A stretch of 64,000 nucleotides of DNA from Mesorhizobium sp. M2A.F.Ca.ET.046.03.2.1 (GTDB taxonomy: Bacteria > Pseudomonadota > Alphaproteobacteria > Rhizobiales > Rhizobiaceae), in the NCBI RefSeq assembly GCF_003952425.1, contig NZ_CP034449.1:2728001-2792000 (forward strand), in the 5' to 3' direction. Below are positions 1 through 64,000 of the stretch, piece after piece. A program made the position numbers and the translations under genes. The notes under the pieces were generated by a model. That model worked only from the letters and a program-made list of their open reading frames with translations. It was not told where the DNA came from and did not search any database. How positions within the stretch are numbered: position 1 is the stretch's first letter; the number at the start of each line of letters is the position of its first letter.

Positions 1-644
1 TCGGCACGGATTTGGGCAACGGCATCCTCGTCGAAGCCCCCGAGGAGTTGTGGCAGTGCCTCGAGGACGGTGACCTGAACGCCGGCGCGCGCATAGACGT
101 GGCCCAGTTCGAAGGCGACAACGCCGCCGCCAATAAAAACCACGGCGCGCGGCAGCACAGGATCGTTCAGCACATCGTCGGATGTGGTTAGAAATTCCGA
201 CCCCGGAATCGACAGCGGGCGCGGCTTCGAGCCGGTGGCGATGACGATGTTTCTGGCCTCGAGCTCTCGGGCGCCGACGCGGACGGCATTGCTGGCGACG
301 AACGCCGCCTCGCCCCAGATTACATCGACGCCCCGCTTGGCCATCAATCCGGACAGCCGGGATGGAATGTCCCTGATGATATCCTTTTCTCGCTCGATCA
401 AGGCTCGCCAATCGAGCCTCGGCGGTTCGATCTTGATTGCACGGGTGTCGGCCCTTGCGATCTCGTCGAGCGCGTGGGCCGCCGCGACCAGCACCTTCTT
501 CGGCGTGCAGCCGCGATTGGGACAGGTGCCACCGAGATTGCGAGCCTCGATCATGGCGACGGAGAGTCCGGCGGCGCGCATCGCGACCGTGACGTCCATT
601 CCTGCATTGCCGCCGCCCAGGATCACGACGTCATACTTTTCCAT
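1..644 (-). CDS. Pyridine nucleotide-disulfide oxidoreductase (partial; C-terminus outside window)
   Basis: The ATG is at 644, 19 bases after the stop of the NADH dehydrogenase gene, so it is the last gene seen of a minus-strand operon. The protein opens with an FAD-binding segment VVILGGGNAG and carries the redox-active disulfide CPNRGC inside GGTCPNRGCTPKK. A second nucleotide-binding stretch VVFIGGGVVAFELG follows near residue 180. This is the class I flavoprotein disulfide reductase family (glutathione reductase, mercuric reductase and dihydrolipoamide dehydrogenase-like). The dimerisation domain with the catalytic His lies beyond base 1, so the substrate cannot be assigned. Confidence 0.85.
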   Translation of the reverse strand, partial: MEKYDVVILGGGNAGMDVTVAMRAAGLSVAMIEARNLGGTCPNRGCTPKKVLVAAAHALDEIARADTRAIKIEPPRLDWRALIEREKDIIRDIPSRLSGLMAKRGVDVIWGEAAFVASNAVRVGARELEARNIVIATGSKPRPLSIPGSEFLTTSDDVLNDPVLPRAVVFIGGGVVAFELGHVYARAGVQVTVLEALPQLLGGFDEDAVAQIRA

Positions 645-663
645 CGCAGCGTCTCCGCCGACC

Positions 664-2058
664 TCAGTGAAGCTTGATCCGCGGTCTGGCGCGCCTGACG
701 ATCATCTCGCCGATCGAAGCGAGCGTTGTCTTGGCGAGCCCGTGCACCGCCCTGAGATGCATCTTGTGCAGCGAGCGATAGACGAGCCTCGCTACAAGAC
801 CCTCGATCTTCAGTCCGCCGATGAGGCTACCAAAAGCACCGTAGTCAGCAAGTGAAACGAGCGAGCCGTAGTCGCGGTAGCGATACGCTGGCGCGATTTG
901 CCCTGCGAGACGTGCTACAATCACCTTGGCCATGTGGTCTGCCTGTTGATGGGCCGTCTGGGCGCGCGGCGGCAAGGCGTTGTCTTCACCCGGCAGCACG
1001 CAGTTCGCGCAGTCGCCGATCGCGAACACGTTGTCATCTCCGACCGCGCGCAAGGTTTTATCGACCATCAGGCGGTTGATGCGGTCGGTTTCGAGGCCAT
1101 CGAGGCCCTTCAGGAATTCCGGCGCCTTGATACCGGCCGCCCAGACGACCAATTCAGCAGGCAGAAAGAGCTTTTCGCCAAGCCGGATGCCGTCTTCGGT
1201 CACTTCGGTGACCCTTATTCCGCATCGTATCTGGACGCCCAGCTTGATCAGCAAGCGTGCCGTTGCGCGCGCCATCTCCTCAGGCAGTGCAGGCAGAATC
1301 CGGGGCCCTGCTTCGACGATGGTGATGCGGATCAGCCTTTCGAAATCGATATTGTCGAGATTGTGCGACGCAATTTCGCGCATCGACTTGTGCAGTTCCG
1401 CAGCCAGTTCGACACCGGTTGCGCCGGCACCGACGATGACGCAATGAAGCTGACCCGGCGAAAGCGGCTCGTATTGCGCGTTGGCGCGCAGGCATGCGTC
1501 GATCATCCGCTTGTTGAACCGGGCCGCCTGCTCCGCGGTGTCGAGCGAAATGGCGTGGCGCGCGGCGCCCGGCGTGCCGAAATCGTTGCTGACGCTGCCG
1601 ACTGCCATGACGAGTGTGTCGTAACCCAGGACACGTGGTGGTATGACCTGGCGACCGCCTTCGTCGAAGCTGGGCGCAACGAAGACCTGGCGCTTGGCGC
1701 GATCGATGCCAACGACCTCGCCAATGCGATATCGGTAGCCGTGTCGGCTGGCATGGGCGATGTATTCAACCGCGTCGTGCGAGGCGCTCAAGGCGCCGGA
1801 TGCCACCTCATGCAGAAGCGGCTTCCAGATATGGGTGCGGTTTCGGTCGACAAGCGTGACGGAAAGCCGCCGGTTGCCGAATTTGCGGCCGAGGCGTGTC
1901 GCCAGTTCCAGGCCGCCGGCGCCGCCGCCCACAATGACCACGCGATGCAGCGACTTGTCCGCGTGCGAGGGAGTCTCCGGGATCGTGCGGAACAGCGCAG
2001 CATCGTTGGCGAGCACGGCTTCCGGGATCAACCGCATGCCGGGAGTGATGATCTGCAT
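664..2058 (-). CDS. ndh: Type II NADH:quinone oxidoreductase (NDH-2)
   Basis: 464 residues, the usual size of NDH-2, a single-subunit flavoenzyme that passes electrons from NADH to quinone at the inner face of the membrane without pumping protons. The FAD Rossmann motif GGGAGG is at residues 44-49 and the NADH motif GAGATGVE at 210-217. The segment AIGDC near residue 345 and AQTAHQQADHMA just after it are typical of the family, and the basic C-terminus (RRARPRIKLH) suits membrane association. It lies 33 bases after the patatin gene and 19 before the disulfide reductase, so co-transcription is likely. Confidence 0.87.
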   Translation of the reverse strand: MQIITPGMRLIPEAVLANDAALFRTIPETPSHADKSLHRVVIVGGGAGGLELATRLGRKFGNRRLSVTLVDRNRTHIWKPLLHEVASGALSASHDAVEYIAHASRHGYRYRIGEVVGIDRAKRQVFVAPSFDEGGRQVIPPRVLGYDTLVMAVGSVSNDFGTPGAARHAISLDTAEQAARFNKRMIDACLRANAQYEPLSPGQLHCVIVGAGATGVELAAELHKSMREIASHNLDNIDFERLIRITIVEAGPRILPALPEEMARATARLLIKLGVQIRCGIRVTEVTEDGIRLGEKLFLPAELVVWAAGIKAPEFLKGLDGLETDRINRLMVDKTLRAVGDDNVFAIGDCANCVLPGEDNALPPRAQTAHQQADHMAKVIVARLAGQIAPAYRYRDYGSLVSLADYGAFGSLIGGLKIEGLVARLVYRSLHKMHLRAVHGLAKTTLASIGEMIVRRARPRIKLH

Positions 2059-2091
2059 CGGTGGTCTCCGTATCTTTCTCGTCGCGGCGCA

Positions 2092-3243
2092 TCACTCTTG
2101 GGATTCGTGGATCACGATGCCCTGAAGCATGTCGACCTCGCATTCCCAGGGCTTGTCGGTGAGGACGCGCTGCCCATGCTCGTATCCTGCCTGCCAGCGC
2201 GTGCGGATGCCCGAGCGGGTGAAGTCGATGTCCTTGGTGTGGTCCTCGCCGTCCAGTCGCGGCGAAAGCAGGCGGACGAGGTGCATGACCGATGGGCAGC
2301 CATAGGAGGCGAGTTCCTTGAACATCGGATCCTCGCGACGCTCCTCGGGCACGAGCCTGCCCATTTCGCGCACGACATGCCGCAACCGATGCAGTTGCTC
2401 CTGCCGAGCGACATGGCTCCGGCCGCGGCTGGCGTATTGAAGATCCTTTTGCCGGCCCATGACCTGCCAGATTGACTTCGGCTCAGTGGCACGGGGCTGC
2501 CACATGTTGACCGCAAAGATCAGCGCGTCTCGCCTGGGTCGCGCATCGAGCACCACCTCGATCGGCGTGTTCGAATAGATGCCGCCGTCCCAATACGGCT
2601 CGCCGTCGATGCAGACCGCCGGAAACGCCGGCGGCAAGGCGCCCGACGCCATGATGTGGGCCGCCGACAGGATCATCTCGCGCGTATCGAAGTATTTGAG
2701 CTCGCTGGTGTTGACGTTGACGGCGCCGACTGTCAGCCGGGTGTGACGCCCGTTGAGGTAGTCGAAGTCGATCAGATTGCTCAGCGTCCTCTTGAGCGGA
2801 TCGGTGGTGTAGTAAGACGCGTTCTCGACACCGACTTCGCGGTTGACCCCAAACATGGCGCTCGGGTTCGGCTCGAAGAACCCAGGGATGCCGCGCATCA
2901 CCGTGCCCATGTTGGCAAAAATGTTGCTCGGAACCATCATCCGGAAAAACTCGTCGAATGGACTGCTCCTGCTGACGCCGTCCCAGAATTCCTGAAGCCT
3001 GGGCAGACGATCGCCGGGCTTGTTTCCAGCAATCAGCGCGGCGTTGATGGCGCCGATGGACGTGCCTATGACCCAATCCGGTTCGATGCCGCCCTCGACC
3101 AGCGCCTGATAGACTCCGGCCTGATAGGCGCCGAGCGCGCCGCCGCCCTGAAGGACAAGGACGGTCTGACGTTTGACGTCGCCCTGGTGCCCAGTCGCCG
3201 GTTCTGCTTTCGGGGCGGATAGGTTTTGCGTGATCTTGTTCAT
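2092..3243 (-). CDS. Patatin-like phospholipase/esterase with DUF3734 C-terminus
   Basis: 383 residues. All three patatin motifs are present: oxyanion loop GGGALG (33-38), nucleophile elbow GTSIG with Ser62 (60-64), and DGG with Asp219 (219-221). The remaining third matches the DUF3734 tail of this bacterial family. The predicted role is a serine acyl hydrolase; no signal peptide is seen, so it is probably cytosolic. It sits 22 bases after the 3-hydroxybutyrate dehydrogenase gene in the same direction. That neighbourhood suggests a part in lipid or polyhydroxybutyrate turnover, which is inference from position only. Confidence 0.85.
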   Translation of the reverse strand: MNKITQNLSAPKAEPATGHQGDVKRQTVLVLQGGGALGAYQAGVYQALVEGGIEPDWVIGTSIGAINAALIAGNKPGDRLPRLQEFWDGVSRSSPFDEFFRMMVPSNIFANMGTVMRGIPGFFEPNPSAMFGVNREVGVENASYYTTDPLKRTLSNLIDFDYLNGRHTRLTVGAVNVNTSELKYFDTREMILSAAHIMASGALPPAFPAVCIDGEPYWDGGIYSNTPIEVVLDARPRRDALIFAVNMWQPRATEPKSIWQVMGRQKDLQYASRGRSHVARQEQLHRLRHVVREMGRLVPEERREDPMFKELASYGCPSVMHLVRLLSPRLDGEDHTKDIDFTRSGIRTRWQAGYEHGQRVLTDKPWECEVDMLQGIVIHESQE

Positions 3244-3265
3244 GGCCTTCGCTCCTCGTGCAGGT

Positions 3266-4048
3266 CTAGTGAGCGGTCCAACCGCCTTCGATCGGCATCA
3301 CGGCGCCGGTGATCGAGGCCGCCTCGTCCGACGCCAGGAACAGACAGAGCGCGGCAACCTGCTCGACGGTGACGAACTGCTTGGTGGGCTGCGCGGCCAA
3401 CAGAACATCCTTGATCACCTGCTGCTCGGTGATCCCGCGGGCCTTGGCCGTGTCCGGTATCTGCTTCTCGACGAGCGGCGTGAGCACGTAGCCGGGGCAA
3501 ACAGCGTTGACCGTGATACCTTGTTCGGCAACTTCCAGCGCAACGGTCTTGGTCAGGCCCGCGACACCGTGCTTGGCCGCGACATAGGCCGACTTATAGG
3601 GAGATGCGACGAGCGCGTGCGCCGAGGCCACATTGATGATGCGACCCCATTTGCGCGCCTTCATCGCCTGCAGGGCGCGCCGGATCGTATAGAAGGAAGA
3701 CATGAGGTCGATCGCCACGACCGCTTCCCATTTCTCGATCGGGAAGTCATCGATCGGCGCGACATGCTGAATGCCGGCATTGTTGACCAGTATGTCGACG
3801 GCGCCGAACTCGGCGATGGCCTTGTCCATCATCGAGGTGATCGCGTCGCCCTTGCTCATGTCGGCATTGTCGTGTCGAACGGCGACCTTATGATCGGCGG
3901 CAAGCCTGGCCCGCAGGCGTTCGATCTCGGCGGCGTCGCCAAAGCCGTTCAGAACGATGTTGCAGCCCTTGGCAGCGAAGGCTTCGGCAATGCCCTGCCC
4001 GATGCCGCTGGTCGAGCCTGTGATGAGTGCTGTCTTACCTTTGAGCAT
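3266..4048 (-). CDS. bdhA: D-3-hydroxybutyrate dehydrogenase (SDR family)
   Basis: 260 residues, classical short-chain dehydrogenase. The nucleotide motif TGSTSGIG is at 10-17, NNAG at 89-92, and the catalytic triad is Ser142, Tyr155 and Lys159. The stretch VCPGYVLTPLVEKQIPDTAK is characteristic of bacterial 3-hydroxybutyrate dehydrogenase, which interconverts 3-hydroxybutyrate and acetoacetate with NAD in polyhydroxybutyrate breakdown. It is first in the minus-strand operon running to base 1. An upstream sequence GAAGGACAAG just before the ATG provides the ribosome site. The 250-base gap to the broken LysR gene upstream would hold the promoter. Confidence 0.88.
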   Translation of the reverse strand: MLKGKTALITGSTSGIGQGIAEAFAAKGCNIVLNGFGDAAEIERLRARLAADHKVAVRHDNADMSKGDAITSMMDKAIAEFGAVDILVNNAGIQHVAPIDDFPIEKWEAVVAIDLMSSFYTIRRALQAMKARKWGRIINVASAHALVASPYKSAYVAAKHGVAGLTKTVALEVAEQGITVNAVCPGYVLTPLVEKQIPDTAKARGITEQQVIKDVLLAAQPTKQFVTVEQVAALCLFLASDEAASITGAVMPIEGGWTAH

Positions 4049-4299
4049 CGTCTTGTCCTTCTGATTGCGCGGCTACCAGCGACGGCGCGGGCCGGCCCTG
4101 GATCTGAGGACTAGTATGGTGAACCGCCGCAAGCTGCGGAAATGCCGTTGAGACATGGATTCGATAGCTGACGGTCAGAACGTTGGCTCGAAGCTCGGAC
4201 GTCGATCGACCGGTCGGGTTGTTTGACGTAACGGCAGCTAGTAAGATCGCGCCGCAACGCGGGCGGCGCCGTATGCGCGACCAGTGAGGGGAGCGTGCC

Positions 4300-5164
4300 G
4301 TGGAGATCAGCCAGTCCGATACTTCTTGGCTGTCGCCAAGGAGCTGAATTTCACCAGGGCGGCCGAGCAGTGCAACGTCACGCAGCCGGCGCTGTCGCGC
4401 GCAATCAAGCTTCTGGAAGATGAATTCGGCGGGCCGCTTTTCCACCGTGAGCGCCGCTTCATTCACCTCACCGAGCTCGGCCGCATGGGCGAGACCTATC
4501 TCGATATGTGATCCTAAAGAAGATGCCGCTCAAGGTCGGCATCATGAGCACGATCGCTCCGGACAAGATCATCGAGCTCATCGCGGCTGTGCGCGCGCAC
4601 CACCCGGGCGTCGAGTTGCATCTTTGCGATGCGGATGCGGTGAGCCTCAGGAGAAGGCTGCTCGAGGGCGAACTCGAGGCTGCCATCTATGCGTTACCTT
4701 CAGACGATGCCGACGAAGAAGTGCACTCCCTGCCGTTGTTCCAGGAGCAGATGGTGATGGCGGTCCACCTGACCCATCGCCTTGCCATTCGGCGCGCGGT
4801 GCAGGTGAAGCATATGTCAAACGAAAGCTACATCCACCGCAACAATTGCGAGTTCGCGGGTTACGCGGATGCCATCCTTGCCGAACAAGGCGTCACGGTC
4901 GGTCCGGTCTACTGGAGCGATCGTGACGACTGGCCATTGGCGATGATCGTTGCCGGGCTCGGCTTCGGCTTAATGCCCGAGCATACCGTCAAGCATCCCG
5001 GCGTGGTGCCTTTGCCGATCACCGAGCCCGAATTCTGGCGAGAGGTCAATCTCGTCACCGTGCGCGGCCGCAGGCATTCGCCCGCGGTCGGCACATTGGT
5101 GCGCGAGGCCACGCAGAAGAAATGGTTGGGCGAGCGGATGAAGGCGCTGTCCGCCGCCGAATGA
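4300..5164 (+). pseudogene. LysR-family regulator, broken by two frame breaks and an internal deletion
   Basis: Compared with the intact LysR protein at 7713-8627, the coding frame is broken twice. From GTG 4300 the frame reads V-E-I-S-Q, but RYFLAV follows in another frame, as if one base were lost near 4315. The HTH part ([20 protein letters not shown]) then runs to a stop at 4509-4511 after ETYLDM. The effector domain resumes in a new frame at about 4508 (LKVGIMSTIAP) and continues intact to 5164. About 14 codons of the linker helix between DNA-binding and effector domains are missing. It is convergent with the DUF302 gene and divergent from bdhA. Probably non-functional. Confidence 0.82.
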
Positions 5165-5221
5165 CTGGCTGTTCGAGGCTGACACTTCGACGAGCCGAAG
5201 CATCTGAGCGCCTCGCGCCGA

Positions 5222-5686
5222 TCAATTCTTCCTGACCGACGACGTGACGGACTGGATCACCTCGGTCGCCATCTTGAACTGTGCCTGCCGGTCAGTGATG
5301 CCGTGCCGCTTGGCGATCCAGTCGAAATCACTATAGGCGGCGTAAACCGTGCCATCTCCGGTTTGGTAGACCAGCACGCGCACCGGCCAGTCCAGGCCGG
5401 CCTCGGGATTTGAGGTGATGAACGTCGTGCCGAGCGCCGGATTGCCGAACATGACGAGCCGCGACGGCCGGACGTCGTTGCCGGCCTTGTTGCCGAGCTT
5501 TGCCTGGTCGATCACGCCAAAGAACATGAGGCCCTTCTTAAGGACGTCCTTCTTGATGCGGGCGACGGTCTCGGCGACCGAGTAGTCGCTCTTCACCGCG
5601 ACGACGCCGTCCGAGGCGGCAGCCGGAAGGATGACCGTCATCAGCATGGCGGCACCTGCAAGCAGAGTTTTGAGTTGGTTGGTCAT
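5222..5686 (-). CDS. Exported DUF302 protein
   Basis: 154 residues from the ATG at 5686, which has GGAGACC just upstream. An N-terminal signal peptide (about residues 1-25, ending PAAAS) is followed by one DUF302 domain with the typical segments PSRLVMFGNPALGT and LPVRVLVYQ-like WPVRVLVYQTGDG. The biochemical function of DUF302 is not established. It is last in a minus-strand series: LysR, cupin, MFS, DUF302. The frame stays open far upstream across the MFS gene, but that extension is antisense-type coding noise and the signal peptide fixes this start. Confidence 0.82.
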   Translation of the reverse strand: MTNQLKTLLAGAAMLMTVILPAAASDGVVAVKSDYSVAETVARIKKDVLKKGLMFFGVIDQAKLGNKAGNDVRPSRLVMFGNPALGTTFITSNPEAGLDWPVRVLVYQTGDGTVYAAYSDFDWIAKRHGITDRQAQFKMATEVIQSVTSSVRKN

Positions 5687-5727
5687 GTCGGTCTCCTTGG
5701 TTGGATAACTAAGTTTCGATTTCAGTA

Positions 5728-6933
5728 TCAGGCCTTGGGCGTTCGCAGCACACGCGCGATCGCGATCGCGCCGGCGAGAACCGCGGCCAGCACGACCACG
5801 CATGCGGTCCAGCCGACACGGTCGTAGATCTGTCCGATGAGGAAGCTGCCGGCGAGCCCGCCGCCGTAGTAGGACGCGAGATAAATGCCGCTCGCGGCGG
5901 CGCGATCGCGCGACGCGGTGCGGCTGACATGTCCCGTGGCTATGGCCTGAGCCAGGAAGGTGCCGACGGCAACCAGGGTCATTCCGGCAAGAACAATCGG
6001 AAGACTGGGTAAAAGCAGCAGAAGCAAGCCGACGATCGCCAGCGCAAGCGTTGCCCCAATCCCTCCCCTTGGGCCAAGCCCCGCTGCGACTCGGCCGGCA
6101 AGCGGGGTGGTCAGCATCGATGGCAGGAAAACGAAATAGACGGCGCCCAAGGCCATCGGCGTGAGCGAAAGCGGCACCGCAACGAGCTGGAAATTCACGT
6201 AGGTGAACGTGCCGATAAAGACGAACAGAATCAGGAAGCCGATCGCAAAACAGGCCCGCAGTTCGACGTTCCGCAACGGCGCTTTCCAGGCGGCGCGCAC
6301 AGGCTGGCCGTCCAGGTCTGCGCGAATCATTGCCGAGGTCTTCTGCAGCGTGAACCAGACCAGAGCAGCGCCAAACAGATTGAGGGCGGCGAAGGTCAGG
6401 AAGTTGGTGGAGATGCCGAACATGTCGGCGACGGCCGCCGACATCAGCCGGCCGAAAAAGTTGCTGGCAACATTGCCGGTCACATACGCCGCAAGCGCGT
6501 TCGTGGTCTGCCGGGCGGAAAAATGCTCCGCCAGGTAGGCCATGGTGAGCGTGAACGCAGTCGACATGCACAGGCCTTGAGCTACACGCAGCAGGGCGAA
6601 GACCACAATATTGTCCGTCTGCGACAGCAGCGTCGTCGGAATCGCCAGGATGGCCAGGCTGATCCAGATGCCGTTGCGGCGATCGATGCCGCGCCCGAAG
6701 AGAGCGATGGCGATACCGGCCACCGCCATGCCGAAGGTGCTGGCGTTGACGGCGAAGCCCATAGTCGCGCGGCTGACCCCGAATTTTGTCACCAGTGAAG
6801 GCAGGATGGCCTGGGTGGCGAACAGGTCGACGAGCGTCAGGAACGCGATCAGGGCGATCAGCCCAAAGCGCCAGCTGTCCGCAGCGACCCTGCGGAGCCC
6901 CATTAATTCGGTATGTTCACTGGTCGTCATCAC
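5728..6933 (-). CDS. MFS transporter
   Basis: 401 residues with about twelve hydrophobic segments spread evenly over the chain and the loop FGRGIDRRNG after the second segment, matching the conserved cytoplasmic loop between helices 2 and 3 of the major facilitator superfamily. It resembles the YnfM/drug:proton antiporter type, but the substrate cannot be told. It is 41 bases upstream of the DUF302 gene and 90 downstream of the cupin gene, all in the same direction. Confidence 0.82.
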   Translation of the reverse strand: MMTTSEHTELMGLRRVAADSWRFGLIALIAFLTLVDLFATQAILPSLVTKFGVSRATMGFAVNASTFGMAVAGIAIALFGRGIDRRNGIWISLAILAIPTTLLSQTDNIVVFALLRVAQGLCMSTAFTLTMAYLAEHFSARQTTNALAAYVTGNVASNFFGRLMSAAVADMFGISTNFLTFAALNLFGAALVWFTLQKTSAMIRADLDGQPVRAAWKAPLRNVELRACFAIGFLILFVFIGTFTYVNFQLVAVPLSLTPMALGAVYFVFLPSMLTTPLAGRVAAGLGPRGGIGATLALAIVGLLLLLLPSLPIVLAGMTLVAVGTFLAQAIATGHVSRTASRDRAAASGIYLASYYGGGLAGSFLIGQIYDRVGWTACVVVLAAVLAGAIAIARVLRTPKA

Positions 6934-7023
6934 AGGCTCCTGGCCAATGCGTCCTCGGGCGATCGCCTGAGGACGCGCTGTTTGCTGCTGCTGCTGCTGG
7001 GATCCGCTGGTCGCGAAAGCAGC

Positions 7024-7524
7024 TCACATCATATGATCGTTATGCATCGCCGGCGGCAGAACGTCGGCTGAGTAGAGCACCGCCGGAACCTCCCCGTTGT
7101 TCTTCCACCAGTGGGCGAGCTGGCCGAACTCGGCGGTCACGTCGCCGGCCGGATGCTCGATGCCGACCTTGCAGGTGCTGGCGTATTCGGTGATGGAGCC
7201 TTCGACGACGATAATGTTGGCGGGGCGAACCGTGTGCTCATGCCACGGCACCACGCCGCCCGGCTGAACGACAAGCTTGCGCAGACGCAGCATGTTGCCC
7301 TTCCAGGCTTCGCCCTTCGGGCTGAGGTCGATCGCCGAAAGAACCGTGTCCGTCACGCCGACGGGCTTGCTGGGATGTTCCTGGATGTCGGCGGTGGCGG
7401 CCTGGCCAGCAGGGCAGTCGCCGGCGAAAACCGGGGCCACCGAAAACGCGGCGGTCGCGGTGAGAAGTCCTAGTGTCAGCGCCAGCTTCAGCGGCACCCG
7501 CAATGCAATAGTCTTGGAAGCCAT
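7024..7524 (-). CDS. Exported single-cupin protein
   Basis: 166 residues from the ATG at 7524, chosen because GGAGAAAT lies right upstream and because it gives a clean signal peptide ending VFAG near residue 34. The cupin motif is WHEHTVRPANIIVVEGSITEY, with His95 and His97 as likely metal ligands. Placed in the periplasm, it may be a metal-dependent sensor or enzyme; nothing more specific can be read. It lies between the MFS gene and the LysR gene, on the same strand as both. Confidence 0.8.
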   Translation of the reverse strand: MASKTIALRVPLKLALTLGLLTATAAFSVAPVFAGDCPAGQAATADIQEHPSKPVGVTDTVLSAIDLSPKGEAWKGNMLRLRKLVVQPGGVVPWHEHTVRPANIIVVEGSITEYASTCKVGIEHPAGDVTAEFGQLAHWWKNNGEVPAVLYSADVLPPAMHNDHMM

Positions 7525-7712
7525 GTCTATTTCTCCTTTGTCGGTGCCCAATCGCGGTAGCGGGGCATAGGAGGAGAGTGACGGCAGCCTCGAAGAAAGA
7601 GAAATGCTGACTGGCTCTTAATTCGATACCTGAAAACTATGGTGGACGACCGCGCCAACGAGGCTGTCCCGCCACGACGTTTAATCGCGGCGTTAGGCTT
7701 CACTTCGAAATG

Positions 7713-8627
7713 CTATGCAGCGCTCTTCCTGGGCGACAGATCGATGCCGCTTTCCGGCCAGCTGTGCGCCTTGACGCTGTTCACGAACGTCGATGTCGCC
7801 GGCGAGAAGCGGCGCCCCGCCACCACAACGAGCGAGACTTCGCGCCAAACTTCAGGATCGACGACTGGCCTGATCTGCAAACCGGGAATGACGGCGCTGA
7901 ATTCCGGGATGAAGCAGATTCCCAGCCCGCCCGAGACCATGTTTTGAATCCAGTCTTCGCGTTCGCTGGCGTAGGAGATCCTGAGCTTCACGCCACGTTC
8001 ATTGCAGAGGCCGGCAAGATAGTCTCGATATTCGCAATTCAGGCGTCGGAGATAGTTCTCGCCGTCGAGTTCCGAGATGGCAACATTGTCGTTGCGGGCC
8101 AGCCGATGGCCGTTGGGAAACGCTAGCACGAACCGTTCGCGATAGAGCGGCGTGACATCGAAGCGCTCCGGGAAACTGTTGCTGGACGCCATGATCGCGA
8201 CATCGATCTCGCCGGCTTCCAACAGCTGCGATAGGGATGCCGGCACGCCCTCAACAAGCTGCAGCTGGATGCCTTGCTGGCGCCTGTTGAAGTCGGTCAA
8301 TAGGCCGGTAAATCGCCGCGGGCCGATCGTGCACATGACCCCAACCTTGAGATTTGCATTCTCCAGGCACAGGAACCTCGACGCTTCTTGGCGCACGCCA
8401 GTCACCTCGTCGAGAATTTGCTGAAATCTGGGACGGAGCAAAGCGCCCAGATCCGTGAGGTGCGTTAGGTTCCGCTCGCGGCGAAACAGAAGGCCGCCAA
8501 CCTCGTCTTCAAGCTGCTGGATCGCGCGCGACAGCGCCGGTTGGGTAATGTTGCACTTTTCGCCGGCGCGCGTGAAATTCCGCGTCTCGCAGACGGCCAG
8601 GAAGTAGCGGATGTGATGAATGTCCAT
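7713..8627 (-). CDS. LysR-family transcriptional regulator
   Basis: 304 residues. The winged helix-turn-helix is at about 3-62 (IRYFLAVCETRNFTRAGEKC, then [20 protein letters not shown]), followed by a linker helix and a LysR substrate-binding domain beginning LKVGVMCTIGP. It is an intact relative of the broken gene at 4300-5164: both share RYFLAV, [11 protein letters not shown] and a motif FWREV or VWREV near the end. It stands at the head of the cupin/MFS/DUF302 series and probably regulates it. The 171-base upstream gap to the small exported proteins holds no recognised site. Confidence 0.87.
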   Translation of the reverse strand: MDIHHIRYFLAVCETRNFTRAGEKCNITQPALSRAIQQLEDEVGGLLFRRERNLTHLTDLGALLRPRFQQILDEVTGVRQEASRFLCLENANLKVGVMCTIGPRRFTGLLTDFNRRQQGIQLQLVEGVPASLSQLLEAGEIDVAIMASSNSFPERFDVTPLYRERFVLAFPNGHRLARNDNVAISELDGENYLRRLNCEYRDYLAGLCNERGVKLRISYASEREDWIQNMVSGGLGICFIPEFSAVIPGLQIRPVVDPEVWREVSLVVVAGRRFSPATSTFVNSVKAHSWPESGIDLSPRKSAA

Positions 8628-8798
8628 GCCGGTTTATCCCTCTGCTGCATAGATGCATGTGCAGGTTGGAACCGTGCCGCAAAGCAATCCATCACGCCAA
8701 TGCACGGGGGCTATAAAGTCGATAGCGTTTCGTCATGCGCTGATGGCGGGCCAGGGCCCGCCATCAAACCGTGCGATAGTGCTCGGCGCCCGGAAAAA

Positions 8799-9074
8799 TC
8801 AGCTGTGATGGCCCAAGGCGAAGAGCTGGGCGCAGAACTGAGCATGCGGCTTGCTCATGGCGACGTCGTTGCATTCCTTCATCATTGAAGTCTGCATCGC
8901 CTTCGGCGTGGCTTTCCACGCCGTCTCGAAATCCGCGCTCGACTTCATCGTCTTCATGCCGGAATCGGTGAAGAAGGGCTGCATGTTGGACGGTTCGTCG
9001 AGAACTCCGGCGAAGGCGACCCCGCCGATAACCGAAAGGGCAAAAGCGCCGACGCAGATAGCTTTGATATTCAT
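8799..9074 (-). CDS. Small exported protein of unknown function, paralog 1
   Basis: 91 residues from the ATG at 9074, with a signal peptide ending GVAFA near residue 23. The mature part is about 68 residues and has two cysteines (KECND and HAQFC) 13 residues apart, and a motif FFTDSGMKTMK. It is a clear tandem paralog of the next gene upstream (9268-9543). I do not recognise the family. The Met-, His- and Cys-containing C-terminal half and the bufferin cluster 1.8 kb away make periplasmic metal binding a possibility, but this is unsupported beyond that. Confidence 0.7.
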   Translation of the reverse strand: MNIKAICVGAFALSVIGGVAFAGVLDEPSNMQPFFTDSGMKTMKSSADFETAWKATPKAMQTSMMKECNDVAMSKPHAQFCAQLFALGHHS

Positions 9075-9267
9075 GATGGGAGCCTTTTCTGGAGTTATGC
9101 AGTCGTCCCTTTGACGACCCCGCCGAACGACTGGCAGCATTTTTTTGAACTCTGTTGTTCCAGCTTGCCGAGCTTGACTTTGCTTCATCCGGCACTCAAC
9201 TCGCCAATGCCGTCTGCGAATGGAGTTTATGCCGGCTCTGTATTCCAAGGGTCCTCGACGAGCACCG

Positions 9268-9543
9268 CTAATTGTCTCCGCCCAAAGCAAGCGCGTTGGC
9301 GCAAAATTGGGCGTGGTGCCCGCTCATCACCGGGTCGTTGCACGCCTTGGTCATCTTGACCCGGTCATGCTTCGGCATGGCAAACCAGGCCTTCTTGAAC
9401 CCAGTCATCGGTTTCATCGTCTTCATCGTGGCGTCCGTATAGAACGTCGGCAATGCGGCGAGGTCGCTGAACGGGTCGGCCGACGCGGGGCTCGCACCAA
9501 GACCGATTGCAAGCGCAGCCACACAGGCGAATTGTCTCTTCAT
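9268..9543 (-). CDS. Small exported protein of unknown function, paralog 2
   Basis: 91 residues with a signal peptide ending SPASA near residue 22. GAGACGGATGA precedes the ATG. It shares with the gene at 8799-9074 the pattern F-TD-MKTMK, an AW motif, A-PK, K-CND, MS, HAQFCA and ALG, at the same spacing, so the two arose by tandem duplication. The 193 bases between them are non-coding and may hold a separate promoter. Family and function are not recognised. Both cysteines are retained, which suggests a disulfide in the periplasm. Confidence 0.7.
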   Translation of the reverse strand: MKRQFACVAALAIGLGASPASADPFSDLAALPTFYTDATMKTMKPMTGFKKAWFAMPKHDRVKMTKACNDPVMSGHHAQFCANALALGGDN

Positions 9544-9746
9544 TCATCCGTCTCCTGTTCCAGGCCGCGGTTCTGGCAGCGGCTCATTACCCGGCCTGAT
9601 CGGGATGAAGAGTGCGGCGCGCGAAGTCCTGCAGCCAATGCAATCTGCCTATGGACTTCATGCCACCTTGGCATTTCGGCTGAACAAGAAGATGCGGCAG
9701 TCTCTCTCCAGTCGTCCTAGTGACGATCTTGGGAGGAGACCAAACC

Positions 9747-10568
9747 ATGCTTGCCCAGTCCCCGATGAGAACAAACCAGGCCGCCGTTTCGGTTGCGGAT
9801 CTTGGTGCGGAAGACCCGACGATCGACATCGTGCTGGCAAACGACGCGCATGGAGCTTTTGTCTGGGGCGTGCTCGATCGCCTGCTGGACGAGCCGCGCT
9901 GCAGCTTCAGCGGCGTGACCGCATCGGGCTTTGCAGCGATGGAGGCAGCAGTCTTTGCCTACGGCCTAAGCGTCGGCGGCAGGCGCGGTGCGCGGATGGC
10001 ACTCGCCAATTTCTGGCGGCGCGTCAGCCACGCCTCTGTCTTCGCCAATGACAGGACCAGCCTGCTTCGATCGGTCCTGGAACAGTCAATCGATATCGAG
10101 CAAATCCGCGTCGAACGCTGCCCGGTGAAACTTTGCGTCCAGGCCGTTAATGCCCGCACTGACGCCGTGAAGGTTTTCACCGGCAGTCAGCTTTCGATCG
10201 ACGCGATCGTCGCGGCGGCCACTATCCCCTTCCTCTCGCTGCCCGTCGAGATCGACGGCGACATCTATTGGGGTGACGGCGACGTCTTTCAGTCCCCGCC
10301 TGTCCTGGCAACTGAAGCTCGCCATCGCCTGATCGTCACCGGCAGACCTTCCGTCTTCACCGCACCGTGTCCGGATCGCAGCCCCGCCGCCGGTTGTTGC
10401 TTGACCAGATGCGCGCCCGTTCACACCATATTCGACGGCCGATACCGTGCCGGAGCCCCACTGCTTCTGCGGCCCTGGATCGACTGGGGCGAACTGACCG
10501 AGATGCGCGACAGGGGGCGGCTGCGTGCGGCGGACTGGCTTGCTACCGAGCCTTTCCGCGCTGATTAA
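9747..10568 (+). CDS. Degenerate patatin-like protein (catalytic motifs lost)
   Basis: 273 residues from the ATG at 9747, preceded by GGGAGGAG at 9731-9738; a GTG at 9720 is a weaker alternative. The fold signature is patatin: HGAFVWGVLDRLLDEP, MEAAVFAYG and the ATIPFLSLPVEIDGDIYWGD region. Each active-site motif is altered. The glycine-rich oxyanion loop reads ANDAHGAF, the GTSAG elbow reads ASGFA with Gly61 where Ser is expected, and the DGG motif reads GDG at 176-178. The frame is nevertheless open and has a good ribosome site. It is either a pseudo-enzyme or a gene in early decay. Confidence 0.72.
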   Translation: MLAQSPMRTNQAAVSVADLGAEDPTIDIVLANDAHGAFVWGVLDRLLDEPRCSFSGVTASGFAAMEAAVFAYGLSVGGRRGARMALANFWRRVSHASVFANDRTSLLRSVLEQSIDIEQIRVERCPVKLCVQAVNARTDAVKVFTGSQLSIDAIVAAATIPFLSLPVEIDGDIYWGDGDVFQSPPVLATEARHRLIVTGRPSVFTAPCPDRSPAAGCCLTRCAPVHTIFDGRYRAGAPLLLRPWIDWGELTEMRDRGRLRAADWLATEPFRAD

Positions 10569-10662
10569 GCCCCGGCCTCCAACTGCGAAAGACGATACAT
10601 CTAGGCGCCTCGCTCCCCGCCCTAGCCGCGCCTGCTTCGCATACTCCCGAATGCAGGTGCCA

Positions 10663-10693
10663 AGCCCTCCGGCTCCCCGCTGGAGGGCTTTTT
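10663..10693 (+). terminator. Rho-independent terminator after the patatin-like gene
   Basis: An AGCCCTCC arm at 10663-10670 pairs with GGAGGGCT at 10682-10689 over an 11-base loop and runs into TTTTT. It lies 95 bases after the stop at 10568 and 147 before the DUF2282 gene, so it separates the two transcripts. The rest of the 271-base gap shows nothing else recognisable. Confidence 0.75.
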
Positions 10694-10839
10694 CGCGCCA
10701 AGTTTCAGAACATAGTGGCAGCGTATCAATTCCATGCCGAGACAGCATTTCAGCTCGGCATCACGATCGGCGAGACTGATTTTGCAGACAGGCCTCAAGG
10801 CCGGTCTTTCTCTCGAAACGCCAACCAGGAGACAAGCCT

Positions 10840-11109
10840 GTGATCAATACCAAAACTCTCATCGGATCGGCCCTTGCTGCCGCCACTTCCCTTGCCGCGA
10901 CGGCGGCCTATAGCGGCCCGGCCGCCAAGCCCGGCTTCGCCTTCGAGAAATGCTACGGCGTGGTCAAGGCCGGCCAGAACGACTGCCAGACCGCGACGCA
11001 TTCCTGCGCCGGCACCGCGACCGCCGACAACCAGCCGGATTCCTGGCTCTACGTGCCCGCCGGCAGCTGCGCCAAGATCGCGGGCGGCAGCGATAAGCCG
11101 AAAGCCTGA
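10840..11109 (+). CDS. bufA1: DUF2282 bufferin-type precursor peptide (BufA1-like)
   Basis: 89 residues from a GTG at 10840 with AGGAGA just upstream. A signal peptide covers about residues 1-25. The core is short and has four cysteines: Cys38 (EKCYGV), Cys49 (NDCQ), Cys56 (HSCAG) and Cys77 (GSCAK), in the spacing typical of DUF2282. Family knowledge: DUF2282 proteins are precursors whose cysteines are modified by a DUF692 (MNIO) enzyme to copper-binding groups, exported to the periplasm and thought to buffer metal. The next two genes encode the MNIO enzyme and its partner, which makes the assignment firm. Confidence 0.88.
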
Positions 11110-11151
11110 AAGATCCAGACTTCTTGCCAACCTCCAAAATGGAGCAGACCG

Positions 11152-12183
11152 ATGTCCCGTGCATTTCAGCCTCTCGCAATCCCCGCATCGGCGGGCATCG
11201 GTCTTCGCTCTCCTCACATCGGCGAAATGCTGACGCGGCGGCCTTCCGCCGGGTGGTTGGAGGTTCATGCCGAGAACTACATGGGAGACGGCGCGGGCGT
11301 CGAGGCGCTGGAAAAACTCCGCGAGATCTATCCCCTTTCGGTGCATGGAGTCGGCCTGTCGCTTGGTAGCGCACGAGGCTTGGACCGCGATCATCTGGAG
11401 CGACTGCGCATGGTCTGCGAGCGCTTCCAACCCGATCTGGTTTCCGAGCATCTCGCCTGGAGTGTTGCTGACGGCGCCTATCTCAACGATCTCTTGCCGC
11501 TGCGCTATGACGAAGAAGCTCTGGCGATCGTCGCGCGTAACGTCGAGACCGTCCAGGGAACGTTGAAGCGGCAGGTGCTGATCGAGAATCTGTCTGCCTA
11601 CGTCGCCTTTGCGGACTCCTCGATGAGCGAGGCCGAGTTTCTGGCCGAGCTCGTGGTGCGGACCGGCTGCGGTCTGCTGCTGGACGTCAACAATGTCCAG
11701 GTCTCGGCGCACAATCTGCAATACGACGCCAAGGCCTTCATCGATGCGCTGCCGGCGGAGGCGATCGGCGAGATCCACCTTGCTGGCCATGCGACGAACC
11801 ACGTCGGCGCCGACACTGTGCTCATCGACGACCACGGCTCGCGCGTGCCTCCCGTCGTATGGGCGCTCTATCAGCATGCTATAGACCGGCTTGGGCCGCG
11901 CCCAACCTTGATCGAGTGGGATACCGACGTTCCCATCCTCGACGTGCTGCTTGGCGAAGCCATGTGGGCCGACATGCTCACCGCTTCGCTCATGTTCAGC
12001 CGCAAGCAAGCCACGCGGCGCGAGCAAATGACCAAAACGCGAGCGACGCCGATCCTTTCTGTCCAAAGCGAAACGACGACCGGCATGCCCGTCCTTGCGG
12101 CGTTTGCCGCTGCAAGACGCGCCAGGCCGTGCATGTCCGCGGCGCTTGTCTCGATAGAGGAGGAATATCATGCTGCCGCTTGA
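11152..12183 (+). CDS. bufB: MNIO-family (DUF692) peptide-modifying oxidase, BufB-like
   Basis: 343 residues with GGAG at 11141-11144 before the ATG. It is a DUF692 TIM-barrel enzyme, a multinuclear non-haem iron oxidase. Visible ligand-type segments are HAENYM (39-44), SEHLAWS (98-104), ENL (145-147), LDVNN (177-181), HLAGH (209-213) and EWDTD (255-259). In bufferin systems it oxidises precursor cysteines with the help of the DUF2063 partner. It follows the precursor by 42 bases and overlaps the next gene by 14 bases. The tail after about residue 275 (some 68 residues) is longer than I expect for the family. Confidence 0.88.
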   Translation: MSRAFQPLAIPASAGIGLRSPHIGEMLTRRPSAGWLEVHAENYMGDGAGVEALEKLREIYPLSVHGVGLSLGSARGLDRDHLERLRMVCERFQPDLVSEHLAWSVADGAYLNDLLPLRYDEEALAIVARNVETVQGTLKRQVLIENLSAYVAFADSSMSEAEFLAELVVRTGCGLLLDVNNVQVSAHNLQYDAKAFIDALPAEAIGEIHLAGHATNHVGADTVLIDDHGSRVPPVVWALYQHAIDRLGPRPTLIEWDTDVPILDVLLGEAMWADMLTASLMFSRKQATRREQMTKTRATPILSVQSETTTGMPVLAAFAAARRARPCMSAALVSIEEEYHAAA

Positions 12184-12955
12184 ACACTTGCAGACCACCA
12201 TGGCGCGGTCGGTGCTGGCCTTGGAGCCGGTGGTCGGCGCAAATATACTGACCGCCGGCAAGGCAGATCCGTTGGCGCGCCTGCGGATTTACCAGAACAA
12301 CACGCGCAGTTCCCTCACCGCAGCGCTGATGGCGGTGTTTCCCGTGACCGTCCGCCTCGTCGATGAGCGCTTCTTCCGCTTCGCGGCGAGCGAATTCATT
12401 CGGCGGCATCCGCCAGTGGAGTCGCGGCTGGCACGTTATGGCGCCGGCTTCCCGCGCTTCCTGAAAACGATCGACACCCTGTCCGACATGCCTATCGTCG
12501 CCGAAACGGCGCGTCTCGAATGGGCCATAGCGGAGGCGCTCGACACAGCGTCGCTGCCGCCTCGCAGCCTCGCAGAATATGACAACACCGATCTTGGGCT
12601 GTCGCCGGATATCCAGCTCCAGCCCTCACTGCGGTTGATCGTCTCGCACTGGTCGATCCTGTCGGTGTGGATGGCGCATCAACAGGAAAAGGCGGTCGAC
12701 GAAGCCGTTACCTGGATAAGGCGCCCCGAGCGTGTGGCGTTGTGGCGATCGGGGAACTACGTGCGGCTTTTTCTGCTCGACCGCGCGAGCTTCGCCTTCT
12801 GGCATTCGCTGAAGCACGGCTTGGGCCTCGAGCATGCCACTGGCCGCGCCTTGGCGCTCGACCCGGCCTTCGACCTGGTTTCAGCCCTCGTGCGTCTGTT
12901 CCGCGACAGGCTCGTCACCGACGTGCGGGTCGCCTCGAATTCCCCCTCAAACTGA
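12170..12955 (+). CDS. bufC: DUF2063 partner protein, BufC-like
   Basis: 261 residues, with GGAGGAATATC before the ATG, which lies inside the end of the MNIO gene. The N-terminal half contains the DUF2063 pattern (RLRIYQNNTRSSLTAALMAV, then FPVTVRLVDERFFRFAASEF and RYGAGFPRFL). This domain binds the precursor and presents it to the MNIO enzyme; the database name putative DNA-binding domain is historical. The 14-base overlap with bufB is a strong sign of coupled translation and 1:1 assembly. Confidence 0.87.
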   Translation: MLPLEHLQTTMARSVLALEPVVGANILTAGKADPLARLRIYQNNTRSSLTAALMAVFPVTVRLVDERFFRFAASEFIRRHPPVESRLARYGAGFPRFLKTIDTLSDMPIVAETARLEWAIAEALDTASLPPRSLAEYDNTDLGLSPDIQLQPSLRLIVSHWSILSVWMAHQQEKAVDEAVTWIRRPERVALWRSGNYVRLFLLDRASFAFWHSLKHGLGLEHATGRALALDPAFDLVSALVRLFRDRLVTDVRVASNSPSN

Positions 12956-12966
12956 CGGAGACGGTC

Positions 12967-13443
12967 ATGACCGCAATATCGGAGCAATCCTCGTCCAACC
13001 CGGCCGGCTTTGTCCGCCTCTACAAGCGTATCATCAAGCTGCCCGAACACATTCCATTCTCGCTGGTCCAGCTCGCCGCCCGCGTGGCAGTGGCTCATGT
13101 CTTCTGGCAGTCGGCACAGAGCAAGCTGGCATCCTGGCCGGTGACGCTGCAGTTGTTCGCCAACGAATACAATCTGCCGTTCATCGACCCTTCGATCGCG
13201 GCGCCGCTTGCGACGACCGCCGAAATCACCGGCTCGGTGTTGATCTTCTTTGGACTATTCTCGCGCTTTGCGGCCGTGATGCTGCTCGGGGTCGTCTCTG
13301 TCATCCAGATCTTCGTCTATCCAGAAAACTGGGCGGAGCATCTGCTGTGGGCATCGTTGCTGCTTCTGGTCCTGACACGCGGCGCCGGCGTCTTCTCGCT
13401 CGACCATGTCGCCGAGCGAATCCTTTCGGCACCCAGAAAATAG
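12967..13443 (+). CDS. DoxX-family membrane protein
   Basis: 158 residues from the ATG at 12967, 11 bases after the DUF2063 gene. Four hydrophobic segments fit the DoxX fold, with the typical ARVAVAHVFWQSAQSKL, and an internal segment PLATTAEITGSVLIFFGLFSRFAA. DoxX proteins are common fourth members of bufferin-type operons and are linked to redox or thiol chemistry at the membrane, but their function there is not established. It completes the four-gene operon 10840-13443. Confidence 0.85.
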   Translation: MTAISEQSSSNPAGFVRLYKRIIKLPEHIPFSLVQLAARVAVAHVFWQSAQSKLASWPVTLQLFANEYNLPFIDPSIAAPLATTAEITGSVLIFFGLFSRFAAVMLLGVVSVIQIFVYPENWAEHLLWASLLLLVLTRGAGVFSLDHVAERILSAPRK

Positions 13444-13469
13444 GCATTCCGCCTAGCTGGAAACGCGCG

Positions 13470-13565
13470 GTGCGCATCTTCATCGTTCACGCTCACCCCG
13501 AGCCCAACAGCTTCAGGGCCCTGACCCGTGCGGCGAGTCCTCTCAGCGAGGCAGGCCGGATGGGT
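13470..13565 (+). pseudogene. NAD(P)H dehydrogenase (flavodoxin-like fold) remnant, N-terminus only
   Basis: From the GTG at 13470 the sequence reads VRIFIVHAHPEPNSFRALTR, the start of NAD(P)H:quinone oxidoreductases of the flavodoxin-like family. After about 30 residues the similarity stops and the frame runs into sequence antisense to the chloride-channel remnant. The end given is approximate. The start lies 27 bases after the DoxX stop. This is a truncated gene left by a deletion or rearrangement. Confidence 0.6.
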
Positions 13566-14195
13566 TCCCGGCAGCGCACACTTCACCACCTGCCGTTCTG
13601 CGGCGCCGGATCGCTTCGGCGACGAATACGCGGGACAGCGCGTGATACAGCGGTTCATTGGAAATCAGCCGCGCCGTGCCAAAGCCCAGCATCGACGCGC
13701 ACATCAGCGCGATGACATTGTCATGGTTGCCGGTCATTTCGAGGATGATGACGAAGGCGGTCATCGGCGCCTGCACCACGCCGGCGAAATAACCGGCCAT
13801 GCCGAGCAGCGCGGCGATGCCAGTGCGAGCGCCGAAAATGAGCCCCAGCGCGCTGCCAAGGCCCGCGCCGACAGCGAGTGACGGCGCGAAGATACCGCCC
13901 GGAATCCCGGATACCATCGACATTAGCCCGGCGGAGAACTTCTCGACGAAGAAGAACACCGGTAGAAGAAGAACACCGGTAGAGGCGTTCCTTCGACGGC
14001 TCCCCGCGCCTGCGCGTAGCCGGTGCCAAAGGTAAGGCCGCCCGATGCAAGGCCGATCCCCGCTACCGCCAGCCCGCAGATGCCCGCCACCGCCAGCGTG
14101 CGCCGTAGTGGCTGCAGCGCGTTCCAGCGTCGAATGCGCCGCATTATCTTGAGGGCCAATAGCGAGAACGACGCGCCAACACCGCCGCCGATGGC
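13543..14195 (-). pseudogene. ClC-family chloride channel, truncated and frameshifted
   Basis: On the minus strand two frames together encode the second half of a ClC channel: ...LAVAGICGLAVAGIGLASGG, then after a frame change FSAGLMSMVSGIPGGIFAPS, and AALLGMAGYFAGVVQAPMTA. The GGIFAPS and GMAGYFAGVVQAP motifs are ClC signatures. The frame change is caused by a perfect 17-bp tandem duplication at 13948-13983. The N-terminal half is absent: coding similarity ends near 14195, where a fragment of another gene begins on the opposite strand. Confidence 0.8.
13948..13983. repeat. 17-bp tandem duplication that breaks the ClC gene
   Basis: The segment beginning GAAGAACACCGGTAGA at 13951 recurs exactly 17 bases later at 13968, and identity extends a few bases leftward. 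Because 17 is not a multiple of three, the second copy shifts the ClC frame from LPVFFFYR to VFFFVEKFSAG. It looks like a recent replication-slippage lesion. Confidence 0.88.
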
Positions 14196-14359
14196 GTCAT
14201 GAGCATCGCCTGGATGCTGCTTTTGACGCTGGTCATCTTCATCGAGAAAGCTGCTGCCCCGTGGCCAGCGCTTCGAAGGTAGGCTGGGCGTTGCTCTGGT
14301 GGCCCTCGGAATTGCTGTGTCGCTTGGGGCGATCGATATGCCTTGGATTGGGGGCTAGA
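14190..14359 (+). pseudogene. DUF2182-like membrane protein remnant, C-terminus only
   Basis: The + strand reads DGVMSIAWMLLLTLVIFIEK and continues AAAPWPALRR to a stop at 14265-14267. In the next frame GRLGVALVALGIAVSLGAID then runs to a stop at 14357-14359. Joined by one frameshift, this matches the last two membrane segments of DUF2182 predicted metal-binding membrane proteins (GGVMNLxWM...EK...). The N-terminal part is missing. It abuts the ClC remnant head-on at about 14195. The following 180 bases to the cyclase gene hold nothing recognised. Confidence 0.55.
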
Positions 14360-14540
14360 GTTCTCTTCCTTCCCGGCAACCGCGACCGGCACATTGCATG
14401 GCGTGCGCGACCGTCCATGTCACGGTAAACGAGCAGGAGCACATGCACCCCTGCTGTTCCGGCAGCGATTTCAAGGGCAATCCATTCGCATCGCGCTGGT
14501 TTTTTAGTAGGCTGTCGCGAGACAAGGTTGAGGATCGGGC

Positions 14541-15986
14541 GTGACGGCAGTCGACGATCGTCTTCTCGAAAGCAAAATGACCAAGGTGGAGCAGGCGCGC
14601 GCCTGGAGCCCTCGCGTCATCTCGAAATTCGAGACGCTGATCAGGAGTGCCGACGACCACTCGCTTTATCGTGTCAATCCGCTGGCCTTTGCTCGCGACC
14701 GCGCAATCGCCGAGCCTGAAGCAATCGACCTCTTCCTTCACGCCGCCCGCTGTGGTTTGTTCGACATGAGCTGGGATGTGCTCTGTCCCCAGTCCGGCAT
14801 GGTGCTCGACAGTTTCGGCGCCCTTCGCACGCTCAAGACCCACTACGTCTGCGGCCTGTGCGACGTGTCGGGCGACACCGACCTCGACGACTTCATCGAG
14901 GTCACCTTCTCGATATCGCCAAAGCTGCGGCGCCTGCCGCACCACGATCCCGAGACGTTGCCTGTCGAGGATTTTCACTGGAAGCTCCACTTCGGACATG
15001 ACGGGCGGCTACCCGGGCAAGACGTTCGCTTTCTTGACGTTCTGCGCGGCTTCGTTCGGGGCATGACGTTTCTGCCGCCAGGCACCACCACAGTGGTCCG
15101 CGCCGACCTGGGACCAGGCGTCCTTGCGGGCGTCAACGTGCAGACGCAGGCCGCATTCGCTGTGCCGATATCGGGCGATCCGGTTTCGGCGCCGACGCTT
15201 CTGAAGATCGACTATGATGGCAAACGCTTCTTGCCGGCGTTACCAGCCGTGCCGGCTGGTCCGATTGTCATTGAGGTGGCGAACAGGGGGGCGGTGCGCG
15301 GTTCGTTGCTTGCCATCAACTGGCCGCCCGAGCTTGTCGCGCTGACCACCAAGCCGGCGCTCGAGTTCGACCCTTATGTCTCCGGCGGAGCGCTGCTTGC
15401 GCGGCAAACCTTCCGCCAGCTCTTCCGGTCCGAACGTGTCGATGAGAAGGAGGGGCTCGGCATCCGCCAGATCACCTTCCTGTTCACCGACCTCAAGGGT
15501 TCGACCGCCATGTATGAGCGCCTGGGTGACCTCAACGCCTATGCATTGGTTCGCGAGCATTTCGCTCTGGTCAACGCGGCGGTTCGGCAACATTCCGGAG
15601 CGGTGGTCAAGACGATTGGCGATGCGGTGATGGCTGTATTCTCACAGCCGTCGGATGCGATTTCGGCCGCACTCCACATCTTTGAAGAAATCGATCGTTT
15701 CAACAGCGACCATGACGGGCCGGGCATCATCCTCAAGATCGGCGCCCACTGTGGACCATCGATCGCCGTGACGCTCAACGACAACCTCGACTATTTCGGC
15801 CAGACCGTGAATGTCGCCGCGCGCGTGCAGTCCCTGGCGGAAGCCGGACAGATCTGCATTTCCGAGGCACTCCATTCCGCGCCCGGTGTCAGCGAGATGC
15901 TTGCCGGCCATCGTGTGGTGGCTTTCGACGCGCCTCTTCGAGGTGTGGAAGGCGATGCAACTGTCTATCGCATTATGCGGGGATAG
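14541..15986 (+). CDS. DUF5939 / class III adenylate-guanylate cyclase protein
   Basis: 481 residues from GTG 14541, with GAGGAT upstream. Residues 1 to about 295 form a DUF5939-type sensory region containing a cysteine pair CGLC (104-107). The C-terminal class III cyclase domain starts at ITFLFTDLKGST (311-322), with metal-binding Asp317 and a second Asp361 in GDAVMAVF (360-367). Both catalytic aspartates are retained, so it probably makes cAMP or cGMP in the cytoplasm. It stands alone between the gene remnants and a 420-base gene-free stretch. The input signal is unknown. Confidence 0.86.
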   Translation: MTAVDDRLLESKMTKVEQARAWSPRVISKFETLIRSADDHSLYRVNPLAFARDRAIAEPEAIDLFLHAARCGLFDMSWDVLCPQSGMVLDSFGALRTLKTHYVCGLCDVSGDTDLDDFIEVTFSISPKLRRLPHHDPETLPVEDFHWKLHFGHDGRLPGQDVRFLDVLRGFVRGMTFLPPGTTTVVRADLGPGVLAGVNVQTQAAFAVPISGDPVSAPTLLKIDYDGKRFLPALPAVPAGPIVIEVANRGAVRGSLLAINWPPELVALTTKPALEFDPYVSGGALLARQTFRQLFRSERVDEKEGLGIRQITFLFTDLKGSTAMYERLGDLNAYALVREHFALVNAAVRQHSGAVVKTIGDAVMAVFSQPSDAISAALHIFEEIDRFNSDHDGPGIILKIGAHCGPSIAVTLNDNLDYFGQTVNVAARVQSLAEAGQICISEALHSAPGVSEMLAGHRVVAFDAPLRGVEGDATVYRIMRG

Positions 15987-16408
15987 AAGCGACAGCGAGC
16001 CAACCCTTCGACCTGCCTGGAATCGGGAGCTCATGAGGTCCGTCTGGTGAGCGCAGTCAAGTTCGATTGCCCTCCGGCACCGCGTCTCGCGTGAGGAGAA
16101 TTGAGTCTGCGTCAGACCTCTGAAATCACATTCGGAAGCAGCGCAGCTGTTCAGCCGGCGTCGGTAGGGCATCGCAGAAGGCAGCCGGGACGATCGGAGA
16201 GTGCCGCGACCGGGCCGTTACCGTCGGGCCTGGGTCCGGAATGAGCTGCAAGCTGCCGTATCAGCCGTGCCCTCGGCCATGCCCGGTCTTCTGGTGGATC
16301 ACGCCGCATCCGATCTTCGAAAGGCCGTCGGAATCGCGTCGTCATATCGCTCAGCGCGGCTTGGCGAAGACCAGGAGGAGAGAGGAACCGCCCTCTCTCT
16401 TAACCTTC
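15987..16408. other. Gene-free stretch
   Basis: 422 bases between the cyclase and the quinone oxidoreductase gene. Short open frames occur on both strands but none has a recognisable product, a credible ribosome site or codon use like its neighbours. No hairpin with a T-tract was seen. It may contain debris of an older gene. Confidence 0.5.
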
Positions 16409-17326
16409 TTACGGACGAACGCGGATGACCGTCTTCCCGTTGCGTCGCCCGCTCGCGTTGAAGGTTGCAACGGCCTCGTCGAGAGCCGAAACTTTGCCGA
16501 TGTTAGTCTGCAGTCGTCCGTCCCGCACCCGCTGGACGATCTCCCTCAGTTGGGCGCGATCGGACTCAACAACGAAATCAACCGCCAGGCCGTCTGTGGG
16601 CCGCGCCTCGGCCGGGCCGACGACGGTCACCAGCGTTCCTCCGGTCCGGATCAGTGCTGCGGACTGCTTCTGAATATCACCGCCGATGACATCGAACACC
16701 AGATCGACGCCGCCGACGTCCTTCAGGGTATCGTTCCCTAGGTCGACGAATTCATTTGCACCGAAGTCGAGTGCCTTCTGGCGGTCGGCGGCGCGTCCGG
16801 TGCCGATGACATAGGCGCCGGCTTCCCGCGCAAGCTGCGTCACGACCGAACCGACGGCGCCGGCCGCGCCATGCGCCAGCACGCTCTGTCCTGCCTGAAG
16901 GCGGCCATGCTGAAACAGGCCCTGCCATGCGGTCAGCCCCGAGATCGGCAGACTCGCGCCCACAGCGAAGTCGACATCGCCGGGCAATGGCGCGAGATTG
17001 CGTGCTTCCATCGCGACGTATTCGGCAAGTGTGCCGTCGCGATGCCAGTCCGACAGGCCGAACACCCGCTGACCGATCGACAGCCCCGTGGTGCCGTAGC
17101 CCAGCGCGGTGACCACGCCAGCCAATTCATGCCCGAGGATCGACGGCGTCCGGTCACGGAAGGCCCGATCCGCCCAAGTCGAAGGCCACTCTAACTCAGT
17201 GTTGACGAATCCCGCCGCATGAACCTGAACGACGACATCGTTTATCGCTGGCTGTGGCTCGGGCCGCTCTGCCAGTGTCATGCCGGCGGTTCCCGCGGTC
17301 TGGTCCGTTACAACGATTGCTTTCAT
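16409..17326 (-). CDS. NADPH:quinone oxidoreductase-like MDR (zinc-independent)
   Basis: 305 residues from the ATG at 17326, chosen for the strong GAGGAG nine bases upstream; the frame is open 54 codons further but without a better site. GroES-like N-terminus with GHELAGVV, then the Rossmann motif GAAGAVGSVVTQLA and the family segment LVFDVIGGD. The structural zinc cysteines are absent, as in quinone-oxidoreductase-type medium-chain reductases. An AraC regulator lies upstream on the same strand, 275 bases away, and may control it. Confidence 0.83.
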   Translation of the reverse strand: MKAIVVTDQTAGTAGMTLAERPEPQPAINDVVVQVHAAGFVNTELEWPSTWADRAFRDRTPSILGHELAGVVTALGYGTTGLSIGQRVFGLSDWHRDGTLAEYVAMEARNLAPLPGDVDFAVGASLPISGLTAWQGLFQHGRLQAGQSVLAHGAAGAVGSVVTQLAREAGAYVIGTGRAADRQKALDFGANEFVDLGNDTLKDVGGVDLVFDVIGGDIQKQSAALIRTGGTLVTVVGPAEARPTDGLAVDFVVESDRAQLREIVQRVRDGRLQTNIGKVSALDEAVATFNASGRRNGKTVIRVRP

Positions 17327-17600
17327 GGGAATTGTCTCCTCAGTGATTTGTTGGTTCGAGGTAAGTTGCAGACGTGGAAGGTCTTCGCGACCTCTCGCGC
17401 AGTTGGCTATCGGTTCGGCGCCTTCCGCGCCCAACCGTGAGACAGGGTGATGGCAATACTGATACAGTTCATTGGATGGCTCCCTCATCGATGTTTATGG
17501 GAACCAATTTACGGGCGGGCCTGATAATTTCGAGACCCAATCAGCTCAATATGATGCGCGAAAGGATCAATTTAGCCTTTCGAGTGTCATACCGCGCGTC

Positions 17601-18557
17601 TTACTCGCCCTTGCGCGCCAGTCGTCGCCACTCTCCCGGCGTCATCCCTATCCTTTCGGCGAAGACATGCCGGAATGCCGAAACGGAATGATACCCAACG
17701 GTCTCGGCCACAGCCTCGGTACTGATCGCCGGCTTCTTCAACTCGTTGGCGGCCAGGCTCATGCGAAGGTCAGTCAAAAAGTCGAGTGCAGGGCGACCCA
17801 ACTTGTCCTGAAACTGGCGCATGAACGTGGCGCGTGACATGCGGCACAAATCGGCCAGTTCGGGCAGTTTCCAAGGCCGTGCCGGATTGGCGAACATCGC
17901 GGCTATGGCCGGAGCAAGGCGCGGATGGCCGGCCAAGGCCAACAGACCCTCTGGGGCTTTCCCCGATTGGCTCGCGGCGCGCAGTACCAATGTGAACAGG
18001 GCCGACGAAAGCGCGTTAAGAATGGCACGTCCTCCGGCTCGGTCGGTCGCTGACTCCATTCGCATCAGCCCGACAAGACCGGCAAGTTCGTTGGAAGCGG
18101 ACCCGATGCCTTCTTCCGCCTGGCCGTTCAAGGCCCGCGCCACCAGATTTGCCGGCATGTAGTTGCGGATCAGCCGGTCATGCGGCGGCGCGATGAAAAA
18201 GCGACCGCACAACAGATCCAGTTGCTCGCCTTGGCTGTCGTTCTCGCTTAGCATCCATCCGGCAGAGCCGAGGCTTTCGTGCGTCCGGATGGGCCTTTGC
18301 CCGCTACCATCGTGCAGCACATGCGCCGCACCGTGAGGCAGCAGCACGATATCTCCGCTCACCAGTTCCCGCGCCGTTTTCGACTCTGGATCCTCGAGAA
18401 TGGCGCGACCCTTGACTATGACGTGAAAGGGGATCTCGTTCGCCGCCGCTTGGCCCCAGGCGACACGCCATGGCGCACCGTAAGCGCAGCGGACCTCGAG
18501 TTGGCCGCTAACGGTGATGATTTGCAAGAGATGGCTAAGCCAGTCCATTTCAGACAT
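17601..18557 (-). CDS. AraC-family transcriptional regulator with cupin sensor
   Basis: 318 residues. The N-terminal half is an AraC-type cupin sensor (FHVIVKGRAILEDP, SGDIVLLPHGAAHVLHDG). The C-terminal 100 residues carry two helix-turn-helix units (LPELADLCRMSRATFMRQFQ and VAETVGYHSVSAFRHVFAER), ending in GMTPGEWRR. Such cupin_6 regulators often sit beside a target oxidoreductase, here probably the quinone oxidoreductase gene 275 bases downstream. Ligand unknown. Confidence 0.87.
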   Translation of the reverse strand: MSEMDWLSHLLQIITVSGQLEVRCAYGAPWRVAWGQAAANEIPFHVIVKGRAILEDPESKTARELVSGDIVLLPHGAAHVLHDGSGQRPIRTHESLGSAGWMLSENDSQGEQLDLLCGRFFIAPPHDRLIRNYMPANLVARALNGQAEEGIGSASNELAGLVGLMRMESATDRAGGRAILNALSSALFTLVLRAASQSGKAPEGLLALAGHPRLAPAIAAMFANPARPWKLPELADLCRMSRATFMRQFQDKLGRPALDFLTDLRMSLAANELKKPAISTEAVAETVGYHSVSAFRHVFAERIGMTPGEWRRLARKGE

Positions 18558-18736
18558 TGGTTCTCGAAACCGGAAATGGTGAAATCTTACCGCAATGGTG
18601 CATTGGTTCTACTAGTCGCACTCATTCCAGAACCTAGCTCCGAAGCGTGCCTGGATTGTGAGCGAGCCACGATCCGAACAAGTGGCTTGGATCAGACGCC
18701 GCCACAACGTCCGGCGCTCGACTTAACAAGCGCGCC

Positions 18737-18980
18737 TTAACCTCGTGCGACCTGGCCAGGCAGGACCTTGGCCTCGCGCCTGGCTTCCTCGGGAGCCCAA
18801 ACGCCATGCAGTCCGATCGTGTAGCGGCGCGACCGGCCTGCGGCACGGTATTGCACGACGTAGCTTGGCTTCCCCGAGGCGAAGACGCAACCCGAAACCG
18901 GGCAACTCCTCGTCCCAAATGACATAGTCCGCGAAACGAATTTCAGTGGTATCAACAGTTCGTTTGGTCAGCTTCGCCAT
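18737..18980 (-). pseudogene. Tyrosine integrase remnant (Arm-type DNA-binding domain only)
   Basis: The ATG at 18980 has CGGAGG upstream. The reading starts MAKLTKRTVDTTEIRFADYV and continues WDEELPGFGLR, the N-terminal arm-binding (DUF4102-like) domain of phage and island integrases. A frameshift follows at about 18886, after which FASGKPSYVVQYRAAGRSRR continues in another frame to a stop at 18737. The catalytic domain is absent. It lies 176 bases from a tRNA-Arg 3' half on the opposite strand, the usual place for an island integrase, so it marks a degraded integrative element. Confidence 0.82.
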
Positions 18981-19156
18981 GCCCGGGCGCCTCCGTCAAA
19001 GATCCGCGCGTAAGCAAAGCGTAGGCACGGCAGGGCAGGGTTTCGGCCGCCCTGTCGTAGCCCTGATGCTATCGAATTCAAATTTGTTTTGTGATTCCGT
19101 GGCATAGCGCGCAATCGGATAGAAGCGGATAGGTTCGGCGAAACCGACTATCCATT

Positions 19157-19201
19157 CTCCGAAGGCAGAGGTCACAAGTTCGAATCTTGTCGGGTGCGCC
19201 A
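19157..19201 (+). repeat. tRNA-Arg(CCG) 3' half: attachment-site remnant
   Basis: The 45 bases from CTCCGAAGGCAG through the T-arm (GTTCGAATC) to CGGGTGCGCCA match the anticodon loop, variable loop, T-arm and acceptor 3' strand of a tRNA-Arg with anticodon CCG. The matching 5' half is absent: the five bases that should pair with GGCAG do not, and no GGCGCACC-like acceptor strand lies upstream. It is therefore a duplicated 3' end left by integration, not a functional tRNA gene. Confidence 0.78.
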
Positions 19202-19478
19202 TTCCATCCCTGTCCTAGCTTATGATGTGATGGCTTTTCAGTCCTGGTCAGGGATTAGTCATTTTGGTGCTGGGTTTGATACACAGTTGGACGAGCGCCC
19301 AATTTTTGTTGAATCATTGCTTTGGGTTGCGTCGGTGGCGCGTTCTCGAGGGATCGAGAGCTAAGGAATTCTAGGAGCTTATTTCCAGGGTAAATTGATG
19401 TACCTCGCGGTAGGTGTCATCATTGATGCCGCATTCGGGGAAACTGTCGCTATCCGGAGCTAGGGCTCGATTGGCAAA

Positions 19479-20324
19479 ATGAGGAACGTCTCGAATTCCG
19501 AGCAAATCACATCGGCTGGGCACAAGCTCAGCGGTAGTGGACATCTTGATGTTCATTACCTTGCACTGAAGGACGAGTATGATGCCACCCTCCGCGCCAC
19601 CGGTATCCAACCCGGTTGGTCAGTGCTGGACGCAGGCGCAGGGAATGGGGTCTTCCTGCCTTTAATGGCGGACTTGCTGGGTGCCGAGGGGCGCGTCGAG
19701 GCTCTCGATCTGGCGCCAGAAAATGTTGAGGCAATCGAAGATTTGATCGCAAGCCGGCAGTTCGCCTGTCCGATAAGCGCGCGAACCGGTGACATGACCG
19801 ATCTGCCGTATGGGACGGGCGCGTTCGACGCGCTTTGGAGCGCAAACGCTACCCAATATCTAAGCGACGAAGAACTTACCAAGGCAATCGAGGAGTTCCG
19901 CCGCGTCGTGAAACCGGGTGGGCTTGTTGCTGTGAAGGAAGTCGATATCTCGGTTTGGCAGTTTCAGCCGCACGATCCCAAACTGACTTGGCGTCTGCTC
20001 GACGCGTTGTCCGATGATGTACAGCTTTCCGGCGCCATGAGGGGAACTCGCTTGGCGGCCTGGTTTCGGTCGACGGGGCTCGAGAACGTCTCCGCCATCA
20101 CAACGCTGGCAGAGCGCCGCCAGCCGCTCAGGCCAGTAGAGCGTGACTACATTCGGAACAATCTCAAGTTCCTATCTGGGCTCGCCCGGACGTGCGATTT
20201 GCCAGAAGCGGATCATCTTCAATGGAAGGCAATAGGCGACGAGCCGGAGCGCCTGATTGCCGACCCCAACTTCTGCTATCGTGAAATGTGGGTGCTCAAC
20301 TTAGGCATCGTGCCGCAGAGCTAA
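19479..20324 (+). CDS. Class I SAM-dependent methyltransferase
   Basis: 281 residues. SAM-binding motif I is VLDAGAGNG (49-57), followed by an acidic motif II (VEALDLAPENVEAIEDL) and post-motifs DMTDLPYGTGAFDALWSANA and VVKPGGLVAVKEVD. This is the UbiE/type 11 methyltransferase fold; the substrate is unknown. It is the only gene inside the 17-bp direct repeats and looks like island cargo. Confidence 0.83.
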   Translation: MRNVSNSEQITSAGHKLSGSGHLDVHYLALKDEYDATLRATGIQPGWSVLDAGAGNGVFLPLMADLLGAEGRVEALDLAPENVEAIEDLIASRQFACPISARTGDMTDLPYGTGAFDALWSANATQYLSDEELTKAIEEFRRVVKPGGLVAVKEVDISVWQFQPHDPKLTWRLLDALSDDVQLSGAMRGTRLAAWFRSTGLENVSAITTLAERRQPLRPVERDYIRNNLKFLSGLARTCDLPEADHLQWKAIGDEPERLIADPNFCYREMWVLNLGIVPQS

Positions 20325-20374
20325 ACCAACTTTCGCTGCTCACCGCTATTGCGCAAGCTCTGGCACACGCCGCT

Positions 20375-20391
20375 TCTTGTCGGGTGCGCCA
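20375..20391 (+). repeat. Second copy of the tRNA-Arg 3'-end repeat
   Basis: TCTTGTCGGGTGCGCCA repeats the last 17 bases of the tRNA half at 19185-19201 exactly. Flanks differ on both sides (A versus T before, T versus A after), so the identity is limited to the core. It lies 51 bases after the methyltransferase stop. Confidence 0.85.
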
Positions 20392-20411
20392 ATAAAGCCG
20401 GGCATCCCACC

Positions 20412-20627
20412 TTATTGCCTGCGACGCCTGCCCGATGAAGCAAGATAACGCAGCGCAAGCATCATAGCGGCCACCGCGATTCCGGCGCTGATCACGCCTG
20501 CGGGCGTTATCCTGGCACTGCCTTGCAAGGTCACATGCTTACCCAAACGCAGGTCAAAAACCGACTTGATTTCCTCAGGATGTGAGTGAACGGCGGCCGA
20601 AGGTTCTTCTTCCTGGACAACTGGCAT
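20412..20627 (-). CDS. Small single-span membrane protein, hypothetical
   Basis: 71 residues from the ATG at 20627, which has CCGGAGG eight bases upstream. An acidic N-terminal half (EEEPSAAVHSHPEEIKSVFD) leads to a hydrophobic helix (ITPAGVISAGIAVAAMMLAL) and a basic end GRRRRQ, so it should be anchored with the C-terminus in the cytoplasm. I do not recognise a named family. The gene stands alone between the islet and the MocR-type regulator. Confidence 0.6.
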   Translation of the reverse strand: MPVVQEEEPSAAVHSHPEEIKSVFDLRLGKHVTLQGSARITPAGVISAGIAVAAMMLALRYLASSGRRRRQ

Positions 20628-20825
20628 TTGAGCCTCCGGTTCGAATGTTCCGCCGCTGCACAATGCCCGGCGGCGACGGTGACATTTGTGCCCGACCGAA
20701 CGTGCGGTCAGTGGTGAGCGTTTAGAATTGATAGTCACCAAAGTAACATAGCAACGCCCAGTTTCATCTCCTCCTGCGTGCCCAATGTCAGGCGGTTCGC
20801 TATAGTTTTCTGGACTGCCAAAGCC

Positions 20826-22298
20826 TCACCCCAGCACCTCCCCTATCGCCGCCACCAGCCGCTCCACCCCGTCCCGCGTCTGCGCCGCGTCGCACGCCGC
20901 GTAGCCCAGCACCAGGCCTTGGGTCGGCGCCGTGTTCTGGAAATATTTCGACAGGGGCGAGACGTTGATGGCTCGCTTCGCCGCGGCCTGGCTGACCTTG
21001 ATGTCGTCGATGCCGTCCCTCAGATAGCCCACCACCTGGATGCCGGCTTCGGCGGGGGAAAGCGTGATCTCGTCGCGCAGGCGCTCGGTGACGATGTCGC
21101 GGAAAAGCTGGCGGCGCTGGGCGTAGATGCGGCGCATGCGCTTCAGGTGCCGGCTCATATGGCCTTCGGTGATGAAGTCGGCCAAGGCGGCCTGGAGGAG
21201 CAGCGGCGCGAACTGGCCGGTGGTGGAGAGCGCGTTGACGATGCGGCCGGCGAGCTCCGGCGGCAGCACCATGAAGCCGAGGCGCAGGGCCGGGAACAGC
21301 AGCTTGGCGAAGGTGCCGACATAGATGACGCGGCCGGAGCGGTCCATGCTCTGGATCGCCGGCACGGGGCGGCCCTGAAAGCGGTATTCGCCGTCGAAAT
21401 CGTCCTCGATCACCCATGAATTGGCGGTCTCGGCGATGTCGAGCAGGCGCAGCCGCTCCTCCATGCGCATGGTGATGCCGAGCGGATGCTGGCAGGCCGG
21501 CGTCACATAGATGAGATGGGGCAACGGGGCGGGGGGCTCGAGATACCAGCCGCGCTCCTGGTCGACGGGGATGGGCAGAACCCTTGCGCCGGCCACGGTG
21601 AAGGCGGCCTTGGCGCCGTAATAGCCGGGCTCCTCCATCCACACCGTGTCGCCGGGGTCGAGCAGCAGGCGCGCCAGAAGATCGAAGGCGGCCTGCGCGC
21701 CGGTGGTGACGACGATCTGCTCGGGTCGGCAGCGCACGCCGCGCGCGGAATAAAGATAGCCGGCGATCGCCTCCTTCAGCGCCGGGTGGCCGGTGACGTC
21801 ATAGGTGCCGAACAGCGTCTCGCCGCCATGGCTGGCGCGGCGCGCGACCAGCCGGCCCCAGACGCCGAAGGGAAAGCTCTGCGCATCCGGCATGCCGGGA
21901 TGGAAGGCGACATGCCCCGGCCTGCCGTGATGGTAGGGCTGGCTGAGCAGCAGCCGGCCGCGCAGCGAGGGCGACCGCAGTGGCACCGGCGGCTCCTCGC
22001 GCGGCGACTCGCGCGGGCCTTCGGGCAGGTCGACGATCACGGGCCGCGCGCCCTGGCGGTTGGCGAGATAGCCTTCGGTGACGAGCTGGTCGTAAGCGGC
22101 AACGATGGTGTTGCGGCCAAGGCCGAGCTCAGCGGCCAAGGCGCGGGTGGAGGGAAGCTCCGAGCCGGGGGGCAGCGCGCGGCTGCGGATGATGGCGACG
22201 AGGCCGTGATAGAGCTGGCGCGAGAGATGCTCCGGGCCGGCGCGGTTCACGGTGAGCGTGTCGAGGGGGAAGGGTTGGGGTTTGGCGTGCGGGCGCAT
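20826..22298 (-). CDS. MocR-type regulator (GntR HTH fused to aminotransferase-like domain)
   Basis: 490 residues. The GntR-type winged helix is at about 25-90 (PPGSELPSTRALAAELGLGR, then NTIVAAYDQLVTEGYL). Residues 130-490 form a fold type I PLP domain, with WVIEDDFDGEYRF (295-307) and the PLP-binding lysine at Lys332 in GTFAKLLFPALRLGF. MocR regulators use PLP or amino ligands as effectors; the name comes from rhizopine catabolism, but most members have other targets. It is divergent from the IolE/MocC-like gene at 22932, with a 633-base gap. Confidence 0.88.
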   Translation of the reverse strand: MRPHAKPQPFPLDTLTVNRAGPEHLSRQLYHGLVAIIRSRALPPGSELPSTRALAAELGLGRNTIVAAYDQLVTEGYLANRQGARPVIVDLPEGPRESPREEPPVPLRSPSLRGRLLLSQPYHHGRPGHVAFHPGMPDAQSFPFGVWGRLVARRASHGGETLFGTYDVTGHPALKEAIAGYLYSARGVRCRPEQIVVTTGAQAAFDLLARLLLDPGDTVWMEEPGYYGAKAAFTVAGARVLPIPVDQERGWYLEPPAPLPHLIYVTPACQHPLGITMRMEERLRLLDIAETANSWVIEDDFDGEYRFQGRPVPAIQSMDRSGRVIYVGTFAKLLFPALRLGFMVLPPELAGRIVNALSTTGQFAPLLLQAALADFITEGHMSRHLKRMRRIYAQRRQLFRDIVTERLRDEITLSPAEAGIQVVGYLRDGIDDIKVSQAAAKRAINVSPLSKYFQNTAPTQGLVLGYAACDAAQTRDGVERLVAAIGEVLG

Positions 22299-22478
22299 GG
22301 GTTACGCCCGCCCATAGGTGCATTGGTGTGCCGCGGCGGGCTTGGCTTCCGACGTCGAGTTCCTTCGCCCCACTCTCTGTCCTGCCGGACTGCCCGGCCC
22401 TTCGCTGCCGCTCAGGGCTTTCGTCGCTCGGAAAGCCAAGCAATTGGCTTCCCGTCCGCTGCGCGGACCGCTCCTCAA

Positions 22479-22582
22479 CCCCCTCAAGGGGGGAGATTGG
22501 ATGTCGCGCCGGCTTTCGCCAATCGCCAACGTTGCAAGGGGAACGCCAGGGCTGAAGCTGCCAATCTCCCCCCTTGAGGGGG
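22479..22582. repeat. Perfect 22-bp inverted repeat in a 633-base intergenic region
   Basis: The 22 bases at 22479-22500 (CCCCCTCAAGGGGGG core) are the exact reverse complement of 22561-22582, with 60 bases between. This is a rhizobial intergenic repeat type. It sits within the region 22299-22931 between the MocR-type gene and the IolE/MocC-like gene. The rest of that region (22330-22470) looks like degenerate repeat-associated sequence, and no gene is supported there. Confidence 0.8.
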
Positions 22583-22931
22583 AGATGTCCGGCAGGGCAG
22601 AGAGGGGGGCCTCGCGCCGACGCTCGATCATTTCCAGATTTCCCATCCCCCATCCTGCCACAGCGACCCTGCCGTCACAAACTGGTTCCTTCATTTTCCA
22701 GAAAACTGGCCCTCGCGATGGAGACAGAGCGGCGTAGACTTCGCTCATAGACGTTGGGGATAAGACGTCGGCGCAAGACGGGGAAGACAAAGTCCGGGCA
22801 AGGCAACTGGGAGGCTGCCGGCCGGACAGGCAAGGCGAGCGCGATGCATCGCCCGCCGCAGGCATGAAGCCATTTCCCTCCCGAGACCATGAACCCCGCA
22901 GCCATCCTGGCCGCGGGGCGGAAAGCGAGCA

Positions 22932-23861
22932 ATGACGACAGTTCGACTTGGCATCAACCCGATCACCTGGACCAATGACGATGTGCCGGAACTGGGCGGC
23001 GACACGCCGCTCGAGACCTGCCTCGCCGAGACCGCCGAGGCCGGCTATGCCGGCACCGAGCTTGGCGGCAAGTTCCCGCGCGACAGCCGCGCGCTTCGGC
23101 CAATCCTCGACCATTACGGGCTGGCGCTGATCTCCGGCTGGTATGACGGGCGCATCTGCGAGAAGGAGGTCGACGAGGAGTTCGAGGCGATCCGGCCGCA
23201 TCTGACTTTATTGCGCGATCTCGGCGCCAGGCGCGTCGTCTATGCCGACACCTCGCGCGGCCGGCATGGCGCGATCCATGACCCGATCTCGCAGCGGCCG
23301 AAGCTGATGGACGGCGAATGGAAGGCCTATGGCGCCAAGATCACCAGGCTCGCCGAGCGGTTCTCCGATTTCGGCGTCGGCATGGCCTTCCACCATCACA
23401 TGGGCACGATCGTCGAGACCGACACGGAGATCGACCGGCTGATGCACAGCACCGGCGAGGCGGTCGGCCTTCTCTACGACACCGGGCACTGCGCCTTTTC
23501 GGGCGGCGACCCGGAGCAATTGCTGCGCCGGCATGTCGAGCGCGTCGTGCATGTCCATTGCAAGGATGTGCGCCCGGCGATGCTGAAGAAGGCGCGCGAG
23601 GCCGACATGAGCTTCATGGGCGCGGTGATGGAAGGCATCTTCACCGTGCCAGGCGACGGCGCGATCGACTATGCGACGCTGCTCAAGATCCTCGCCGGCC
23701 AGGGCTATTCCGGCTGGCTGGTGGTGGAGGCCGAGCAGGACCCGGCCAAGGCGCACCCCTTGACCTATGCGACGATGGGGTATCGCAATCTGAAGAAGCT
23801 GGCGCAGGGCGCGGGCTTCTATGTCCACGAGCGCGCAAAGGAGGTCCGCCATGCCGGCTGA
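22932..23861 (+). CDS. IolE/MocC-like xylose-isomerase-fold protein
   Basis: 309 residues, AP-endonuclease-2/xylose isomerase-like TIM barrel. It shares with the operon IolE at 35145-36059 the pattern [73 protein letters not shown] and VVEAEQDP. The His, Asp and Glu residues in these segments are likely metal ligands. The expected reaction is dehydration or isomerisation of an inosose-like keto-cyclitol. MocC of the rhizopine system belongs to this family, so either name is possible. It overlaps the next gene by 11 bases. Confidence 0.82.
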
Positions 23862-24693
23862 ACGCAAGGTCGTCATAAACATCGACGATGTCGGCATGTG
23901 CCATGGCGCCAATGTCGCCTATCTCAAGCTGAAGCGCGCCGGCGCCGTCGACAGCGGCTCGGTGATGGTGCCCTGCCCGTGGTTCCTGGAGATCGCCGAG
24001 GAAGGGGCGAAGGACGCCTCGCTCAATCTCGGCGTCCACATCACGCTCACCTCGGAGAAGAAATACTACCGCTGGCGGCCGCTGACCAAGGCGAGCCAGG
24101 CCTCCGGCATCGTCGATGGCGACGGCTACCTGTTCCGCTCGGTGCCGGAATTGCGCGCCAAGGGCGAGCCGGAAGCGGTGGAGGCCGAGATGCGGGCGCA
24201 GATCGATGCGGCCAAGGCCGCGGGGCTGTCGCTCACCCATATGGACGGGCATATGGGCGCGGTGTTCTCGCCGGAATTCGTCGACCGCTACCCGGCTGTC
24301 GGCATCGACTACGGCCTGCCGACGCTGTTCCCGAAAAGCATCTCGGTCTATGGGCCGATCCACAATCTGGGCCCGCTGGACGATAGCGTCTTCTCCGCGC
24401 CGGGCAAGCGGCTGGAGCAAGCCGGCGAGACGCTGGCAAGCGCGGTGCTGGAGACGCCATGGCACCGCAACCAGCCAGCCCGGGCGCGCTACGAGGCGCT
24501 GTTCGGCCAGATCGGCGACGGGCTCAACTTCCTTTGCCTGCATGCCAACGCGCCTGGCGAGATCGAGGTGATCGAGCCCAGCTCGGCACAGATCCGCATC
24601 GACGAATTCGACCTGCTTCCAGACCCGGATTTCATGGCCTTCGTGGAGGGACTGTCCATCCGCCGCGGCACGCTCCGGGACTTTCGAGCATGA
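23851..24693 (+). CDS. YdjC/ChbG-family carbohydrate deacetylase
   Basis: 280 residues from the ATG at 23851, preceded by a near-perfect ribosome site AAAGGAGGT at 23839-23847 inside the end of the upstream gene. Metal-site segments [10 protein letters not shown] (near the N-terminus), GVHITLTSE and HMDGHMG are those of the YdjC family, which removes N-acetyl groups from amino sugars. Translational coupling to the IolE/MocC-like gene suggests an N-acylated or amino-cyclitol substrate, which is inference. Confidence 0.82.
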
Positions 24694-24731
24694 CGAAAGC
24701 GGCCTGACCGGGAGGGTCGAGGCCGAGACTA

Positions 24732-24837
24732 ATGCATGTCGCCCAAAAGTGCGAAGCGGTTTTGGGAGAACGACGTGCATCAAATCAAAGGCTTAAAGCG
24801 TGTCGCCTGAATCCGTTTCAGCGCGAAACGCTTTAAG
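24732..24837. repeat. Composite palindromic repeat, copy 1
   Basis: Two adjacent imperfect palindromes. One runs ATGCATGTCGCCCAAAA...TTTTGGGAGAACGACGTGCAT (24732-24780); the other is TTAAAGCG...CGCTTTAA (24793-24836). The same pair in the same order occurs at 37651-37748. It separates the deacetylase gene from the ABC transporter genes that follow. Confidence 0.72.
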
Positions 24838-24867
24838 GACGACAACGATAACTTGAGGAGAACCACT

Positions 24868-25857
24868 ATGAGTGCCTTATTCTCGATGTCCGGACTGCGA
24901 AATGCGCTGAGCGCGGCGGCGCTCTCGCTCGCCTTTGCCGGCGCCGGCATTCTGCCAGCGCCGGCCCAGGTGAAGAAGGAAAGCGATGTGCGCATCGTCT
25001 TCGTCACCCACGGCCAGGCCAACGACGTCTATTGGAGCGTGGTGAAGAACGGCATGCAGGCCGCCGCCCAGCAGCTCGGCGTCAAGGTCGAATACCAGGC
25101 GCCGGAAACCTTCGACGTGGTGCGCATGGCGCGCATGATCGAGGCCGCCACGGCCTCGAAGCCGGACGGGCTGGTCGTCTCCATTCCCGACATGGACGCG
25201 CTGAAGGCGCCGGTGGAAGCGGCCAAGGCCGCCGGCATTCCGGTGGTGGTCATCGACAGCGGCGAGGAAGCGGTGGAGCCCTGGGGCCTCGACCTCTTCG
25301 TCGGCGGCGGCTCCGAATATGACAACGGCGTCAAGGCCGGCGAGATCATGGCCAAGGCCGGCGTCAAGAAGGGCGTCTGCATCAATCACGAGGTCGGCAA
25401 TGTCAGCCTCGACAAGCGCTGCGAAGGCTACAATGACGGGCTGAAGAAGAGCGGCGGCTCCTCCGACGTGGTGGCGGCCACGATGGACCCGACCGACGTG
25501 ACGCGCCGCGTCGAGGGCTATCTCACCGCGCATCCGGACGTCACCGGCGTGCTGACGCTGGGCCCGACGGTCGCCGCGCCGCTGCTCAAGATGTTCGAGG
25601 ACGCCGGCACGATCGGCAATTACAAGATCGGCACGTTCGACCTGTCGCCCGAGATCCTCTATGCCGTCGCCAAGGGCACGATGATGTTCGGCATCGACAA
25701 CCAGCAATATATGATGGGCTACTATCCGGTCGTCTTCCTCACCAACAAGGCGATGTACAAGACCTTCCCGACATCGGCCGTGCGCACCGGTCCGTCCTTC
25801 ATCATGAAGGAGGACGCGGCCGCCGTGCGCGATCTCAGCAAGGCCGGCATCCGCTGA
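24868..25857 (+). CDS. Sugar/cyclitol ABC transporter substrate-binding protein (system A)
   Basis: 329 residues from the ATG at 24868 with GAGGAG upstream. Signal peptide to about residue 35 (ILPAPAQ). The mature protein is a periplasmic-binding-protein-like type I fold (ribose/LacI type): [42 protein letters not shown] and [15 protein letters not shown]. It would capture a sugar or cyclitol in the periplasm for the permease and ATPase encoded next. The ligand is unknown; the downstream inositol-dehydrogenase paralog suggests a cyclitol. Confidence 0.85.
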
Positions 25858-25866
25858 TGCTATAAT

Positions 25867-25895
25867 GGCCCGCCGGCGAAAGGCGCTGGCGGGCC
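25867..25895 (+). promoter_or_regulatory. Intercistronic hairpin after the binding-protein gene (system A)
   Basis: GGCCCGCC pairs with GGCGGGCC around a 13-base centre, nine bases after the binding-protein stop. There is no T-tract. It probably stabilises the 5' message or attenuates downstream expression. It argues for starting the permease at 25925 and not at 25865. Confidence 0.6.
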
Positions 25896-25924
25896 CTTGT
25901 TGGATGCCCTGGACGCTTATTGGG

Positions 25925-27043
25925 ATGACGATCGTGACCGAAGCTCTGAACCCGGCTCACCCGCCCGAGCCGAAGCCCGTTTCGCGACGCCTGGTGCGCC
26001 TGATGCGGCGGCCGGAGCTCGGCGCCATCACCGGCACCATCATCGTGTTCCTCGCCTTCGGCATCACCGCCGGCAACAGCGGCCTGTTCTCGATGGCCGG
26101 CATCGCCAATTTCCTGCAGGTGTCGGCGCAGCTCGGCATCCTCGCCGCAGCGGTGGCGCTGCTGATGATCGGCGGCGAGTTCGATCTTTCCCTCGGCTCG
26201 ATGATCGGCTTTGCCAGCGTCACCATCGGGCTCTGCGTCACCCAGTTCGGGCTTTCCATCCCCGCGGCGGTGGCGATCGCCTTCGTCATCGCCATCATCG
26301 TCGGCGCGCTGAACGGCATCCTTGTGGTGCGCACCAGGCTGCCCTCCTTCATCGTCACGCTGGCCGGCCTGTTCATCCTGCGCGGGCTGACGCTCGCCAT
26401 CACGCGCACCGTCACCGGGCGCACGCAGATCCCCTACATCACCGACGGCCAGGAAGGCGGCTTCGTCGTCTGGCTGTTCGGCGGCAAGTTCGGCGGGCCG
26501 GTCTTCGCCTGGCTTGCAGCGCATGGCGTGATCGCCGCGCGTCCCGACGGCTCGCCGATGGTGCAGGGCCTGTCCATGTCGATCCTGTGGTGGGTGGCGG
26601 TGACCGCCTTCGCCACCTGGCTGCTGATCAAGACGCGCTTCGGCAACTGGGTGTTCGCCGTCGGCGGCGACGACCGGGCGGCGCGCAATGTCGGCGTGCC
26701 GGTCGACCGGGTGAAGATCCTGCTGTTCATCGGCACGGCGCTGTCGGCGACGCTGTTCGCCGTCATCCAGGTGCTGGAGGCAGGCTCGGCCGATACGCTG
26801 CGCGGCACGCAGAAGGAATTCCAGGCGATCATCGCCGCGGTGATCGGCGGCTGCCTGCTCACCGGCGGCTACGGCTCGGCGATCGGCGCCATGTTCGGCG
26901 CGCTGATCTTCGGCACGGTGGAGATGGGCATCTTCTACACCGGCATTGACACCGACTGGTTCCAGGTCTTCCTCGGCTCGATGCTTTTGATCGCGGTGCT
27001 GGTCAACAATTACGTACGCCGCAAGGCGACGGAGGCGCGCTGA
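25925..27043 (+). CDS. Sugar/cyclitol ABC transporter permease (system A)
   Basis: 372 residues from the ATG at 25925 (MTIVTEAL), a more usual start than an upstream ATG inside the hairpin. About ten membrane segments; [18 protein letters not shown] is the conserved RbsC/BPD_transp_2 motif and [20 protein letters not shown] the second family motif. An extra loop (about 170-225) resembles other inositol-type permeases. Its last base overlaps the first of the ATPase gene. Confidence 0.86.
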
Positions 27044-27861
27044 TGACTGACGCCGTTCCGCTCATCGAACTGCGCAACGTCACCCGCCGCTTCGGCTCGG
27101 TGACGGCGCTGCGCGACATGTCGTTCGCCGCGCATGCCAGCGAGGTGCACTGCCTGCTCGGCGACAATGGCGCCGGCAAGTCGACGCTGATCAAGACGCT
27201 GTCGGGCGTGCACACGCCGAGCGAAGGCCAGATGTATGTCGACGGCAAGCCGGTGACCTTCACCTCGCCGCGCCAGGCGCTCGACGCCGGCATCGCCACG
27301 GTCTTCCAAGACCTGTCGATGATCCCGCTGATGAGCATCACGCGCAATTTCTTCCTTGGCCGCGAACCGGTGAAAGGCTGGGGGCCGGCCAGGCGTATCG
27401 ACATGAAGACGGCCGACGCGATCGTCTATGACCAGCTCGGCAAGATCGGCATCAATGTGCGCGACCCGCAGCAGGCTGTCGGCACGCTTTCCGGCGGCGA
27501 GCGGCAATGCGTGGCGATCGCGCGCGCCGTCTATCACGGCGCCAGGGTGCTGATCCTCGACGAGCCGACCTCGGCGCTCGGGGTGCACCAGGCCTCGATC
27601 GTGCTGCGCTATGTGGCGCAGGCGCGCCAGCGCGGGCTCGCCGTCATCTTCATCACCCACAACATCCATCACGCCTATCCGATCGGCGATGTCTTCACCA
27701 TGCTCAACCGCGGCCGCTCGCTCGGCACGTTCCGCAAGGGCGACATCAGCGAGAAGGAGGTGCTGGACATGATGGCCGGCGGCCGCGAGATCCGCGAATT
27801 GCAGCAGGAGCTGGAGCGCTTCACCAAGCCGAGATCCGGCGCGGAAGCGGTCACCTCCTGA
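27043..27861 (+). CDS. Sugar/cyclitol ABC transporter ATPase, single domain (system A)
   Basis: 272 residues with one nucleotide-binding domain: Walker [10 protein letters not shown], signature [14 protein letters not shown], Walker [13 protein letters not shown], switch His in THNIHH. Ribose-type systems usually have a double-domain ATPase; this half-size form would work as a homodimer. It closely resembles the ATPase of system C (55154-55924). It is 20 bases ahead of the inositol-dehydrogenase paralog. Confidence 0.87.
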
Positions 27862-27881
27862 AAGACTGAAAAGAGAGAAAA

Positions 27882-28874
27882 ATGATCGACGCCGCATTGT
27901 TCGGCGCCGGGCTGATCGGCTCGGTGCATGCGAAAAATCTTGCCCGCCATCCGGATGTGCACCTGCGCACCATCGTGGACCCGCGCCGCGACGCGGCCGA
28001 GCGGATCGCGGCCGGCACAGGCGCCGAGATCGCCGATACCGCGACGGTGATTAACGACCCGTCGATCAAGGCGGTGGTGATCGCGTCGGCCACCCGCACG
28101 CATGCCGAGCTGATCATCGAAGCCGCCGCCAAGGGCAAGGCGATCTTCTGCGAGAAGCCGATCGACCTCGACATCGCCAGCACGGACCAGTGCCTGGCTG
28201 CCGTGGAGAAGGCCGGCGTGCCGCTGCAGATCGGTTTCAACCGGCGCTTCGATCCGTCCTTCGCCGCTGTCAAGAAAAGGATCGACGCCGGCGAGATTGG
28301 CGCGGTCGAGCAGGTGATCATCACCAGCCGCGACCCTGAGCCGGAAACCGAGGAAGCGCTGGCCGGCGGCGGCGGCGTGTTCCGCGAGATGACCATCCAT
28401 GATTTCGACATGGCGCGCTTTCTGCTCGGCGAGGAGCCGGTGGAGCTCTTCGCCACCGGCTCCTCGCTGGTCGAGTCCTACTACGCCAGGCTCGGCGACT
28501 ACGACACGGCGATGTTCATCCTGCGCACGGCGTCCGGCCGGCAGTGCCACATCAACAACAGCGTGCGCGCCGTCTATGGCTACGACCAGCGCATCGAGGT
28601 GCATGGCGCGAAGGGCATGCTGCAGGCCGGCAACCGCACGCCGACCTCGGTCAGCCTCAGCGGCGAGAGCGGGATCGCGGCCGACCGGCCGCTCTATTTC
28701 TTCGTCGAGCGCTATGCCGAATCCTACGAGGCCGAGCTCGACCATTTCATCCAGTCGGTCGCCGCGGGCCGGACGCCGGCGGTCGGCGCGGCGGACGGAC
28801 GCAAGGCGATGATCCTATGCGAAGCCGCCCTTGCCTCGGCGAAATCCGGCCGATTCGAGCCTGTCCGGTTCTGA
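27882..28874 (+). CDS. iolG: Inositol 2-dehydrogenase-like Gfo/Idh/MocA protein (system A)
   Basis: 330 residues. NAD-binding motif GAGLIGSVHA, catalytic-site CEKPIDLD (EKP motif) and GFNRRFDPSF, MTIHDFDMARFL and YGYDQRIEVHGAKGM, all as in IolG. It would oxidise myo-inositol or a related cyclitol to the keto form with NAD. A second IolG-like protein is encoded at 54087-55079, also right after a single-domain ATPase. It ends the operon 24868-28874. The two paralogs may differ in cyclitol preference. Confidence 0.84.
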   Translation: MIDAALFGAGLIGSVHAKNLARHPDVHLRTIVDPRRDAAERIAAGTGAEIADTATVINDPSIKAVVIASATRTHAELIIEAAAKGKAIFCEKPIDLDIASTDQCLAAVEKAGVPLQIGFNRRFDPSFAAVKKRIDAGEIGAVEQVIITSRDPEPETEEALAGGGGVFREMTIHDFDMARFLLGEEPVELFATGSSLVESYYARLGDYDTAMFILRTASGRQCHINNSVRAVYGYDQRIEVHGAKGMLQAGNRTPTSVSLSGESGIAADRPLYFFVERYAESYEAELDHFIQSVAAGRTPAVGAADGRKAMILCEAALASAKSGRFEPVRF

Positions 28875-28888
28875 CACGTTTGCCTGGC

Positions 28889-29998
28889 CTACCTCACATC
28901 GACCCAGCGCTGCTCCTGGAAGGAGCGCGCCATGGCATGCACGGTGCGCTCGATCTCCAGCCCCTCGTCGAAGTCGATGATGCGGGCCGGCTTGCCGGCG
29001 ATGCGCATCAAAAGCTCGCGGCATTCGATCATCTTGAGGTCGTTGAAGCCGAGGCCATGGCCGGGCGCCGGCAGGAAGGAATCGTAGGGCTTGTGATGCG
29101 GCGCCACCAGGATGGTGCGGTAGCCCTGCTCGGTCGGCCGGTCGGCGGTGAGGTAGAGCTGGAACTCGTTCATCCGCTCCTGGTCGTAGAGGATCGAACC
29201 CTTCGAGCCGAATATCTGGATGGCGATGCGGCCCTTGCGGCCCCAGGCCGAGCGGTTGACCAGCAGCGTGCCGGCGACACCGTTTTCGAGATGCATGAGC
29301 ACGCTGGCGATATCATAGGTCTCGACCGCGCGGCGGGCGCCCGAAGCGGTCTTGCGGTCGGCATAGGGTTTGGCCATGTCGCACATGACGCGCGAAACGC
29401 GGCCGAACAGTACCTTGATCAGCGACAGCGGATGGACGGCGAAATCGTCGAGCGCGCCGTAACCGGACGAAGCCTCGTGCTTCCAGAAGAACAGCGCTTC
29501 CGGGTCGGCCATGAAGTCCTCGTCCATCTCGATACGCACAAGGTTGATGTCGCCGATGATCTTTTCCTCGAGCAGCGCGCCGATATGGCGGATGGCGGGG
29601 TTCTGGATGTAGTTGTAGCCGAGCCCGGCGACCCTGCCGGATTTCCTGGCCGCGGCCGCCATGGTCTCGGCCTCGGCGAAACTCGGCGCCATCGGCTTCT
29701 CGCACCACAGATGCTTGCCGGCTTCGAGGATGGCGATCGCCATCTCGGGATGGAACTGGTTCGGCGTGGTCAGCGAGACGACATCGACCTCCGGATCGTT
29801 GACCACGGCGCGCCAGTCCCCGGAGCCCTTGGCGAAGCCGAACTCGCCGGCCTTGCGCCGGGCCAACTCGTCATTCACCTCGCCCAGATGCACCAGTTTC
29901 GGCTTGTCGACATCGGGAAAGACGGTGCTCACCGCGTTCCAGGCGATGGCGTGGCACTTGCCCATGAAGCCCGTGCCGATGAGGCCCACTCCGACCAT
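28889..29998 (-). CDS. Gfo/Idh/MocA-family oxidoreductase
   Basis: 369 residues. N-terminal NAD-binding motif GLIGTGFMGKCHA, CEKPMAPS (EKP), and FAVHPLSLIKVLFG with YEL-type C-terminal domain segments (SAWGRKGRIAIQIFGSKGSI). Larger and distinct from the IolG paralogs. It faces system A convergently and is divergent from iolR with a 137-base promoter region, as in rhizobia where an IolR-controlled cyclitol dehydrogenase flanks iolR. Likely substrate: scyllo- or another inositol isomer, by context. Confidence 0.8.
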   Translation of the reverse strand: MVGVGLIGTGFMGKCHAIAWNAVSTVFPDVDKPKLVHLGEVNDELARRKAGEFGFAKGSGDWRAVVNDPEVDVVSLTTPNQFHPEMAIAILEAGKHLWCEKPMAPSFAEAETMAAAARKSGRVAGLGYNYIQNPAIRHIGALLEEKIIGDINLVRIEMDEDFMADPEALFFWKHEASSGYGALDDFAVHPLSLIKVLFGRVSRVMCDMAKPYADRKTASGARRAVETYDIASVLMHLENGVAGTLLVNRSAWGRKGRIAIQIFGSKGSILYDQERMNEFQLYLTADRPTEQGYRTILVAPHHKPYDSFLPAPGHGLGFNDLKMIECRELLMRIAGKPARIIDFDEGLEIERTVHAMARSFQEQRWVDVR

Positions 29999-30033
29999 GT
30001 CGATTGTCTCCGAGACGAAGGAAATACTGGTGT

Positions 30034-30077
30034 GGATTGATTAGTCCATTTTGGCTGCGAATGGAACATACAAATCA
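30034..30077. promoter_or_regulatory. Candidate IolR operators between the dehydrogenase gene and iolR
   Basis: TGGATTGATTAGTCCA (30034-30049) is a palindrome of form TGGA-N8-TCCA, and TGGAACATACAAATCA (30062-30077) resembles the iolC site TGGAATTAATATTTCA. Their centres are 28 bases apart. They lie in the divergent promoter region of 28889-29998 and iolR, so autoregulation is plausible. Confidence 0.45.
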
Positions 30078-30135
30078 TTTTTTATGGTGTTCTTGCGCGA
30101 ACTCGCTATGATGAGGCAGGAGAGGGACAGACCTT

Positions 30136-31002
30136 ATGGGCGCGGACGGAGTGACGATGGACGAACGGGTGCCTCGCGATTTCGAAACGCTGCGCGCGAC
30201 GATCCTGGACAGGCGCGCGAGCCTGCCCAAGCGCATCGCGCAGATCGCCGCCTATGCGCTCGACAACCCCGACGATATCGCCTTCGGCACGGCGGCGAGC
30301 ATCGCCGCCTCGGCCGGCGTCCAGCCCTCGACGCTGATCCGTTTTGCCCAGCAGCTCGGCTTCGACGGCTTCACCAGCCTGCAGCAGGTTTTCCGCGAGC
30401 GGCTGCGCGAGCGCAACTCCTCCTATGACGAAAGGCTGGCGGCGCTGCGTGCCAAGGCGGAGGAAGGCGCCGGCCACCGGGCAATCTTCGACGGCTTCGT
30501 CGCCGCCGCCAGCACCTCACTCAGCGACATTTCGCGTGCGTTGAACGACGCGCATTTCGAAGAGGCGATCGCACTCCTGGCGAAAGCCGAGACCATTTAT
30601 GTGCTGGCCAAGCGCCGTTCCTATCCGGTCGCCGCCTACATCGCCTATGCGCTCGGCAAGCTCAAAATCCGCAACCAGCTGGTAGAATCGGCCGCGGGGC
30701 TCAATGCCGAGATGATCGGCTTCGCCACGCCGCGCGACGCCGTCATCGCCATCAGCTTCTCGCCTTACGCGCCGGCGACCATCGAGGAGACGCGCGCGAT
30801 CGCAGAAGAGGGCGTGCCGATCGTGGCGATCACCGACTCGTCCTTCTCGCCGCTGGCGCAGTTCGCCAAGGTCTGGTTCGAGGTCGCCGAGGCCGATTTC
30901 GGCGGTTTCCGCTCGATCTCGGCGACGATGGCGCTGGCCATGGCGCTGACCGTTGCCGTCGGCGAAAAGCGCCGCGAAGCCGGGCGCCGGCGTAAGGGCT
31001 GA
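30136..31002 (+). CDS. iolR: RpiR/MurR-family regulator of inositol genes
   Basis: 288 residues from the ATG at 30136; an ATG at 30157 with CGGAG upstream is an alternative start. An HTH_6 domain covers about 15-95 (PKRIAQIAAYALDNPDDIAF, SVQPSTLIRFAQQLGF-like AGVQPSTLIRFAQQLGFDG), followed by a SIS sugar-phosphate isomerase-like domain at about 130-270 (YVLAKRRSYPVAAYIAYALG, IAISFSPYAPATIEE). It is directly upstream of iolC in the same direction. Known rhizobial IolR proteins are RpiR-type repressors of iol genes released by a pathway intermediate. Confidence 0.87.
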   Translation: MGADGVTMDERVPRDFETLRATILDRRASLPKRIAQIAAYALDNPDDIAFGTAASIAASAGVQPSTLIRFAQQLGFDGFTSLQQVFRERLRERNSSYDERLAALRAKAEEGAGHRAIFDGFVAAASTSLSDISRALNDAHFEEAIALLAKAETIYVLAKRRSYPVAAYIAYALGKLKIRNQLVESAAGLNAEMIGFATPRDAVIAISFSPYAPATIEETRAIAEEGVPIVAITDSSFSPLAQFAKVWFEVAEADFGGFRSISATMALAMALTVAVGEKRREAGRRRKG

Positions 31003-31031
31003 ACCCTGCCGGCGGAGTGCTTTTCGGCATG

Positions 31032-31076
31032 GGAACGCTCATTCCATATTGACTGCTGATTGGAATTAATATTTCA
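31032..31076. promoter_or_regulatory. Paired candidate IolR operators upstream of iolC
   Basis: GGAACGCTCATTCC (31032-31045) fits GGAA-N6-TTCC exactly. GGAATTAATATTTC (31062-31075, within TGGAATTAATATTTCA) is a near match. The centres are 30 bases apart, about three helical turns, on the same DNA face. A GGAA-N6-TTCC motif is what I recall for IolR of Sinorhizobium meliloti. They lie 82-126 bases before the iolC start. Confidence 0.65.
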
Positions 31077-31157
31077 TATTGGCGACATCACGCCGTCGCT
31101 GGCGCGCGCTGTCCAAAACGACGCTGCTCTGCACAACAAGGCCGATGGGAGGTTCGA

Positions 31158-33092
31158 ATGGGCGAAGCCGTGGAAGGGAAATACCCGCCGCTCGACGTCA
31201 TCACCATCGGCCGCGCCTCGGTCGATCTCTACGGCCAGCAGATTGGCTCGCGGCTGGAGGACATCACCTCTTTCGCCAAGTCGGTCGGCGGCTGCCCGGC
31301 CAATATTTCCGTCGGCACGGCAAGGCTCGGCCTGCGTTCGGCGCTGCTCACGCGCGTCGGCGACGAGCAGATGGGCCGCTTCATCCGCGAACAGCTTCGG
31401 CGCGAGGGCGTCTCCGTTGACGGGTTGAAGACCGACAAGGAACGGCTGACGGCGCTGGTGCTGCTTTCGGTCGAGAGCGAAGGCGTCTCGCCGATGATTT
31501 TCTACCGCTCCGACTGCGCCGACATGGCGCTGGCCGAAGAGGATATCGACGAGGCCTTCATTGCCTCGGCGCGCTCCGTCGTCGTCACCGGCACGCATTT
31601 CTCGCGGCCGAATTCCGATGCCGCGCAGCGCAAGGCGATCCGGCTGATGAAGGCCCGAGGCGGCAAGGTAGTCTTCGACATCGACTATCGCCCGAACCTC
31701 TGGGGCCTTGCCGGCCATGCCGAAGGTTTCGAGCGTTATGTCAAATCCGACCGTGTCTCAGCGCAGCTGAAGACGGTGCTTCCGGACTGCGATCTCATTG
31801 TCGGCACCGAGGAGGAGATCATGATCGCTTCCGGAGCCGACGACTGTCTGAGCGCGCTGAAGACGATCCGTGCGCTTTCCTCGGCCACCATCGTGCTGAA
31901 GCGCGGCGCCAAGGGCTGCATCGTCTATGACGGCCCGATCAGCGACGACCTCGAGGACGGCATCGTCGGCAAGGGTTTCCCGATCGAGATCTACAATGTG
32001 CTGGGCGCCGGCGACGCCTTCATGTCCGGCTTCCTGCGCGGCTGGCTGGGCGGCGAAAGCTTTGCCACCGCAGCCACCTGGGCCAATGCCTGCGGCGCCT
32101 TTGCGGTGTCGCGCCTGCTCTGCGCGCCGGAATATCCGACCTTCGAGGAGCTGCAGTTCTTCCTGAAGAACGGCAGCAAGCACCTGGCGCTACGCAAGGA
32201 CGAGGCGATCAACCACATCCATTGGGCAACGACACGCAGGCGCGACATTCCTTCGCTGATGGCGCTGGCCTGCGACCATCGCGTGCAGCTGGAGGATGTC
32301 GCGGCCAGGGTGGGCGCCGATCAATCGCGCATTCCGGACTTCAAGGTGCTGACGGTCAAGGCGGCGGCAAAAGTCGCCGCCGGCCGCGACGGCTACGGCA
32401 TGCTGATCGACGAGAAATACGGCCGCGACGCGATGTTCGAATTCGCTCGCCATCCTTTCGCCTGGCTCGGCCGTCCGGTCGAGCTGCCCGGATCGCGGCC
32501 GCTGCGCTTCGAATTCTCGCAGGATATCGGCTCGCAACTCACCGAATGGCCGGTCGACCATTGCATCAAGTGCCTGTGCTTCTATCACCCGGACGATCCG
32601 GAAACGCTCAAAGTCGAGCAGCAGCAGAAGCTGCGCGCGCTGTTCGAGGCGGCGCGGAAAGTCGGCCGCGAACTGCTGGTCGAGATCATCGCCGGTAAGC
32701 ATGGCAAGCTCGACGACACCACCATTCCGCGCGCGCTGGAGGAACTCTATGCGCTGGGCATCAAGCCCGACTGGTGGAAGCTCGAGCCGCAAGCTTCCGC
32801 AGGCGCCTGGGCGAAGATAGAACAGGTGATCGTCAGGAACGACCCATGGTGCCGCGGCGTCGTGCTGCTGGGGCTGGAAGCGCCGCAGGACGAGCTGGTC
32901 GCGGCCTTTGCGGCAACGGCCAATGCGCCGATCGTGAAAGGATTTGCCGTCGGTCGCACCATCTTCATCAACGCCGCCGAACAATGGTTGGCGGGCCGGA
33001 TGTCGGATGACGAGGCCATCGCCGACATGGCGTCCCGTTTCGAACAGTTGACCGAAGCGTGGCTTGCCGCGCGCGGCCGTAAAGCAGCATAA
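31158..33092 (+). CDS. iolC: IolC-DUF2090 fusion: 5-dehydro-2-deoxygluconokinase / aldolase-like
   Basis: 644 residues with GGGAGG before the ATG. Residues 1 to about 335 form a PfkB kinase: GGCPANIS (44-51) and VLGAGDAFMSGF, with GAGD at 283-286. Residues from about 345 to the end (RDIPSLMALACDHRVQLED onward) match DUF2090, related to class I aldolases and thought to act on the kinase product. The protein would phosphorylate 5-dehydro-2-deoxy-D-gluconate and may cleave the phosphate product. First gene of iolCDEB. Confidence 0.9.
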   Translation: MGEAVEGKYPPLDVITIGRASVDLYGQQIGSRLEDITSFAKSVGGCPANISVGTARLGLRSALLTRVGDEQMGRFIREQLRREGVSVDGLKTDKERLTALVLLSVESEGVSPMIFYRSDCADMALAEEDIDEAFIASARSVVVTGTHFSRPNSDAAQRKAIRLMKARGGKVVFDIDYRPNLWGLAGHAEGFERYVKSDRVSAQLKTVLPDCDLIVGTEEEIMIASGADDCLSALKTIRALSSATIVLKRGAKGCIVYDGPISDDLEDGIVGKGFPIEIYNVLGAGDAFMSGFLRGWLGGESFATAATWANACGAFAVSRLLCAPEYPTFEELQFFLKNGSKHLALRKDEAINHIHWATTRRRDIPSLMALACDHRVQLEDVAARVGADQSRIPDFKVLTVKAAAKVAAGRDGYGMLIDEKYGRDAMFEFARHPFAWLGRPVELPGSRPLRFEFSQDIGSQLTEWPVDHCIKCLCFYHPDDPETLKVEQQQKLRALFEAARKVGRELLVEIIAGKHGKLDDTTIPRALEELYALGIKPDWWKLEPQASAGAWAKIEQVIVRNDPWCRGVVLLGLEAPQDELVAAFAATANAPIVKGFAVGRTIFINAAEQWLAGRMSDDEAIADMASRFEQLTEAWLAARGRKAA

Positions 33093-33143
33093 GAAACGGG
33101 CAGCATAAGAAAACGGCGTCAACGAAAGCCGGAGGAAACGACA

Positions 33144-34994
33144 ATGACGAAGACCGTTCGCCTGACGATGGCGCAGGCACTGACCCGCTTTCTCAGCCGG
33201 CAAATGACCGAGCTCGACGGCAAGACGGTGCCGATCTTCGGCGGCGTGTGGGCAATCTTCGGCCATGGCAATGTCGCCGGCATCGGCGAGGCGCTCTACC
33301 AGGTGCGCGACGAACTGCCGACCTTCCGCGCCCATAACGAGCAGGCGATGGCGCATGCGGCGATCGCCTATGGCAAGGCGAATTTCCGCCGCCGCTTCAT
33401 GGCCGCGACCTCTTCGATCGGCCCCGGCGCGCTGAACATGGTGACCGCGGCGGCGCTGGCGCATGTGAACCGGCTGCCCGTCCTGTTCCTGCCCGGCGAT
33501 GTGTTCGCCAACCGCCTGCCCGACCCGGTGCTGCAGCAGGCGGAGGATTTCTCCGACGGCACGGCGAGCGTCAACGACTGCTTCCGGCCCGTGTCGCGCT
33601 ATTTCGATCGCATCACGCGGCCGGAGCAGATCATCCCGGCGCTCAACCGCGCGATGCAGGTGCTGACCGATCCAGCCGAATGCGGCCCGGTGACGCTGTC
33701 GCTCTGCCAGGACGTGCAGGCCGAGGCCTATGATTATCCGGAAAGCCTGTTCGCCGAACGGATCTGGACGCCACGGCGGCTGCGCCCCGACCGCAACGAG
33801 CTTGCGGCCGCCGTCGCGGCGCTGAAAGGGGCGAAGAAGCCGCTGGTGATCGCCGGCGGCGGCGTGCTCTATTCGCAGGCTTCCGATGAACTGGCGAAGC
33901 TGGTGCAGGGCGCCGGCATCCCGGTCTGCGAGACCCAGGGCGGCAAGTCCTCGCTGCCTGACGATCATCCGCTCAACATGGCGGCGGTCGGCGTGACCGG
34001 CACCTCGGCCGCCAACCGGCTGGCGGAGGAGGCCGACGTCGTGCTCGCCGTCGGCACCAGGCTGCAGGATTTCACGACCGGTTCCTGGGCGCTGTTCAAG
34101 AATGCCGGCCGCACCATCATCGGGCTGAACACGCAAGTCTTTGATGCGGGCAAGCACTGGGCGCTGCCGCTGGTCGCCGACGCCGGCGAAGGGCTTTCCG
34201 AACTGGCCGCGGCGCTGAAGGGCTGGACGGCGCCCGCCGCCTGGACCGACAATGCACTGAAGGGCAAGACGGAGTGGCAGGCCGCCGCCGCCAAGGTGAC
34301 GGCTTCGACCAACGCCGCCTACCCTTCCGATGCGCAGGTGATCGGCGCCGTGCAGCGCGCCATGGGCTCGGGCGTGACGCTGCTGAATGCGTCTGGCGGC
34401 CTGCCGGGAGAACTGCACAAACTCTGGCAGGCGGGCGCTCCCGGCTCGTATCATGGGGAATACGGCTTCTCGACCATGGGTTACGAGATCGCCGGCGGGC
34501 TCGGCGCCAAGATGGCCAAGCCTGATCAGGAGGTCGTCGTCATGGTCGGCGACGGCTCCTATCTGATGATGAATTCCGAGATCGCCACCTCGGTGATGCT
34601 TGGCCTGAAGCTCACCATCGTGCTGCTCGACAATCGCGGCTATGGCTGCATCAACCGGCTGCAGATGGCGACCGGCGGCGCCAACTTCAACAATCTCTTG
34701 AAGGACGCGCGCCACGAGGTGCTGCCCGATGTCGATTTCGCCGCGCATGCCGCAAGCATGGGTGCCATCGCCGAGAAGGTGGCGTCGATCGCCGAGCTGG
34801 AAACGGCGCTGGCCAAGGCGAAGAAGAACGACAGGACGACCGTTCTGGTCATAGACACCGATCCGCTGGTTTCGACCGAGGCCGGCGGCCACTGGTGGGA
34901 CGTCGCCGTGCCGGAGGTCTCGGCGCGACGCGAAGTGAACGCAGCGCGCAAAGTCTACGAAGAAAAGCGTCAAATGCAGAAGATCGGAGATTGA
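33144..34994 (+). CDS. iolD: 3D-(3,5/4)-trihydroxycyclohexane-1,2-dione hydrolase
   Basis: 616 residues with GGAGGAAACGACA before the ATG, 51 bases after iolC. ThDP-dependent fold: activating Glu66 in AHNEQAM, and ThDP/Mg motif GDGSYLMMNSE starting at Gly469 and reaching LLDN. It opens the inositol ring by hydrolysing the trihydroxycyclohexanedione to 5-deoxy-glucuronate. The segment HGEYGFSTMGYEIAGG is typical of IolD. The antisense strand is open over most of this gene, but that is a high-GC artefact. Confidence 0.93.
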   Translation: MTKTVRLTMAQALTRFLSRQMTELDGKTVPIFGGVWAIFGHGNVAGIGEALYQVRDELPTFRAHNEQAMAHAAIAYGKANFRRRFMAATSSIGPGALNMVTAAALAHVNRLPVLFLPGDVFANRLPDPVLQQAEDFSDGTASVNDCFRPVSRYFDRITRPEQIIPALNRAMQVLTDPAECGPVTLSLCQDVQAEAYDYPESLFAERIWTPRRLRPDRNELAAAVAALKGAKKPLVIAGGGVLYSQASDELAKLVQGAGIPVCETQGGKSSLPDDHPLNMAAVGVTGTSAANRLAEEADVVLAVGTRLQDFTTGSWALFKNAGRTIIGLNTQVFDAGKHWALPLVADAGEGLSELAAALKGWTAPAAWTDNALKGKTEWQAAAAKVTASTNAAYPSDAQVIGAVQRAMGSGVTLLNASGGLPGELHKLWQAGAPGSYHGEYGFSTMGYEIAGGLGAKMAKPDQEVVVMVGDGSYLMMNSEIATSVMLGLKLTIVLLDNRGYGCINRLQMATGGANFNNLLKDARHEVLPDVDFAAHAASMGAIAEKVASIAELETALAKAKKNDRTTVLVIDTDPLVSTEAGGHWWDVAVPEVSARREVNAARKVYEEKRQMQKIGD

Positions 34995-35012
34995 AGCTGA
35001 CAGCGCAGATCC

Positions 35013-35119
35013 CCTACCTCCCCCTTGTGGGGAGGTCGGACCGAAGGTCCGGGTGGGGGTCGGCGCTGCCCCCTCCCCGCTGCTTCGCAGCGACCCTCAC
35101 CACAAAGGGGGAGGGTAGG
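35013..35119. repeat. Palindromic intergenic repeat between iolD and iolE
   Basis: CCTACCTCCCCCTTGTGG at the left and CCACAAAGGGGGAGGGTAGG at the right form an imperfect inverted repeat over 107 bases, with a GGACCGAAGGTCC inner palindrome and CGCTGCTTCGCAGCG hairpin. It fills the iolD-iolE spacer and places the repeat within a transcribed operon. Confidence 0.75.
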
Positions 35120-35144
35120 AACGAACCGACATTGGAGTGACGAC

Positions 35145-36059
35145 TTGAAAGCCAAACTGGGCATGTCTCCCATCGCATGGTGGAACGACGATCTCGTGGA
35201 ACTGAGCGACGACGTGTCGCTGGAGGAGTGCCTGCGCCAGTCGCGCTCGGCCGGCTTCACCGGCATGGAGATGGGCCGCCGCTTCCCCAACGATCCCAAG
35301 GTGATGCTGCCGATCCTGAAGGAGGCCGACGTCACCCTTTGCGGCGGCTGGTTCTCCGGCACGCTGGTCAACGAGGACCTGGCGAAGAACAAGGACCGCA
35401 TCCAGCCTATGATCGACCTGTTCAAGGCGGTCGACGCGCCCTGCATCGTTTATGGCGAGGTCGGCCGTTCGATCCAGGGCGACCGCTCGAAGCCTTTGGC
35501 CACCAAGCCAAAACTTTCGGACGACGAGATGAAGGCCTATGGCCGGCGCGTCACCGAATTCGGCGAATGGTGCGCGGAGCAGGGCATGCCGCTTTCCTAC
35601 CACCATCACATGGCCGCTGTGGTCGAGACCGAGCCGGAGCTCGATGCCTTCATGCGCAACTCCGGCGAAGGCATCCCGCTTTTGCTCGACGCCGGCCATC
35701 TCGCCTTTGCCGGCGGCGATGTGCTGCGCGCCATCGACAACCATTACAAGCGCATCAACCATGTCCATCTGAAGGATGTGCGCATGGGTGTGATCGAGGG
35801 GCTCGACCGCTCCAAACAGTCCTTCCTCGATGCCGTGGCGCTCGGCGCCTTCACCGTGCCGGGCGACGGCTCGCTCGATTTCGGCGCCATCGTTCAGCGT
35901 TTCGCCGATTATGGCTATGAAGGCTGGTTCGTCGTGGAAGCCGAACAGGATCCTAAGAAGAACCCGCCGCTCAAGATGGCCCAGGTCGGCCACAAGGAGC
36001 TGATGCGAGTGATGACAGCCGCCGGCTACACGGTGGAGACGCAAGGGTTTCCGGCCTGA
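35145..36059 (+). CDS. iolE: Inosose dehydratase
   Basis: 304 residues. The start is taken as TTG 35145, with TTGGAG at 35132-35137 upstream; it yields (M)KAKLGMSPIAWWNDDLVELS, the usual rhizobial IolE N-terminus. Xylose isomerase-like barrel with metal-site segments YHHHMAAVVETEPEL, LLDAGHLAFAGGD, HVHLKDVR and [10 protein letters not shown]. It dehydrates scyllo-inosose to the dione that IolD opens. Paralogous to the protein at 22932-23861. Confidence 0.9.
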   Translation: MKAKLGMSPIAWWNDDLVELSDDVSLEECLRQSRSAGFTGMEMGRRFPNDPKVMLPILKEADVTLCGGWFSGTLVNEDLAKNKDRIQPMIDLFKAVDAPCIVYGEVGRSIQGDRSKPLATKPKLSDDEMKAYGRRVTEFGEWCAEQGMPLSYHHHMAAVVETEPELDAFMRNSGEGIPLLLDAGHLAFAGGDVLRAIDNHYKRINHVHLKDVRMGVIEGLDRSKQSFLDAVALGAFTVPGDGSLDFGAIVQRFADYGYEGWFVVEAEQDPKKNPPLKMAQVGHKELMRVMTAAGYTVETQGFPA

Positions 36060-36123
36060 ACGGTGGATCTGGTCCAGCGCCCGGTTTATCCGTTGCGCTT
36101 TGGGCAAATCCTGGATTGGCGTG

Positions 36124-36336
36124 ATGAAAGACTATGAGCATCCCTTCTTCCGGCCGTTGTGGCGACGCATCGCCGTCGTCGCGGTCTGCCTGATCTGGTC
36201 GGCGATCGAGTTCGCCTCCGGCACGCCGTTCTGGGGCATCATCGCGCTCGGCTTCGCCGGCTATGCGGTGTGGCAGTTTTTCTATCTCTACAAGCCGGCG
36301 GAGGAGGCGAAGCCTCCGGCCGAGCCGAAGGAATGA
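36124..36336 (+). CDS. Small DUF3329-type membrane protein
   Basis: 70 residues from the ATG at 36124 (MKDYEHPFFRPLWRR). Two hydrophobic helices (IAVVAVCLIWSAIEFASG, GIIALGFAGYAVWQFFYLY) and a charged, proline-rich C-terminus EEAKPPAEPKE. Conserved in rhizobia as DUF3329-like; function unknown. It is inserted between iolE and iolB, 64 bases after iolE. Confidence 0.72.
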   Translation: MKDYEHPFFRPLWRRIAVVAVCLIWSAIEFASGTPFWGIIALGFAGYAVWQFFYLYKPAEEAKPPAEPKE

Positions 36337-36426
36337 GGCGGAAGCCATGGCGCGGACGTTTTTGCGGATCGGGTGCTGCGTGCGTCATAGATCGCATACG
36401 TCGGCGATTGGCCGGAACGCACCTCG

Positions 36427-36614
36427 CTTCGTCATCCTAGGGCGGAGCAAGGAGCGCAGCGACGCAGCGCAGGCCTAGGATCCATGCCATGACTTTGAAG
36501 TGTTGCAACGGTGCAGAATTCTGCTCCGCTGGCATTCCACGTCTGAGGTAACGGCATGGATCCTAGGGTCTCCGCGACGGAGCTTCGCTCCTGCTTCGCC
36601 CTAGGATGACGAAG
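36427..36614. repeat. 188-bp intergenic repeat, copy 1
   Basis: The reverse complement of this segment aligns over its whole length with 53821-54008; both are 188 bases. The ends are inverted repeats (CTTCGTCATCCTAGGGCG... and ...CGCCCTAGGATGACGAAG), with inner arms around GGATCCATGCC/GGCATGGATCC, so the element is a nested palindrome. It fills most of the 380-base gene-free gap before iolB (36337-36716). Probably a rhizobial mosaic or MITE-like element. Confidence 0.83.
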
Positions 36615-36716
36615 TTTAGAGGCCACGGCCAACACCGAAGGTTTGCGCCGGATTCCTCAGCTGGTGAAATCTCTGGGTCGCCAGCCCGCTGAGCGAACAA
36701 GGACAGGAGAGACAAA

Positions 36717-37529
36717 ATGTCGAAACTCATCGTCAAGGCCGACAGGGGCCACGGCCATGTCGCGCATGTCACGCCGCAAAGCGCCGGCTGGACCTATGTC
36801 GGGTTCGACCTGCATCGGCTGAAGGTGGGCGAGACGGCGTCCGGCAAGACGGGCGACCGCGAGGTTTGCCTGGTCTTCGTTACCGGCAAGGGCAAGGCGA
36901 CCGCCGGCGGCAAGGATCTCGGCCTGCTCGGCGAGCGCATGTCGCCTTTCGAAGGCAAGCCGTGGTCGGTCTATGTGCCGCAAGGCACCGAATGGTCGGT
37001 GACCGCCGACACCGAGCTGGAACTCGCCGTCTGCTCGGCGCCGGGCCTCGGCGGCGGCCTGCCGGTGCGCGTCATCGGGCCGGACGATCTCGGCCAGGAG
37101 GTACGTGGCAAGGGCACCAACACGCGCTACGTCACCAACATCCTGCCCGAGGGCAAGCCGGCGGATTCGCTGCTGGTGGTCGAGGTCATCACGCCCGGCG
37201 GCCACACGTCCAGCTACCCGCCGCACAAGCACGACCAGGACAATCTGCCGGCCGAATCCTACCTGGAAGAGACCTACTATCACCGCCTCAACCCGCCGCA
37301 GGGTTTTGCCTTCCAGCGCGTCTACACCGACGCCGACCGCAACGGCGTGCGCGAGCTGGACGAGGCCATGGCGATCGAGGACGGCGATGTCGTGCTGGTG
37401 CCGAAGGGCTATCACCCCTGCGCGGCCTGCCACGGCTACGACCTCTATTATCTCAACGTCATGGCCGGACCGAAGCGGACGTGGAAATTCCACAACGCGG
37501 CCGAGCACGAATGGCTGATGAAGGCCTGA
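36717..37529 (+). CDS. iolB: 5-deoxy-glucuronate isomerase
   Basis: 270 residues with AGGAGAGACAAA before the ATG. KduI/IolB double cupin: VYVPQGTEWSV in the first half and YPPHKHDQDNLP, LEETYYHRLNPP and LVPKGYHPCAACHGYDLYYLN in the second, giving the metal-binding His and Glu residues. It isomerises 5-deoxy-D-glucuronate to 5-dehydro-2-deoxy-D-gluconate, the IolC substrate. Last of the iol genes; iolA is not in the window. Confidence 0.92.
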   Translation: MSKLIVKADRGHGHVAHVTPQSAGWTYVGFDLHRLKVGETASGKTGDREVCLVFVTGKGKATAGGKDLGLLGERMSPFEGKPWSVYVPQGTEWSVTADTELELAVCSAPGLGGGLPVRVIGPDDLGQEVRGKGTNTRYVTNILPEGKPADSLLVVEVITPGGHTSSYPPHKHDQDNLPAESYLEETYYHRLNPPQGFAFQRVYTDADRNGVRELDEAMAIEDGDVVLVPKGYHPCAACHGYDLYYLNVMAGPKRTWKFHNAAEHEWLMKA

Positions 37530-37650
37530 CCGCGCATTGGTCCAGCCCGGAAAAATCGTCGGCTAACGAGCTTGCGGCTGGACTTGCCTTCGAAAACCCA
37601 TGAAAGCTTCGTCAATCCGTCATGGAAATCACCTATGGCAGCGGTTCCGG

Positions 37651-37748
37651 TGCATGTCGCCGCAAACGCCTTGGCGTTTTGGGACCCACGACTTGCCAAG
37701 ACAATGACTTGAAGCGCGTCGCATGATCCTTCGGGCGCGGCGCGCTTG
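37651..37748. repeat. Composite palindromic repeat, copy 2
   Basis: TGCATGTCGCC...GCGTTTTGGGA...ACGACTTGC followed by TGAAGCGCGTCGC...GCGCGCTTGA repeats the order and spacing of the element at 24732-24837 in the same orientation, with substitutions. It occupies the gap between iolB and the DUF1045 gene. Confidence 0.65.
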
Positions 37749-37761
37749 ACGAGGAACGCCG

Positions 37762-38469
37762 ATGCGATACGCCATCTACTACACACCGGAACAGGACGAG
37801 AAGCTGGCGCGCATTGCCGCCAACTGGCTGGGCCGTGACCCATTCGGGGCGGCGACGCGGCCGGTGGAGGCCGTCGGCGATCTGTCTGCCGCGGAAGTCG
37901 CCTTCCACACCGCCTCGGCCAGGCGCTACGGGTTCCATGCGACGCTGAAGGCGCCATTCCGGCTGGCGCCGAACGAGACCGAAGCCTCGCTGCGGGCCGC
38001 GCTCGACGCTTTCGCCGAGGCGACGCCGCCTGTCGTCATCCCGCGTCTGGTCGTCGGGCAGATCGACGGCTTCTTCGCGCTGGTGCCGGAAACGCGGTTC
38101 GCGCCGCTCAACGACTTCGCCGGCGAGGTGGTGCGCGCCTTCGACAGTTTCCGGGCGCCGCTGACCGAGGCCGAGATCGAGCGACGCAGCCCCGATGCGC
38201 TGAAGCCGGACGAGTTCCGCAACCTCTGCCAATGGGGCTATCCTTACGTCTTCGACACGTTCCGCTTCCACATGACGCTGTCGGGGCGCGTCGGGCCGGA
38301 GGAGAGCCCGCGTCTTCGCGCGGCGATCGACGGCCTGTTCGCCGACGTGCTGCGGCAGCCGGTGCCGGTCGATGCGCTGACCTTGTTCGTCGAAAGCGAG
38401 CCTGGCGCCCCGTTCATGGTGCTTTCGCACCACGCGCTTGGCCGTGGCCAGGCCCGCAAGACAGCTTGA
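37762..38469 (+). CDS. DUF1045 phosphonate-metabolism-associated protein (2H phosphoesterase-like)
   Basis: 235 residues with GAGGAACGCCG before the ATG. Two 2H-type motifs are visible: YGFHATLKAPF and FRFHMTLSGRV, the pair of H-x-T/S residues expected for a 2H phosphoesterase. DUF1045 genes travel with phnM and phnN in rhizobial C-P lyase loci. Here phnM follows after 36 bases. A role in hydrolysing cyclic phosphate intermediates is inferred from the fold. Confidence 0.84.
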   Translation: MRYAIYYTPEQDEKLARIAANWLGRDPFGAATRPVEAVGDLSAAEVAFHTASARRYGFHATLKAPFRLAPNETEASLRAALDAFAEATPPVVIPRLVVGQIDGFFALVPETRFAPLNDFAGEVVRAFDSFRAPLTEAEIERRSPDALKPDEFRNLCQWGYPYVFDTFRFHMTLSGRVGPEESPRLRAAIDGLFADVLRQPVPVDALTLFVESEPGAPFMVLSHHALGRGQARKTA

Positions 38470-38505
38470 TTTGATTGCCGACCGCTCGAGATAGGACCGC
38501 CTGAG

Positions 38506-39645
38506 ATGACCGCCGAAACCGTTCTCACCAATACCCGCATCGTGCTGCCCGACGAGATCGTCGAGGGCTCGCTTCTGTTGCGCGACGGCCTGATCGCCGC
38601 CGTCGAGCCGGGCGCTGCCCGCACCGGCGAGGATATGGGCGGCGACTACATCATCCCGGGCCTCGTCGAGCTGCACACCGATCACCTCGAAGGGCATTAC
38701 GCGCCACGCCCGAAAGTGCGCTGGAACCCGATCGCCGCCGTGCTTGCCCATGATGCCCAGGTGGCGACCGCCGGCATCACCACCGTGCTCGACGCCCTGC
38801 GCGTCGGCATGGACGAGGACGCCGACCTGAAATCCGACGATGTGCGCAAGCTGGCCGATGCGATCGAAGATAGCGTGCGCCAGGATCGGCTCAGGGCCGA
38901 CCATTTCATCCATTTGCGCTGCGAGGTCTCGGCGCCGGACTGCCTCGAGGCTTTCGCCAATTTCGAGACTGACGACAGGGTGAAGCTCGCCTCGCTGATG
39001 GATCACGCGCCCGGACAGCGCCAGTTCGTCAATCTCGAGACCTATGCCTATTACTACCAGCGCAAGCTGAAGCTGACCGACCGCGACTTCCAGAAATTCT
39101 GCGAGAAGCGAATGGCGGAATCGGCCCGCAATTCCGGCCCGAACCGGGTTTTCATCTCGGCCGCCTGCCGCGAGCGCGGCATCGTGCTGGCCAGCCATGA
39201 CGATGCAACCGCCGGCCATGTCGACGAGGCGATCGAGCAGGGCGTGCGCGTCGCCGAGTTCCCGACGACGGAAGAAGCGGCCAAGGCCTCCAAGGCGGCG
39301 GGTCTCGGCGTGCTGATGGGTGCGCCGAACGTCATGCGCGGCGCCTCGCATTCCGGCAATGTCTCGGCGCGCACGCTTGCCGCCGACGGCCTGCTCGACA
39401 TCCTGTCGTCCGACTACATCCCCTTCAGCCTGATCCAGTCGGCCTTCTTCCTCGGCGATGTCGTCGAAGGGATTTCGCTGCCCCAGGCTGTAGCGATGGT
39501 CTCGAAGAACCCGGCCGAAGCGGTCGGCCTCGCCGACCGCGGCGTCATCGAGCCTGGCCGCCGCGCCGATCTGGTGCGCGTGCGCGTCGACGACCATGTG
39601 CCGGTCGTGCGCACCGTGTGGCGCCAGGGCCGCCGGGTCGCATGA
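38506..39645 (+). CDS. phnM: Alpha-D-ribose 1-methylphosphonate 5-triphosphate diphosphatase
   Basis: 379 residues. Amidohydrolase-superfamily metal site ELHTDHLEGH near residue 50, with later ASHDDATAGHVDEA and SDYIPFSLIQSAFFL as in PhnM. It removes diphosphate from the ribose 1-phosphonate 5-triphosphate intermediate of the C-P lyase pathway. Its stop overlaps the phnN start (ATGA). The C-P lyase core genes phnGHIJ are not in the window. Confidence 0.88.
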   Translation: MTAETVLTNTRIVLPDEIVEGSLLLRDGLIAAVEPGAARTGEDMGGDYIIPGLVELHTDHLEGHYAPRPKVRWNPIAAVLAHDAQVATAGITTVLDALRVGMDEDADLKSDDVRKLADAIEDSVRQDRLRADHFIHLRCEVSAPDCLEAFANFETDDRVKLASLMDHAPGQRQFVNLETYAYYYQRKLKLTDRDFQKFCEKRMAESARNSGPNRVFISAACRERGIVLASHDDATAGHVDEAIEQGVRVAEFPTTEEAAKASKAAGLGVLMGAPNVMRGASHSGNVSARTLAADGLLDILSSDYIPFSLIQSAFFLGDVVEGISLPQAVAMVSKNPAEAVGLADRGVIEPGRRADLVRVRVDDHVPVVRTVWRQGRRVA

Positions 39646-40268
39646 TGGTCTCGGCCCTCATCGAGCGCGAGCTGGCCGATAGCCTGCCGATCCGCAACGG
39701 CGTCTTCGTCGCGGTGGTCGGCCCGAGCGGTGCCGGCAAGGATACGGTGATCGGCTACGCCAAGCAGCGTTTTGCCGGTGAGACGCGGCTGGAATTCGTG
39801 CGCCGCGTCATCACCCGGCCAAGTGACACCGCAAGCGAGGATCACGACACGCTGGCGGATGCCGCCTTCGCGGAAGCCGAGGCAGACGGCGCCTTCTCGC
39901 TGTGCTGGGACGCGCACGGCCTGCGCTACGGCCTGCCGGCCGATGTCGACTGGGCCGTGGCGAACGGCCATGTCGCCGTGGCGAATGTCTCCCGCGCGGT
40001 CATCCCGGCGCTGCGCGAACGCTACGCCAACCTGGCCGTGGTCGAGATCACCGCCACGCCGGAGATCCTCGCCGAGCGGCTGGCGGCGCGCGGCCGCGAA
40101 TCGCGCGGCGAAGTGCTTGCCCGCCTGGCGCGCAGCGCCAGCGTCAAGCTGACCGGGCCGGACGTCACCTCGATCGACAACAGCGGCGACAAGGAGCTCG
40201 CCGGCGAACGCTTCGCCGAGGTGCTGCGCAAGGCGATGGCGTTTTCCGGTCTGTCGGACATGATTTAA
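39642..40268 (+). CDS. phnN: Ribose 1,5-bisphosphate phosphokinase
   Basis: 208 residues; the ATG at 39642 overlaps the phnM stop by four bases and a second ATG follows at once. P-loop GPSGAGKDT at 27-35, then guanylate-kinase-like segments RRVITRPSDTASEDHD and FSLCWDAHGLRYGLP. It phosphorylates ribose 1,5-bisphosphate to PRPP at the end of phosphonate degradation. Confidence 0.88.
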   Translation: MMVSALIERELADSLPIRNGVFVAVVGPSGAGKDTVIGYAKQRFAGETRLEFVRRVITRPSDTASEDHDTLADAAFAEAEADGAFSLCWDAHGLRYGLPADVDWAVANGHVAVANVSRAVIPALRERYANLAVVEITATPEILAERLAARGRESRGEVLARLARSASVKLTGPDVTSIDNSGDKELAGERFAEVLRKAMAFSGLSDMI

Positions 40269-40448
40269 GCGCCTTCCCTTCTCCCCCTTGTGGGAGCAGG
40301 TGGCTGCGAAGCGGCCGGATGAAGGGTGCTGGAAGGAATGAAGCGCTGGCGGTTGGGCACAACGGTGCTGCCAGGCGAACGCCATTGCCCAGCTGGAACA
40401 CCCCTCATCCGTCTCGGCGCTTCGCGCCGATCCGAGAAGGAGAGGCGC
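40269..40448. repeat. Intergenic repeat between phnN and the amino-acid transporter
   Basis: CTTCTCCCCCTTGTGGGAG near 40278 resembles the left end of the 35013 repeat, and CTCATCCG-TCTCGGCGCTTCGCGCCGA-TCCGAGAAGGAGAG near 40405-40447 forms a hairpin with inner CGGCGCTTCGCGCCG. It separates two convergent units (phnN on +, the transporter on -) and may act as a bidirectional terminator. Confidence 0.55.
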
Positions 40449-41267
40449 CTACTTGTTGAAGTTGGCGATGAACTGCTTGAACTGCGGCGTCGGCGGCCTG
40501 GCGAACATCTCCTTCGGCTCGCCGACCGAATCCACCTCGCCCTTGTGCAGGAACATCACCTTGCTCGACACGTCGCGGGCGAAGCCCATTTCGTGGGTGA
40601 CGACGAGCATGGTGCGCCCTTCCTCGGCAAGCGAGCGCATGACGCGCAGCACCTCGCCGACCAGTTCCGGATCGAGCGCCGATGTCGGCTCGTCGAACAG
40701 CATCACCTTGGGGTTCATCGCCAGGGCGCGGGCAATTGCCGCGCGCTGCTGCTGGCCGCCCGACATATGCGGCGGATAGTAGTTGCGGCGCTCCCATATG
40801 CCGACGCGCTTCAGCAAGGCCTCGGCCTGCTCCAGGCACTCGGCGCGCGGCCGCTTCAAAACATGCGTCGGCGCGGCGACGAGGTTTTCCAGCACGGTCA
40901 TGTGCGACCAGAGATTGAAGCTCTGGAAGACCATGGCGAGGTTGGCGCGAATCCGTTCCACCTGGCGGATGTCGGCCGGCATCTGATGGCCGTCGCGGCT
41001 TCGCTTCATCTTGATCAGCTCGCCGTCGACCCGCACCTCGCCGGAGTCAGGGGTCTCCAGCAGGTTGATGCAGCGAAGCATCGTGCTCTTGCCGGACCCG
41101 GAGGAGCCGAGGATGGAAATCACGTCGCCCTTGTGGGCTTCCAGCGAAATGCCCTTGAGCACCTCGTGATCGCCAAAGCATTTGCGCAGGTCCTTGACGC
41201 TGATGGCAGGCGTCACTCCGGAGGACGGTGCTGCTTTCGCGGCAGCGGCGACATTTGCCGACATCAC
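40449..41267 (-). CDS. Polar amino-acid ABC transporter ATPase (HisP type)
   Basis: 272 residues. Walker A GSSGSGKST, signature MSGGQQQRAAIARA, Walker B VMLFDEPTSALDPE, and the HisP-type segment VFQSFNLWSHMTVLENL. It overlaps the preceding permease gene by four bases. Last of the four-gene operon 43683-40449, likely for basic amino acids or opines such as octopine/nopaline. Confidence 0.88.
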   Translation of the reverse strand: MMSANVAAAAKAAPSSGVTPAISVKDLRKCFGDHEVLKGISLEAHKGDVISILGSSGSGKSTMLRCINLLETPDSGEVRVDGELIKMKRSRDGHQMPADIRQVERIRANLAMVFQSFNLWSHMTVLENLVAAPTHVLKRPRAECLEQAEALLKRVGIWERRNYYPPHMSGGQQQRAAIARALAMNPKVMLFDEPTSALDPELVGEVLRVMRSLAEEGRTMLVVTHEMGFARDVSSKVMFLHKGEVDSVGEPKEMFARPPTPQFKQFIANFNK

Positions 41268-42001
41268 AACACCTCCGGTACGGGTTTGATTTGCTGACTC
41301 TGCTCGGGCGGCGGCCGCAGATGCGGCGACAGCCGGTATTCGACCCAGGCGAACAGCCGGGCGATCGACAGGTTGAGCAGCAGGTAGATCACGCCGGCGC
41401 AGGTCAGCACCTCGATCGGCCGGAACGTGTCGTGCTGGATCTTCTGCGCCGTTCCCATCATCTCCATGATCGTGACCACCGAGGCGAGCGCGGTCGCCTT
41501 GGTCATCAGGATGATTTCGGTCGAATAGGCCGGCAGAGCGAGCCGCAGCGCGATCGGGAGCGTGACGAGGCGGAAACGGGTGAAGGCCGACATGCCGAAC
41601 GCCTTGGCCGCCTCGATCTGTCCGACCGGCACCGCCCGCAGCGCGCCGCGGAATATCTCGCTCTCATAGGCGGCCGTGTTCAAGGCCATAGCGACGATCG
41701 TGCAATACATCGGATCGCGCAGGATCGGCCACAGGATCGAGCTGTGGCGGACGAAGTCGAACTGGGAGAGGCCGAAATAGATCAAATAGAGCTGCACCAG
41801 AAGCGGCGAGCCACGGAAGATGAAGACATAGGCGCGGGTGAAATATTCGCCCAATCTGTAGCCGGAAGCCCGCAGCCAGGTCAGGCCGGTGGCGATGATC
41901 AGCCCGAAGGCGATGCCGAAGAACCAGATCTCGAGCGTCAGCGGCAGCGCCTTCAGCACGCTCCACATGGTGGGAAGGTAGAAGTCGAGATCCACCGCCA
42001 C
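41264..42001 (-). CDS. Polar amino-acid ABC transporter permease (HisM type)
   Basis: 245 residues, with five predicted membrane segments and the EAA loop GQIEAAKAFGMSAFTRFRLV of the HisMQ family. The N-terminal FYLPTMWSVLKALPLTLEIW is typical of HisM/OccM. It starts one base after the partner permease stop and overlaps the ATPase gene. Confidence 0.86.
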   Translation of the reverse strand: MAVDLDFYLPTMWSVLKALPLTLEIWFFGIAFGLIIATGLTWLRASGYRLGEYFTRAYVFIFRGSPLLVQLYLIYFGLSQFDFVRHSSILWPILRDPMYCTIVAMALNTAAYESEIFRGALRAVPVGQIEAAKAFGMSAFTRFRLVTLPIALRLALPAYSTEIILMTKATALASVVTIMEMMGTAQKIQHDTFRPIEVLTCAGVIYLLLNLSIARLFAWVEYRLSPHLRPPPEQSQQIKPVPEVL

Positions 42002-42002
42002 C

Positions 42003-42749
42003 TCACTTCGGCCGCGTGAAACTGCGCGAGGTGTAACGCTCGGCCTTTTCGAAGATCGGCGTCGAGATCGAGGTCATCACCAGGTAAAGGATGCCAGCGA
42101 CCGTGTAGAAAAGCAGCGAATGATGCGTCGAACGCGCGGCCTTGTTCGCGGTGAGCATCAGCTCCGCGACGCCGGTGACCGAGATCAGCGCCGAATCCTT
42201 GATGGTCAATTGCCAGACATTGCCCAGCCCCGGCACGGCGAGGCGCAGCACCTGGGGCACGATCACGAGGCGAAACCGCAGCCAGGCCGACATGCCGTAG
42301 GCGCGCGCCGCCTCCAGCTCGCCGCGGTGGATCGCCAGGAACGAGCCGCGAAAAACCTCGGCCTGGTAGGCGCCGGAAATGATGCCGACCGCAAGCACGC
42401 CGCCGAGGAAGCTCGGCATGTTCAGGATGTCGGTCGAGCCGATCGATCCGGTCGACCGCGCCACACCGGTCAGCACCTGCGTGCCGCCATAGTAGAACAG
42501 GTAGATGATCAGAAGTTCCGGTTCGCCGCGGAAGACGGTGGTGTAGCTCTCGCCGATGAACCTCAATCCGCCGCGATGCGAGAGCTTGGCCGCAGCCACC
42601 AGTGAGCCCAGCGCAGCACCAATCAGCATCGAGACGACGGTGACGGCGAGCGTCCAGGCGATGCCCCAGAGCAGTTGCACGCCCCAGCCGGCGGCCAGCA
42701 GCTCATAGGCCGTCGAAAACTGCGCCTGCAGATCGTTGAGAAACTCCAC
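42003..42749 (-). CDS. Polar amino-acid ABC transporter permease (HisQ type)
   Basis: 248 residues. EAA loop GELEAARAYGMSAWLRFRLV, with FRGEPELLIIYLFYYGG in the region where HisQ carries FRGTPLLVQ-like sequence. Forms the heterodimeric channel with the HisM-type subunit encoded next. Separated from the binding-protein gene by 76 bases holding a strong hairpin. Confidence 0.86.
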   Translation of the reverse strand: MEFLNDLQAQFSTAYELLAAGWGVQLLWGIAWTLAVTVVSMLIGAALGSLVAAAKLSHRGGLRFIGESYTTVFRGEPELLIIYLFYYGGTQVLTGVARSTGSIGSTDILNMPSFLGGVLAVGIISGAYQAEVFRGSFLAIHRGELEAARAYGMSAWLRFRLVIVPQVLRLAVPGLGNVWQLTIKDSALISVTGVAELMLTANKAARSTHHSLLFYTVAGILYLVMTSISTPIFEKAERYTSRSFTRPK

Positions 42750-42791
42750 GTACGCCTTCCTTCCCGGCGACGGTTCCTTGTCTCAGTGCAA

Positions 42792-42819
42792 AACGGGAGC
42801 AGCCTTGGCTGCTCCCGTT
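42792..42819 (-). promoter_or_regulatory. Intercistronic hairpin after the amino-acid binding-protein gene
   Basis: AACGGGAGCAGCC and GGCTGCTCCCGTT form a perfect 13-bp inverted repeat with a two-base centre, seven bases downstream of the binding-protein stop on the minus strand. No clear T-tract follows, so it is more likely to protect the upstream message or partly terminate than to end the operon. Confidence 0.7.
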
Positions 42820-42825
42820 GCGACA

Positions 42826-43683
42826 TCACTTGGTAATGTCGATCTTGAACCACTGCATGGAGTATTTTGACACCGAGCCGTCGTCGAGCGCGGCCTTGAG
42901 TGCCTTGTTGTAAATGTCCTGCAGGTCCTTGTCGCTCTTGCGGAAGGCGGCGCCGATGCCCGGCCCGAGGATCGGACCACCCTTGAATTGCGGCCCGACG
43001 AATTCCAGGTCCTTGGCGTCGGGCTTGGCCAGCGTGCCGAGGAAATAGGTGGTGTCGGCGAAGGCCACGTCGATGCGGCCCGCCATCAGGTCGAGGTCGT
43101 GCTCGTCGGTGGTCTTGTATTCATGGACGTTGGCGACGTCCTTCAGATATTTGTCGGCGAAGGTCGCCTCGGTGGTCGAGACCTGCAGGCCGACATTCTT
43201 GCCGGTGAGCTCCTTGCGCAGCGTGTCGAGCGCCGCCTTGGATTCGGCGTCGTCCTTCGACAAATCGATCATCTTGCCTTTGTTGGACAGGTTGGCCAGC
43301 GGGCCGTTCTTGTCGGCCAGGAAGGCCACCGGCGACGAGGCATAAGGGATCGAGAAGTCGATCGTTTTCATGCGCTCCTCGGTGATCGACATGCCGTCCA
43401 TGACGATGTCGAACTTGCCTGCGGTGAGGCCCGGAATGACGCCGTCCCAATCCTGCGCGACGATGTTGCATTCGAGCTTGGCGCGGGCGCAGACATCGTT
43501 GAGGATATCCACCTCAAAGCCGACGATCTTGCCGCTGGCATCGGTCTGATTCCAGGGGGCATAGGAGCCCTCCATGGCGACGGAAACGGTCTTCCAGTCC
43601 TTGGCCAGTGCCGGGGTCGAGCAGGTCAACGCCAGCGCCGCGAGCGCGATCCAACCTGATGATGTCACTGTAGTTACTCCCAT
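42826..43683 (-). CDS. Polar amino-acid ABC transporter substrate-binding protein
   Basis: 285 residues from the ATG at 43683; a GTG at 43668, eight bases after GGGAG, is a good alternative. Signal peptide ends near STPALAK. Mature protein is a type II periplasmic binding protein of the basic amino-acid type: VSVAMEGSYAPWNQTDASGK, GFEVDILNDVCARAKLECN, WDGVIPGLTAGKFDIVMDGM, and SITEERMKTIDFSIPYASSP. Ligand probably arginine, ornithine, histidine or an opine. Confidence 0.86.
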   Translation of the reverse strand: MGVTTVTSSGWIALAALALTCSTPALAKDWKTVSVAMEGSYAPWNQTDASGKIVGFEVDILNDVCARAKLECNIVAQDWDGVIPGLTAGKFDIVMDGMSITEERMKTIDFSIPYASSPVAFLADKNGPLANLSNKGKMIDLSKDDAESKAALDTLRKELTGKNVGLQVSTTEATFADKYLKDVANVHEYKTTDEHDLDLMAGRIDVAFADTTYFLGTLAKPDAKDLEFVGPQFKGGPILGPGIGAAFRKSDKDLQDIYNKALKAALDDGSVSKYSMQWFKIDITK

Positions 43684-43850
43684 TTTTGTTCTTGGAATGC
43701 TCAGATACCAACTGCTTAGCCCAGCCCCGATTCGCCGACAAGGGCTGTTTTCCGGTTCACGGGTTGTTGCAATTCGTCGACGAATCCGCACGCGCCCGGC
43801 GTCTCATCCGCGAGCATCGATCCAATCAGGCCGTTGTCCGAAGAGCGAGA

Positions 43851-44846
43851 TTACTCCGCCGGCGCGCCGGCAACGTTCTGGCGCGTCGCTTCGATCATGC
43901 GGCGCCGGGCGCGGAAGACGCCCCATTGCTGGTCGACCAGCACGCCGATCAGGATGACGCCGCCCATTACCGCGAAATTGAGCGATGAGGGGATGCCGAG
44001 CAGGTTGACGAGGTTCTGCAGTTCCTGCAGCAGCACAGTTCCGAGCAGGACTCCGACCAGCGAGCCCTCGCCGCCGCGCAGCGAGAAGCCGCCGAGCACC
44101 GCCGCGGCGATGGCGTAGAGTTCATAGAACTGGCCGTGGCTCGCCGGCGAGATCGAGCGCGTGTACATGGCGAAATAGATCGCCGACAGCGCCGTCAGCA
44201 CGCCGCAGATGACATAGGCCGCGATGATGATCCGGCCGGTGCGGATGCCGGAATATTTCGCCGCCTCCTCGTTCTTGCCGATGGCGTAGAGATAGCGGCC
44301 GAACACCGAGCGGTGCAGCACCACCCACATGACAATGGCAATGACGATCAGTGCGATGAAGGAGTTCGGCAAGCCGTAGGAGCGGCCCGCGGTCAGGAAT
44401 TCGAGCGTCGGGAAATTCTGCCCGAAGGCAAAGCCCGCCGTACCATCGGCGGTGTAGAAACGCGCCACGCCGCGATAGATCAAGAGGCCGCACAGCGTCA
44501 CCACGAAGGGCTGCAATTTCAGCCTTGTGATCAGCCAGCCATGCACGAAGCCGATGACGGCGCCGAGCACGATGATCACCACGAAGGCCAGCGGCCAGTC
44601 CAGTTCGCGGACAGCGATGAAGTCGATGAACAGGGTGCCGAGCAGCGCGATCAGCGAGCCGACCGACAATTCGATGCCGCCGGTGATGATGACGAAGGCC
44701 TGACCGATCGACAGGATGCCGAACAGCGCGACGAGGTTGGAGGTGTTGGCGAGATTGATCGCCGACAGGAAGCGCGGATTAATGGCCGTCACCACCGCGC
44801 CGACCACCAGGATCAGGATCAGCAGGCCGAGATCTTTCTTGCTCAT
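43851..44846 (-). CDS. Ribose-type ABC transporter permease (system B)
   Basis: 331 residues, RbsC family: GQAFVIITGGIELSVGSLIA and AAVLGGFSLRGGEGSLVGVL. About ten membrane segments. The start overlaps the ATPase stop by four bases. Third and last gene of system B (47477-43851). Confidence 0.87.
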   Translation of the reverse strand: MSKKDLGLLILILVVGAVVTAINPRFLSAINLANTSNLVALFGILSIGQAFVIITGGIELSVGSLIALLGTLFIDFIAVRELDWPLAFVVIIVLGAVIGFVHGWLITRLKLQPFVVTLCGLLIYRGVARFYTADGTAGFAFGQNFPTLEFLTAGRSYGLPNSFIALIVIAIVMWVVLHRSVFGRYLYAIGKNEEAAKYSGIRTGRIIIAAYVICGVLTALSAIYFAMYTRSISPASHGQFYELYAIAAAVLGGFSLRGGEGSLVGVLLGTVLLQELQNLVNLLGIPSSLNFAVMGGVILIGVLVDQQWGVFRARRRMIEATRQNVAGAPAE

Positions 44847-46408
44847 TCAACTCCTCCCGCCGCTTGCAGCAGTTTCGGCTTCTTGCCGACCGCCAGCAAG
44901 AGCACGTTCTCCTGGCTGAAATCGTCCTTGTCGAGGATGCCGGAGATCTGCCCCTCATGCATGACCGCGATGCGGTCCGAGACGCCGATCACCTCTTCCA
45001 TGTCGCTGGAGATCATCAGCACCGCGACGCCGGCATCTGCCAGCGCCCGCATCAGTCCGTAGATTTCGGCCTTGGCGCCGATATCGATGCCACGCGTCGG
45101 CTCGTCCAGGATCATAACCTTGGGGTTCATCGCCAGCCATTTGGCGAGGACCACCTTCTGCTGGTTGCCGCCCGAAAGCGTGCCTGTGCGGGTCAAGACC
45201 GAGGGCGCCTTGATGCCCAGGTTCTTCTTCTGCTTTTCCGCCGTCGCAAGCTCGGCGCCGGCCGAGACCAGCGAACGCCTGGCATGCGCCGGCAGGTTGG
45301 GCAGCGAGATGTTCTGGGCGATCGAGAGATCGAGCAATATGCCGGTGAGCTTGCGGTCTTCCGGCACGAGGAAGATGCCGGTCGCTACCGCGTCGGCGGC
45401 CGAGCCGACATTGAGCGGCTTGCCGTCGAGCGTGACGCTGCCGCCCAGCCGCTCGTCAATGCCGAACAGCACGCGCGCGAGCTCGGTGCGGCCGGAGCCG
45501 ACAAGGCCCGCAAGGCCGAGTATCTCCGCGCGCCTCAGCTCGATGCTGACCGGCCGGTCCGGATAGGTGCTGGTGCGGATCGCGTCGGCCGACAGCGCCA
45601 CACTGCCCGGCGCGCGCGTGGCTTCGCCCGCCTTCTCGCGCTCCTTCAGCATGCGGCCGATCATCAGCCTGACCATCTCGTCGTGATTGATCCGGTCCTT
45701 CGCCAGCGTGCCGGCCAGCGTCCCGTCGCGCAGCACCACGACGCGGTCGGCGACGCGCTCGATCTCGTGCAGCCGATGCGAAATGAAGATGACGCTGATG
45801 CCTTGCGCCTTCAGCCCCTTGATGACGTCGAGCAGTTTTTCGGTTTCCGCCATCGGCAGGCTGGAGGTCGGCTCGTCGAGGATCACAAGGCGGGCCCTGA
45901 TCGACAGCGCCTTGGCGATCTCGACCATCTGCTGCTGGGCGAGCGACAGCGACGCGACCGGCGCGTCGGCCGAGAAATTGGCGCCGACACGCTTCAACAG
46001 CGGCGCCACCATTTCGCGCAGCCTGGCGCGGTCGACCAGCCTCAACGGCCCGGCCTTCAGCGGCTCGCGGCCGAAGAAGATGTTGGCGGCGACGTCGAGA
46101 TTTTCGAAGAGATTCAATTCCTGGTGCACGAAAGCGATGCCGGAGCCGATGCTCTGCTCGACGGTCAGCCCGTCATGCGCGACGCCATCGACGGTGATGG
46201 TGCCGCTGTCCGGCCGCGTCACGCCGCCGAGGATCTTCATCAGCGTCGATTTGCCGGCGCCGTTTTCGCCGACAAGGCCGATGACCTCGCCGGGCCGGAC
46301 CTCCATCGAGAACCGGTCCAGCGCGACAACGCCCGGATAGGTCTTGCGCACGGCCTCGAGGCTCAGGAACGGAGCGGTGTCTGGGTGAGTGGTGTCGGTA
46401 GAGGTCAT
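44843..46408 (-). CDS. Ribose-type ABC transporter ATPase, double domain (system B)
   Basis: 521 residues from the ATG at 46408; nine codons upstream a GTG is possible but lies nearer the hairpin. Two nucleotide-binding domains as in RbsA/MglA: first with Walker A GENGAGKST and LSLAQQQMVEIAKA, second with the usual reduced P-loop GSGRTELAR and signature LSGGNQQKVVLAKW. Differs from the single-domain ATPases of systems A and C. Confidence 0.89.
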   Translation of the reverse strand: MTSTDTTHPDTAPFLSLEAVRKTYPGVVALDRFSMEVRPGEVIGLVGENGAGKSTLMKILGGVTRPDSGTITVDGVAHDGLTVEQSIGSGIAFVHQELNLFENLDVAANIFFGREPLKAGPLRLVDRARLREMVAPLLKRVGANFSADAPVASLSLAQQQMVEIAKALSIRARLVILDEPTSSLPMAETEKLLDVIKGLKAQGISVIFISHRLHEIERVADRVVVLRDGTLAGTLAKDRINHDEMVRLMIGRMLKEREKAGEATRAPGSVALSADAIRTSTYPDRPVSIELRRAEILGLAGLVGSGRTELARVLFGIDERLGGSVTLDGKPLNVGSAADAVATGIFLVPEDRKLTGILLDLSIAQNISLPNLPAHARRSLVSAGAELATAEKQKKNLGIKAPSVLTRTGTLSGGNQQKVVLAKWLAMNPKVMILDEPTRGIDIGAKAEIYGLMRALADAGVAVLMISSDMEEVIGVSDRIAVMHEGQISGILDKDDFSQENVLLLAVGKKPKLLQAAGGVE

Positions 46409-46470
46409 CGCGCCTGACAGCAGCCGGTGGGCCACAGACTGACCGGCCTTGGCGGGTCCGTCAATACGAA

Positions 46471-46500
46471 CGCCGGCTCAAGGAATCCCTTGAGCCGGCG
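46471..46500 (-). promoter_or_regulatory. Intercistronic hairpin after the system B binding-protein gene
   Basis: CGCCGGCTCAAGG and CCTTGAGCCGGCG form a perfect 13-bp stem with a four-base loop, 14 bases after the binding-protein stop on the minus strand. No T-tract. Probable message-stabilising or attenuating element between binding-protein and ATPase genes. Confidence 0.72.
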
Positions 46501-46514
46501 CACCTGTCTTGGGC

Positions 46515-47477
46515 TTACTTGCCCTGCATCGCCTTGAGGTTGGCGGCGTAGGCGTCGACATCATCCTTGCCGATGATCTTGGTCGGGATGATGATCAAGC
46601 CGTTGGCCGGGATGCCCGACTTGTCGCCCTTGAGGTAGGAAGCCATCAGCTTCATGCCCTGATAGGCCCATTCGAAGGGCTGCTGCACCACGGTCGCGGC
46701 AACAGTGCCTTCCTTGACGCCGCCCAGCGTGATCGGATCGTCGTCGAAGCCGACGACGGTGATCTGGCCGAGCTTGCCGGCGTCGCGCAGCGCTTCATAG
46801 ATGCGCGGCGTGTTGTAGGAATAGAAGCCGACCATGCAGGTGATGTCTGGGCTGGCAACCAGCGCGTCCTCGACATTCTTCTTGGCGCGCGCCTGGTCGA
46901 TATCGTCGCCGCGCACGTCGACCAGCTCGATCTTGCTGCCGGCGAGCCCGTCCTTCATGCCCTGGATGCGCTCCTTAGCGTTGTCGGCGCCGAGCAGGCC
47001 GACGAAGCCGAGGCACTTGCCGCCGTCCGGCATCGCCTTCTTGGCGATCTCGGCCGCCTGCTTGCCGGCATCGACGTTGGACGAGCCGATATAGGCGACG
47101 CGCTTGGTCTGCGGCGCGTCGGAGTCGGTGGTGAACAGCGCGGTTTCGGACGCGATCTTGTTCAGCCCGTCGGTCGAGGTCTTGGGATCGACGGCCGAGA
47201 CCATGATGCCCTTGACGCCAGCCGTCACCAAGTCATCCATCAGCCGCTGCTGGATGGCGACCGAGGACTGTTCGGGATACTTCAGCTCGAGATTATAGTC
47301 GGGCAGTTCGCCCTGCGCCTTCTTAACGCCGGCTTCCGCCGCCTTCCAGAAGTCTGACGCGCCGTTGACGACGAAGGCCAGCGTCGGCTTGTCGTCCGCG
47401 CGGGTAACCGCCGTGGCCGCAAGTCCGATGAGCAGGGCCGCCGCGGCGACAGATGCGTTACGGATCATGGATTTCAT
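46515..47477 (-). CDS. Ribose-type ABC transporter substrate-binding protein (system B)
   Basis: 320 residues, GGGAGGTTGAACT before the ATG. Signal peptide ending TAVTRAD near residue 28. LacI/ribose-type binding fold: LAFVVNGASDFWKAAEAGVK, GVKGIMVSAVDPKTSTDGL, YIGSSNVDAGKQAAE, GFDDDPITLGGV. Ligand unknown. First gene of system B, divergent from the LacI regulator at 48101. Confidence 0.87.
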   Translation of the reverse strand: MKSMIRNASVAAAALLIGLAATAVTRADDKPTLAFVVNGASDFWKAAEAGVKKAQGELPDYNLELKYPEQSSVAIQQRLMDDLVTAGVKGIMVSAVDPKTSTDGLNKIASETALFTTDSDAPQTKRVAYIGSSNVDAGKQAAEIAKKAMPDGGKCLGFVGLLGADNAKERIQGMKDGLAGSKIELVDVRGDDIDQARAKKNVEDALVASPDITCMVGFYSYNTPRIYEALRDAGKLGQITVVGFDDDPITLGGVKEGTVAATVVQQPFEWAYQGMKLMASYLKGDKSGIPANGLIIIPTKIIGKDDVDAYAANLKAMQGK

Positions 47478-48100
47478 AGTTCAACCTCCCTTGTAGAACC
47501 TGACTGTAGAACTCGTCGCCGATGTCTGGCCGCGGTCCGGACAACCCTCCTCCTCAAGGGTCTGGCGCAAAGGTCCGCCGACTTAAGAACGGTGCCGATC
47601 GGGCCGCGGTCGAGACACTAGACACTCATGTGGCGTTCGTAAATAGTCCGATTTGTCCGACATTTCGTGGAAACGGATGCAGGCCCAGACCGGCGATAAA
47701 AGCCGGGTTTCGAGCGAGCGTCCCTCGCACCTGCCGCGCCGAACGGATGCCCGGACAGCCACGGCGAGTTGACAGTAGAACGCTTGCCGCTATTAGTAAA
47801 GACTATTAGTTATGAAGCCGCGAGGCGCACTTTCGACGCGGAGGAGACGCTGGTCGAAGGACGTGCCGGGAGTAAGGAGGGCGAGCGCTACAAAGTCTGC
47901 AGCCGCGCGGAAAATGGCCGAATTGTCAGCATTGCTGACCTTGTCTGACCGGTTTCGTCGCAAAGCGGCGTAGCCAGCGATTTGCATGTCATGCCTGCTA
48001 ATACATATTAGTTGGCGCATGTCGGTAAACGCAGCGGCCTCGACCATCTTGCCGTTGCCGCCGCCTTTGATTTAGAGCCGGCTGGGTTTGGGAAACGACC
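47478..48100. promoter_or_regulatory. Divergent promoter region of system B and its LacI regulator, with candidate operator
   Basis: 623 bases without a supported gene. CTAATACATATTAG at 47998-48011 is a perfect 6-2-6 inverted repeat 89 bases before the LacI start. CTATTAGT occurs twice as a direct repeat at 47790-47797 and 47803-47810 and shares the TATTAG half-site. These are plausible sites for the LacI regulator encoded beside them. Confidence 0.45.
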
Positions 48101-49213
48101 ATGAGCGAACCGACGGACCTGCGCGATCCTCCCGGGGCTTCCAGGCGCCGCAAGCCGGCGGCCAAGCCGAAGGGGCGCGTGACCATGACCGACATTGCGC
48201 GCGCCGCCGGCTGCTCGCAGGCGACGGTCTCGTTCGTGCTCAACAATTCGCCGGGCATCAGGCTGTCGCAGCAGACACGCGACCGGGTGATCGAGGCGGC
48301 GCGGGCGCTGGGCTATTCGCCGCCGGTCTTCTCGGCGCTCAGGCCGCCGGTGACGCCGTTCGAGGGCCTGGACGGCGTCATCGGCTTCGCGGTCGACCAG
48401 CTCGCCACCAGCCCCGAGGCGGTGGTCGCCATCGAGGGCGCGCGGCAGGCCTCGTGGAACGCCGGCAACGTGCTCTTGGTTGCGCAGACCATGGGCGACG
48501 CGGTGATGGAGCCGCGCGCGATTTCAGCGCTGACGCGGCGGGGCATCTCGGCGCTGATCTATATGACCATCTTCACGCGCGAGATCACGGCGCCGGATTT
48601 CCTCTACAGCCTCGACATCCCGGTCGTCCTGCTCAACTGCTACACCGCCGACTATGCCTTCCCGGCCGTGGTTCCCTCCGAGATCGCCGGCGGCCAGAGC
48701 GCGACAAGGCACCTGATCGCGCATGGCCATCGCCGCATCGCCACCATCACCGGCGAACCGTGGATGCAAGCCGCGCAGGATCGGCTCAAGGGCTACCGTC
48801 GTGCCCTCGCTACCGCCGACATCCCCTTCGATCCCGAACTGGTGGTCGAGGGCGACTGGTCGGCCAGCGCCGGCTACGCCGCGACGGTGAAACTGCTTGG
48901 ACTCAAGGAGCGGCCCACCGCGATCTTCTGCCAGAACGACCGCACCGCGATCGGCTGCTACGAGGCGCTGAAGGAAGCCGGCCTGCATATCCCGCGGGAC
49001 ATCTCCGTGGTCGGCTATGACGACGAGGAGATCGCCCGTCATCTCTTCCCGCCGCTGACCACTTCGATCCTGCCGCATCTGGCGATGGGCCAATGGGCGA
49101 TCGAGCAGTTGGAAACCCCGCCGACGCCCGGCCGCGGCCGCTATCCCATCACCAAATTGGAGTGCCCGCTGGTGGAGCGGGAGAGCGTGGCGGGCGTGAA
49201 ATCACCTACATAA
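48101..49213 (+). CDS. LacI-family regulator (system B)
   Basis: 370 residues. Helix-turn-helix MTDIARAAGCSQATVSFVLN at about 28-47, preceded by a basic arm, then a ribose-binding-type effector domain with GGQSATRHLIAHGHRRIATI and STVVGYDDEEIA-like ISVVGYDDEEIARHLFPPLT. Divergent from the system B transporter and likely its regulator. Confidence 0.87.
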   Translation: MSEPTDLRDPPGASRRRKPAAKPKGRVTMTDIARAAGCSQATVSFVLNNSPGIRLSQQTRDRVIEAARALGYSPPVFSALRPPVTPFEGLDGVIGFAVDQLATSPEAVVAIEGARQASWNAGNVLLVAQTMGDAVMEPRAISALTRRGISALIYMTIFTREITAPDFLYSLDIPVVLLNCYTADYAFPAVVPSEIAGGQSATRHLIAHGHRRIATITGEPWMQAAQDRLKGYRRALATADIPFDPELVVEGDWSASAGYAATVKLLGLKERPTAIFCQNDRTAIGCYEALKEAGLHIPRDISVVGYDDEEIARHLFPPLTTSILPHLAMGQWAIEQLETPPTPGRGRYPITKLECPLVERESVAGVKSPT

Positions 49214-49317
49214 CCGCCGATCCGGTCGGCTACCTTGCTGCCGATGTTGCAGATTGCCCGGCGACTATGCAGCAGTTGCGCCGTCGTTTAGCTTAAGCTG
49301 ATGAAAGGGAGGTTCCG

Positions 49318-50118
49318 ATGACGTCCACCTTCACCGTCCATGCAGCATCCGGTTATGAGCAACTCATGGGGCGCTGGAGCCAAAGGCTCGCGCCCAAATT
49401 CATCGATTTCGCCGGGCTTGCCCCCGGCGAGACAATCCTGGATGTCGGCTGCGGCACCGGGAGCCTGACCTTCGAGCTGGCGAAATCGGCCGATCTTGCC
49501 GAGATCCAGGCCATCGATTTTTCCCCGGTCTTCGTGGCGGCGACGAAGGAGAAAAACACCGATCCGCGCATCACCATCAGCCAGGCCGATGCCACGGCGC
49601 TGCCTTTCGCGGACAATGCATTCGACCGCGCGCTGGCGCTGCTGGTGCTGCATTTCGTGCCGGAGGCCGGCAAGGCGGTGGCCGAGATGCGCCGCGTGGT
49701 GCGACCAGGCGGCATAGTCGCGGCAGTGGTCTGGGACCATTACGGCGGCATGACCGGGATGCGCATGATGATCGACACTATGGCGGCGCTCAGCGAAAGC
49801 GGACGCCAAATGCGCAGCCGCTACTGCTTCCAGCCGATGATGCAGCCGGGCGAGATGAAGCGGACCTTTGTCGAGCAGGGTCTCGTCGAAGTCACCGAGG
49901 CCGAGCTGATGATCCGCATGGACTACGCGGATTTCGACGACCTCTGGGCGCCGATCGGCGCCGGAGAAGGCCCGCTCGGCAAATACATCACCACTCTGGA
50001 TACGGCCGAGCGGCAGCGCGTCGAGGCCGCCATGCGCGATGCCTATCAGGCCGGCCGGCCCGACGGCCCGCGATCCTTCGCCAATGTCGCCTGGGCCTGT
50101 CGCGGCATCGTGCCCTGA
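49318..50118 (+). CDS. Class I SAM-dependent methyltransferase
   Basis: 266 residues, GGGAGGTTCCG before the ATG. Motif I ILDVGCGTG near residue 40, then IQAIDFSPVFVAAT, ADATALPFADNAFDRALALL and MRRVVRPGGIVAAVVWDHYGG. Methyltransferase type 11 group; substrate unknown. Convergent with the WYL regulator gene 14 bases away. Confidence 0.84.
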   Translation: MTSTFTVHAASGYEQLMGRWSQRLAPKFIDFAGLAPGETILDVGCGTGSLTFELAKSADLAEIQAIDFSPVFVAATKEKNTDPRITISQADATALPFADNAFDRALALLVLHFVPEAGKAVAEMRRVVRPGGIVAAVVWDHYGGMTGMRMMIDTMAALSESGRQMRSRYCFQPMMQPGEMKRTFVEQGLVEVTEAELMIRMDYADFDDLWAPIGAGEGPLGKYITTLDTAERQRVEAAMRDAYQAGRPDGPRSFANVAWACRGIVP

Positions 50119-50132
50119 AGCCAAGGCGCGCG

Positions 50133-50837
50133 TCAGTTGCCGCCGGTGGCCGCGGCATTGATCTCCCAGCCGTCGACCCAGACCTGCCGCAGCCGGTCGC
50201 CCTCGCCCTTGAACCACAGGTTCGTTGGCCGGCAGTCCTCGATGCGGTCGCTGCGGAAATTGCGGATCGCCTGGCGCAACTCGCACCAGGCGACGATGTT
50301 GGCGGTCTCGGCATAATAGATCAGCGCGACCGGACGGATGATGCGCTCGCTCGCCCGTCCCGCCTCGTCGCGGTAGGAGAGAGCGAGCTTCTCCTCGTCG
50401 CGGATGGCGCGGCGGACCTGCGCAAGGTCGACGGCGGAAGCTGAAGGCGCCGCAAAACCCCAGGCATGAAGCGCATTGGCGTCGAGCGTCTGCCGCAAGG
50501 GCGACGGCACGGCGCCGGCGATCTTGGCGCCGACGCGTTTTGCCGCCTGCTTCAGCTCGTCGTCACCGGTGCGTTCGAGCAGCGCCAGCGACAGCACGAT
50601 CGCTTCCATCTCCTCGATGGAAAACATCAGCGGCGGCAGGTCGAAGCCGGGGCGCAATATGTAGCCGATGCCCCGTCCGCCCTCGATCGGCACGCGCATC
50701 GCCTGCAGGGCGGCGATGTCGCGATAGACCGAGCGCACCGTCACCTCCAGTTGTCCGGCCATCGCAGCTGCGGTCACCGGTTTTCTGGCCAGACGCAGGA
50801 TCTGGATGATCTCGAACAGGCGCGAGGCCTTGCGCAT
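50133..50837 (-). CDS. YafY-type HTH/WYL transcriptional regulator
   Basis: 234 residues from the ATG at 50837 (MRKASRLFEIIQILR). N-terminal HTH_11 (KPVTAAAMAGQLEVTVRSVYRDIAAL) and a C-terminal WYL domain (LALSYRDEAGRASERIIRPV, LIYYAETANIVAWCELRQAI, RNFRSDRI). Divergent from the LysE-type exporter, with 127 bases between, and possibly its regulator. Confidence 0.86.
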   Translation of the reverse strand: MRKASRLFEIIQILRLARKPVTAAAMAGQLEVTVRSVYRDIAALQAMRVPIEGGRGIGYILRPGFDLPPLMFSIEEMEAIVLSLALLERTGDDELKQAAKRVGAKIAGAVPSPLRQTLDANALHAWGFAAPSASAVDLAQVRRAIRDEEKLALSYRDEAGRASERIIRPVALIYYAETANIVAWCELRQAIRNFRSDRIEDCRPTNLWFKGEGDRLRQVWVDGWEINAAATGGN

Positions 50838-50964
50838 TTTTCCACCCGACCGAAACGCAACTGACACATCCCCGTCAGTTGGCGTGACCTATAGGGCCGC
50901 CTACGCACTTCAAAAATCAACAGATTCCTTTTTGCCCCGGCGGGCGAAGCGACAGGCAACTGAC

Positions 50965-51600
50965 ATGAGCTATGGCGAAAACCTCTGGCTGTTCTTCGTG
51001 CTTCTGTTCGGCATCATCGCCGTTCCGGGCATGGATATGCTGTTCGTGCTGGCCAACGCGCTGACCGGCGGCAGCAACCGTGGCCTGGCCGCGACCGCAG
51101 GCATCATGCTCGGCGGCGCGGTGCACACGCTGAACGGGGCGATCGGGGTCGGCCTGCTCATGCATTTCGTGCCGGTGCTGTTCACGCCGCTGCTTATCGT
51201 CGGCGCCGCCTATATGGCCTATATCGGCATTTCGCTGATGCGCAGCTCGATCACCGTCGGCGATGACGGGCCAGCCGGCAGCCGCTCGGCCTGGCAGGCG
51301 TTCCGCCAGGGCCTGGTCACCTGCCTGATCAATCCGAAGGCCTATCTCTTCATCCTTGCCGTCTATCCGCAATTCCTGAAGCCGGCTTACGGTCCGATCT
51401 GGATGCAGGCGACGATCATGGGATTGCTGACGGTCGCCACACAGGCGGCGATCTATGGCGGGCTCGCCGTTACAGCGGGCCGCAGCCGGGGGCTGCTGGT
51501 CGACAATCCGCGAGCGACCATATTCGCAGGCCGCGCAGCAGGGTTGTTGCTGTTCGGGGTATCGATCTTCACCGCCTGGGAAGGGTTGAGGGCGGCCTGA
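50965..51600 (+). CDS. LysE/RhtB-family exporter
   Basis: 211 residues, six hydrophobic segments. N-terminal FGIIAVPGMDMLFVLANALT with PGP-like PGMDM, GGAVHTL, and ACLINPK-like VTCLINPKAYLFILAVYPQF typical of LysE/RhtB amino-acid and metabolite exporters. Substrate unknown. Confidence 0.85.
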   Translation: MSYGENLWLFFVLLFGIIAVPGMDMLFVLANALTGGSNRGLAATAGIMLGGAVHTLNGAIGVGLLMHFVPVLFTPLLIVGAAYMAYIGISLMRSSITVGDDGPAGSRSAWQAFRQGLVTCLINPKAYLFILAVYPQFLKPAYGPIWMQATIMGLLTVATQAAIYGGLAVTAGRSRGLLVDNPRATIFAGRAAGLLLFGVSIFTAWEGLRAA

Positions 51601-51611
51601 CCGCCGCCCTC
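51588..51611. terminator. Convergent hairpin between the LysE-type gene and aroG
   Basis: GAGGGCGG (51588-51595) pairs with CCGCCCTC (51604-51611) across the LysE stop. The adjacent genes converge here with 21 bases between stops, so a bidirectional hairpin terminator is plausible, though no T-tract is seen. Confidence 0.45.
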
Positions 51612-51621
51612 TGCATTCGGC

Positions 51622-52713
51622 TTATGCCGCGCCCTGGCGGCTGGCGAGCAACTCGCGCTTCACGGACCGGCGCCATTCGACGGCGCCGGCAAGGCCGTGA
51701 AGCACGGTCTCGGTGGTCGCCCAGTCGATGCAGCCGTCGGTGATGCTCTGGCCGTAGGTAAGCGGCTTGCCGGGCACGACGTCCTGGCGGCCGGCGACGA
51801 GATTGCTCTCGATCATGACGCCGATGATGCGCTCGTCGCCGGCTGCGACCTGACCGGCAACGTCATGCGCCACCTTCGGCTGGTTCTCCGGCTTCTTGGC
51901 GCTGTTGGCGTGGCTGACATCGATCATCAGCCGCGGAGCGATGCCGATGCGGCCGAGCTCGGCGGCGGCGGCATCGACGCTTGCGGCATCGTAGTTCGGC
52001 TGAATGCCGCCGCGCAGGATCACATGGCAATCCTCATTGCCCGTGGTGGCCGCGATCGCACTGCGGCCGCCCTTGGTCACCGCCATGAAATGATGCGGCT
52101 GGGCTGCCGACTTCACCGCTTCGCCGGCGATCCTGAGATTGCCGTCGGTGCCATTCTTGAAGCCAACCGGGCAGGAGAGGCCCGATGCCAGCTCGCGATG
52201 GATCTGGCTTTCGGTCGTGCGCGCGCCGATGGCGCCCCAGGCGACGAGGTCGGCGATGTATTGTGGGATGGTCATGTCGAGGAACTCGGTCGCCGCCGGC
52301 AGGCCGAGATTGTTGACGGCCGACAGCACGTTGCGCGCCATGCGCAAGCCCTTCTCGATGTTGAAGCTGCCGTCGAGATCGGGATCGTTGATCAGCCCCT
52401 TCCAGCCGAGCGTGGTGCGCGGCTTCTCGAAATAGACGCGCATGACGATCTCGAGCCGGTCGGCCAGGGTCTCGCGCAGCGCCGCCAGACGGCTGGCATA
52501 GTCAACGGCCGCGACCGGATCGTGGATGGAACAAGGGCCGACGATGACAAGCAGTCGATCGTCGGCCCCGGTCAGGATCGAATGAATGGTGTTGCGCGAG
52601 GCGGCAACGGTGCGCGTCGCGGTGAGCGAGCGCGGTATCTCGCGCATCACCTCGTCCGGCGTGCTCAAGGCTCTGATTTCGGTGACCCGAAGGTCGTCTG
52701 TGGTGGTCAACAC
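51622..52713 (-). CDS. aroG: 3-deoxy-7-phosphoheptulonate (DAHP) synthase, class I
   Basis: 363 residues. Class I (AroFGH-type) DAHP synthase: VIVGPCSIHDP, RVYFEKPRTTLGWKGLINDP, GARTTESQIHRELASGLSCP, GFKNGTDGN, HVILRGG and MIDVSHANSAK. It joins phosphoenolpyruvate and erythrose 4-phosphate, the first step of aromatic amino-acid synthesis. A leader peptide and terminator 41-177 bases upstream indicate attenuation by aromatic amino acids. aroF would be an equally valid symbol. Confidence 0.92.
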   Translation of the reverse strand: MLTTTDDLRVTEIRALSTPDEVMREIPRSLTATRTVAASRNTIHSILTGADDRLLVIVGPCSIHDPVAAVDYASRLAALRETLADRLEIVMRVYFEKPRTTLGWKGLINDPDLDGSFNIEKGLRMARNVLSAVNNLGLPAATEFLDMTIPQYIADLVAWGAIGARTTESQIHRELASGLSCPVGFKNGTDGNLRIAGEAVKSAAQPHHFMAVTKGGRSAIAATTGNEDCHVILRGGIQPNYDAASVDAAAAELGRIGIAPRLMIDVSHANSAKKPENQPKVAHDVAGQVAAGDERIIGVMIESNLVAGRQDVVPGKPLTYGQSITDGCIDWATTETVLHGLAGAVEWRRSVKRELLASRQGAA

Positions 52714-52754
52714 GGCTTTCTGCTCCTGATTTAGGAGACCTGCCGGCTTGAAAC

Positions 52755-52778
52755 AAAAAAGCCGCCAGGTCTGGCGGC
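52755..52778 (-). terminator. Attenuator terminator upstream of aroG
   Basis: On the minus strand GCCGCCAG (52768-52761 complement of CTGGCGGC at 52771-52778) forms an 8-bp GC stem with a two-base loop, followed by TTTTTT and GTTT. It lies 42 bases before the aroG start, so as a terminator it would stop transcription ahead of the gene unless the stem is prevented from forming. Confidence 0.87.
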
Positions 52779-52803
52779 TTGTCGGATTTTGATCTGGAGT
52801 TTT

Positions 52804-52890
52804 TCAGATCGAGCGCAATCCTCCCGCCGCCAGCGAGCTACCGTAGCTAAAGTACCAAAACGAGGCGGTCAGGTGGATCATGCGGCTCAT
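52804..52890 (-). CDS. Aromatic leader peptide of the aroG attenuator
   Basis: A 28-codon frame from the ATG at 52890 reads MSRMIHLTASFWYFSYGSSL and ends AAGGLRSI. Six of codons 11-16 except one are aromatic: Phe-Trp-Tyr-Phe-Ser-Tyr. A second in-frame ATG at 52881 could also start it. No strong ribosome site is visible. Just after the aromatic codons the transcript has CTGGCGGC (52833-52826), identical to the 3' arm of the terminator and complementary to its 5' arm, which is the antiterminator segment of a classical ribosome-mediated attenuator. Confidence 0.82.
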   Translation of the reverse strand: MSRMIHLTASFWYFSYGSSLAAGGLRSI

Positions 52891-52915
52891 ATAGTCGATG
52901 CGAGGGCGGTTGTCA

Positions 52916-53710
52916 CTACTCCCCAATCACGCCGGCTATGTTCTGATCATAATCGACGAGGGAGCCGGTCATGACGCCGGCCTGAGGGCTCAGCATATAG
53001 GTGATCAGCCGGGCTAGCTGCGCCGGCTTGACCAGCTGGCCCATCGGCTGCGCTGCCTCTGCCTTCTCCAGCCAGTCATCCGACGCTCCGTGCCATTTCT
53101 TCTGCACGATCGCCTCGCCCTCGGTGTCCATCCATCCCGGCAGCACGGCGTTGCAGCGGATGCGGTTCTTCCGGTAGGCGCTGGCGACATTCTTGGTCAG
53201 CGTCATCAGCGCACCTTTGCTGGTCGAATAGGGCGTGAGGAAGGACTGGCCGGCATGCGCCGACATCGACAGCACGTTGACGATCGAGCCGGGCGCCTTG
53301 CGCTCCAGCAGATGCGCGACAAGGCCCTGCATCAGGAAGAAGGGGCCGCGGACATTGGTGTCGAAGATCTGGTTGAAGAGTTCTTCGGTGGTCTCCACTA
53401 ACGACCCCCGCGCGGACGTGGCGGCGGCGTTGACCAGCGCGTTCAAGGTTCCGAAATGCTCAAGCGCCGTCGCGACCGCGCGCTTGCAGTCGGCGACCTT
53501 GGCGACATCGGCGCTGATGAAGATGGCGTCGACGCCGTTTTTCTTCAGCACTGCCACCGCCTTGTCGCCCTTTTCCTGCGAGCGGCCGATCAGCGCGAGC
53601 GCGCGGCAGCCCTCGTCTGCAAGCGCTTCCGCGACGGCGAAGCCGATGCCCTGCGCGCCGCCGGTGACGATGGCGCGTGTTTCTGAATTGCGACCGGCCA
53701 AACCGCTCAT
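52916..53710 (-). CDS. SDR-family oxidoreductase next to inositol dehydrogenase
   Basis: 264 residues. NAD(P) motif TGGAQGIG (16-23), NAAA (94-97) in place of NNAG, catalytic Ser148, Tyr161 and Lys165. Such SDR genes accompany iolG and inositol ABC genes in rhizobia and may act on an inositol isomer or keto-cyclitol. It ends 25 bases before the aroG leader start, so the aroG promoter must lie inside this gene or the operons are linked. Confidence 0.83.
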   Translation of the reverse strand: MSGLAGRNSETRAIVTGGAQGIGFAVAEALADEGCRALALIGRSQEKGDKAVAVLKKNGVDAIFISADVAKVADCKRAVATALEHFGTLNALVNAAATSARGSLVETTEELFNQIFDTNVRGPFFLMQGLVAHLLERKAPGSIVNVLSMSAHAGQSFLTPYSTSKGALMTLTKNVASAYRKNRIRCNAVLPGWMDTEGEAIVQKKWHGASDDWLEKAEAAQPMGQLVKPAQLARLITYMLSPQAGVMTGSLVDYDQNIAGVIGE

Positions 53711-53820
53711 CGCTGTGCTCCTGTGTTTTGAATGACCAATGGATTTTCGAGATTCATTGACGTTCCGTTCGGTTTCCCGGTGCCTTGGCCCACGTTGATA
53801 ACTTGGCCGAAGCGGCCCGA

Positions 53821-54008
53821 CTTCGTCATCCTAGGGCGAAGCAGGAGCGTAGCTCCGTTGCGGAGACCCTAGGATCCATGCCGTGACCCCGGCCGAAGAA
53901 AGCGGCGGAGCAGAATTTCTGGACCGTTGCACACCGCTCCGATGTAACGGCATGGATCCTCGGGTATGCGCGCGTCGCTTCGCTCCTTGCTCCGCCCGTG
54001 GATGACGA
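53821..54008. repeat. 188-bp intergenic repeat, copy 2 (inverted relative to copy 1)
   Basis: Aligns end to end with the reverse complement of 36427-36614. Begins CTTCGTCATCCTAGGGCG and ends CGCCCGTGGATGACGA, with inner GGATCCATGCC and GGCATGGATCC arms. It occupies most of the 376-base gap 53711-54086 between iolG and the SDR gene, within one transcription direction. No gene is supported in this gap. Confidence 0.83.
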
Positions 54009-54086
54009 CGCGATGGATGTTCCGGCTAATCGCCACCCTTGCAGACCAACAAACCGACCATCCTTCAAAGCGTTCGCCCAACCGGA

Positions 54087-55079
54087 CTAATCGACGCGGA
54101 CGGTCTTCCCCGTTTTCGCCGACTCCAAAGCCGCGTCGGCCAGCTTCAGCGCGATCAGTCCGTCCTTGCCGCTCGGCGCCGCCTTCTTGCCGGCAGTCGC
54201 CGCGGCGATGAAGGAGGCGATCTCATTGGCATAGGCATCGATGTAGCGGGTCATGAAGAAGTCGTGTAGCGGCGGGCGGGTGTAGCCCTTGTCGTTGGCG
54301 AGCTCGATCGAGACCGGCCGCTGGTTCTCGGCGGCGACCATGCCTTTCGAGCCATGCACCTCGATGCGCTGGTCATAGCCATAGGTGGCGCGGCGTGAGT
54401 TGGAAATGACGGCCTGCCTGCCGGACGCGGTTTCGAGGATGACGCTGACCGAATCGAAATCGCCGGCTTCGCCGATCTTCTTGTCGACCAGCACCGAGGC
54501 GTGGGCGCTGACCGCGACCGGCTCCTCGCCGAGCAGGAAGCGCGCCATGTCGAAATCGTGGATGGTCATGTCGCGGAAAATGCCGCCGGAGCGGGCGATG
54601 TAATCGAGCGGCGGAGCGCCCGGATCGCGGGACGTGATGGTGACCATCTCGACCGTGCCGATGGCGCCGTCGTCGATCGCCTTGCGCACGGCGGCGAAAT
54701 GCGGGTCGAAGCGGCGGTTGAAGCCGACCATCAGCGTGGCGCCGGTCTTCTCGACCACCGCCAGGCATTTTTCGACGCGCTCGACGGAGAGGTCGATCGG
54801 CTTCTCGCAGAAGATCGCCTTGCCGGCCTTGGCGAAGCGCTCGATCAGGTCGGCATGGGTGTCGGTCGGCGTGCAGATGATGACGGCGTCGATGTCCTTG
54901 GCCTTTTCGATGGCATCGATGCTGCGCACTTCGGCGCCATAGGCAGAGGCCAGCTCGGTCGCCGCTTTCTCGAAGGCATCGGCCACGGCGACGAGTTTTG
55001 CCTGCGGGTTGGAAGCGACGGCGCGGGCATGCACCTTGCCGATGCGGCCGGCGCCGAGGAGAGCGAAGCGGAGTGTCAT
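54087..55079 (-). CDS. iolG: Inositol 2-dehydrogenase
   Basis: 330 residues. NAD motif LLGAGRIGKVHAR, EKP motif FCEKPIDLSVERVEKC, GFNRRFDPHFAAV, MTIHDFDMARFLLGEEPV and YGYDQRIEVHGSKGM. Oxidises myo-inositol to 2-keto-myo-inositol (scyllo-inosose). Most like the single IdhA/IolG of rhizobia; the paralog at 27882-28874 shares all motifs. Follows the system C ATPase gene by 74 bases. Confidence 0.9.
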   Translation of the reverse strand: MTLRFALLGAGRIGKVHARAVASNPQAKLVAVADAFEKAATELASAYGAEVRSIDAIEKAKDIDAVIICTPTDTHADLIERFAKAGKAIFCEKPIDLSVERVEKCLAVVEKTGATLMVGFNRRFDPHFAAVRKAIDDGAIGTVEMVTITSRDPGAPPLDYIARSGGIFRDMTIHDFDMARFLLGEEPVAVSAHASVLVDKKIGEAGDFDSVSVILETASGRQAVISNSRRATYGYDQRIEVHGSKGMVAAENQRPVSIELANDKGYTRPPLHDFFMTRYIDAYANEIASFIAAATAGKKAAPSGKDGLIALKLADAALESAKTGKTVRVD

Positions 55080-55153
55080 GGAATGTCCTTCGAGGGTGGG
55101 TTTGTAGGCCTATCCGCGCCTTGCGGCGCGGACGATTGGTTCGTCGGACGCCG

Positions 55154-55924
55154 TCAGGCGGCCTGCAGTTCCGCCTGGCCGGTCTTGGCGCCGGTGATGT
55201 AGGCGACGATGTCGTTGCCATCGGTGTCCTGCTTGCGCAAATTGGCGACGATACGCCCGCGGCGGAAGACGACGATGCGGTCGACCAGGTCAAACACCTG
55301 GCGCATGTTGTGGCTGACCAGGATCAACGGCTCGCCGTTCTCCTTCAGCGTGCGGATGATGTTTTCGACCTGCGCGGTCTCCTGCACGCCGAGCGCCGCG
55401 GTCGGCTCGTCCATGATGATCAGCTTGGAGGCGAAGGTCGCCGTCCTGGCGATCGCCACGCACTGGCGCTGGCCGCCCGACATGTGGCGGATGGTGCTGG
55501 AAAGGTTAGGAATCTTCACCGCCGTGCGGACAAGCGCTGCCTCGGTGGCCTTGCGCATCGCCTTGCGGTCGAGGATGGAGAAGGGGCCGAGGTTGAACAG
55601 CACCTTCTCGCGGCCGAGGAACAGGTTCGACGGCACGTCGAGATCATCAGCCAGAGCGAGGTTCTGGAACACAGTCTCGATGCCTGCCTCGCGCGCCTCG
55701 ATCGGGCCGGCGAAGTTCACCTCCTTGCCGTCGAACCAGATCTTGCCACTGGTGCGCTGCTCGACGCCGGTGATCTGGCGCACGAAGGTCGACTTGCCGG
55801 CGCCGTTGTCGCCCATGATGGCGACATGCTCGCCCTTGCGCAGCTCGAAATTCGCCTCCTGCAGCGCGTGCACGCCGCCATAATGCTTGGTGAGGTTTTC
55901 GGTTTTCAGAACGATATCGGACAT
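55154..55924 (-). CDS. Cyclitol/rhizopine ABC transporter ATPase, single domain (system C)
   Basis: 256 residues from the ATG at 55924 (MSDIVLKTENLTKHYGG). One nucleotide-binding domain: Walker [10 protein letters not shown], signature [14 protein letters not shown], Walker B LIIMDEPTAALG, switch SHNMRQ. Half-size for the ribose class, as in system A. The frame stays open far upstream in the permease region, but that is out-of-frame noise. Confidence 0.88.
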   Translation of the reverse strand: MSDIVLKTENLTKHYGGVHALQEANFELRKGEHVAIMGDNGAGKSTFVRQITGVEQRTSGKIWFDGKEVNFAGPIEAREAGIETVFQNLALADDLDVPSNLFLGREKVLFNLGPFSILDRKAMRKATEAALVRTAVKIPNLSSTIRHMSGGQRQCVAIARTATFASKLIIMDEPTAALGVQETAQVENIIRTLKENGEPLILVSHNMRQVFDLVDRIVVFRRGRIVANLRKQDTDGNDIVAYITGAKTGQAELQAA

Positions 55925-55926
55925 GG

Positions 55927-57003
55927 TCAAGCTCCTATCGCGCGGCGGCGCTGGCGCCATTGATCGAGAACGACCGCGCCGACGATGATCACGCCCTTGA
56001 CCATCTCCTGATAGTAGGCGTCGAGGCGCAGGAAGGTGAAGCCGGAAATGATGACGCCGAAGATCAGCGAGCCGATCACGGTGCCGATGATCGAGCCGCG
56101 GCCACCCGACAGCGAAACGCCGCCGATGACCGCCATGGCGATGGCGTCGAGCTCGTACATGACGCCCATGCCGGCCTGGGCGGTGAGGTTCTTGGACGAC
56201 AGCACCACCGCGGCGATCGCGGCCAAGATGCCGGCGATCGCGTAGACCAGCACCTTGTGATTGGCGATCTTGATGCCCGACATGCGCGCGGCGTCCTCGT
56301 TCGAGCCGATGGCGTAACAGTGCTTGCCGTATTTCGTGTAGGTCAGGATGAGCTGGAACAGGATCGCCAACGAGATGAAGATGACGACCGGCATCAGCCC
56401 CTTGCCGATGGCCGCGAAGCTGTCGGTCGGAAACGAGATCGGCTGGCCCTTCGACCACCATTTGGCGATGCCGCGGGCGGTGACCATCATGCCCAGCGTG
56501 GCAATGAAGGGTGGGATGCGGGTGTAGGCGATCAAGAGGCCGTTGATCAGGCCGGCGATCAGGCCGCAGCCGACAGCAACCAGCAGCGGCACGATGACCG
56601 GCAGGTCGGTCCAGCCATAATTGATGAACATCGCCTTGGGATTGGGATTGCCGTTGACGGTCGCGACCTGGGCGAAACTCATGGCGATCATGGCGGTGGC
56701 GCCGACGATCGAGCCCGAGGACAGGTCGATGCCGCCGCAGATGATGACCTGGGTGACGCCGATGGCGATGATGCCGACAATCGAGACCTGCAGGATGATG
56801 ATCTGCAGGCGCTGCTCGTTGAAGAGCCCGGAAACATTCTCGCGGGTGTTGAACAGGAAGCTGTCGCCGAGGAAGACGCGGCCGACCAGCTCGAAGGCGG
56901 CGACCAGGATGACCAGGGCCAGGAACACGTTGAACTCGGCCGGCCACGGGCGCTTCTTGGCGTCGTAGCTCAGCCCGCCAATGCCATGCGATGTCTGTGA
57001 CAC
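55927..57003 (-). CDS. Cyclitol/rhizopine ABC transporter permease (system C)
   Basis: 358 residues, RbsC family, about ten membrane segments. Conserved motifs GVTQVIICGGIDLSSGSIVG and MAVIGGVSLSGGRGSIIGTV. Two bases separate its stop from the ATPase start. The partner binding protein is encoded 108 bases upstream. Confidence 0.88.
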   Translation of the reverse strand: MSQTSHGIGGLSYDAKKRPWPAEFNVFLALVILVAAFELVGRVFLGDSFLFNTRENVSGLFNEQRLQIIILQVSIVGIIAIGVTQVIICGGIDLSSGSIVGATAMIAMSFAQVATVNGNPNPKAMFINYGWTDLPVIVPLLVAVGCGLIAGLINGLLIAYTRIPPFIATLGMMVTARGIAKWWSKGQPISFPTDSFAAIGKGLMPVVIFISLAILFQLILTYTKYGKHCYAIGSNEDAARMSGIKIANHKVLVYAIAGILAAIAAVVLSSKNLTAQAGMGVMYELDAIAMAVIGGVSLSGGRGSIIGTVIGSLIFGVIISGFTFLRLDAYYQEMVKGVIIVGAVVLDQWRQRRRAIGA

Positions 57004-57064
57004 GTCTTCTTCCTCCGTCGGGCGCAGCTGTCCGGCCTCCCGCGCGGGCGGGAGGAAAGGCGGA

Positions 57065-57095
57065 GCGGCGCGCTTGTTCCGATTGGACGCGCCGC
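57065..57095 (-). promoter_or_regulatory. Intercistronic hairpin after the system C binding-protein gene
   Basis: GCGGCGCG (57065-57072) and CGCGCCGC (57088-57095) form an 8-bp GC stem with a 15-base loop, 17 bases after the binding-protein stop on the minus strand. No T-tract. Confidence 0.5.
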
Positions 57096-57111
57096 CCCGT
57101 ATCGAGGCGCC

Positions 57112-58053
57112 TCAGTTCTTCTTCAAGAACTTGTCGATGTTCGCCGGTGTCACGAGCTGGAACGGGATGTAGACCTTCTTGTCCACCTTCTCGCCCTTGG
57201 CGAGCTTGAGCGCGGCGTCGAGCGCGCCGGCGCCCTGGCCGGCGGCGTCCTGGAAGACCGTCGCATCGAGATCGCCGGCCTGCATGGCCACCAGCGCGTC
57301 CTGGGTGGCGTCGACTCCGCCGACCACGACCGACTTCATGTCGATATTGGCGGCCTTCATCGCCTGGATGGCGCCGATGGCGCTTTCGTCGTTGTTGGCG
57401 ATGACGCCGTCGAAGGCCTTGCCGGACGACAGCCAGTTGGTCATCAGGTTCTGCGCCTCGTCACGCTTCCAGTTCGAGGTCTGCTTGTCGATGATCTTGA
57501 TGAAGCTGCAGTCCGGCGTGGCGATGACCTCGTCGATGTCCTTGGTGCGCTGCACCGCGGCTTGGTTGGAAAGCTCGCCCATGATCACATAGACATTGGC
57601 TTCCTTCTTGCCGGCTTCCTTGAACAGGCGGCAGACCTCCTTGGTCTCGAGCGTGCCGGAATCGGCTTCGTTCGAGGCGACGAAGGCCTGGTTGTCGGGA
57701 AGCTTGTCGACATTGACCGGCTCGCGGTTGACATAGACCAGCGGGATCTTGGCCGCGGCGGCAGCGTCCGACATCGCCTGCGTGGCCGAGGTGTCGACCG
57801 GATTGACGATGATGGCGTCGACGCCCGAGGCGGCGAAGTTCTTGATTTGGTCGAGCTGCTTGGCGACGTCGTTCTGCGCGTCCTCGACCTGCAGCTCGAC
57901 GCCATCCATGCCCTTGGCCTGCGCGATCATGCCGTTGCGCAGCACGGTGAGGAAGTTGTCGTCGAAAAGAGCCATCGAAACGCCGATCTTGGCGGCGAAG
58001 GCGGATGAACACATCAGCGCCGAAAGCGCGACGCCCAAAAGAAGTTTCTTCAT
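57112..58053 (-). CDS. Cyclitol/rhizopine ABC transporter substrate-binding protein (system C)
   Basis: 313 residues from the ATG at 58053, preceded by GGAGGAGAAA. Signal peptide MKKLLLGVALSALMCSSAFA. Ribose-type binding fold: IGVSMALFDDNFLTVLRNGM, GVDAIIVNPVDTSATQAMSD, YVNREPVNVDKLPDNQAFVA, GVIANNDESAIGAIQA. This looks like inositol- and MocB-type (rhizopine-binding) proteins; which ligand it binds cannot be told from sequence alone. Confidence 0.87.
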   Translation of the reverse strand: MKKLLLGVALSALMCSSAFAAKIGVSMALFDDNFLTVLRNGMIAQAKGMDGVELQVEDAQNDVAKQLDQIKNFAASGVDAIIVNPVDTSATQAMSDAAAAAKIPLVYVNREPVNVDKLPDNQAFVASNEADSGTLETKEVCRLFKEAGKKEANVYVIMGELSNQAAVQRTKDIDEVIATPDCSFIKIIDKQTSNWKRDEAQNLMTNWLSSGKAFDGVIANNDESAIGAIQAMKAANIDMKSVVVGGVDATQDALVAMQAGDLDATVFQDAAGQGAGALDAALKLAKGEKVDKKVYIPFQLVTPANIDKFLKKN

Positions 58054-58215
58054 TTTCTCCTCCACTTGGTGTCCGGCTGCACCTATTGAACCGGAATCCC
58101 CGGTTTGCCCGGGGAATCTCTCCCTGCGGCCATGCGGCGTCGCCAGTCGACTGGAACGCCTCTTCCTCCGTTCGAACAGGCGCTCCGGAACGAAAGAACC
58201 AAAAGGCCTGTTTGG

Positions 58216-58247
58216 TGAAATATTTATTCCATTTCGTTTCGGAAACG
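58216..58247. promoter_or_regulatory. Candidate operators upstream of transporter system C
   Basis: TGAAATATTTATTCCA (58216-58231) is, read on the minus strand, TGGAATAAATATTTCA, 15 of 16 bases identical to the IolR-like site upstream of iolC. CGTTTCGGAAACG (58235-58247) is a perfect odd palindrome of LacI-operator type. Together they suggest dual control by IolR and by the LacI regulator at 58407. They lie 163-194 bases before the system C start. Confidence 0.6.
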
Positions 58248-58347
58248 TCAAGGGCGATTCCGACCGGGGCGGCCGGTTTTCGATCACTATGGGCGGGGCG
58301 AGGACCAAATTCGTCGAAATTTGCGCCCTTGCCCGGGTGAACCACGA

Positions 58348-58380
58348 TGAAAGAATCCATCAGGCTGATGGATTCTTTCA
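58348..58380. repeat. Perfect 15-bp inverted repeat between the LacI gene and system C
   Basis: TGAAAGAATCCATCA at 58348-58362 and its exact complement at 58366-58380 are separated by GGC. It lies 27 bases after the LacI stop. No T-tract follows on either strand, so it may be a processing or rho-assisted terminator, or a large operator. The rest of 58054-58406 holds only the operators noted and no gene. Confidence 0.75.
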
Positions 58381-58406
58381 CATCGGCTATATCGTGATCG
58401 GCGCGC

Positions 58407-59438
58407 CTAGATGTTTTCGGGCAGATAGATGTCGAAGGGCAGGAAGGTCTGCCCCGGCGCATTGGCGGCGCCGCTTTCGATGGCATGGGCCATCAGCCCG
58501 ACGAGTTCGCGGCAGAGCGCCGCGAGCGGCGTCGAGATCACCATGGTGAGGATGTTGTCGGCAAGCGCCGCGCGCGAGACGGCGTTGATCTCGTTGCAGA
58601 TCACGACCGGCATCTCGGCCGGGCGCGCCGTCCGCAGCGCCGAGACCGCGCCCTCCATGCCGCCGCCGGCGACATAGCAGCCGGCGAGATCGGGATGGCG
58701 GGCCAGGAGGTCGAGCATGGCGTCATGCGTCACGTCGTTGGCCTCGAGGTTGACCAGCGTCTCCATCACGGTGAAGTCGGGCGCGTGCTCGCGAAAGAAT
58801 GAGCGGAAGCCGATCTCGCGCAATTCGTGGCCGTGGAAGCGATGGCTGCCGACGAAAAGCGCGACCTTGCCCGGCTTCCTGGCGGCCTTGGCGATCATCC
58901 AGGCGGCGCTGCGCCCGACCTTGCGGTTGTCGAGCCCGACATAGCCCTCGCGGATGCCGGCGGCAAAATCCGACAGCAGCGAGAAGACCGGCTGTCCCCT
59001 CGCCTTCATTGTCTCCACGACCGCCGTCAGAGTCGGATGGTCCGGACCGACGACGGCGATGGCCCTGGATTTCGCCGCAAGCCCACGCATCTGGGCGGCG
59101 ATCTCATCGGGCGCCAGCGAAGCGGCGAAATCGATGGCTGCAACGCCGCGAAAACGCTGCGACTGTGCGACAGCGAGCTCGAGCTCCTTGGCGAAATCGC
59201 CATAGAAGACGTCATTGCCCCTGAGCAGCAGGAAGCCGAGCCGATATTCCGGCAATTCCTGGCGCATGCGCTGCTTGATCAGCCCGGCGGCGTGATAGCC
59301 GATCTCGGTGGCGGCGTCATAGACCCGGCGCGCCGTCTCCTCGCGCACCGGCAGACGGCTGTTCAGCACCCGGTCGACAGTGGCGACGCTGACGCCGGAG
59401 ACGCGCGCGAGATCGGTAATGGTCGGGCGCTTTGCCAT
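58407..59438 (-). CDS. LacI-family regulator next to mocDEF and system C
   Basis: 343 residues from the ATG at 59438, with GAGGAAGCATTC upstream. Helix-turn-helix TITDLARVSGVSVATVDRVL at 6-25, hinge and a type I periplasmic-like effector domain (RLGFLLLRGNDVFYGDFAKE, VVICNEINAVSRAALADN). Divergent from mocD and upstream of system C, so it is placed to control both. Effector by context: inositol or rhizopine. Confidence 0.87.
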   Translation of the reverse strand: MAKRPTITDLARVSGVSVATVDRVLNSRLPVREETARRVYDAATEIGYHAAGLIKQRMRQELPEYRLGFLLLRGNDVFYGDFAKELELAVAQSQRFRGVAAIDFAASLAPDEIAAQMRGLAAKSRAIAVVGPDHPTLTAVVETMKARGQPVFSLLSDFAAGIREGYVGLDNRKVGRSAAWMIAKAARKPGKVALFVGSHRFHGHELREIGFRSFFREHAPDFTVMETLVNLEANDVTHDAMLDLLARHPDLAGCYVAGGGMEGAVSALRTARPAEMPVVICNEINAVSRAALADNILTMVISTPLAALCRELVGLMAHAIESGAANAPGQTFLPFDIYLPENI

Positions 59439-59490
59439 GAATGCTTCCTCGCTTGTCCCACTCCGGCTATCCGGCTCACCCATATCTCAT

Positions 59491-59516
59491 TCTGATAGAA
59501 AATGATAGAAACTATC
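59491..59516. promoter_or_regulatory. Candidate LacI operator in the mocD promoter region
   Basis: GATAGAAACTATC (59504-59516) is an inverted repeat GATAG-AAA-CTATC, and TGATAGAAA occurs twice in tandem just before it (59493-59501, 59503-59511). It lies between the divergent LacI gene and mocD, 112 bases before mocD. Regulator assignment is inferred from position. Confidence 0.4.
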
Positions 59517-59627
59517 TTTGTGATGTTGAGATTATCAGATCTTGCGGCTATGCTGAAGTCCAAAGTCAGCGATCGCGCGAGCCCCGCATGGTCGGGCGCT
59601 TCGCCAAGGCTCTGACGGAGGACCCCA

Positions 59628-60734
59628 ATGACGGCAATCACGTCTTCGGCGGCGTCGCCGCGTGACTACAGCCTGACCGGCCGGGACGCCAGGCTCGCGG
59701 TCGAGAACGGGCTCGCCGCGGCCGAGTGGTACCACACCGATATCCCGCGCAAGCAGATGAAGGAGCTGATGCAGCGCTCCGACGAGCCGGCGATCCGCGA
59801 CACCATCATCTGGCTCGCCGCTTTCGTCATCAGCGCCGCGGGCGGTATCTGGTTCTGGGGCAGCTGGTGGTGCGTGCCGTTCTTCTTCGTCTACGGCACG
59901 CTTTACGGCTCCTCGACCGATTCCCGTTGGCACGAATGCGGCCACGGCACGGCCTTCCGCACGCAGTGGATGAACGACGCCGTCTACCAGCTCGCCTGCT
60001 TCATGATCATGCGCAATCCGGTGACCTGGCGCTGGAGTCATACGCGCCACCACACCGACACCATCATTGTCGGACGCGATCCCGAGATCGCCGTCATGCG
60101 CCCGCCGGACCTGTTGCGCGTGGTGCTGAACTTCTTCGGCATCGTCGACGCCTGGCATGCGATGACCGACATGCTGCGCAATGCCGCCGGCATCATCAGC
60201 CCCGCGGAAAAGACCTTCATTCCCGAACAGGAGCAGCCGAAGGCGATCCGTGTGGCGCGTATCTGGCTCGCCATCTACATCGCGACCATCGCGCTGGCGC
60301 TCTACCTGCATTCATGGCTGCCGCTGATGCTCGTCGGCCTGCCCCGCCTCTACGGCGCCTGGCATCACGTGATGACCGGCCTGCTGCAGCATGGCGGACT
60401 CGCCGAAAATGTCATCGATCACCGCCTGAACAGCCGGACGGTGCTGATGAACCCGATCAGCCGCTTCATCTACTGGAACATGAACTACCATGTGGAGCAC
60501 CACATGTTCCCGATGGTGCCCTATCACGCGCTGCCCAAGCTGCACGAGATGATCAAGCACGACCTGCCGCCACCGACGCCGTCGATCCTGGCCGGCTACC
60601 GCGAGATGATCCCTGCCTTCCTGCGCCAGCTGCGCAACGAGGATTACTTCCTCAAGCGCGTGCTGCCGCCGACGGCAAAGCCCTACCGGGAAGAATTGCA
60701 CAACGACAGCCCGGTGGCGGCAGCGGCCGAGTGA
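59628..60734 (+). CDS. mocD: MocD-like membrane di-iron oxygenase (fatty-acid desaturase family)
   Basis: 368 residues, ACGGAGGA before the ATG. Membrane di-iron fold with three histidine boxes: HECGH (102-106), HTRHH (138-142) and NYHVEHH (286-292), plus QHGG near 255 and four hydrophobic segments. In S. meliloti mocD, mocE and mocF act together to convert 3-O-methyl-scyllo-inosamine to scyllo-inosamine, an oxidative demethylation. The neighbouring Rieske and reductase genes support that role here. Confidence 0.8.
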   Translation: MTAITSSAASPRDYSLTGRDARLAVENGLAAAEWYHTDIPRKQMKELMQRSDEPAIRDTIIWLAAFVISAAGGIWFWGSWWCVPFFFVYGTLYGSSTDSRWHECGHGTAFRTQWMNDAVYQLACFMIMRNPVTWRWSHTRHHTDTIIVGRDPEIAVMRPPDLLRVVLNFFGIVDAWHAMTDMLRNAAGIISPAEKTFIPEQEQPKAIRVARIWLAIYIATIALALYLHSWLPLMLVGLPRLYGAWHHVMTGLLQHGGLAENVIDHRLNSRTVLMNPISRFIYWNMNYHVEHHMFPMVPYHALPKLHEMIKHDLPPPTPSILAGYREMIPAFLRQLRNEDYFLKRVLPPTAKPYREELHNDSPVAAAAE

Positions 60735-60771
60735 GCTGCCGAAGGCTGACCAGGAATTTCACGAGGACGAG

Positions 60772-61086
60772 ATGAGCGACTGGGTCGAGGCCTGCGCGGC
60801 CGGGGATATCGACGAAGAGGACGTGATGCGGTTCGACCATGCCGGACGCACCTTCGCCATCTACCGCAGCCCAGACGACGAGTACTTCGCCACCGACGGC
60901 CTGTGCACGCATGAAAAGGTGCATCTGGCGGACGGGCTCGTGATGGACGACATCATCGAATGCCCCAAGCACAATGGTCGCTTCAACTACAAGACCGGCG
61001 ACGCGCGCGGCGCGCCGGTTTGCGTGAATCTCAGGACTTATCCGGTCAAGGTCGATGCCGGAAAGGTCCTGATCCAGGTCGGATGA
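60772..61086 (+). CDS. mocE: MocE-like Rieske ferredoxin
   Basis: 104 residues, ACGAGGACGAG before the ATG. Rieske 2Fe-2S motifs Cys45-Thr-His47 and Cys64-Pro-Lys-His67, 16 residues apart. Small soluble electron carrier, expected to feed the MocD oxygenase. The stop overlaps the mocF start (ATGA), 37 bases after mocD. Confidence 0.88.
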   Translation: MSDWVEACAAGDIDEEDVMRFDHAGRTFAIYRSPDDEYFATDGLCTHEKVHLADGLVMDDIIECPKHNGRFNYKTGDARGAPVCVNLRTYPVKVDAGKVLIQVG

Positions 61087-62318
61087 CGGCGATGCCGGGG
61101 ATGGTGATCATTGGTGCGGGCGAGTGCGGCGGGCGCGCCGCGCTTGCGCTCCGCGATCTCGGTTATGACGGGCCGGTGACACTGGTCGGCGACGAGCCGC
61201 ATCTGCCCTATGAGCGACCGCCGCTGTCGAAGGACGCGATGACCGGTGAGGCTCCGGGCATCAAGGCGATCGCCACAGAGGAGCTCTTCGCCGAACGCGC
61301 GATCCGGCACATCCATTCCGTCCGGGCCGTCGCGATCGACCGCGCGGCCCATATCGTGCAGCTGTCGGACGGCTCTTCGCTTGCCTACGACAAGCTGCTG
61401 CTGGCCACCGGCTCCGTGCCGCGGCAGTTGCCGATGCCAGGCCTTGGGTCGCGCTGCGTCTATCTGAGGACCTTCAGCGACGCGTTCGCCATCCGTGCCC
61501 ATCTCGGTGCGGAAAGGCGCATCGCCGTCATCGGCGGTGGGTTCATCGGGCTGGAGCTTGCCGCCTCGGCGCGCAAGCTCGGCGCCACGGTCACCGTCAT
61601 CGAGGCGCAGCCGCGCATCCTGAGGCGCGGCGTGACGGCCGAGATCGCGGAGATCATTCACAAGGCGCATGAGGCCGAGGGCGTCCCGATCCGCACCGGC
61701 CAGGGGATCGCCGCGATTGCCGATGACGGCAAGGACGTCGCCATCACGCTGGCCGACGGACAAAGGATCGTTGCCGATCTCGCGGTGATCGGCATCGGCG
61801 CCGTGCCGGTGACGGCGCTTGCCGCCGAAGCGGGGCTCGCGATCGACAATGGCATCGCCGTCGACGAGCATTTGCGCACCGCCGACCCGGATATCTTCGC
61901 CGCCGGCGATTGCTGCTCGTTTCCGCTGGCGATCTATGGCGGCCGTCGCGTGCGGCTGGAGGCCTGGCGCAACGCCCAGGAACAAGGCGCATTGGCCGCC
62001 AGGAACATGATGGGCGCCAACGAGGCGCATGGCGCCGTGCCTTGGTTCTGGTCGGATCAGTACGGCCTGACCTTGCAGATCGCCGGGCTTCCCGACGAGG
62101 GCAAGAGCATCGTGCGGCGCGACCTCGACGACGGCGCCTTCATTCTGTTCCATCTGGCGGAGGACGGCAGGCTGGTCGCCGCCAGCGGCATCGGCCCCGG
62201 CAATGCGGTGGCGCGCGATATCCGCCTGGCGGAGATGCTGATCGCCAAGCGGGGGAAGCCGGCGCCGGAAGCGCTCGGCTCGCAGGCGGTCAAGCTGAAG
62301 TCGCTGCTGGCAGCTTGA
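61083..62318 (+). CDS. mocF: MocF-like ferredoxin reductase
   Basis: 411 residues from the ATG at 61083. FAD motif IIGAGECGG and NAD motif VIGGGFIGLELAASA, with the rubredoxin/putidaredoxin-reductase segments PYERPPLSKD, DIFAAGDCC and RLEAWRNAQEQG. Passes electrons from NAD(P)H to the Rieske protein. Translation is coupled to mocE by a four-base overlap. Completes a mocDEF operon. Confidence 0.87.
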   Translation: MTAMPGMVIIGAGECGGRAALALRDLGYDGPVTLVGDEPHLPYERPPLSKDAMTGEAPGIKAIATEELFAERAIRHIHSVRAVAIDRAAHIVQLSDGSSLAYDKLLLATGSVPRQLPMPGLGSRCVYLRTFSDAFAIRAHLGAERRIAVIGGGFIGLELAASARKLGATVTVIEAQPRILRRGVTAEIAEIIHKAHEAEGVPIRTGQGIAAIADDGKDVAITLADGQRIVADLAVIGIGAVPVTALAAEAGLAIDNGIAVDEHLRTADPDIFAAGDCCSFPLAIYGGRRVRLEAWRNAQEQGALAARNMMGANEAHGAVPWFWSDQYGLTLQIAGLPDEGKSIVRRDLDDGAFILFHLAEDGRLVAASGIGPGNAVARDIRLAEMLIAKRGKPAPEALGSQAVKLKSLLAA

Positions 62319-62325
62319 GGTCTGG

Positions 62326-63285
62326 TTAGAAAAGCGCCTTCAGCTCGTCCAGCTTGTCGTTGACCAGCCAGCCGTAATAGTTCTCCTCGGGCAGCTTTTC
62401 CGGTTCGCCGGCGGCGCGGCGTCTGTCGTTCTCGGCCTTCAGCGCATAGGCGCGCTGCTCGGGGTTGCCGACATTGTAGAGCGTGGCGGTAAGCCCCGGA
62501 TTGTGGGAGATGTCGAAGCCGGCGATGCTGCGATAGGCGTCGATCGACTTCCTGATGGTCGCTGCAACGTAAGGCAGCGTCAGGTCCGGGTCCATGATGG
62601 TCTTGTAGACCGCATTGGGATCCTCGACATCAAGCTTCGGCAGGCCGGAGACCTTGTGCACGAGATCGCTCATCTGCAGCGCGGTCAGCGGGTTCAACTG
62701 GCCGAGACCGAAGGTCTGGCCGGCATAATAGGGCTGGAAGAAGGTTGCGCCGAAGCGGTCGTTGGGGAAGCTTGTGCCGCCGACGGTCTTGCCGCGAAAG
62801 GCATGGTTCCACACCTGCTCGCGGCATTCCCACAGATCGTAGCTGTCGTCCATGCCGGCGCATTTCTTGAATTCCGGCCGCTGAACGAAATCGCCGACAT
62901 CCTCGCCCTCATAGGCGAAGGTCAGCTTGCTCGACAGATAGGACATCGCCTTGACGTAGTAGGTCTGCAGGCGGTCATAGGCGTCGACATTGTAGGTGTG
63001 CTCGCCGACGATGGCGCCGACGATATGCATCGGATCGATACCGTAGGCAGCCGCCACCTTCCTGATCTTGCCGCGCAGCTCGGCATCGTTCTGCAGCAAC
63101 GCGTAGACTTTACGGTACTTGGCCTGGAAGGTGGTGTTGGTTGCCTGGGTGCGCCGGCTGGACGCGCCCGGAATGTCCGGCTGCACGGCGTTGCGATTGC
63201 CCGGAGGCACCATGGTCGCGGCATCGGCGATCGTCACCGCCGCCGCCAAAGCGATGCCCAGAAAAAGCAGGATATATTTCTTCAT
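62326..63285 (-). CDS. Exported DUF1402 family protein
   Basis: 319 residues with a signal peptide to about residue 22 (TIADA). Family segments GIDPMHIVGAIVGEHTYNVD, FQPYYAGQTFGLGQLNPLTA and NVGNPEQRAYAL resemble lytic-transglycosylase-like folds, with Glu in GAIVGEHTYN as a possible catalytic residue. DUF1402 is characteristic of rhizobia; function not established. Convergent with mocF, stops eight bases apart. Confidence 0.82.
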   Translation of the reverse strand: MKKYILLFLGIALAAAVTIADAATMVPPGNRNAVQPDIPGASSRRTQATNTTFQAKYRKVYALLQNDAELRGKIRKVAAAYGIDPMHIVGAIVGEHTYNVDAYDRLQTYYVKAMSYLSSKLTFAYEGEDVGDFVQRPEFKKCAGMDDSYDLWECREQVWNHAFRGKTVGGTSFPNDRFGATFFQPYYAGQTFGLGQLNPLTALQMSDLVHKVSGLPKLDVEDPNAVYKTIMDPDLTLPYVAATIRKSIDAYRSIAGFDISHNPGLTATLYNVGNPEQRAYALKAENDRRRAAGEPEKLPEENYYGWLVNDKLDELKALF

Positions 63286-63474
63286 GCCGCCGCCTTTGAA
63301 TTCGCGGCAAACTAGGAAAAGCGCACGACAGAGTCGAGAGAAGGCGCGGTCAAACCGGATCGAAAGGCGGCCAGATGGTACCGTCTGGCCACACTGCAGG
63401 TTTTAGATAAAGGACCGTCACCAAGAGATCAGCCGCCGTTAAATTGCCGAGCCGGCGGATATCGGTCAACGGCA

Positions 63475-63918
63475 TTAATCCGAGCCAGCTGAGAGCTGCT
63501 CCAGGGTCATGCAGAGATTGGCGATTTCACGGGGAGCCTTCTGGTGCAGCACTCGTACAAGGCGTTCATCCGCGGTCACAAAGCGACAGTTTCGGCTCAT
63601 CGCAAGGCAGACATACATGCAGTCATAGGCCGGATGACCGATATCCGTCGCCAGTTCGGTCGCTTTGGCGAGCAATCCCCGCATGCCGAACAATTCGATA
63701 TCGCTACGCTCCAGCAAGCTTGCGGCCATCTTCGCCTCTTCGCGACTGACTTCACCGCGCAGGACCTTCTTCCAGAGAATGTTGGCGCACTCAACGATCA
63801 GCAGTTCCGGCGCCGCGAAGCGTCGACCATGCCGCAAGCCAAGTGCCAGAGACGTACCCTCCTCCTCGACCACCCATTTGACAGCGATGCTGGCGTCTAC
63901 GACGAGCGTTTCCGTCAC
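63475..63918 (-). CDS. vapC: PIN-domain toxin, VapC type
   Basis: 147 residues from GTG 63918. PIN-domain acidic residues Asp8 (VVDASIAVKW), Glu43 (IVECAN), Asp99 (YDCMYVCLA) and Asp117 (VTADERL). Expected to be a Mg-dependent RNase whose action is blocked by the adjacent antitoxin. The start overlaps the antitoxin stop (GTGA). Confidence 0.87.
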   Translation of the reverse strand: MTETLVVDASIAVKWVVEEEGTSLALGLRHGRRFAAPELLIVECANILWKKVLRGEVSREEAKMAASLLERSDIELFGMRGLLAKATELATDIGHPAYDCMYVCLAMSRNCRFVTADERLVRVLHQKAPREIANLCMTLEQLSAGSD

Positions 63919-64000
63919 CGTTCGTCACGTCCTTCGCGCAGCAGCACTTCGGAGGGTGTCTGCTTTCGCTGCGCGGTGAGCCGCCGCAGCCGGGCGGCCA
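63915..64000 (-). CDS. vapB: VapB-type antitoxin (partial; N-terminus outside window)
   Basis: The last 27 residues read AARLRRLTAQRKQTPSEVLL then REGRDER and stop at 63915-63917, overlapping the vapC start by four bases. Short basic C-terminus and position upstream of a PIN toxin fit a VapB-type antitoxin. Too little is seen to name the DNA-binding family. Confidence 0.65.
   Translation of the reverse strand, partial: AARLRRLTAQRKQTPSEVLLREGRDER

Follow-up and report, generated by a model that had tools for sequence, protein, structure and literature searches.

A conserved attenuator of known mechanism lies upstream of aroG in Mesorhizobium sp. M2A.F.Ca.ET.046.03.2.1, as established by its parts, their conservation and a folding switch in silico. 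The preliminary description of the window (the whole 64,000-nucleotide stretch of DNA analysed) had claimed a complete attenuator layout at this place, and the observation is confirmed, every element having been found on the minus strand. The leader would very probably act as a ribosome-mediated attenuator of the trp type, opening aroG whenever the supply of charged tRNA for Phe, Trp or Tyr becomes limiting. We infer a leaderless start, ribosome stalling and a response to each amino acid, and codon content together with folding would predict that all three aromatics are sensed. Whilst the attenuation mechanism itself is known, the three-aromatic specificity is apparently new.

Layout of the aroG leader and its predicted switch

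The enzyme encoded by aroG carries out the common initial reaction of aromatic amino acid synthesis. The single-contig genome of 7.37 Mb encodes an AroG that is 91-95% identical to those of its closest named relatives, which belong to Mesorhizobium. The gene downstream of the leader had been taken for a class I DAHP synthase, and rightly so: the family model TIGR00034 (cut-off 173.2 bits) scores the 51622-52713 product at 519.1 bits. The genome encodes a class II DAHP synthase as well, at G000:C1:6114239-6115549, and the 500 nt before its domain match contain no open stretch with at least three aromatics in six residues. The elements of the locus, in the direction of transcription, are as follows.

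52911..52916, minus strand: putative -35 box GTGACA, into which the stop codon of the upstream SDR gene extends by its final base (sequence, 16-nt spacer)
52889..52894, minus strand: putative -10 box CTATAT, 16 nt from the -35 box
52804..52881, minus strand: leader peptide ORF of 25 codons plus stop, MIHLTASFWYFSYGSSLAAGGLRSI (ORF screen, ATG conservation)
52864..52879, minus strand: segment 1, codons 1-6, partner of segment 2 when the full-length RNA carries no ribosome (minimum free energy fold)
52843..52860, minus strand: regulatory codons F8 W9 Y10 F11 S12 Y13 (conserved aromatic run, folding)
52826..52833, minus strand: segment 2, CTGGCGGC, leader codons 17-19, antiterminator 5' arm (fold, conservation, covariation)
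52817..52821, minus strand: 5' side of the antiterminator extension, GGATT (fold, covariation)
52784..52788, minus strand: 3' side of the antiterminator extension, AATCC (fold, covariation)
52755..52780, minus strand: intrinsic terminator, a 9-bp hairpin at 52780-52759 with arms AAGCCGCCA/TGGCGGCTT, then six T at 52760-52755 (sequence, fold)
52771..52778, minus strand: segment 3, GCCGCCAG, serving the terminator as 5' arm and the antiterminator as 3' arm (fold, covariation)
52723..52727, minus strand: AGGAG, Shine-Dalgarno-like sequence of aroG (sequence)
51622..52713, minus strand: aroG, class I DAHP synthase with a GTG start, the regulated gene (TIGR00034 aroFGH match)

Several details of the earlier account required revision. 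The six-codon run with five aromatics (Phe-Trp-Tyr-Phe-Ser-Tyr) is present as claimed, at 52860-52843, and the 28-codon frame assigned to it does exist, although the ATG that opens it (52890-52888) lies partly within the -10 box CTATAT. An upstream ATG of this kind is found in some relatives and absent from others; ATG 52881 falls, in the alignment of 43 alphaproteobacterial (hereafter alpha) leaders, on an ATG present in every one of them. For both reasons ATG 52881 is the most likely start of the leader, which then spans 25 codons. The pairing strand CTGGCGGC, previously placed right after the frame, lies instead inside it, at 52833-52826, and the element, which had been ended at 52890, reaches to about 52916 once its promoter is included. 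Many alpha relatives share a similar -35 box at a similar distance, as well as a spacing comparable to the 7 nt that separate the -10 box from ATG 52881 here. Because so short a distance is left, the aroG leader RNA is probably leaderless, with its 5' end at or beside that ATG.

The switch of the window's own leader was evaluated by folding the RNA with the ribosome-covered part masked, at eight 3' footprint offsets of 9-16 nt. With the A-site at F8 or W9, the probability of the antiterminator was 0.88-0.97 at all eight offsets; at Y10 it was 0.88-0.97 at offsets 9-13 and 0.63-0.67 at 14-16, and at F11 or Y13 the outcome varied with the offset assumed. A ribosome at codon 15 onward gave a terminator probability of 0.95. 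Antiterminator and terminator were thus mutually exclusive in silico, the position of the ribosome deciding between them. The terminator was likewise favoured at equilibrium (0.95) in the ribosome-free full-length RNA, because codons 1-6 then pair with segment 2. This protector hairpin belongs to the window's full-length fold; before the terminator 3' arm is made, the 5' arm is instead paired on the antiterminator side at 0.78, ribosome-free and stalled RNA alike, and the pairing of segments 1 and 2 varies between leaders and is not uniform among relatives. In the window folding, a stall at the non-aromatic codons 5-7 would antiterminate too, and specificity must therefore be set by the positions of slow codons and not by the fold.

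In the proposed sequence of events, transcription would start at the leader ATG (probably) and the transcript would be translated at once. With Phe, Trp and Tyr ample, the ribosome would clear codons 8-13 and mask segment 2, whereupon segments 3 and 4 would form the terminator and transcription would end near 52755. Should any of the three run short, the ribosome would stall on F8, W9 or Y10 (for F11 and Y13 the outcome depends on the footprint assumed), leaving segment 2 (CTGGCGGC) free to pair with the emerging segment 3 (GCCGCCAG), and the polymerase would then continue into aroG.

Conservation of the leader, the pairing and the RNA family

Class I aroG is patchily distributed, being found in 59 of 397 genomes of the window's order, Rhizobiales (Hyphomicrobiales), 15 of 385 in the class (a count that includes one weak partial match) and 225 of 398 in the phylum; this patchiness suggests that leader and aroG may have been transferred as a whole unit. 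A total of 197 loci were collected, of which L197 was dropped as a weak partial AroG match, and the remaining 196 upstream regions (three of them, L040, L055 and L186, with less than 200 nt of sequence) were screened for ORFs that are 10-45 residues long, stop 40-190 nt short of aroG and contain a stretch of six residues of which four or more are F, W or Y. An aromatic leader ORF was detected in 142 of the 196 class I aroG upstream regions as against 16 of the 965 dinucleotide shuffles that served as control, five having been made from each of 193 regions, and in 140 of these 142 leaders an intrinsic terminator hairpin with a T-run begins 18-53 nt past the ORF stop. Conservation of the aromatic frame had been named beforehand as a check on the claim, and the frame is conserved: within the order, 57 of the 59 class I aroG loci carry it at the strict threshold, and the other two, with the run RFYSY, both match the RNA model described below. 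Among the 54 loci failing the ORF screen, 12 match that model at E < 1e-5 (L031, L032, L034, L044, L045, L053, L064, L124, L151, L152, L173 and L187). By neither ORF screen nor model at E < 1e-5 was a leader found in 42 of the 196 loci, among them, by label, Enterovibrio, Photobacterium, Methylotenera, Thauera, Azoarcus, Nitrosomonas and Dechloromonas. Loci of the Rhizobium tropici type (L005, L045, L125, L151 and L152) depart from the usual run, having RFYWY or RFYSY and then Arg/Cys/Gln codons, and the antiterminator of L005 is no better than those of its shuffles.

The alternative pairing is largely conserved as well, in a family that also extends outside the class, although not every measure of it exceeds its control. 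At equilibrium, a ribosome at the first aromatic codon displaced the terminator (P < 0.3) in only 9 of 78 non-redundant leaders, so that elsewhere the switch must be kinetic. A co-transcriptional test, in which the RNA is folded before the terminator 3' arm exists, was chosen after the equilibrium test had failed for most leaders. Averaged over the 78 leaders, the 5' arm was paired upstream to a fraction of 0.71 when the ribosome was stalled and of 0.12 when it stood at the stop codon, compared with 0.52 both in ribosome-free RNA and in the shuffled controls. At most 10% of shuffles reached the observed value in 47 of the 78 leaders and more did so in 31, the window's own leader being barely separated from its shuffles (0.10). 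Beyond the run, the ORF and the terminator 5' arm have an exact match of 5-9 nt, which in most cases is located around TGGCGG or GGCGG, within a few codons past the last aromatic codon.

Covariation was assessed in 43 alpha leaders out of 45 non-redundant ones, L143 and L188 being left out, against shuffles that leave the relatedness of the leaders in place. The covariation score of the antiterminator was reached by 1 of 500 shuffles and that of the terminator by none of 500, both being above their slid versions. For pairs changed on both sides, shuffles reached the antiterminator value in 45 and the terminator value in 224 of 500; for further pair types, the corresponding counts were 58 and 28 of 500. 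A covariance model built from these 43 alpha leaders alone matched 52 of 74 further loci at E < 1e-5, the best of these being L021 from Bordetella genomosp. 2 (E 1.3e-20), and 13 of 36 in a second set. Of the 52 matched loci, L032 and L045 are alphaproteobacterial by label and L023 is labelled only Proteobacteria; the others lie outside the class by label or kinship. Given that an alpha-only model finds leaders outside the class down to E values of about 1e-20, the aroG leaders inside and outside Alphaproteobacteria form one homologous family.

When 297 genomes of the order were scanned, the model gave 39 matches below 1e-8, each of them situated 33-65 nt upstream of a class I aroG, and among the genomes up to G411 none with a class I aroG lacked such a match; at E values up to 1, matches occur in 143 of the 297 genomes. 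Nine weaker-match regions below the 39 strong ones were inspected and five proved to be tyrS leaders, whereas three (L214, L216 and L217) contained no aromatic leader resembling that of aroG. A search of a plasmid collection with the leader (blastn, distant mode) returned no match.

Amino acids predicted to be sensed and competing explanations

All three of F, W and Y are present in the run of 38 of 44 non-redundant alpha leaders and of 20 of 38 others, the latter labelled beta or gamma with the exception of a few metagenome-assembled genomes with other or vague labels, e.g., L023 and L069. For the alpha set, 21 such leaders would be expected from the codon frequencies of the window, and the maximum in 2000 simulations was 31, a comparison which does not amount to a P value since the leaders are related and not independent. 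Both synonymous codons are in use for Phe and for Tyr, and it is therefore the coding that is kept. The alpha leaders use 78 TTT and 26 TTC codons for Phe, compared with 91 TTT and 439 TTC in 44 window ORFs; this TTT preference possibly reflects slow codons or the avoidance of pairing. The leaders of Rugamonas, Massilia, Janthinobacterium and relatives (L022, L024-L029, L033 and L038) are rich in Phe and Tyr with no Trp in the run, and leaders of the Burkholderia type open with MSAKFYFYFF, often followed by Trp.

It is conceivable, albeit unlikely, that the attenuator is real and that only one or two of the amino acids act on it, e.g., Phe and Tyr, the other codons being weak or inherited. Where an aromatic is missing from the run it is always Trp, which is absent from 6 of the 44 alpha and 18 of the 38 non-alpha leaders; the effect of F11 and Y13 hinges on the footprint assumed, and the aroR leader of Corynebacterium glutamicum, with Phe-Tyr-Phe, reportedly answers to Phe and not to Tyr in the account given in PMC11802643. 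On the other hand, F8, W9 and Y10 all fall within the antiterminating window, and across 43 alpha leaders 32 Trp codons occupy just two adjacent positions.

The terminated leader RNA or its peptide could in addition, or even mainly, act in trans in the manner of Sinorhizobium meliloti rnTrpL and peTrpL, a proposition we consider rather improbable. The architecture is the same, an apparently leaderless small mRNA ended by the attenuator terminator, for which a precedent is described in PMC7298713 and PMC10117765; however, the C-terminal half of the peptide varies, tracking the RNA pairing segment, and no target is indicated. The notion that the hairpin is simply the ordinary terminator of the upstream SDR gene, accompanied by a chance ORF, draws on the fact that this gene ends at 52916 on the same (minus) strand, yet it is contradicted by conservation and hardly credible, given that the leader is retained where the sequence upstream of the promoter differs, that the aromatic codons and their spacing recur outside the class and that shuffles seldom yield a leader. 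A metabolite riboswitch, a T-box or a protein-bound leader in place of a translated attenuator may be dismissed with similar assurance: no supporting point was found for it, no Rfam family reaches its gathering score in the window, and what is conserved is an ORF using both Phe and both Tyr codons, together with two competing pairings.

Related leaders and known systems

Leaders of comparable design precede other genes. Upstream of trpE(G) in the same genome (L218, near 5052434 of G000:C1) lies a trpL-type leader, MNMRSNKTVWWWAR, whose run contains WWW only and which is separated from the gene by a terminator-like hairpin. Sister leaders before tyrS were found in five genomes belonging to a different family of this order (L209, L210, L211, L212 and L213; tyrS identity confirmed with TIGR00234 for four and assigned by resemblance for L213), as full-length but weaker model matches with E values of 4.5e-7 to 1.4e-3. 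These leaders, such as MIKTAATFVYFYYVTSIPAAA, contain FVYFYY or FAYFYY, that is, Phe and Tyr without Trp, and their ATG lies about 180 nt before tyrS with a TTGACA-like box upstream and a strong terminator. When the ribosome was placed on the first Tyr codon, the minimum free energy fold contained the antiterminator in one of the five (L211), the terminator persisting in the other four. In another genome (L215), a weak partial model match, the peptide MTISMNIGNWWWARFARP with NWWWARF precedes an ORF judged by eye to be TrpE-like, and would be a leader of the trpL type. In the own genome, a few aromatic-containing ORFs accompany the PDT (pheA) gene, none with a terminator, and no ORF of 8-40 residues with three aromatics in six was found at two tRNA-synt_1b genes (TyrS/TrpS type). 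The codon run thus fits the target gene, being FWYFSY at aroG, WWW at trpE and Phe/Tyr only at tyrS.

A broader reading, whose prospects we regard as evenly balanced, is that of one ancient or horizontally spread family in alpha-, beta- and gammaproteobacteria, which would constitute an OR-gate for Phe, Tyr and Trp at the class I DAHP synthase, with the run re-tuned by lineage and target (Trp kept or lost at aroG, Tyr and Phe only at tyrS) and a leaderless RNA or peptide that may act in trans.

Where a pathway branches towards three end products, its common first step has to respond to all of them. In E. coli, this step is handled by three isozymes together with the TyrR and TrpR repressors (PMC5343134, as outlined therein), and what is achieved there with three isozymes and two repressors would here be accomplished by one RNA and one peptide. 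The leader offers a prediction of how a key enzyme is regulated in many proteobacteria; it belongs to a family uncaught by Rfam models in the window and 15 related loci, and it is a candidate control point for aromatic production. The natural series of WWW (trpE), FWYF (aroG) and FVYFYY (tyrS) may furthermore serve as material on how attenuators combine several amino acids.

Neither in the window nor in the 15 related loci did any Rfam family attain its gathering score. Phe_leader (RF01859) was considered and rejected, at 24 bits in the window and at best 30.5 among the 15 related loci (L018) against a gathering score of 55. Phe_leader and E. coli pheL carry Phe codons and belong to other genes; the resemblance to the aroG leader, both being a leader peptide plus terminator, is weak. 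E. coli ilvGMEDA is governed by a branched-chain attenuator in which several end products are read by one leader. The BjrC1505 small RNA was likewise rejected, at 17.3 bits in the window against a gathering score of 50 and with no match at E <= 1 in the Bradyrhizobium loci L009, L010, L012 and L014. A Thr_leader match of 33.7 bits, below the gathering score of 55, was noted in a Bradyrhizobium locus (L012:3642-3773).

Among the papers listed by the literature searches, no report was found of this aroG leader family or of a Phe/Trp/Tyr leader, a listing in Vitreschak et al. 2004 or in the Merino attenuator database being possible. One of the closest counterparts, in that it is a leader-peptide attenuator with consecutive aromatic codons before a DAHP synthase gene, is aroR, the leader of aroF in C. 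glutamicum; set against the aroG leader by its description, it differs in being actinobacterial, in its Phe-Tyr-Phe run and in its reported response to Phe only (PMC11802643, PMC4046766). The uORFC-13-1 motif upstream of aroF in Acholeplasma similarly combines a predicted uORF with a terminator before a DAHP synthase gene, although it is presented in PMC8632094 as a candidate, comprising 24 sequences from Acholeplasma and the environment with at least one Phe codon. Attenuation has also been suggested at proteobacterial class I DAHP synthase genes, namely aroF of E. coli and Shewanella, where sensing of Tyr-tRNA was proposed (PMC2659441, PMC8632094), and Vibrio aroF-tyrA, for which putative attenuators at tyrA operons were put forward (PMC1173090); by these descriptions, they involve Tyr-tRNA or a merely putative structure, and no three-aromatic leader is described in them. 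Branched-chain attenuators, e.g., the Caulobacter ilv leader as described in PMC4117421, also answer to several end products per leader, but through branched-chain codons. Within the Alphaproteobacteria, the S. meliloti trpL-trpE(G) attenuator, the source of rnTrpL and peTrpL, is described as having a leaderless leader mRNA and a ribosome-dependent terminator (PMC10117765, PMC7298713). The aroG leader, probably leaderless too, would resemble it in this respect and differs in that consecutive Trp codons precede trpE in the S. meliloti attenuator, whereas a single Trp codon, with aroG downstream, is found in the aroG leader.
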